A stretch of 23,287 nucleotides of DNA. It comes from a bacterium (GTDB taxonomy: Bacteria; JAMOTN01). Both the position numbers and the translations under genes were made by a program. The notes beneath the pieces were generated by a model that had not been told where the DNA came from, made no database searches, and saw only the letters and a program-made list of their open reading frames with translations. Below, piece by piece: positions 1-23,287 of this stretch. The number at the start of each line of letters is the position of its first letter. The first letter of the stretch is position 1. The stretch is from contig JAMOTN010000064.1 of assembly GCA_027062325.1 (NCBI GenBank), positions 1-23,287 on the forward strand, written 5' to 3'.

Positions 1-471
1 TAACCTACTCTTTCCAATTACCAAAACATGTTTTCCCGAAAATTCAAAGTTGTAAAAGTCTAAAATTTCAAACACTGCTTCTACAGGTGCTGGTAAATAC
101 AACGCGTTTTCATCAATAATTCTACAAAAATTCGCAAATAAAACTGCATCAAAATCAAGATCGGGATTGAGCTTACTCTCCAGCAGCTTTATACTTTTAT
201 CACTCAATGGCTTCAATATTAATGTAGGGATACGATTAAGGTTCAACTTTTTTACAGCTGTGTCAGCAAGCTGCTCCTCTTCAATTAGGAGAATTTCTAT
301 CCCCAACTTTATAGCTCTTTTTTTTATAACTTCAAGATAAGCAAGGCTATCTTCAGCAACTGAGTAAACAACAGCCATTTTCAAAGATTCAACATTAGCA
401 CGTAGTTTTTCCAATTTTCTCTTTATTTTATCAAGTATATTCTTAGCTACTATCCTACCCTCAAGCTTCAT
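1..471 (-). CDS. FolD-like methylenetetrahydrofolate dehydrogenase/cyclohydrolase, partial (3' end outside window)
   Basis: An open frame starts at ATG 471 and runs off the left edge; 157 residues are visible. The N-terminus (KLEGRIVAKNILDKI), the pattern SLAYLEVIKKRAIKLGIE at about 42-59 and the onset of a Rossmann loop (GKHVLVIGKSRL, 146-157) match the FolD family, which interconverts methylene-, methenyl- and formyl-tetrahydrofolate in the cytoplasm. An in-frame TAG lies upstream, so the start is fixed even though no good ribosome site is seen. Oddly, the catalytic Lys of the family motif Y-x3-K aligns with Ile49 (Lys50 is next to it). The usual ILVQLPLP is LILKPLS, and PCTP is LPAP. The Asp of the KDVDG motif seems kept (Asp107 or Asp109). 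It is the last visible gene of its operon, 36 nt after the phosphorylase. FolD family membership is fairly secure; enzymatic activity is doubtful. Confidence 0.72.
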   Translation of the reverse strand, partial: MKLEGRIVAKNILDKIKRKLEKLRANVESLKMAVVYSVAEDSLAYLEVIKKRAIKLGIEILLIEEEQLADTAVKKLNLNRIPTLILKPLSDKSIKLLESKLNPDLDFDAVLFANFCRIIDENALYLPAPVEAVFEILDFYNFEFSGKHVLVIGKSRL

Positions 472-507
472 AAACGCTATGGAGCACCACCTTTCCTACC
501 ATGCAAC

Positions 508-1821
508 TTAGTTCTCCACTATATCAAGTATCATCTTTTCTCTCTCTATCTTTTCAGGGAATATAACAACAGACGCAGCAAGCTCTTCCAAAGCTTTTTT
601 CAACTTATTTTCATCGTTATAGTACAATTTAAAAATCACATCTCCCTTTTTAACCTCATCTCCAACCTTTCTCTCGAACCACGCTCCAACACCGTAATCT
701 ATCTCATCCTCTTTCTTTTGACGTCCAGCTCCCAAGAGCATAACTGCACGTCCAACTTTTAACGCATCTATAGCACTAATGTAACCATCCCGAGAAGCTT
801 TAAACTCATAAACCTTCTCTCCTTTTGGAAGAAGTGAGTAATCCTCAACAACTCGTGGATCTCCTCCCTGACGCTCTATCATCTCACGCAACTTATCCAA
901 TGCCTCTCCACTTTCCAGTTTCTCACGCGCTTTTTCCCTTGCCTCATCTATGCTTTCCGCTTCATTAGCAAGGTATATCATCCAGCTGGCAAGTTCTAAA
1001 CATTTATCTGTAAAATGAGGCTCTCCTTTTCCTTTTAAAGTATCTATTGCATCCATAACCTCAAGCGAGTTTCCAACAGCCCACCCCAGAGGCTCATCCA
1101 TATTAGTCAAAAGAGCAACAGCCTTTTTACCTTCCATATCTGCAATTTTCACCATGTAGTAAGCAAGTTCTCTTGCATCCTCAATATCCTGCATGAAAGC
1201 TCCTCTACCAACCTTAACATCAAACACAAATCTGTCAGCTCCAGAAGCCAACTTTTTGCTCATAATACTGGAAGCGATTAAGGGAATACTTTCAATTGTG
1301 GCAGTAACATCACGCAGAGCATAAATTTTCTTATCCGCTGGGGCAATGTTTGCAGTCTGTCCAATCACTGCAATACCAACTTCTTCCACCTGTTCTACAA
1401 ACTCTTCACGAGACAGCTCTACTCTAAAGCCAGGAATTGATTCAAGTTTATCAAGAGTTCCTCCGGTGTGCCCTAGTGCTCTACCAGACATCTTTGCAAC
1501 TATTGCCCCTGCAGCTGCTGCAATTGGACCTACTATCAATGTCGTTTTATCTCCTACTCCACCAGTAGAATGCTTATCCACTTTTATTCCTACAATATCA
1601 GAGAGATCTACTATATCTCCAGAGTCACGCATTACTCGAGTTAACCACAATATTTCATCCTCATTCATCCCATTAAGAAAAACAGCCATTAGAAATGCTG
1701 CCATCTGATAATCTGCAACTTCTCCACTCACATATCCATTTACTAAGAATCTTATTTCTTCCTCAGTAAGAGGAAGTGAATCTCTCTTTTTCTTAATCAC
1801 ATCATAAGCTGTTAATACCAT
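508..1821 (-). CDS. pdp: Pyrimidine-nucleoside (thymidine/uridine) phosphorylase
   Basis: Reversibly cleaves uridine, deoxyuridine or thymidine with phosphate to free base and (deoxy)ribose-1-phosphate in cytoplasmic nucleoside salvage. The 437-residue length is typical. The phosphate-binding motif KHSTGGVGDKTT lies near residues 82-93, followed by MSGRALGHTGGTLDKLES, the nucleoside site ALRDVTATIESIPLIASSIMSKK and the C-terminal domain ending with AVMLLGAGRQKKEDEIDYGVG. An upstream in-frame start at 1851 was rejected because ATG 1821 has GGGAGG at ideal spacing and gives the usual N-terminus (MVLTAYDVIKKKRDS). It begins 22 nt after the M50 protease gene, so the two are probably co-transcribed. 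The sequence resembles the broad-specificity Bacillus-type enzyme as well as DeoA; I cannot fix the substrate preference. Confidence 0.95.
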   Translation of the reverse strand: MVLTAYDVIKKKRDSLPLTEEEIRFLVNGYVSGEVADYQMAAFLMAVFLNGMNEDEILWLTRVMRDSGDIVDLSDIVGIKVDKHSTGGVGDKTTLIVGPIAAAAGAIVAKMSGRALGHTGGTLDKLESIPGFRVELSREEFVEQVEEVGIAVIGQTANIAPADKKIYALRDVTATIESIPLIASSIMSKKLASGADRFVFDVKVGRGAFMQDIEDARELAYYMVKIADMEGKKAVALLTNMDEPLGWAVGNSLEVMDAIDTLKGKGEPHFTDKCLELASWMIYLANEAESIDEAREKAREKLESGEALDKLREMIERQGGDPRVVEDYSLLPKGEKVYEFKASRDGYISAIDALKVGRAVMLLGAGRQKKEDEIDYGVGAWFERKVGDEVKKGDVIFKLYYNDENKLKKALEELAASVVIFPEKIEREKMILDIVEN

Positions 1822-1843
1822 CTTTACCGCCTCCCAAAAGTTT

Positions 1844-2587
1844 TTATACAAAAAATGCCGTAAGTTTGAGAACCACCATAAATATAAGCTTGTACAAAAT
1901 GTGAATTACAGGATTTAATATTCCCAAACTCAACAGCAATATAATTATAAAAAAGCCTGCAAAATCCATTTCAAATACATCCTCTTCCCAATTAAAAATA
2001 GCTGCAAGCATCCTGGATCCATCAAGTGGTGGAATCGGTATAAGATTAAAAGCTGCCAACATAACATTTATCTGCATTGCCATCATTCCCAAATAAAAGA
2101 GTATCATTCTCCCCAATCCCATCTTATACTTAAACATAAATCCATAAGCAATCGAGTACTCCACTCCTCCCTTTGCAACCAATACCATAAATACTCCCCA
2201 AAATATGGCTTGAATAATATTTGCTAATGGCCCTGCAGCAGCTACCCAAAATATTCCCCAACGTCTAGGTTTTAATCTGTAAAAGTTTACAGGTACCGGC
2301 TTCGCCCAACCAAAGTGAAAAAATATTAAGCTCAGAAGTCCAAGCACATCTATGTGATCCAGTGGATTTAAAGTGAGTCTTCCAGCCCTATAAGCTGTAT
2401 CATCTCCGAACAAGTAAGCGACCCAACCATGTGCAACTTCGTGGAGAACCACAGCCATTATGTAAGCAGGAAGTGCTACAAGTAGTGCTACCATCTTTGC
2501 CATATTAAAAACCAAACCACCAGATAATAACTTTGAAATTATCCAAAGTACCACTATAAGTATAATTAGTTTTTGCAACTTACCCAC
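1844..2587 (-). CDS. Site-2-protease-family (M50) membrane metalloprotease
   Basis: A zinc intramembrane protease of 247 residues with about five to six hydrophobic segments. The metal site is VLHEVAHGW (HExxH, about residues 48-55), and the third ligand motif NLIPIPPLDGSRML lies near 181-194. Between them are the family-typical AGRLTLNPLDHIDVLG and FGWAKPVPVN stretches. This is the short YwhC-like branch without a PDZ domain; its natural substrates are generally unknown. The start is GTG 2587, overlapping the end of the tRNA nucleotidyltransferase-family gene by 22 nt, with AGGGAG about 12 nt upstream. A TTG a few codons later or the internal ATG of MAKMVALL are alternatives. All catalytic residues are present, so it should be active. 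Confidence 0.9.
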   Translation of the reverse strand: MGKLQKLIILIVVLWIISKLLSGGLVFNMAKMVALLVALPAYIMAVVLHEVAHGWVAYLFGDDTAYRAGRLTLNPLDHIDVLGLLSLIFFHFGWAKPVPVNFYRLKPRRWGIFWVAAAGPLANIIQAIFWGVFMVLVAKGGVEYSIAYGFMFKYKMGLGRMILFYLGMMAMQINVMLAAFNLIPIPPLDGSRMLAAIFNWEEDVFEMDFAGFFIIILLLSLGILNPVIHILYKLIFMVVLKLTAFFV

Positions 2588-3780
2588 TTTTCTACCAACT
2601 CCCTTTGTTTCATCTCAGACAATCCATTTTCAGAAGAAACAACTTCAGCAATCAAGCGCTTCTTCAATACACCTACCTCTTTTCCAAGAAGTCTTACTCC
2701 CTTCTTAGCTGCAATGTTTATTATATCGTTACCCGACAATTTTACTTGTTCAACTCTCTCTTCAATAACCTCAACCATATCAGTAAACAACCTTGAAATT
2801 TTCTTACCCATAGGACTCAAAATAATATACAATTTGTAAGCTTCTTTTAAATTGTCGATTAAAGCTAACTCTTTCAAAACTTCAATTTCTTCTAAAACCC
2901 TCATCTCCTTCTTTGTAAAAGCAAAACGCTTTGCCAATAGTTCAATGTCATCTTGATCCAATCGTGAGTCAAGAATCATGGACAAAATCGTTATCAAAAA
3001 AGCTTCATTATTAAATTCTTTTCTGCTCCGCAAAAAATTTTCAATCAAATCTCTATTCGGCTTTTTCAAAAAATGAACCACTTCATTCGGAACAAGATTG
3101 TACTCATATATAAATTCTAAGCAATTTATAAGCTTATCCTCATCCGCAATCCGCTCAAACTCTGATCTAATCCTAGCGGGGGTAAGTCTAGATATGTAGT
3201 TTTTATCAAGTAAAATTCGATTAAAAGTTTCTTCTTCAAACTCAAATTCAAAACGCTCTTTATAGCGAACAGCCCTGTAAATCCTGGTTGGATCCTCAAC
3301 AAATGAATCTCTTTTCAAAAAACGTATCAATCTCTTTTTTAGATCCTCTCTACCCCCAAAGGGATCAATTAGCTCCTCAGGCTCTGGCCATAAGCGATAA
3401 GCCATCGCATTTATTGTAAAATCTCTGCGTTTCAAATCATCAACAATTGTCTCTGCTTCACTCACCTTTGGCAAAACTGAAGGTTCAGGATAATACTCTC
3501 GTCTGAATGAAGCTACATCTATCAACTTACCAATCTTTACTACAAAATACTCATCCCAAAATTCCATATCCTCAAGGGGAATATTCAACTCTTCCGCCAG
3601 AAGAATAGCAAAGTGCTTTCTCGAACTTGAAACAACTAAATCGACATCCTTAAACTCCTCTTCTCCTCCTTTTAAAAGCCAGTCTCTTACAACTCCTCCA
3701 ACAAGGTAAAGCTCTACACCCAACTGTTCAGCAATCTTCTTAGCCTTCTTCTTCAATATTGGTAGATTTACCTTCTCCAC
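2566..3780 (-). CDS. cca: CCA tRNA nucleotidyltransferase / poly(A) polymerase family protein
   Basis: A class II nucleotidyltransferase of 404 residues, expected to add or repair the 3' CCA of tRNA. The head domain carries YLVGGVVRDWLL (about 26-37) and the metal-binding DVDLVV (about 45-50). Then come RRDFTINAMAYRL (about 118-130), LIDPFGGREDLKKR and the neck motif DPTRIYRAVRYKERF (about 163-177). The C-terminal tail is helical, with no clear HD phosphohydrolase motif. Sequence alone cannot separate a full CCA enzyme from an A-adding enzyme or poly(A) polymerase. The start is uncertain: GTG 3780 overlaps the upstream GerW-family gene by 41 nt and has a weak ribosome site, while TTG at codon 9 is possible. 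The next gene overlaps its end, indicating translational coupling. Confidence 0.88.
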   Translation of the reverse strand: MEKVNLPILKKKAKKIAEQLGVELYLVGGVVRDWLLKGGEEEFKDVDLVVSSSRKHFAILLAEELNIPLEDMEFWDEYFVVKIGKLIDVASFRREYYPEPSVLPKVSEAETIVDDLKRRDFTINAMAYRLWPEPEELIDPFGGREDLKKRLIRFLKRDSFVEDPTRIYRAVRYKERFEFEFEEETFNRILLDKNYISRLTPARIRSEFERIADEDKLINCLEFIYEYNLVPNEVVHFLKKPNRDLIENFLRSRKEFNNEAFLITILSMILDSRLDQDDIELLAKRFAFTKKEMRVLEEIEVLKELALIDNLKEAYKLYIILSPMGKKISRLFTDMVEVIEERVEQVKLSGNDIINIAAKKGVRLLGKEVGVLKKRLIAEVVSSENGLSEMKQRELVEKWVSCKN

Positions 3781-4129
3781 CTTTTAATCCACTACTCCCC
3801 TTCTTTCCAAGAGAAGAAAGCACTCTTTCTATCTTAGAGGGAATATCACTTTCTGAAATCAAATCTATCCAACTTTTAGCTTCTTTAACCCTTATGAATC
3901 GAACATCATTGCCACTAACTACCAGAAAACCAACCGGTTCCACACTAACAACTCCTCCACTTCCTCCCACCTCTGGATCCCCTTTGCCGCCAACAGCATA
4001 GCTAAAACTCACCTTACTCACGGGGATCACAGACACACTTCCTATCACAATCTCTTCCCCTATAACCAGATTTGCTTTTGCCGTTTCTGTAAGCTGCTCA
4101 AACAAAGCTATTAGTGTTTTTTCTATCAT
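3740..4129 (-). CDS. GerW/YtfJ-family protein
   Basis: A 129-residue protein whose core, VIGEEIVIGSVSVIPVSKVS followed by FSYAVGGKGD, GGSGGVVSVEPVGFLVV and a short hydrophilic end, matches the Spore_YtfJ (GerW) family. The family is named after a Bacillus spore protein but occurs in many non-sporulating bacteria, where its function is unknown. No sporulation gene is seen in this window, and the diderm context argues against that role here. The C-terminal 25 residues are Gly/Lys/Glu-rich and overlap the downstream nucleotidyltransferase reading frame. The ATG at 4129 has GGTGG about six bases upstream. It lies 18 nt after the coiled-coil gene. Confidence 0.8.
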   Translation of the reverse strand: MIEKTLIALFEQLTETAKANLVIGEEIVIGSVSVIPVSKVSFSYAVGGKGDPEVGGSGGVVSVEPVGFLVVSGNDVRFIRVKEAKSWIDLISESDIPSKIERVLSSLGKKGSSGLKGGEGKSTNIEEEG

Positions 4130-4147
4130 GCATAACCACCATCCGGG

Positions 4148-4573
4148 TTATTTATCTTCTGAAGAATTATTTTTTTCATCCTCCTTAGGAGTCTCAGAAG
4201 AGTCCTGCTCTGAAACTACTTTTTCAACAACAGGTTCTCCTTTCTCCGTATTCTCTACACTTTGAGAAAGAGCCTCCATTTTCCTCTTCAAATCTTCTAT
4301 CATTCTCTCTATATCATCTAGGTCTTTCACATACAATTGAGCTTTCTCTTCAAAGTCTGCTCTTTTATTCTTGCTGTATTCATAATACAACTGTCCCAAC
4401 ATAGCAAACTTTGCTTCCCTCTCTTTCTCCAATTCAGCAATTCTAAGCTTAATCTTTCCTATTTCCGTCAAACGCTTGGCCTCCTCTGTAGCCTTCTCTG
4501 TAAACTTAACTGTTGCGTCTTTTGCTTTATTTGCAAAATCTTTCACTTTTTCAAATACGTTTTTAAAATCCAT
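4148..4573 (-). CDS. Conserved coiled-coil protein of unknown function
   Basis: A 141-residue, charged, almost wholly helical protein without signal peptide or membrane segment. Residues 1-40 form an amphipathic Lys/Ala-rich helix (FANKAKDATVKFTEKATEEAKR). Residues 40-105 hold a second helical pair including LRIAELEKEREAKFAMLGQLYYEYSK, which resembles a segment found in small zinc-ribbon/coiled-coil proteins of other bacteria, but no cysteines are present here. The last 35 residues are acidic and Ser/Glu-rich, probably disordered. The ATG at 4573 follows a GGGGGG ribosome site at good distance. It is the first gene of the operon leading to the GerW-family protein and the nucleotidyltransferase. 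No function is proposed. Confidence 0.72.
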   Translation of the reverse strand: MDFKNVFEKVKDFANKAKDATVKFTEKATEEAKRLTEIGKIKLRIAELEKEREAKFAMLGQLYYEYSKNKRADFEEKAQLYVKDLDDIERMIEDLKRKMEALSQSVENTEKGEPVVEKVVSEQDSSETPKEDEKNNSSEDK

Positions 4574-4603
4574 AAATTATCCCCCCTTTTTACATACAGT
4601 AAT

Positions 4604-4632
4604 ATATTAACCTAAAAAATTACATTAGTAAA
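4604..4632 (-). promoter_or_regulatory. Candidate sigma-70-type promoter for the operon starting at 4573
   Basis: On the minus strand TTTACT (4632-4627), a 17-nt spacer and TAATAT (4609-4604) lie between the flgN terminator and the ATG at 4573. Each hexamer matches the consensus at four of six positions. The expected transcript would have a leader of about 25 nt. The region is very AT-rich, so chance matches are likely. Confidence 0.3.
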
Positions 4633-4638
4633 TTAAAA

Positions 4639-4662
4639 GGGCAAGCTCTAACGAGCTTGCCC
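4639..4662 (-). terminator. Intrinsic terminator of the flgM-flgN / outer-membrane operon
   Basis: A perfect 10-bp stem (GGGCAAGCTC with GAGCTTGCCC) has a 4-nt loop and is followed on the minus strand by TTTTAATTT. It lies downstream of the flgN stop and just upstream of the next operon's promoter region. The plus side also ends in a T-rich run, so it could work in both directions. Confidence 0.85.
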
Positions 4663-4666
4663 TATA

Positions 4667-4719
4667 TTTTCATAGTGGATGGGAATCCTGCGAAACTCGT
4701 AGGAATCAACAGTGTCAAA
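4667..4719 (+). repeat. Inverted duplicate of an internal lpxA segment (copy in flgN 3' UTR)
   Basis: Read on the plus strand, 4667-4719 equals the lpxA sense sequence found on the minus strand at 5914-5862: 52 of 53 positions match, including an uninterrupted 45-bp block at 4675-4719. The only difference is A at 4674 where lpxA has G. Because flgN is on the minus strand, its transcript carries this block as antisense to lpxA mRNA. The block starts at the flgN stop codon and ends 4 nt before the terminator stem. It contains no open frame of its own and no transposon ends. Confidence 0.95.
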
Positions 4720-5122
4720 GTGATAATTCTAAACGTCCATAATTTCCCAACAACTCCTTCATTCTCTCAAGACGCGCAATCTTTCCTCTCAAAACTCTTT
4801 TGAATATCCTAATTTTTTCCACTACCTCAACGCTAACCCTGCTGAGCTCTTCCTCAAACTCAAAAAAACCACTCTCTTTCAAAACACTTTCTTTATCCAA
4901 AGTACTGCCTTCAATACGCTCCTTCATCGCTTGAATTGAATTTCTCAAATAGATATAGTAGTTTCCCCACAATTTTTCAAACTGCATCAACCTCTCGGCA
5001 TAACTTTCCCAATTTCCCTCTTCTACAGCCTTTTCTACATCAGCAAAAGCAGCCTTCAACTCACCCAAAGCCTCTCTTAAATCATTCACCTGTTTTCTTA
5101 CTTCAAGAAGCACCTCACTCAT
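4715..5122 (-). CDS. flgN: FlgN-like flagellar export chaperone
   Basis: A 135-residue all-helical protein with long heptad-like helices (LLEVRKQVNDLREALGELK; RVLRGKIARLERMKELLGNYG) and no signal peptide. Its size, helical content and position straight after an FlgM-like gene fit FlgN, the cytoplasmic chaperone for the hook-associated proteins FlgK and FlgL. Sequence alone gives no unique motif, so the name rests partly on context. The ATG at 5122 was chosen because AGAGG sits about eight bases upstream; starts at 5158 and 5164 lack a ribosome site. The stop codon TGA lies inside the inverted lpxA duplicate, so the original C-terminus may have been altered when that segment arrived. Confidence 0.55.
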   Translation of the reverse strand: MSEVLLEVRKQVNDLREALGELKAAFADVEKAVEEGNWESYAERLMQFEKLWGNYYIYLRNSIQAMKERIEGSTLDKESVLKESGFFEFEEELSRVSVEVVEKIRIFKRVLRGKIARLERMKELLGNYGRLELSL

Positions 5123-5169
5123 ACTATACACCTCTACGAACCTCCACAAGGCTTTCATGAGCAACTAAC

Positions 5170-5544
5170 TTAGAAGGACATCAATCTGTCAATCACTCCA
5201 TCCTCTATCAATTTATCCGCCAACTTATCAAGATCTATTTTGTACTCTCCACTTTCCAACATTTTCTTAATTTTTTCCACTTTTTGCTCATTTATATCCA
5301 TGGTATTTTTTACAACATCAGCTGCTCTTCTCATCAAACGTATTTTTCTGACAGAATCAGCATTCTGCCCCATTAACCCTCGAGCACTTATCAAATCTGA
5401 AACGGATGCCTTCTTCCCTAAGCCTTCAGCCTTGGAAGTATCTACATCCTTACCTTTCCTCTCCAACCTCTTCTTTTCATCAATTTTGGTGTCAACGCGC
5501 CTGTATCCTCCACCTGATCCAACTCTTCCTATTCCCCCCATCAT
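5170..5544 (-). CDS. flgM: FlgM-like anti-sigma-28 factor
   Basis: A 124-residue protein whose C-terminal third (KVEKIKKMLESGEYKIDLDKLADKLIEDGVIDRL) matches the FlgM signature, the part that binds and holds the flagellar sigma factor FliA until the hook is complete. The N-terminal 40 residues are Gly- and Lys-rich and probably disordered, as in other FlgM proteins, though this one is somewhat longer than the usual 90-100 residues. The ATG at 5544 has GAGGG at suitable distance; the in-frame GTG at 5553 abuts the ribosome site and was rejected. flgN follows 47 nt after its stop. A sigma-28-like promoter lies upstream at 5606-5632. Confidence 0.82.
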   Translation of the reverse strand: MMGGIGRVGSGGGYRRVDTKIDEKKRLERKGKDVDTSKAEGLGKKASVSDLISARGLMGQNADSVRKIRLMRRAADVVKNTMDINEQKVEKIKKMLESGEYKIDLDKLADKLIEDGVIDRLMSF

Positions 5545-5588
5545 AGCAACCACCCTCTTTTTTCATCGGGTTCTCTCCTGAATCTCAT
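5541..5588 (-). CDS. Possible 15-residue leader ORF overlapping the flgM start
   Basis: An ATG at 5588 behind GGGGGGAG opens a frame MRFRREPDEKRGWLL that ends in TGA, overlapping the flgM ATG in the string CTATGATG. The arrangement would allow translational coupling to flgM. It is too short to judge by composition, and nothing else supports it. Confidence 0.2.
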   Translation of the reverse strand: MRFRREPDEKRGWLL

Positions 5589-5605
5589 TTCTCTCCCCCC
5601 TTATT

Positions 5606-5632
5606 TTTTCGTAATATTTCATCAGTTTTTTA
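5606..5632 (-). promoter_or_regulatory. Candidate sigma-28 (FliA) promoter upstream of flgM
   Basis: On the minus strand TAAA (5632-5629) is followed by exactly 15 nt and TACGAAAA (5613-5606). The flagellar sigma-28 consensus is TAAA-N15-GCCGATAA, so the -10 box matches at five of eight positions. The predicted start near 5600 would leave a leader of about 55 nt before flgM. flgM and flgN are commonly under FliA control in other bacteria, which makes the site sensible, but the match is modest. Confidence 0.35.
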
Positions 5633-5684
5633 ATAGGGGCCAGCTGCCTTTTAAAAATTAGACAACATCTTCAACATTACTTTC

Positions 5685-6452
5685 TCACCTCATAGGCTTT
5701 ACATCATCCCACTTCTCAAAAAACTCTACAAAAATCTCCCCTATTCTACCCCAACTTTTTACCTCCTTAAGAACCTCAGCCAACTTAGGTTTTTCTCTGT
5801 ATAGCTTATATACTTTTTTCGCCAGATCTATCTCTTCTTTTAAGAATCCACACCGATTGAGTTTGACACTGTTGATTCCTACGAGTTTCGCAGGATTCCC
5901 ATCCACCATGAAAAAAGGAGGAACATCCATAGTAATTTTGCTCATTCCACCAACCATGGCATATTTCCCAATTTTTCTAAACTGATGTACTCCAGCCTTT
6001 CCAGCTATAACTGCATAATCATCCACAATAACATGTCCTGCTAACATGGCTGCCTGAGACATTATAACTTCATTTCCTATAATGCAGTTGTGGGCTATAT
6101 GAACATGTCCCATTAATAGATTTCTATTCCCAATTATTGTTTTTTCTCCTTCACCAGTCGCAACATGAATGGTTACAAACTCTCTTATTACATTTTCATC
6201 TCCTATTACAACGCAGCTTTCTTCTCCTTTATACTTTAAATCTTGGGAATCTTCTCCAATAATTGCATAGGGGTATATCTTGTTGCTTTTCCCTATAACT
6301 GTGTTTTTTCTAATGATGACTCCTTGCATAATTTCTGTATCTTTCCCTACTTTAACCTCTGGACCTATGTAAGCAAACCTTCCAACTTTAACTCCGTCGT
6401 CTAATTCAGCCCTCTTATCTACATAAGCAGTTTTATCAATATAAACTGCCAT
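5685..6452 (-). CDS. lpxA: UDP-N-acetylglucosamine acyltransferase LpxA
   Basis: Catalyses the first step of lipid A synthesis, transfer of a 3-hydroxyacyl chain from acyl carrier protein to UDP-GlcNAc. The 255-residue protein has a hexapeptide-repeat left-handed beta-helix (residues 5-180, repeats such as IGPEVKVGKDTEI), the catalytic-His region GHVHIAHNCIIGN near 114-126, then AGHVIVDDYAVIAGKAGVHQF and the helical C-terminal domain after DVPPFFMVDGNPAKLVGINSV. The length is normal. ATG 6452 was preferred over GTG 6461 because GAGG lies eight bases upstream of it. It follows lpxC-fabZ by 15 nt. lpxB and the UDP-diacylglucosamine hydrolase, which often follow lpxA, are not in this window; flgM follows instead. 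An internal 53-bp piece is duplicated in reverse at 4667-4719. Confidence 0.96.
   Translation of the reverse strand: MAVYIDKTAYVDKRAELDDGVKVGRFAYIGPEVKVGKDTEIMQGVIIRKNTVIGKSNKIYPYAIIGEDSQDLKYKGEESCVVIGDENVIREFVTIHVATGEGEKTIIGNRNLLMGHVHIAHNCIIGNEVIMSQAAMLAGHVIVDDYAVIAGKAGVHQFRKIGKYAMVGGMSKITMDVPPFFMVDGNPAKLVGINSVKLNRCGFLKEEIDLAKKVYKLYREKPKLAEVLKEVKSWGRIGEIFVEFFEKWDDVKPMR
5862..5914 (-). repeat. lpxA source copy of the inverted duplicate
   Basis: This segment encodes the conserved LpxA stretch MVDGNPAKLVGINSVK at the junction of beta-helix and C-terminal domain. Since that stretch is conserved across LpxA proteins, lpxA is clearly the origin and 4667-4719 the derived copy. The two copies are about 1.14 kb apart and in opposite orientation, enclosing flgM and most of flgN. 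Confidence 0.95.
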
Positions 6453-6467
6453 TCCTACCACCTCATA

Positions 6468-7805
6468 TTAGTTGCAGACCTGCAGTTTTTTGAACTCATC
6501 TGCTAAAAGGGAGAATGTAAACTCTCCTTCTGTAACAACTTCTGCATTGACATAGGCCGTTCCCTTAACTTTGCAAATTCTTGCCTTTTTCATCAACAAT
6601 TCAACTTCCATAATCAAAGTATCCCCCGGTTTTACAGGCTTCTTAAAACGAACTTTATCGATTGCTGCAAAAAATGGGGTAATATTCTTCAAATTAAAAC
6701 TCTTCAAAACAAGCACACCAGCACTTTGAGCCAATGCTTCCACTATCAAAACCCCAGGCATTACAGCCCTATGTGGAAAATGTCCTGTAAAAAACGCTTC
6801 GTTGCCTGTAACATTCTTTAGTGTGACAATCTTCTTACCTTCTTCAAAGTCAAGAACTCGATCCACAAGCAAAAATGGATAACGATGTGGCAGCAACTCT
6901 TTTATCTCCTCAAAATTCATACGCCTCACACACCTCTTTGCCAACCATTTTACTTTTTTAGCAAGAGCAACGTTATACTTATGACCACTTCTTTCCAACA
7001 GCCATTTTCCATCTAATTTGACACCTGCTAAAGATATATCCCCTAAAAAGTCCAAAATTTTGTGACGTACAAACTCATTTTCCCATCGCAGAGAATCTTT
7101 AACAACTATCCCGTCCTCCTTAACAAGGATAGCATTATCTAAACTTGCTCCTTTTATTAACCCCTTCTTCTTCAAAAAACCCAGCTCTTTTTCAAATCCA
7201 AAAGTCCTGGCTGGGGCTATATCTCTCTTGAAATTCTGCCAGGTTAAATTAAATTTAAAGGTTTGAATTCCTATAGGTGTTCCCCTATAATCCAGCAAAA
7301 AACTCACTTCAAAACCAGGAGAAGGGACATAAGTTGCTTTTACTCTTTTTGATTCATCTTCCACTGATAATGGTGTCAGAAAATACCCTTCACCCTCCAC
7401 CTTCTCCGCGATAAATTCTTCTATTCCAACATTGTCAATAGCTTCAGCCATTACTCTAGCACTTCCATCAAAAATCGGAAACTCTTCACCGCGCACAAAC
7501 TCAATTACAGCACTATTAATTCCTGCTGCAAACAGAACAGCCATCAAATGCTCAACGGTATCTATCCTCTCTCCCTCCGAATGCAATGAAGTACCTCTAA
7601 AAACGTCAACTACATTATCTACATCAGCTTTTATATAAACTCCATTTTTGAGAAACCTTATTTCACCACTTTCATCAGGGTGAATTATCACCCGTGCCTC
7701 TTCTCCAGTGTGCATTCCAATTCCTTCAAATTCAATTTTATCCTTTACAGTTCTAAAAATGCCCTTCCAAAACCTTTTCTTTACATCAAATGGCATATCT
7801 TTCAC
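6468..7805 (-). CDS. lpxC/fabZ: Bifunctional LpxC-FabZ: UDP-3-O-acyl-GlcNAc deacetylase / 3-hydroxyacyl-ACP dehydratase
   Basis: One frame joins two enzymes. Residues about 18-290 are LpxC, the zinc deacetylase committing lipid A synthesis: [22 protein letters not shown] (zinc ligand His86), [27 protein letters not shown] (zinc ligands His248 and Asp252) and the catalytic SGHKYN (His275). Residues about 296-445 are FabZ, the dehydratase of fatty acid elongation: [36 protein letters not shown] with catalytic His342 and Glu356. Both active sites look intact. Such fusions are known from Bacteroidetes, so the fusion is unusual but not new. GTG 7805 is chosen because GGAGG lies eight bases upstream; ATG 7811 is the alternative. 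The longer frame from 7880 would overlap the preceding gene and add no LpxC sequence. Confidence 0.95.
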
Positions 7806-7824
7806 AAGCATCTCCTCCAATGAC

Positions 7825-8439
7825 CTAATCAAAGTAAAAGATAAATCCAAAACGCAAGTAGTCCTTATCGTAGTAATCATCTATCTTTACATACTCTAGC
7901 TTAATATCCAAACCGTAAACAGCTGAAAAATCCAAACCATAATACTTTGTTCCACCTTTACCAAAGTTGACATAAAATTTAACAGTCGGAAAAGGCTCCC
8001 ATTCAAGTCCACCCATTACTCCATAGTCAATCTTATAAACTCGTGAATCCCCAAAGTCAAAGTACTGTTTTCCAACTCCTAACAACATATTAAAAGACTG
8101 ATCAGTATAAAATTTAATAAAAGCTCTGGAAGATTTGTCAGAAAACTGACCTAGTAAATCGAAACTATCAGAGAGAAAATACCTGAAGTTAAAACCAGCG
8201 TTCCCTTTATCTTTAGATACAACAAATGCTCTGAGAGTAAAAGTGTCCGTTGACTTTAAAAGAATAGACATTCCCTTCTCGTAGTTTTCTTCATTCTCTG
8301 CATCAAATCCCAAGTAAAAATCCACCCTAGATTCTCCAACCTGGGGAACAACACCATATACATAAGATAAATTGTGAGAATAAACTACAAAATTAGTAAA
8401 AAAACACAATAATGCTAACACAATTCCCCATTTAAACAC
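7825..8439 (-). CDS. Putative small outer-membrane beta-barrel protein
   Basis: I do not recognise this 204-residue protein. Residues 1-21 look like a signal peptide ([13 protein letters not shown]). The rest consists of alternating hydrophobic/polar strands rich in Tyr, Phe and Gly separated by charged turns (for example [49 protein letters not shown]), and it ends [11 protein letters not shown], like the closing strand of an outer-membrane barrel but one residue past Phe. About eight to ten strands are plausible. It starts at GTG 8439 behind GGGGGG. It is embedded between lpxD and lpxC-fabZ with short gaps (about 20-40 nt), so it is expressed with LPS and outer-membrane assembly genes, but a specific role cannot be stated. 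Confidence 0.65.
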
Positions 8440-8480
8440 TAAATTGCCCCCCTTTTCAAACCTCCTCTTATAAATCCCTT

Positions 8481-9560
8481 TTATAAATAATCAGCTTGAG
8501 CCAATTCTTTTAAAATTTTAAACAACTCTGGAAGCTTTTCTAGGACTTTCTGAATTCTCAAAAATTTCATATGAGGAATCGCAGGATACCCAGAAACCGT
8601 CTGACCTGCTGGAACATTATTTATAACTCCACCTTTAGCTGTAACTGTAACATCATCCCCAATTTCAATATGCCCAGAAACACCACTTTGCCCTGCTAAC
8701 TTAACTCTGTTTCCAATCTTAGTACTCCCTGCTATCCCAACTTGAGCCACAATTAAGCACTCATGACCAATTTTTACATTATGGCCAACGTGTACCAAAT
8801 TATCTATTTTGGTCCCCTTCCCAATAACAGTATCGCCAAAAGTTCCTCTATCTACCGTGACATTTGCCCCAATTTCTACATCATCTTCTATTACAACTCT
8901 ACCCCGTTGTGGTATTTTGTAAAAGCCATCCTCTGCTCTTGTATAACCGTATCCATCAGAGCCTATAACTGTTCCTGAATGAATGATCACTCGATTTCCT
9001 ATTTTTGAAAATTCGCGAAGAGTTACATTAGGATAAATTACACAATCTTCTCCGATCTCTACTCCAACTCCTATATAAACATGTGGATATATAATTGTTC
9101 CCCTTCCAATCTTTACTCCACTTTCAATAACTGCAAAATCCCCAATTCGGACATCTTCTCCGATCTCTACATTAGAAGCTATCTTGGCATTTGAGGAAAT
9201 ATCTTTAACTGGATGCTCAAAAGGATAGAAATGCTCTAACAACTTAGCAAAAGCCAAATCTGCATTCTTGACAACTACGAAAGCACGGGCAACATCTTTT
9301 AATGAACCATTGTTTTTTTCTATATCTGACCACGTTCGTTCCGAAACTATCAAAGCCCCGACTTTTCTACCGTTATCCTTAATTTTTCTCACAACAGAAA
9401 GGTCTCTTGCAAAAATCACACTCTCCTCATCTGCATTTTCGATAACATCAACTTTAGATAAAACAACATCTTTTTCGCCTACCAAATTTAAAGCTTCAAC
9501 AATCTCCTGCACTTTAGATAAAGTGATAACTTCTCTTGGTTTCCCCTTCAAATCAAACAC
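8481..9560 (-). CDS. lpxD: UDP-3-O-(3-hydroxyacyl)glucosamine N-acyltransferase LpxD
   Basis: Adds the second 3-hydroxyacyl chain in lipid A synthesis. The 359-residue protein has the N-terminal uridine-binding domain (residues 1-100, including [14 protein letters not shown]), hexapeptide beta-helix repeats from about 115 ([26 protein letters not shown]), the sequence [18 protein letters not shown] and the catalytic-His segment [17 protein letters not shown]. It then has [19 protein letters not shown] and a C-terminal helix. Length and motifs are normal. GTG 9560 is chosen because AAGGGG lies about eight bases upstream; GTG 9569 is too close to it. The gene follows ompH after about 75 nt, in the usual bamA-ompH-lpxD order. 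Confidence 0.96.
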
Positions 9561-9636
9561 TTCACACACCCCTTAAAGCAAATGTATGCCACATCTTTTA
9601 TTTCAACTATTATTTTCGGAAGTTTACAACATCATA

Positions 9637-10155
9637 TTACTTCATTACTTTTCCAACATATTTACTGTTCAAAAGTTTTATCAAATCATCAGTAACATCA
9701 ATTCCACCAAATACCACAACTCTTCTATCGAATATGGCAGCCAATCCCTTTTGCTTGGCAAGCTCTTCTGCAGCTTTTATTATTACATCTTCAAGTTTCT
9801 TTTCATAATTTCTTCTCATTTGATCAAGCTGGGCATACATGCTGTCCCTCATCTGCTGAAGCTGCATTAATCTCTGATATAACTCATCCTCCTTCTTCTT
9901 CTTCTCATCCTTACTGAGCTTTTTATCATTTGCCCAACTATCTCTCCACTTCATAATTTTATCCTGCTCTTGTTTTAGTTGATCTTTAATAGCATTTTCC
10001 TTATCTTTCAAATAACTTATTACCTTCTGAGTATCCGTATAACTCTGGAAAACTTTGTTAAGCTCAGCATACCCAAACTTAAAACCACCTTTCTTCCCAG
10101 CAAATGAAACAAAAGCAAACAACACAGCCACTAACAAAACCATCGTCTTCTTCAT
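9637..10155 (-). CDS. ompH: OmpH/Skp-family periplasmic chaperone
   Basis: Skp-type chaperones hold unfolded outer-membrane proteins in the periplasm and pass them to the Bam machinery. The 172-residue product has a signal peptide (MKKTMVLLVAVLFAFVSFA). The mature start FKFGYAELNKVFQSYTDTQKV matches the family's strand and first helix. A long charged coiled-coil follows (about 45-125), forming the tentacles, then a return strand AIFDRRVVVFGGIDVTDDLIKLLN. Size and layout are typical. ATG 10155 has AGGAGG nine bases upstream. It lies 15 nt after bamA, the classic neighbour pair. Confidence 0.92.
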   Translation of the reverse strand: MKKTMVLLVAVLFAFVSFAGKKGGFKFGYAELNKVFQSYTDTQKVISYLKDKENAIKDQLKQEQDKIMKWRDSWANDKKLSKDEKKKKEDELYQRLMQLQQMRDSMYAQLDQMRRNYEKKLEDVIIKAAEELAKQKGLAAIFDRRVVVFGGIDVTDDLIKLLNSKYVGKVMK

Positions 10156-10170
10156 ACTAACCAACCTCCT

Positions 10171-11865
10171 TTAAAACGCATTTCCAAGATTAAAATATGT
10201 TCTTGTTTCCCCTTGAGCCCTTCCTACCTCAAAACGCACCATCCCAATAGGCGTCTTTACTCTTAATCCAAATCCACGCCCTGCCTTAATATCACTATCA
10301 GTATCCCACGCATCAGCCAAATCGTAGAATAGCACAAATTCAAAATTTTTGGCAAACCTCCACCTCAATTCTGAATTGTAAACTAAAGTTCTCTTTCCAT
10401 TATAAGAGTATTCTTTATAACCTCTCAACGTATTAGCACCACCAACATAGAACTTTTCATAAACTGGTATCTCCCCTTCAACCAGAGATATGAATCCATA
10501 TCGCAATCTCTGGGCTAAAATGACCTTACTCTTATAGACATCTCGATAGTACTTAAAATCCCAGAAAAATTTTCTGAAACCGTTATCACCTTTCAAAAAA
10601 TCTCCAGTAAACGTAACGGTAAATCCCAAACTATATCCCTTTGAAGGCAAAAGCACACTATTAACTGTTCTTCTCAAGAAATCAAGCGACAATCTTTGAA
10701 CTTCTTCATTATTTGTTGCCTTATCTCCAAGTTGAGCTATCAACTCATCTGCATCTTCAAGTTCAACCTTTTCATCCGTAAACCTCCATCCAAAATTCCA
10801 AGCTCCTTTAAATATTGGCTTACCAAAATATATGCTGTACCCCCTCCTTTTCTCATCATACTCCAACTTTTCATTCGCATCCGTATAGTAGTCCTTCTTA
10901 ACTTTGGTGTTATAAAGCGAAAAGTCAAGTGTTCTCTTTTTCCCCATAAACCAATTATCCGTATAGGAAAACTCATAAGATTTATACCCACCAAATTCAG
11001 CTTGAACATAAACACGTTTCCCCAAACCTCTAAAATTAGTGTCCTCCACCTTGACATAACCTGAAACACCAGTAGCAGAAGAATAACCAACACCAAAAAT
11101 GGTCACTCCTGTTTTCTCTTCCTTCACCCTTATCTTTAGCTTAACTTTATTTCCATAAGTAGGTAATATCTGTGGCTCAACCTCTGAAAAATAGCCCAAA
11201 TCGTAAATCCTCCATAAATCTTTTCTAAGCTGTTTCAAATCACAAACGGATCCAGGTCTAAGCTTCATTTCTCTGAGTAAGACAGTTTTCTTGGTTTTTT
11301 TCAATCCCTCAAACTCTATGCTATCTATGATTATCGGATCAATTAAAACTGCAATCACATCTTTCTCTAAAGGCTTCATTTCAACATTGACCAAAACTCC
11401 CTTCTTCTCTTTATACCATGAAGCAATAGAGTTAAAAACGCGTTTTAACTCAGCCACATTCAATACTTTTCCCTCAAACCCTTTTATCTTTTTTCTCAAG
11501 TCATCTGGTAACTTTCCTAATTTATCCTTTATAACTACTTTCGCAATTCGGGGATTTTCCCTAACCTCTATTATCAATTTAGATTTTATCTTGCTAACCT
11601 TCTTCACACTAACTTCAACATAGGAGAACAAACCACTCTGCACTAACTTCTTCTTCACATCTTGAACCGTCAAATAAGTAAGCATATCTCCCTTTTTCAA
11701 ACCAAGCAGGGACAGAAGCTTTTCCTTGGGCATAGATTTTAAACCTTTAACTTCAACTGAATCTATTATGCTAACAAAACCCGCAGCCCAAACTCTAGAA
11801 GTAAGAAGAAAGGTCACTAACAACACCAACACCAAATTTGCTCTCCATATTCTCCTCATTTTCAT
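10171..11865 (-). CDS. bamA: BamA/Omp85-family outer-membrane assembly factor
   Basis: Central barrel of the machine that folds and inserts outer-membrane proteins. The 564-residue product has a signal peptide (about 1-28, ending VWAAG). Three POTRA-like domains are visible, at about 29-103 (SIIDSVEVKGLKSMPKEKLL), 104-178 (RIAKVVIKDKLGKLPDDLRK) and 179-250 (IIIDSIEFEGLKKTKKTVLL), against five in E. coli. The 16-strand barrel follows, with the conserved lid-loop motif LRGY at about 480-483 and a C-terminal Phe. The reduced POTRA number is seen in several deep lineages. The ATG at 11865 has GAGGG about six bases upstream, so the first 71 nt, encoding most of the signal peptide, overlap the end of mlaD in another frame. 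Confidence 0.95.
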   Translation of the reverse strand: MKMRRIWRANLVLVLLVTFLLTSRVWAAGFVSIIDSVEVKGLKSMPKEKLLSLLGLKKGDMLTYLTVQDVKKKLVQSGLFSYVEVSVKKVSKIKSKLIIEVRENPRIAKVVIKDKLGKLPDDLRKKIKGFEGKVLNVAELKRVFNSIASWYKEKKGVLVNVEMKPLEKDVIAVLIDPIIIDSIEFEGLKKTKKTVLLREMKLRPGSVCDLKQLRKDLWRIYDLGYFSEVEPQILPTYGNKVKLKIRVKEEKTGVTIFGVGYSSATGVSGYVKVEDTNFRGLGKRVYVQAEFGGYKSYEFSYTDNWFMGKKRTLDFSLYNTKVKKDYYTDANEKLEYDEKRRGYSIYFGKPIFKGAWNFGWRFTDEKVELEDADELIAQLGDKATNNEEVQRLSLDFLRRTVNSVLLPSKGYSLGFTVTFTGDFLKGDNGFRKFFWDFKYYRDVYKSKVILAQRLRYGFISLVEGEIPVYEKFYVGGANTLRGYKEYSYNGKRTLVYNSELRWRFAKNFEFVLFYDLADAWDTDSDIKAGRGFGLRVKTPIGMVRFEVGRAQGETRTYFNLGNAF

Positions 11866-13111
11866 AGAATACCCTCACACTCCACCTCTTATATGCTTTT
11901 ACGTCAAACTCTCCTCTCATCCATTTCTTATCCTCGTCTTCACTGTAAAACAAACGTAATCTGAATTTCCCAAACCGCCTGCTGAATACCCCACTGAATC
12001 TATCTGCAAACTGCCCAACTCCAAATCCATTATACGTCATAAAACCATATCCGTCTTCGAATCTTAAAAACTCACCGTAACCAGCAGCAAATTGAACAGG
12101 TCCAAGTGCAAACCTACCCTCTACCTGCCAGGTATTCTCTGAACCACTGAAACTCTCTAGCGAAAAGATTGAATCACTCTCTCCAAAACCTGCTGCAAAA
12201 TCAGCCATCTTTTCTACACCTTTTTTAATATGTTGGACTTCCTCCGTTGAATATTTTAAATTGTATTTCGCCAATAACTCCCTCAACTCATTTCCCGCTC
12301 CCTGCCAACTCTTCAATGCTCCGTTCAAACTTTTCCTCGTAGAAGATAACGTAACTTTCAGTTCCTTCCTAACAGTTTTTAAAGTAACATTTAAATTTTG
12401 GGAAACTGAAGAGATATTTTTTGTCAAGTTAGAACGAAGTATTACCACTTCTCGGCTAACATTCTCCAAAGTTTCCTTTAAAGTCTGTGCTACCTTTTCC
12501 AATTTAGAGACAACCCTCTCCTTTGCCTCAGCTAAGTTCAAGTTTTTCAGATCTTCGCTGAATTTCTTTATATTAGCAGATGTGTCTTCAAAGTTGACTA
12601 TCATTCCTTTGATTTTTCCCTTATCAAAGCTAACTACCAGATCCTCAATATGAGAGGATATCTTATTAAGAGATTGCAAAAGATTTTTGCCCTTCTCCAT
12701 CAATTCGGTAAAATCAACCACTTTTGAAGCCTTAATAAGCCTTTTTCCATTCACTTCCAAAACTTTCTCAGCAGTAGCCTCTTCAATGGCCACTCCTTTC
12801 TCTCCCATCAAACCTATCTGAATAAGATAAATTCTCTTCTTTTCTGGGAGCAGAACATCTTTTCTAACTTGCAGTTTTAAGTCAACATAAATTTTACCAT
12901 CATGCTGTACAAATCCCACATTACTTACATAACCAATATTTATTCCCTTTAAATAAACCGGAGTACCTTCCTGAATCCCCGTTGCATCCTCAAAAGCCAC
13001 TTCCATCGAAGTATATTCACCAGCTGGATTAGCCACATATTTAGTACCAATCCACAATGCCAGAACAACTGCTAACGTAACAAATATTCCCAACAGTAAA
13101 TCCCCTTTCAA
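11795..13111 (-). CDS. mlaD: MlaD-type MCE protein with long helical segment and C-terminal beta-strand domain
   Basis: Substrate-binding part of the Mla phospholipid transporter, anchored by one inner-membrane helix (about 5-22). The MCE domain spans about 35-115 (YTSMEVAFEDATGIQEGTPVYLKGINIGYV). Residues about 135-305 are predicted helical coiled coil, with Lys/Ser/Leu heptads. Residues about 325-438 form roughly eight amphipathic strands (WQVEGRFAL, VQFAAGYGEF, YGFMTYNGFGVG, FRLRLFYSE, WSVRVFYEN), and the protein ends DLSSYF with Phe last, as in outer-membrane barrels. E. coli MlaD (about 180 residues) lacks the last part. A comparable MlaD-barrel fusion is known from the diderm Firmicute Veillonella parvula. 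It starts at TTG 13111 with GGAGG eight bases upstream, 26 nt after mlaF. Confidence 0.92.
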   Translation of the reverse strand: MKGDLLLGIFVTLAVVLALWIGTKYVANPAGEYTSMEVAFEDATGIQEGTPVYLKGINIGYVSNVGFVQHDGKIYVDLKLQVRKDVLLPEKKRIYLIQIGLMGEKGVAIEEATAEKVLEVNGKRLIKASKVVDFTELMEKGKNLLQSLNKISSHIEDLVVSFDKGKIKGMIVNFEDTSANIKKFSEDLKNLNLAEAKERVVSKLEKVAQTLKETLENVSREVVILRSNLTKNISSVSQNLNVTLKTVRKELKVTLSSTRKSLNGALKSWQGAGNELRELLAKYNLKYSTEEVQHIKKGVEKMADFAAGFGESDSIFSLESFSGSENTWQVEGRFALGPVQFAAGYGEFLRFEDGYGFMTYNGFGVGQFADRFSGVFSRRFGKFRLRLFYSEDEDKKWMRGEFDVKAYKRWSVRVFYENEENMESKFGVGVVSDLSSYF

Positions 13112-13137
13112 TCTTTATCCCTCCTAATTTTATATTT

Positions 13138-13896
13138 CTACACCTCAATTTTCATAGGTCCTTCTGCTTTCCCCTCAACAAACTGGCGAACATAGGGATT
13201 ATCTGATCTTTTCATTTCATCAACTGTCCCATCAAATACAATATTACCACCAAATAAAAGCACTATTCTATCAGCTATTCTAAAAGCACTTTTAACATCA
13301 TGAGTGATAACCGCAAACGTCGTATCAAATTCTTTTTTTAAGAAAAGAATTAATTTGTCAATATTAGCAGTTGTCACAGGATCCAAACCTGTAGTTGGCT
13401 CATCCAAAAACGTCAGCAAAGGATTCGCCACCAAAGTTCTGGCAAGGGCAACACGCCTTCTCATACCACCGGATAACTCATTTGGCATGAGATTTTCAGT
13501 TCCTTCCAATCCTAATTTCTTGAGTATCCAATGAACTTTTTCCTTTATAGCATTAAATCTTTCACCTCTTCTCTCCAACGGAAAAGCAACATTTTCAAAT
13601 ACTGTCATATAGTCAAATAACGCCCCTCCCTGAAACAACATTCCTAATTTGGGCCTTACTTTAAACCACTCCTTTTCCGTGTAATTTGTTACCTCCTCAT
13701 TTTCAAAAAATATGCGCCCCCTATCAGGCTTCATAAGACCTATCAAATTTTTTATTAAAACGCTCTTTCCACAACCAGATGGTCCCATTATCACTAACAA
13801 TTCACTTTTCCTGATATCAATTGTTATTCCCTTCAAAACTTCCTTTTGTCCAAAACTCTTATGGATATCTTCACCTCTTAAAATCACATTCTCCAT
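13138..13896 (-). CDS. mlaF: Mla ABC transporter ATPase MlaF
   Basis: Cytoplasmic ATPase that drives phospholipid movement between membranes with MlaE and MlaD. The 252-residue protein has Walker A MGPSGCGKSVLIKNL (about 37-51), the Q-loop GMLFQGGALFDYMTV typical of the MlaF/MCE-linked ATPases, the signature NELSGGMRRRVALAR (about 138-152), Walker B PLLTFLDEPTTGLDP and the switch His in FAVITHD. The length is normal and all catalytic motifs are intact. The ATG at 13896 follows mlaE by 21 nt and mlaD follows by 26 nt, the usual mlaE-mlaF-mlaD order. Confidence 0.96.
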   Translation of the reverse strand: MENVILRGEDIHKSFGQKEVLKGITIDIRKSELLVIMGPSGCGKSVLIKNLIGLMKPDRGRIFFENEEVTNYTEKEWFKVRPKLGMLFQGGALFDYMTVFENVAFPLERRGERFNAIKEKVHWILKKLGLEGTENLMPNELSGGMRRRVALARTLVANPLLTFLDEPTTGLDPVTTANIDKLILFLKKEFDTTFAVITHDVKSAFRIADRIVLLFGGNIVFDGTVDEMKRSDNPYVRQFVEGKAEGPMKIEV

Positions 13897-13917
13897 CTAA
13901 ACCTTTCTCACCCTCCA

Positions 13918-14655
13918 TCAATAGAAAACGAGAGAAAACAACGTAAGCAAATAATTGGCTACAAGGATGGATATAATAGCAGCAACAACCGAAACTGTGG
14001 TCCTCTTTCCAACACCCATAGCACCACCTTCTGTTTCAAGTCCATTGTAAGAACTAACAACTCCTATCAAAATCCCAAAAACCGCTCCTTTAACCAACGA
14101 CAAAATTATATCCTTTTGCATTAAGAGTCTTTTTATACTCTCTGTGTAAGTCACTAGCTCTAACCCAAGCGACTTAACTGCAACAAATGCTCCGCCAATT
14201 AAACCAGCAGTAAATGAGTAAAAAGTCAATATTGGCAGCATGAACATGAGAGCAAGAGTACGGGGAACCGCAAGGTAACTTTCTGGATCAACAGCCATGA
14301 CCCTTAAAGCATCAACCTGTTCTGTAATCTTCATACTACCAATCTCAGCAGTAAAAGCACTTCCTATCCTTCCTGCTATAACCATTGCAGTCAAAACAGG
14401 AGCCAACTCTCTTGCCAAAGCAAGAGCTACAACTCCGCCAATGTAACCTGAAGCTCCAACTTTCTGAAACTCATGGCCTGTTTGAACTACCAAAACCATT
14501 CCTGCGAAAGTTCCCGTAATAAGAACAACTAACCACGATTCAACCCCAACTCTTATCAAGTTGCGCCAGAATTCTTTATACTCCCAGCGCAATGTAAAAA
14601 AGTCCCACATTACTTTAAGAAAAATCCTCGTTGTCCTACCAATTGCACTAATCAT
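13918..14655 (-). CDS. mlaE: Mla ABC transporter permease MlaE
   Basis: Inner-membrane permease of the MCE-linked phospholipid transporter, 245 residues with about five to six hydrophobic segments. Family motifs include LITGTFAGMVLVVQTGHEFQK, ALARELAPVLTAMVIAGRIGSAFTAEIGSM and ITEQVDALRVMAVDP with PRTLALMFMLPILT. A coupling helix and the C-terminal GVGKRTTVSVV segment are also present. ATG 14655 is preferred over TTG 14673: neither has a ribosome site, but a promoter-like -10 box seven nt upstream of 14655 suggests a leaderless message beginning at that ATG. It is the first gene of the outer-membrane cluster and diverges from the RsbW-like gene, whose first ATG is only 23 nt away. Confidence 0.94.
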   Translation of the reverse strand: MISAIGRTTRIFLKVMWDFFTLRWEYKEFWRNLIRVGVESWLVVLITGTFAGMVLVVQTGHEFQKVGASGYIGGVVALALARELAPVLTAMVIAGRIGSAFTAEIGSMKITEQVDALRVMAVDPESYLAVPRTLALMFMLPILTFYSFTAGLIGGAFVAVKSLGLELVTYTESIKRLLMQKDIILSLVKGAVFGILIGVVSSYNGLETEGGAMGVGKRTTVSVVAAIISILVANYLLTLFSLVFY

Positions 14656-14670
14656 ATTATCAAGTATAAT
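14643..14670 (+). promoter_or_regulatory. Candidate promoter for the RsbW-like gene, leaderless or nearly so
   Basis: TTGCAC (14643-14648), a 16-nt spacer and a perfect TATAAT (14665-14670) predict a start at about 14677, two bases before ATG 14679. No ribosome site precedes that ATG, consistent with a leaderless mRNA. The -35 box lies inside the first codons of mlaE on the other strand. Confidence 0.55.
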
Positions 14671-14690
14671 CAATTTTGATGGATATGCAA
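14663..14690 (-). promoter_or_regulatory. Candidate promoter for the mlaE-led outer-membrane operon, leaderless
   Basis: On the minus strand TTGCAT (14690-14685), a 16-nt spacer and TATACT (14668-14663) predict a start at about 14656, directly at the mlaE ATG (14655). Its -10 box overlaps that of the divergent promoter by four bases, and spacing and hexamers are near mirror images, so the two promoters probably cannot be occupied at once. Confidence 0.5.
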
Positions 14691-15104
14691 ATGAGAACAG
14701 AGTTATTTCTCAAACCAAAGTTGGAAGAAGTTTCAACTGCTTTGGAGAAGGTAGAAGCAACCATTAGAAGCTTTGTAAAATCATCTGAAAATTTAGGAGA
14801 ATTTATCATTGCATTGGAAGAGATACTAGTTAACATAGTAAAATACTCCAAAGCAAGTTATATAAAGTTGGAGTTTGAGTTGAGAGAGGAGAATCGTAAG
14901 TGGACAGTATTTTCCATTTTAATTGATGATGGGGAAGAGGTTCCCAAACATATTTTAGACACTTCTCCTGATCTTTCCCTTCCGCTCAGCAAAAGAAAAA
15001 TAGGGGGATTAGGATTGTACTTTGTAAAGAAATTGATAGATGAGTTCAAGTATGAGCACATAAACGGAGAAAACTTTTGGTTTATGAAGAAATATTTTAG
15101 TTAA
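14679..15104 (+). CDS. RsbW-like anti-sigma regulatory serine kinase (HATPase)
   Basis: A 141-residue GHKL ATPase of the anti-sigma factor/serine kinase type, cytoplasmic. The N-box is ALEEILVNIVKYSKAS (about 45-60, with Glu48 and Asn52), the D-box SILIDDGEEVP (about 79-89) and the G-box KIGGLGLYFVKKLIDEF (about 107-123), closing with a strand and MKKYF. In known systems such proteins bind a sigma factor and phosphorylate a STAS-domain antagonist. Neither partner is in this window, so the target is unknown. ATG 14679 is taken as the start because the predicted transcript begins there; ATG 14685 or 14691 are possible. The lipoprotein gene follows almost immediately. Confidence 0.85.
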   Translation: MDMQMRTELFLKPKLEEVSTALEKVEATIRSFVKSSENLGEFIIALEEILVNIVKYSKASYIKLEFELREENRKWTVFSILIDDGEEVPKHILDTSPDLSLPLSKRKIGGLGLYFVKKLIDEFKYEHINGENFWFMKKYFS

Positions 15105-15123
15105 AATGAGGAGGTTTATAACT

Positions 15124-16338
15124 GTGTATTCTAAACTACCGCTTTTGGCTGTATTCACAACTCTTACTCTACTGATAACAGCCTGTGGTTCTCCCGAAGT
15201 TAAAGTAAATCTGGCAAACCTAGAAAAAAAGGGTAATCCTCAAGAAAAACAAAAACCTAAAGCTATTGCCAAAACTCACAAAACTTCCACTCACTCCTCC
15301 AAGAAATATACGACTGAAAAGCAGCAAGTAAAAAAAACAACTAAAAAAAATGAAACCGATTATCGTCCCCAAAATTCCAATGACCAAAAGACTAATATTA
15401 AAAGTTCAATCTCTTTTATCCAATTTTTACTTACAAATTCGTCTCTTGAAAAACTAAAAAATGCGAAAACTTCAACTGAGTCCCAAAAGGCTCTAAAGTA
15501 CTACTTGATTGCCAAACTTTCCAAAGCAGAACGAAAACTTTATAAGAAAAAACTTCTAAAACTTGCTAAAAAATCAAAATTTGCTCTCTTTTTAGCCTAT
15601 CGCTTAGTTCAGAAAAACTCAAAAGCTTTCTTGAATGCAATTTCACTGCTTTCCTCCAACCCAACAGATGAGATAGAACAATTTGCTCTATTTATCTTTT
15701 TCAAAAGGATAGGAGACGTAGAACTTGCAAATAAAATATTTAAACTTTGGCCTGAAAAGTTGACAAAAGTAGTTCCCAGTTCCTATCTCCTTTCAAAAAG
15801 TGACTCGGTACTTCTTACTCCTCGTGTAATAAAAGTTGCTGACATTCCTTATCAAATCCCAAATAGACTCTGGACTTTTTCAATTGATCCAGTCTCTCAA
15901 GAGGTCGTCCTTGTCAGAAAAAATTCCCTGTATCAGGCAGTGGTTTCTATTGAAGATGGAATGTTTATCCCTCAACCAAGTTTTGTCAAAATTTCAGAAG
16001 TAGTAAAATACATTACTCCAACAACAGAAGTTCAAGAATGCGATTTACTAGCAACTGGTTGTATTTTAAAAGGAAATTGGAAATCCAGTAAAGAAGTGTG
16101 GATATTAGACTCCTCTACGGAAGTTGCAATGCTGAAAATTTCACAAAAAGATAAGACTTTTTTTCAAAACCAAGCTTTCAATCAAATTACTTCTAAGTTT
16201 GGAGACACATGGCTAGTTTCAAAAGATATGAAACTTGCCATAACTAAAAATTCGCTTTATACATTTTCTGTCATACTTAAAAAAGGCAATATGGAAAACG
16301 TGATAAACAAAATTCAGATAATATCAACCGAACGCTAA
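15124..16338 (+). CDS. Unrecognised lipoprotein with Lys/Thr-rich linker
   Basis: I do not recognise this 404-residue protein. A lipoprotein signal peptide ends in LLITAC with the lipidated Cys at about residue 21. Residues 25-95 are Lys/Thr/Ser/Gln-rich and low in complexity, a likely disordered tether. Residues about 95-220 are helical and Lys/Leu-rich (repeated KLAKKSKFALFLAYRL-like stretches), possibly TPR-like. The remainder alternates strands and contains a Cys pair (ECDLLATGC). GTG 15124 is chosen because AGGAGG lies nine bases upstream; ATG 15106 has no ribosome site. It begins 19 nt after the RsbW-like gene, so the two are probably co-transcribed. A part in envelope sensing with the RsbW-like protein is conceivable but unsupported. 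Confidence 0.7.
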   Translation: MYSKLPLLAVFTTLTLLITACGSPEVKVNLANLEKKGNPQEKQKPKAIAKTHKTSTHSSKKYTTEKQQVKKTTKKNETDYRPQNSNDQKTNIKSSISFIQFLLTNSSLEKLKNAKTSTESQKALKYYLIAKLSKAERKLYKKKLLKLAKKSKFALFLAYRLVQKNSKAFLNAISLLSSNPTDEIEQFALFIFFKRIGDVELANKIFKLWPEKLTKVVPSSYLLSKSDSVLLTPRVIKVADIPYQIPNRLWTFSIDPVSQEVVLVRKNSLYQAVVSIEDGMFIPQPSFVKISEVVKYITPTTEVQECDLLATGCILKGNWKSSKEVWILDSSTEVAMLKISQKDKTFFQNQAFNQITSKFGDTWLVSKDMKLAITKNSLYTFSVILKKGNMENVINKIQIISTER

Positions 16339-16358
16339 TGCCAAACTTAAAATTTCTT

Positions 16359-17138
16359 CTAATTAAAATAATACAGGTAAACTCCCCAAATCCCTAAATA
16401 AGGTTCACAGGAAATAAAAGAGTCCTCTTCATTGCATTTGCTTAAATAAAATTTTTTATAAAAATTGTACAATTTAGCTCCATCTCCACCTGTAAAAATC
16501 ACATTCATCACTTTGAATTTTTTCATCAAAAAATTAATGTAAGCACAAATAGAGGCAATATATCCCCAATTAACCTGCCACTCCGTAGTCATTCCCAATA
16601 AAGCATTTTTATCAGAAATACCGAGTTGATCGCTTAAAAAATTAGCCAACAGTCGATGTCCTTTGAAAAAATTACTCACGTAAGCTAAACCCGGTAGAAT
16701 ATTTCCACCTTTGTAAGAAAAAAATCCACTTTTCTCTCGCACGGCAACTACTACATCCACAGTTATAGCTGTCCCTGCATCAACTATAATGAAAGATTCC
16801 TCAAGCTTCATTTTCAGCACAGCCCCTAAAATATCGCATACTCTATCTCCCCCCATAGTTTCGTACACACCGTTTATTCCCATTTTTTCTAAAATGCTAG
16901 ATGGGAATTCTTGAACAAGTTTCATCTCCACATTTGATAACTCCAGATCTAATTTTCCTTCCAAAAACTTCTTTAATCTGGAGATTCCCAAGCTCTTCTC
17001 ACTTTTAGAATCTTCTTCCTCCGTACTAAACCCAGCATCTGTGACCGGGATCATCTTAATCCATTCAAGATTCCCAGCAGCAAAGTAAGCAACCTTCAAA
17101 TAACTTCCACCTTTATCGAATACAAGCAAGTCTTTCAC
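16359..17138 (-). CDS. coaX: Type III pantothenate kinase
   Basis: Phosphorylates pantothenate in the first step of coenzyme A synthesis; type III enzymes belong to the acetate/sugar kinase-Hsp70 ATPase fold. The 259-residue protein has a first nucleotide motif LLVFDKGGSYLKVAYF (usually DxGNT, here DKGGS), GGDRVCDILGAVLK (about 95-108), VDAGTAITVDVVV (about 117-129), GGNILPGL and a late FTGGDGAKL. The motif set is complete except for the Asn-to-Gly change in the first one. GTG 17138 forms a four-base GTGA overlap with the stop of the preceding gene and has GGAG seven bases upstream, so it replaces the longer frame from 17162. The lipoprotein gene converges on it from the left. Confidence 0.88.
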   Translation of the reverse strand: MKDLLVFDKGGSYLKVAYFAAGNLEWIKMIPVTDAGFSTEEEDSKSEKSLGISRLKKFLEGKLDLELSNVEMKLVQEFPSSILEKMGINGVYETMGGDRVCDILGAVLKMKLEESFIIVDAGTAITVDVVVAVREKSGFFSYKGGNILPGLAYVSNFFKGHRLLANFLSDQLGISDKNALLGMTTEWQVNWGYIASICAYINFLMKKFKVMNVIFTGGDGAKLYNFYKKFYLSKCNEEDSFISCEPYLGIWGVYLYYFN

Positions 17139-17356
17139 CGTTCTGCTCCATCCTCCACACAATTAAGAGCTTTTAAAACATCTAAGTGGTCATCTAAGTA
17201 TTCAACCAGTTTTCCTTTTACAACTCGAACCCATCCCCCCAAACTGAGTTTTTGGGAAGAAGTAAACTCAAAAGTTCCATCTTCTGTCTCTACATAGTAA
17301 AACCAAACTCCGGCTCTTTTTTTTCTAAAAACAATTTGCCCTGAAAAATTCCTCAT
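17135..17356 (-). CDS. Small protein of unknown function upstream of coaX
   Basis: A 73-residue basic protein. Residues 5-50 read as alternating beta-strands (GQIVFRKKRAGVWFYYVETEDGTFEFTSS, GGWVRVVKGKLVEYL), an arrangement compatible with a small OB-like barrel, followed by a short helix. The family is not recognised. ATG 17356 has GGGAGG seven bases upstream, so the gene is probably real. Its stop overlaps the coaX start by four bases, indicating coupled translation. Confidence 0.65.
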   Translation of the reverse strand: MRNFSGQIVFRKKRAGVWFYYVETEDGTFEFTSSQKLSLGGWVRVVKGKLVEYLDDHLDVLKALNCVEDGAER

Positions 17357-17393
17357 TTATACACCTCCCAAGTATACACCCCCATCTTCAACT

Positions 17394-17399
17394 ATTATA
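17394..17399 (-). promoter_or_regulatory. Candidate -10 box of the coaX operon
   Basis: A perfect TATAAT on the minus strand lies 38 nt before ATG 17356, giving a leader of about 30 nt. No good -35 box is seen at standard spacing; TTGAAT lies 20 nt upstream. Confidence 0.35.
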
Positions 17400-17448
17400 T
17401 CCCACTCTTCTAAAACCATATTCAAAACTATTCATTTAAAATTTACTC

Positions 17449-17477
17449 TTTTCAAAAGTTACCCATTCTGTTAAAAT
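17449..17477 (+). promoter_or_regulatory. Candidate sigma-70-type promoter of dnaJ
   Basis: TTTTCA (17449-17454), a 17-nt spacer and TAAAAT (17472-17477) match the consensus at four and five of six positions. The predicted start near 17484 places the CIRCE-like element immediately downstream, the usual geometry for HrcA repression. Confidence 0.4.
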
Positions 17478-17489
17478 ATATTATGGTTA

Positions 17490-17516
17490 TTAGCATTTAC
17501 TTTTAGTGGCTGCTAA
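17490..17516 (+). promoter_or_regulatory. CIRCE-like operator (HrcA site) before dnaJ
   Basis: TTAGCA and TGCTAA are separated by exactly 15 nt, reproducing the geometry of CIRCE (TTAGCACTC-N9-GAGTGCTAA, 27 bp). Fourteen of the 18 conserved positions match; the three inner bases of each arm have drifted. It lies 23 bp before the dnaJ start and downstream of the candidate promoter, so heat-shock control by HrcA is likely. Confidence 0.65.
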
Positions 17517-17539
17517 TTTTAAAATTGGAGGTGTTGGAC

Positions 17540-18628
17540 TTGAATCTTGGAAATATTAAAGATTATTACAAGATACTAGGCGTATCTGAAAATGCAACTC
17601 AAGATGAAATCAAAAAAGCATTCAGACGCTTGGCTAAAAAATATCATCCAGATATGAATAAATCAAAGGAAGCGGAAGAAAAATTCAAAGAGATAAATGA
17701 AGCTTATCAAGTCTTGTCAGATCCAGAAAAGCGAAAGCAGTACGATGCCATGAGAAAAGGGCAATTTTGGAACTTTGGAGGTTTTGGTTCTGGTTCTGCT
17801 GGAACCCAAGGTTTTTCAGGGTTTGGTGCATCACAATCAGCAAATTTCGACTTCAATTTTGATAACTTTGGATTTGACTTTGGCGATATATTCTCAAGTT
17901 TCTTTGATTTCTCTGACTTTGGCAAAAAACAGAGGACGCGATCTTCTAAACGCACTCAAACCCCTGTATATCAAGTTGAAGTTCCATTTGAAGTTGCTGT
18001 AAAGGGCGGAGTTATCGAAGTTCCAATAACCCATGAAACGATATGCCCGGTATGTCACGGAACAGGCTCAGAACCTGGTGGTAAAGATATCAAGTGCCCT
18101 GTCTGTAATGGAACCGGATTTATCTCTAAAAATACAGGAAATTTTTTTATGCAATCAACTTGTCCTCGTTGTGGAGGTCGAGGGCTTATAAATACCAATC
18201 CATGCAAAACTTGTGGGGGGAGAGGAGTAGTTACACAAACAAAAAGAGTAAAGGTTAGAATTCCTGCAGGAGTACGTGAAGGTCAGATCTTGAGACTGCC
18301 AAAACTTGGTGTGCGACTTCAAGTATTTGTTAAGAAAGATTCCCGTTTCAGAAGAGTCGGAAACGACATATATACAACATATAAAATCAACGCATTGAAA
18401 GCAATTGTTGGCACTGTAATAGAAGTTGAAACTCCTCACGGAAAAACAGTCAAAGTTAAGGTTCCTGCAGGTATTCAACCGGGGCAAAAGTTGCGTCTAG
18501 CCGGCCTTGGAATAAATGGCGGTGATATGTTTGTAGTTGTGGAAATAGAAATTCCTAAAAATTTAAAAGAGAAACATCGTGAGATGATAAAAGAAATAAT
18601 AAAAGATATTGAAAAACAAGGAGGATAG
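17540..18628 (+). CDS. dnaJ: Chaperone DnaJ (Hsp40)
   Basis: Co-chaperone that delivers unfolded proteins to DnaK and stimulates its ATPase. The 362-residue protein has the J domain at about 5-70 with the HPD motif in [10 protein letters not shown] Gly/Phe-rich region follows at about 75-130 ([18 protein letters not shown]). Next is the zinc domain with four CxxCxGxG repeats ([32 protein letters not shown]), then two C-terminal beta domains. The Gly-rich loop usual in the first of these, about ten residues ending GDL, is absent: LRLPKLG runs directly into [15 protein letters not shown] 17540 is chosen because GGAGG lies eight bases upstream; TTG 17525 would have no ribosome site. dnaK and grpE are not adjacent. 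Confidence 0.95.
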
Positions 18629-18662
18629 GACGCGTAGTTATTGCAAAATCACCCACTTTCAC

Positions 18663-18681
18663 AAAAGATACAATATCTTTT
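18663..18681. terminator. AT-rich hairpin between convergent dnaJ and pilP
   Basis: AAAAGATA and TATCTTTT form an 8-bp stem with a 3-nt loop, with T-runs on both ends, positioned between the two converging genes. The stem has only two G-C-type positions, so it would be a weak bidirectional terminator. Confidence 0.4.
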
Positions 18682-19762
18682 ACTTCTTCTCATTCTCTTT
18701 CTTTGTCTCTTCTGTGGCAGTAGAAATTATGGTTACATCTTGACGTTTTATTTCTACCCTCTCCTCCTGAACTTTTATTGGCTTTAGCCTTGCTATCTTT
18801 ATCTTCAGAATTCCAGACTTACTTTTCAAAACTATCTCATCAGGCGTTAAATCAACAACTTTGTAACTAACATACACCCCGTTCTTAACTTCAATATTGA
18901 TTGAATCACCTTTTCCTACCACATCGGTACTCTTAAGTTTTCCCGCTGCATCTTTTATGCCGATAAAAGCTCTCATTCCACCCTTAGCGTAATAATAACC
19001 ATAATAGATAAAATTTTTACTAGCAATTAAACCTGCTGTAGTAAAACCTGAACTGCTACTACCTTGAGTAGCCCCCCCAACACTAGTAGAAGTAGTTGTA
19101 ATTCCTAGTTCTGCCCTGTATTCCAAAGCTACAGATTGCTCTGCCAATTGTTTGGATTCCTTTAGCAAAGCTATTGCTTTTAAATAATTTAGATTTTCAT
19201 AAGCCTTCTTAGCCTCCTCAAATTTTTTCTTCGCTTTCTTATAGGTTGTTTTTTGATATTTATCTTCTCCAAGTTTATTTATATCTTCTAATAACGTAGA
19301 AACTTCCTCTATTATCTTCTCTGCTTCTTCCCTGAGCTTAAGATTCTTTTTAACATCTCTAAAAACGTTCCTTACACCACTCAAATTTGGAGGAGTCACA
19401 TACCCCTGTTTAAAAAGTAGTTCAAAATACACGGGGTTAACATTTAACCTTTCTAATTTCTTATCTGAAACACTCTTCAATCTCATCAACAAACTAAATC
19501 CCTGCGTTCCCTTATCTTGTAAAGATGTAGTTCCACTGGAAGCAGGAGTTTTTCCCTTTCTTTTTACAACCTTTTTCCTACGAGAAGGAGCTGTTCTTTT
19601 TTTTGAATGCGCAGTTGCCTTTTTAGCTCCACCACCCGACCTCTTTTTAAAAAGATTGGCATAAGCTGAAGATACAGGTTTCTCCTCCTTCTTTTTACCA
19701 CAACCTGTTATAGCTAAAAGTAACAACACTAATAAAAAGCATACTAAACTACGCATTTTCAT
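18680..19762 (-). CDS. pilP: PilP-like type IV pilus lipoprotein with enlarged N-terminal part
   Basis: A 360-residue lipoprotein: the signal peptide ends AITGCG with lipidated Cys at about 21. A basic, low-complexity linker follows (about 25-85). The middle is helical (about 100-215) and includes the coiled coil KAKKKFEEAKKAYENLNYLKAI. A Ser/Thr/Gly stretch comes next, then a C-terminal strand domain (about 235-330; GDSINIEVKNGVYVSYKVVDLTPDEIVLKSKSGILKIKI) that resembles the PilP/GspC homology fold linking the PilN-PilO pair to the secretin. Typical PilP is about 170 residues, so the helical insertion is unusual. Position after pilO supports the call; identity by sequence is only moderate. 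ATG 19762 is preferred to TTG 19786 on signal-peptide shape. pilQ does not follow. Confidence 0.6.
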   Translation of the reverse strand: MKMRSLVCFLLVLLLLAITGCGKKKEEKPVSSAYANLFKKRSGGGAKKATAHSKKRTAPSRRKKVVKRKGKTPASSGTTSLQDKGTQGFSLLMRLKSVSDKKLERLNVNPVYFELLFKQGYVTPPNLSGVRNVFRDVKKNLKLREEAEKIIEEVSTLLEDINKLGEDKYQKTTYKKAKKKFEEAKKAYENLNYLKAIALLKESKQLAEQSVALEYRAELGITTTSTSVGGATQGSSSSGFTTAGLIASKNFIYYGYYYAKGGMRAFIGIKDAAGKLKSTDVVGKGDSINIEVKNGVYVSYKVVDLTPDEIVLKSKSGILKIKIARLKPIKVQEERVEIKRQDVTIISTATEETKKENEKK

Positions 19763-19793
19763 AAACTCACCACAACACCCCTTCAAACAATTC

Positions 19794-20468
19794 CTATCTG
19801 TTAATCCTTCGGAAGAAACTAAGGAGTTGCAAGGTAATCGTTATTGTATCACTATCTGGATCTAGCTTGTCTATTGTCAAGGAATTTGAATCCATCTTTA
19901 TTATAGCTTTCCAAACTTTACCAGTTATAGGATCTTTCAAATTTATCATGTTCTCCAAAAACCACAAGAATTCGATGACTTTTATATAGTCTCCCTTAAC
20001 CGTTATTTTAAATTTCCAAACCTGATATAACTTTGCCAAAGTTGCAAATTCATCTTTTTGAAAACCACTTTCCGTAACAACTTTAGAAACATTTAGTCCT
20101 AACTTCAAAGCCCATACTTGAATCTTTTTTATCAAATCCGGCCATACTGTCTCTGGTGGGAGATAGGCTAAGTATTTACTAAGCTCTTTCATTCTTCTCT
20201 CATATTCTTTACTTTTCAACTCTTCCTCTCTCTTCTTTTTTTCTAGTTGTATCTTTAATTTTTTTACTTCTTCTTCCAAAACTGCAAGCTGCTGCTGCTT
20301 TTGAGCCATTTCCTTTTCAAAAGCTCTTTTTTGTTCAAGAAACTCCGCATATTTCTTCTGATAGTGACTCCACTTTACATAAAACCACCAAGCATCAGCT
20401 CCAAGAGCTGCCAAAATAATCGATATAAAAGCAATTCTCTCTATCAAACTAACAACTCTGGTTCTCAA
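19794..20468 (-). CDS. pilO: Type IV pilus inner-membrane alignment protein PilO
   Basis: PilO pairs with PilN to form the inner-membrane frame of the pilus machine. The 224-residue protein has one N-terminal membrane helix (about 8-30, IAFISIILAALGADAWWFYV). A long coiled coil spans about 35-100 (EKEMAQKQQQLAVLEEEVKKLK). A periplasmic ferredoxin-like domain follows (LPPETVWPDLIKKIQVWALKLGLNVS; WKFKITVKGDYIKVIEFLWFLENM). The layout and the length match PilO. TTG 20468 has GGTGGA about eight bases upstream and lies within a few bases of the pilN stop, so translation is coupled. Confidence 0.85.
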   Translation of the reverse strand: MRTRVVSLIERIAFISIILAALGADAWWFYVKWSHYQKKYAEFLEQKRAFEKEMAQKQQQLAVLEEEVKKLKIQLEKKKREEELKSKEYERRMKELSKYLAYLPPETVWPDLIKKIQVWALKLGLNVSKVVTESGFQKDEFATLAKLYQVWKFKITVKGDYIKVIEFLWFLENMINLKDPITGKVWKAIIKMDSNSLTIDKLDPDSDTITITLQLLSFFRRINR

Positions 20469-20470
20469 TT

Positions 20471-21412
20471 CTATCTTCCACCTCTTTTAATTGTTTTTTT
20501 CCTCATCAATCTTCTACTTCTCCTCGCAGCTTTTGTAGCATTTTTCAATTTTTTGCTATCAGCATTCTTCTTTTTATCCTTAACAGTTACAACCGCTTCA
20601 CCAAACACACGACCATACATACAACTTGCGATAACAAATGCTTCTCCAGTTGCAACAGCCTTCACCTTTCCATCACCTATGAGCTTTACAGCATTACCAC
20701 GAACTTGCCAGCTGACATCAACTTTAACCTCATTTATTATTTCCTTCTCAAAGTTTATAGCCTTTACATTAAATTCCACTATCTCCCCTGGTTTCAAAGT
20801 AACATCATCAGGCTCTAATATTAAAGCTTGGAAGGGAACAAAATCAAAGGAAATTGTAAAAACACTCCCATAGGTTTTCTCATCTACAGTAACACTTGAA
20901 AGGAAAGGATCCTTTATTTGAGAAAGTTGCAGTAAATTTTTTAAAAATTGAGGAGCTAAAAAGCTTTCCAAAGCTTCACAGTCTAACGTTACGTGTAGTC
21001 CCCCTGTCCTTTTTGCCTCAAACTTGACATTTCTTATCCAAACTCCCCTAGGAACAGCCTTCTCCAATATGGTAAAAAATTCAAACCACGAAAATCCCCT
21101 CTCAAATATCAAGTTAAAAAATACTATCTGTTGATTAAGCTCTTTTATCCTCTTTCTATCAAGTAGTGAAAACTTCAAACGATTTTTTAACGAGGCAATT
21201 TCATTTTGCTTTGCTGCAATTCTATCATCTAATTCCTGCAATTTATTCTTCTGAACCTGCTTTATACTCGCCAACTTTTTCTTAAAAATCTCACCTATTC
21301 CCCAAAAATACACTCCTGAAAGTATGAGTATCAGTATAGCTCCTACTATCAGTCTCCAATCCCTCTTTAGTGGTTTGTATTTTTCATCCAGAAAATCTAA
21401 TCTCAACTTCAT
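20471..21412 (-). CDS. pilN: PilN-type pilus assembly protein with C-terminal Ig-like domain
   Basis: Residues 1-195 are a normal PilN: a short cytoplasmic head (MKLRLDFLDEKY) that binds PilM, a membrane helix at about 21-43, a coiled coil (45-100) and a ferredoxin-like domain (RGVWIRNVKFEAKRTGG ... FTISFDFVP). Residues about 197-277 add a bacterial Ig-like (Big_2-type) domain: LEPDDVTLKPGEIVEFNVKA, VSWQV, DGKVKAVATGEAFVIAS, EAVVTV. The tail 278-313 is strongly basic. PilN is usually 180-200 residues, so the extra 110 residues are unusual. The added domain would sit in the periplasm beside PilO and PilP. The ATG overlaps the pilM stop by four bases (ATGA). Confidence 0.88.
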   Translation of the reverse strand: MKLRLDFLDEKYKPLKRDWRLIVGAILILILSGVYFWGIGEIFKKKLASIKQVQKNKLQELDDRIAAKQNEIASLKNRLKFSLLDRKRIKELNQQIVFFNLIFERGFSWFEFFTILEKAVPRGVWIRNVKFEAKRTGGLHVTLDCEALESFLAPQFLKNLLQLSQIKDPFLSSVTVDEKTYGSVFTISFDFVPFQALILEPDDVTLKPGEIVEFNVKAINFEKEIINEVKVDVSWQVRGNAVKLIGDGKVKAVATGEAFVIASCMYGRVFGEAVVTVKDKKKNADSKKLKNATKAARRSRRLMRKKTIKRGGR

Positions 21413-22488
21413 CTGAGAAGCACCCCCAAAGCAGGGGCAAGTATAGCAACATCATCATCCGGTACTTTTTCCCCACTTTCCTTTACTACTTCCCAAATTT
21501 CTGAAAGCTCTACAGGTTTAAAGTACCAATTCTTTTTTACAAACTCTTTAAAATTCTTTAAAATAGAACCTCCACCTGTCATAATGAGATATCCTTTGCT
21601 TACATCCAAACGTAAAGAAGCAAGCTTTCTATCTATCATGTTGTTAAGAGAAGTCAAAAAACCATATAGAACTCCTCTTATCATCTCAAAATTTGGATTG
21701 GTTTTAGATAAATCATCTGGAATAATATTCGCTTCTTTTTTAAACTTCTCCGCTTCCTGATAATTCAACTTTCTTCCATCCATAAGAAGCTTGGTAACAG
21801 TGTAACCTGCAGGAGAAGCTTGCTGCTTATCCCCCAAAGTAATTGTTATCTGATCAGAAGATTTTAAAGAATTGTTGTGATAAATTTGAATTATAGCATC
21901 TGAAGCTCCAACATGAACTACCAACGTTAAATCCTGCTTATAGTCATCTTTCACAGTAAAAATATCTACAAAATTGGTTAAATTAAAAGTATCAAAATCA
22001 ACCCCTGTTAAACAAACACCAGCCTCTGCCCACGGTTTGACTAAATCATAAAAATTATCGGTTAGAATAGAGGCCATAAAAACTCTAAAAATTTTTCCGC
22101 GTTCAGTTATCTGCCACTTTACTATCTGTTTTTCAGGTCCCACCGGAATAAGCGGCAATTCCCTCAACTGATCTTCAACCATTTGATCAACCATATCCTC
22201 TACTTTAGCAGGTACAACCCTTACAGCATAACGAGAAAAATAAGACGGAAGTAGAAGGAATGTATAGCTATTGCTTATTCCAAAATTTTTAACACAATCC
22301 TTAACATATTGAGCATAAGTATCAGGCTGCATCAATGCCTTCTCGCTATAACTTTTTCCAAATATTCCCTCCCCAACAGGATATATCTTGTAATCCTTTA
22401 AAATTATCTTCTTATTTGCCCAATCAATCTCCTTGAGCCATACAACCTTAAAAGCCCAACTTCCAACATCCACCACAACTTCTGTCAT
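21409..22488 (-). CDS. pilM: Type IV pilus cytoplasmic assembly protein PilM
   Basis: PilM is an actin-like (FtsA-related) cytoplasmic ATP-binding protein that grips the N-terminus of PilN and connects the membrane frame to the motor. The 359-residue protein has the first phosphate motif VVVDVGSWAFKVVWL (about 3-17), a second one around LVVHVGASDAIIQIY (about 185-199) and the adenosine motif GYLIMTGGGSILKNFKEF (about 301-318), ending AILAPALGVLLR. The sequence is divergent from proteobacterial PilM but layout and position (pilB-pilM-pilN-pilO) are decisive. ATG 22488 starts 24 nt after pilB. Confidence 0.85.
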   Translation of the reverse strand: MTEVVVDVGSWAFKVVWLKEIDWANKKIILKDYKIYPVGEGIFGKSYSEKALMQPDTYAQYVKDCVKNFGISNSYTFLLLPSYFSRYAVRVVPAKVEDMVDQMVEDQLRELPLIPVGPEKQIVKWQITERGKIFRVFMASILTDNFYDLVKPWAEAGVCLTGVDFDTFNLTNFVDIFTVKDDYKQDLTLVVHVGASDAIIQIYHNNSLKSSDQITITLGDKQQASPAGYTVTKLLMDGRKLNYQEAEKFKKEANIIPDDLSKTNPNFEMIRGVLYGFLTSLNNMIDRKLASLRLDVSKGYLIMTGGGSILKNFKEFVKKNWYFKPVELSEIWEVVKESGEKVPDDDVAILAPALGVLLR

Positions 22489-22512
22489 TAAATTACCAAT
22501 CCCTCCAATAAA

Positions 22513-23287
22513 TTAATCAAGCGTAACTCTTATAAGCTCTTCCATTGTTGTTATTCCTTTAGTAACTTTAACAAAAGCTGACATTTTCAAAGTTTTCATA
22601 CCTTTCTCAACAGCCCTCTTTTTAACCTCATATAAAGAAGCATCAGCTGCTATCATCTCTCTAATCTCTTCGTCAACTTCTAAGACTTCATGAACTGCAG
22701 CTCTCCCTTTGTAACCAGTTCCACCACATTTATCGCAACCTTTTCCCTTATAAAACTTATGGCCTTCCCAGAGATTTCTGGGAATATCTGCAAATTCTAG
22801 CAGATCAATTGGAGGATCTATCTCCTCTTTACAATTTTCACAAATTCTTCTAACAAGACGTTGAGCCATCAAAAGGTTATAAGCACTCGCTGCAAGATAA
22901 GGCTCTATTCCAAGGTTTGCCATACGTCCAATAACATCAACAGCATTATTTGCGTGAACAGTAGAAAAAACTAAGTGTCCCGTCAAAGCAGCTTTCACCG
23001 CAATTTCTGCAGTTTCTGGATCTCTTATCTCTCCAAGCATAACAACATCCGGGTCCTGACGCAAAATAGAACGCAAAGCCGAAGCAAACGTCAAACTTCT
23101 TGATGGATCATTTTTGTTTATGTGCACTTGAACCTGCTGTATACCTTCAAATTGATACTCAACCGGATCTTCAACTGTGATAACCTTAACCTCAGGAGAT
23201 GCAATAGTGTTAAGAGCAGAATAAAGAGTGGTGGTCTTTCCAGATCCTGTTGGTCCCGATACCAAAATCATTCCATACGGTCTCTTT
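22513..23287 (-). CDS. pilB: Type IV pilus extension ATPase PilB, C-terminal part (5' end outside window)
   Basis: The frame is open to the right edge (residues RPYG precede the first visible Met), so the gene is cut by the window, not truncated. Visible motifs are Walker [16 protein letters not shown], the Asp-box [16 protein letters not shown], Walker [20 protein letters not shown], the His-box [16 protein letters not shown], and a zinc-binding tetracysteine (CENC ... [12 protein letters not shown]). It ends ELIRVTLD. The cysteines and the Gln in IQQVQV separate PilB/GspE from the retraction ATPase PilT. The linked pilM-pilN-pilO genes point to a type IV pilus instead of type II secretion. 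Confidence 0.92.

Follow-up and report, generated by a model that had tools for sequence, protein, structure and literature searches.

A short inverted copy of lpxA at the 3' end of a flgN-like gene, probably a template-switch scar

The 3' end of a flgN-like gene in the draft bacterial genome GCA_027062325.1 consists of a 53-nt, nearly identical inverted copy of an internal segment of lpxA, and we consider it probable that this segment is a short templated insertion, a mutational scar left by a strand switch in which lpxA was the accidental donor. The window, that is, the whole stretch of DNA analysed (23,287 nt of contig JAMOTN010000064.1), contains the following features around the copy, all coordinates being those of the window.

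4638..4663, minus strand: terminator-like hairpin (11 pairs, loop of 4, interrupted U tract), from a hairpin search and predicted folds
4667..4719, minus strand: recipient copy, inverted, of lpxA; 3' end of the flgN-like gene, stop codon included
4715..5164, minus strand: flgN-like gene, named by position only; probable ATG start near 5122
4720..5861, no strand: spacer of 1142 bp separating the arms (flgN-like gene, flgM and the 3' end of lpxA)
5170..5553, minus strand: flgM, anti-sigma-28 factor (PF04316, 46.1 bits; TIGR03824, 43.1 bits)
5685..6461, minus strand: lpxA, acyl-ACP--UDP-N-acetylglucosamine O-acyltransferase, intact (TIGR01852, 290 bits)
5862..5914, minus strand: donor segment within lpxA, codons of MVDGNPAKLVGINSVK, inside the continuous TIGR01852 match (residues 8-235)

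The gene names lpxA and flgM, given in an earlier note on this DNA, are borne out by the profiles; flgN is not, as no FlgN family match was found in Pfam or NCBIfam profile searches and the name was inferred from the place of the gene after flgM. The three genes lie on one strand. The gap between lpxA and flgM (5553-5685) contains short overlapping open frames (e.g. MKYYEKIRGERNEIQERTR), which might be the remnant of a small gene. Elsewhere in the neighbourhood, a single reading frame at 6468-7880 fuses LpxC and FabZ, a GerW/YtfJ-type protein (PF09579) is encoded at 3740-4129 although the genome also has genes for lipid A, and a small coiled-coil-like protein (4148-4573) adjoins the GerW/YtfJ-type gene.

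An inverted-repeat search of the window retrieved the two arms, 4667-4719 and 5862-5914, as 53 nt of 98% complementarity lying 1142 nt apart. The earlier description of 4667-4719 as the reverse complement of lpxA 5862-5914 is thus exact (52 of 53 bases match), and the match is far beyond chance: the lone mismatch is at 4674, the exact run otherwise shared is 45 nt, and an exact 45-nt reverse-complement match has a chance expectation of ~9e-19 given the window's length and composition. A search of the genome gave no third occurrence of the 53-nt copy, which is present only twice. The donor arm is internal to lpxA (nt 548-600 of the 777-nt frame), and the recipient arm begins at the last codon of the gene that follows flgM. 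As previously proposed, the copy provides the flgN-like gene with its stop codon, a TGA at 4717-4715 on the minus strand that falls within it. A terminator-type hairpin does follow directly, at a distance of 3 nt and not the 4 nt first given; its 11-pair stem (G-C in 7 of the 11 pairs) fits the claim of a terminator, with the reservation that the U tract after it is interrupted (TTTTAATTT).

We take lpxA as the donor because its TIGR01852 match runs continuously through the segment. The copying would therefore have run from lpxA into the flgN-like gene, and the event is probably young. Searches of genomes and viral contigs for close relatives gave none, the best relatives of this lpxA in other genomes being ~50% identical. 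When the 53 nt are removed in silico, the junction of the flanks reads TTA TCA C|TA TAG, in what is a formal reconstruction of the empty site, and the flgN-like protein would end in LELSL followed by a stop, the same as at present. The insertion was thus neutral at the protein level, since these C-terminal residues and the stop are unchanged without the copy. On this reconstruction, the stop codon would overlap the foot of the hairpin, and the insertion therefore shifts the hairpin to ~50 nt from the stop. The copy may also have replaced other sequence rather than being a pure insertion. A plus-strand mini-gene carried by the copy was considered and rejected, because the LpxA residues in its frame are there by descent only.

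These features are those of an already known kind of mutation, to which the locus probably belongs. Monttinen and Loytynoja (2022, PMC8794818) describe template switching as a process related to DNA replication that yields reverse-complement copies, and in which one event can be enough to form a perfect RNA stem; quasipalindrome-associated template switching has been studied in E. coli (PMC7202029). As in the mutations treated there, the lpxA copy is short, inverted, local and nearly identical, and the hallmark of a nearby reverse-complement copy (52/53) with an intact donor is present. Unlike the hairpin stems and quasipalindromes on which that work centres, its arms are 1142 nt apart and lie in two genes. 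The scenario would be the following: during replication or break repair, a growing 3' end that had reached the flgN-like stop codon would have switched, over ~1.1 kb, to the opposite strand in lpxA, copied ~53 nt of it and then returned to the original template. The junction sequences have at most 1 nt in common and show no clear microhomology. Some models of template switching do without microhomology at the switch points. An inversion via staggered breaks was rejected, as the lpxA frame is uninterrupted across the donor arm.

A further argument for a strand switch comes from the rest of the genome, an 81-contig draft of 1.65 Mb that is 84% complete. Stretches totalling 1.46 Mb were each compared with themselves, retaining inverted repeats whose arms are 40-3500 nt apart. 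The top three local inverted repeats were the one in the window (53 nt, spacer 1142), one in the stretch L186 (46 nt, 100% identity, spacer 383) and one in L122 (40 nt, 97.5%, spacer 967). The fourth, in L150 (29 nt, spacer 3011), fits the expected 23S rRNA processing stem, judged from its spacer length and flanking sequence and without a profile, and serves as a positive control. These three repeats stand apart, since the first 1.13 Mb contained just one other exact inverted match of at least 16 nt, between 16 and 29 nt in length. Across the 1.46 Mb, short copies of comparable identity in direct orientation or at dispersed sites were not found outside duplicated genes: direct repeats in this length range have diverged further and mostly lie in apparently duplicated genes, the rest being short weak matches, and near-identical matches between stretches are overlapping contig ends.

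In L186 the arms (9545-9590 and 9974-10019) are perfect over their 46 nt. The fliE 3' end (PF02049) is the donor, and the copy is flanked by a divergent gene and a tRNA-Arg gene (9842-9916). A promoter-like site (TTGAAG-N17-TAAGAT) before this tRNA gene lies downstream of the copy, which is therefore probably not transcribed as antisense. In L122 the donor of the 40-nt repeat (18546-18585 and 19553-19591) is rplJ (PF00466), and the copy falls inside a 345-aa ThiI-like frame, so named from a weak PF02568 match below the cut-off. Two 1-nt gaps in this repeat, apparently compensating, keep the ThiI-like frame open. All three copies are thus inverted, near-identical and 40-53 nt long, with a spacer below 1.2 kb. 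Their donors (lpxA, the fliE 3' end and rplJ) are unrelated, and so are the recipients, namely a stop codon, an intergenic site and a coding frame; the three have no target, position or transcriptional layout in common. With donors and recipients so varied, and copies always inverted and local, a strand-switch mutational process fits the data and a regulatory design aimed at lpxA does not. The earlier note had mentioned a template-switch scar as its plain alternative; with two more local inverted copies, taken from unrelated genes, this alternative has become the better supported reading. We infer a strand-switch mechanism and no selected role for the copy.

An RNA-mediated insertion is disfavoured, as the copies are always local and a profile search of the genome stretches analysed gave no match to a reverse transcriptase family. 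A further explanation is that the copy is absent from the cell, having arisen by assembly or amplification of this metagenome-assembled genome. The draft state of the sequence (81 contigs, 84% completeness) lends this some weight, and strand-displacement amplification is known to produce inverted chimeras (PMC9484634). However, unique sequence continues on both sides of both arms and lpxA is intact; the two copies differ by a substitution, so that this is no plain re-use of the same reads; the assembly consensus would have to contain both switches; and the pattern is present on three separate contigs. We therefore regard an artefact as quite unlikely.

Still harder to sustain, and in our view extremely improbable, is the idea that the copy is a mobile repeat unit of the REP or MITE type, or a recombination site that inverts the 1142-bp segment. 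The inverted arms do flank a segment, as they would at an inversion site, and an unrelated genome has a short intergenic palindrome-type repeat of about this length (L103, below). Against this, the 53-nt sequence is present in just two copies in the genome and is plain lpxA coding DNA lacking the terminal palindrome of a REP or MITE element, and inversion of the 1142-bp segment would sever the C-terminal part of LpxA. In Salmonella chemostats, spontaneous inversions, deletions and duplications occur at pre-existing repeats (PMC3411829). Short inverted repeats underlie the inversions observed there and the lpxA repeat could in principle recombine in a similar manner; unlike those rearrangements, the lpxA copy is itself probably a templated insertion.

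As controls we took 80 loci of other genomes, totalling 1.29 Mb, together with 36 stretches (0.72 Mb) drawn from four genomes. They yielded one repeat of comparable length, that of L103 in an Omnitrophica MAG (991-1043 and 1574-1626, 53 nt, 96%), a palindromic intergenic repeat whose inverted arms flank a gene. It looks like a REP or MITE-type element and was rejected as an event of the same kind, since it is intergenic and palindromic and not gene-derived. Three events in 1.46 Mb thus compare with none of the kind in 2.0 Mb of controls (p ~0.08, hand Poisson calculation), an excess that is suggestive and not significant. For this reason we make no claim that the genome is exceptional, and the process need not be special to it.

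The reading put forward in the earlier note was that of a functional antisense, in which the end of the flgM-flgN transcript would bind lpxA mRNA, either in cis or in trans, the duplex would be cut by RNase III, and expression of motility genes would lower lipid A synthesis. We consider this unlikely. That the tail and lpxA mRNA can physically pair is confirmed, the genes being on the same strand and the predicted duplex comprising 51 pairs (-97.6 kcal/mol, RNAduplex). For the proposed cis target, the long-range duplex is present in the predicted fold of a putative joint RNA running from lpxA to the terminator, and an RNase III gene was found in the genome. The terminator directly after the copy also suits this reading, the mismatch at 4674 still gives a G-U pair (a single change, which says little), and near-identity is expected under selection for pairing too. 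Nevertheless, the complementarity is not evidence of use, because inverting a piece of one co-directional gene into another creates pairing automatically. The pairing target is internal lpxA coding sequence and not the start, in a mid-gene region probably covered by ribosomes. As for a separate flagellar promoter of flgM-flgN, which the earlier note considered, no clear sigma-28, sigma-54 or sigma-70 promoter stands out in the lpxA-flgM gap, although promoters of this lineage may differ; nor was Hfq found in the genome, which is 84% complete. Finally, the genome contains comparable inverted copies that come from unrelated genes, including one that precedes a promoter-like site. A regulatory role for the lpxA copy has no specific support. 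A combined proposal, in which local inverted templated insertions of 40-53 nt arise unusually often in the lineage and at least one has been adopted as an antisense tail linking flagellar and lipid A expression, appears very doubtful to us.

The nearest regulatory precedent is icaR of Staphylococcus aureus, in which pairing of the 5'-UTR with the 3'-UTR has been shown experimentally and involves RNase III (PMC3868564). As in icaR, the 3' end of an mRNA can pair with a distant part of an mRNA, and this pairing potential is the sole icaR-type feature present. The icaR target is its own 5'-UTR and the evidence experimental, whereas the target here is internal lpxA coding sequence and the pairing is predicted.

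A strand switch thus remains the reading that we prefer for the lpxA copy, and its consequences reach beyond this locus. A single copying slip can at once give two genes an RNA complementarity of 51 pairs, a raw material from which antisense regulation could arise; the same fact is a warning that complementarity alone is no evidence of regulation. Three such scars in one small genome also constitute an uncommonly clean sample for the frequency with which bacterial forks switch strands over 0.4-1.1 kb.
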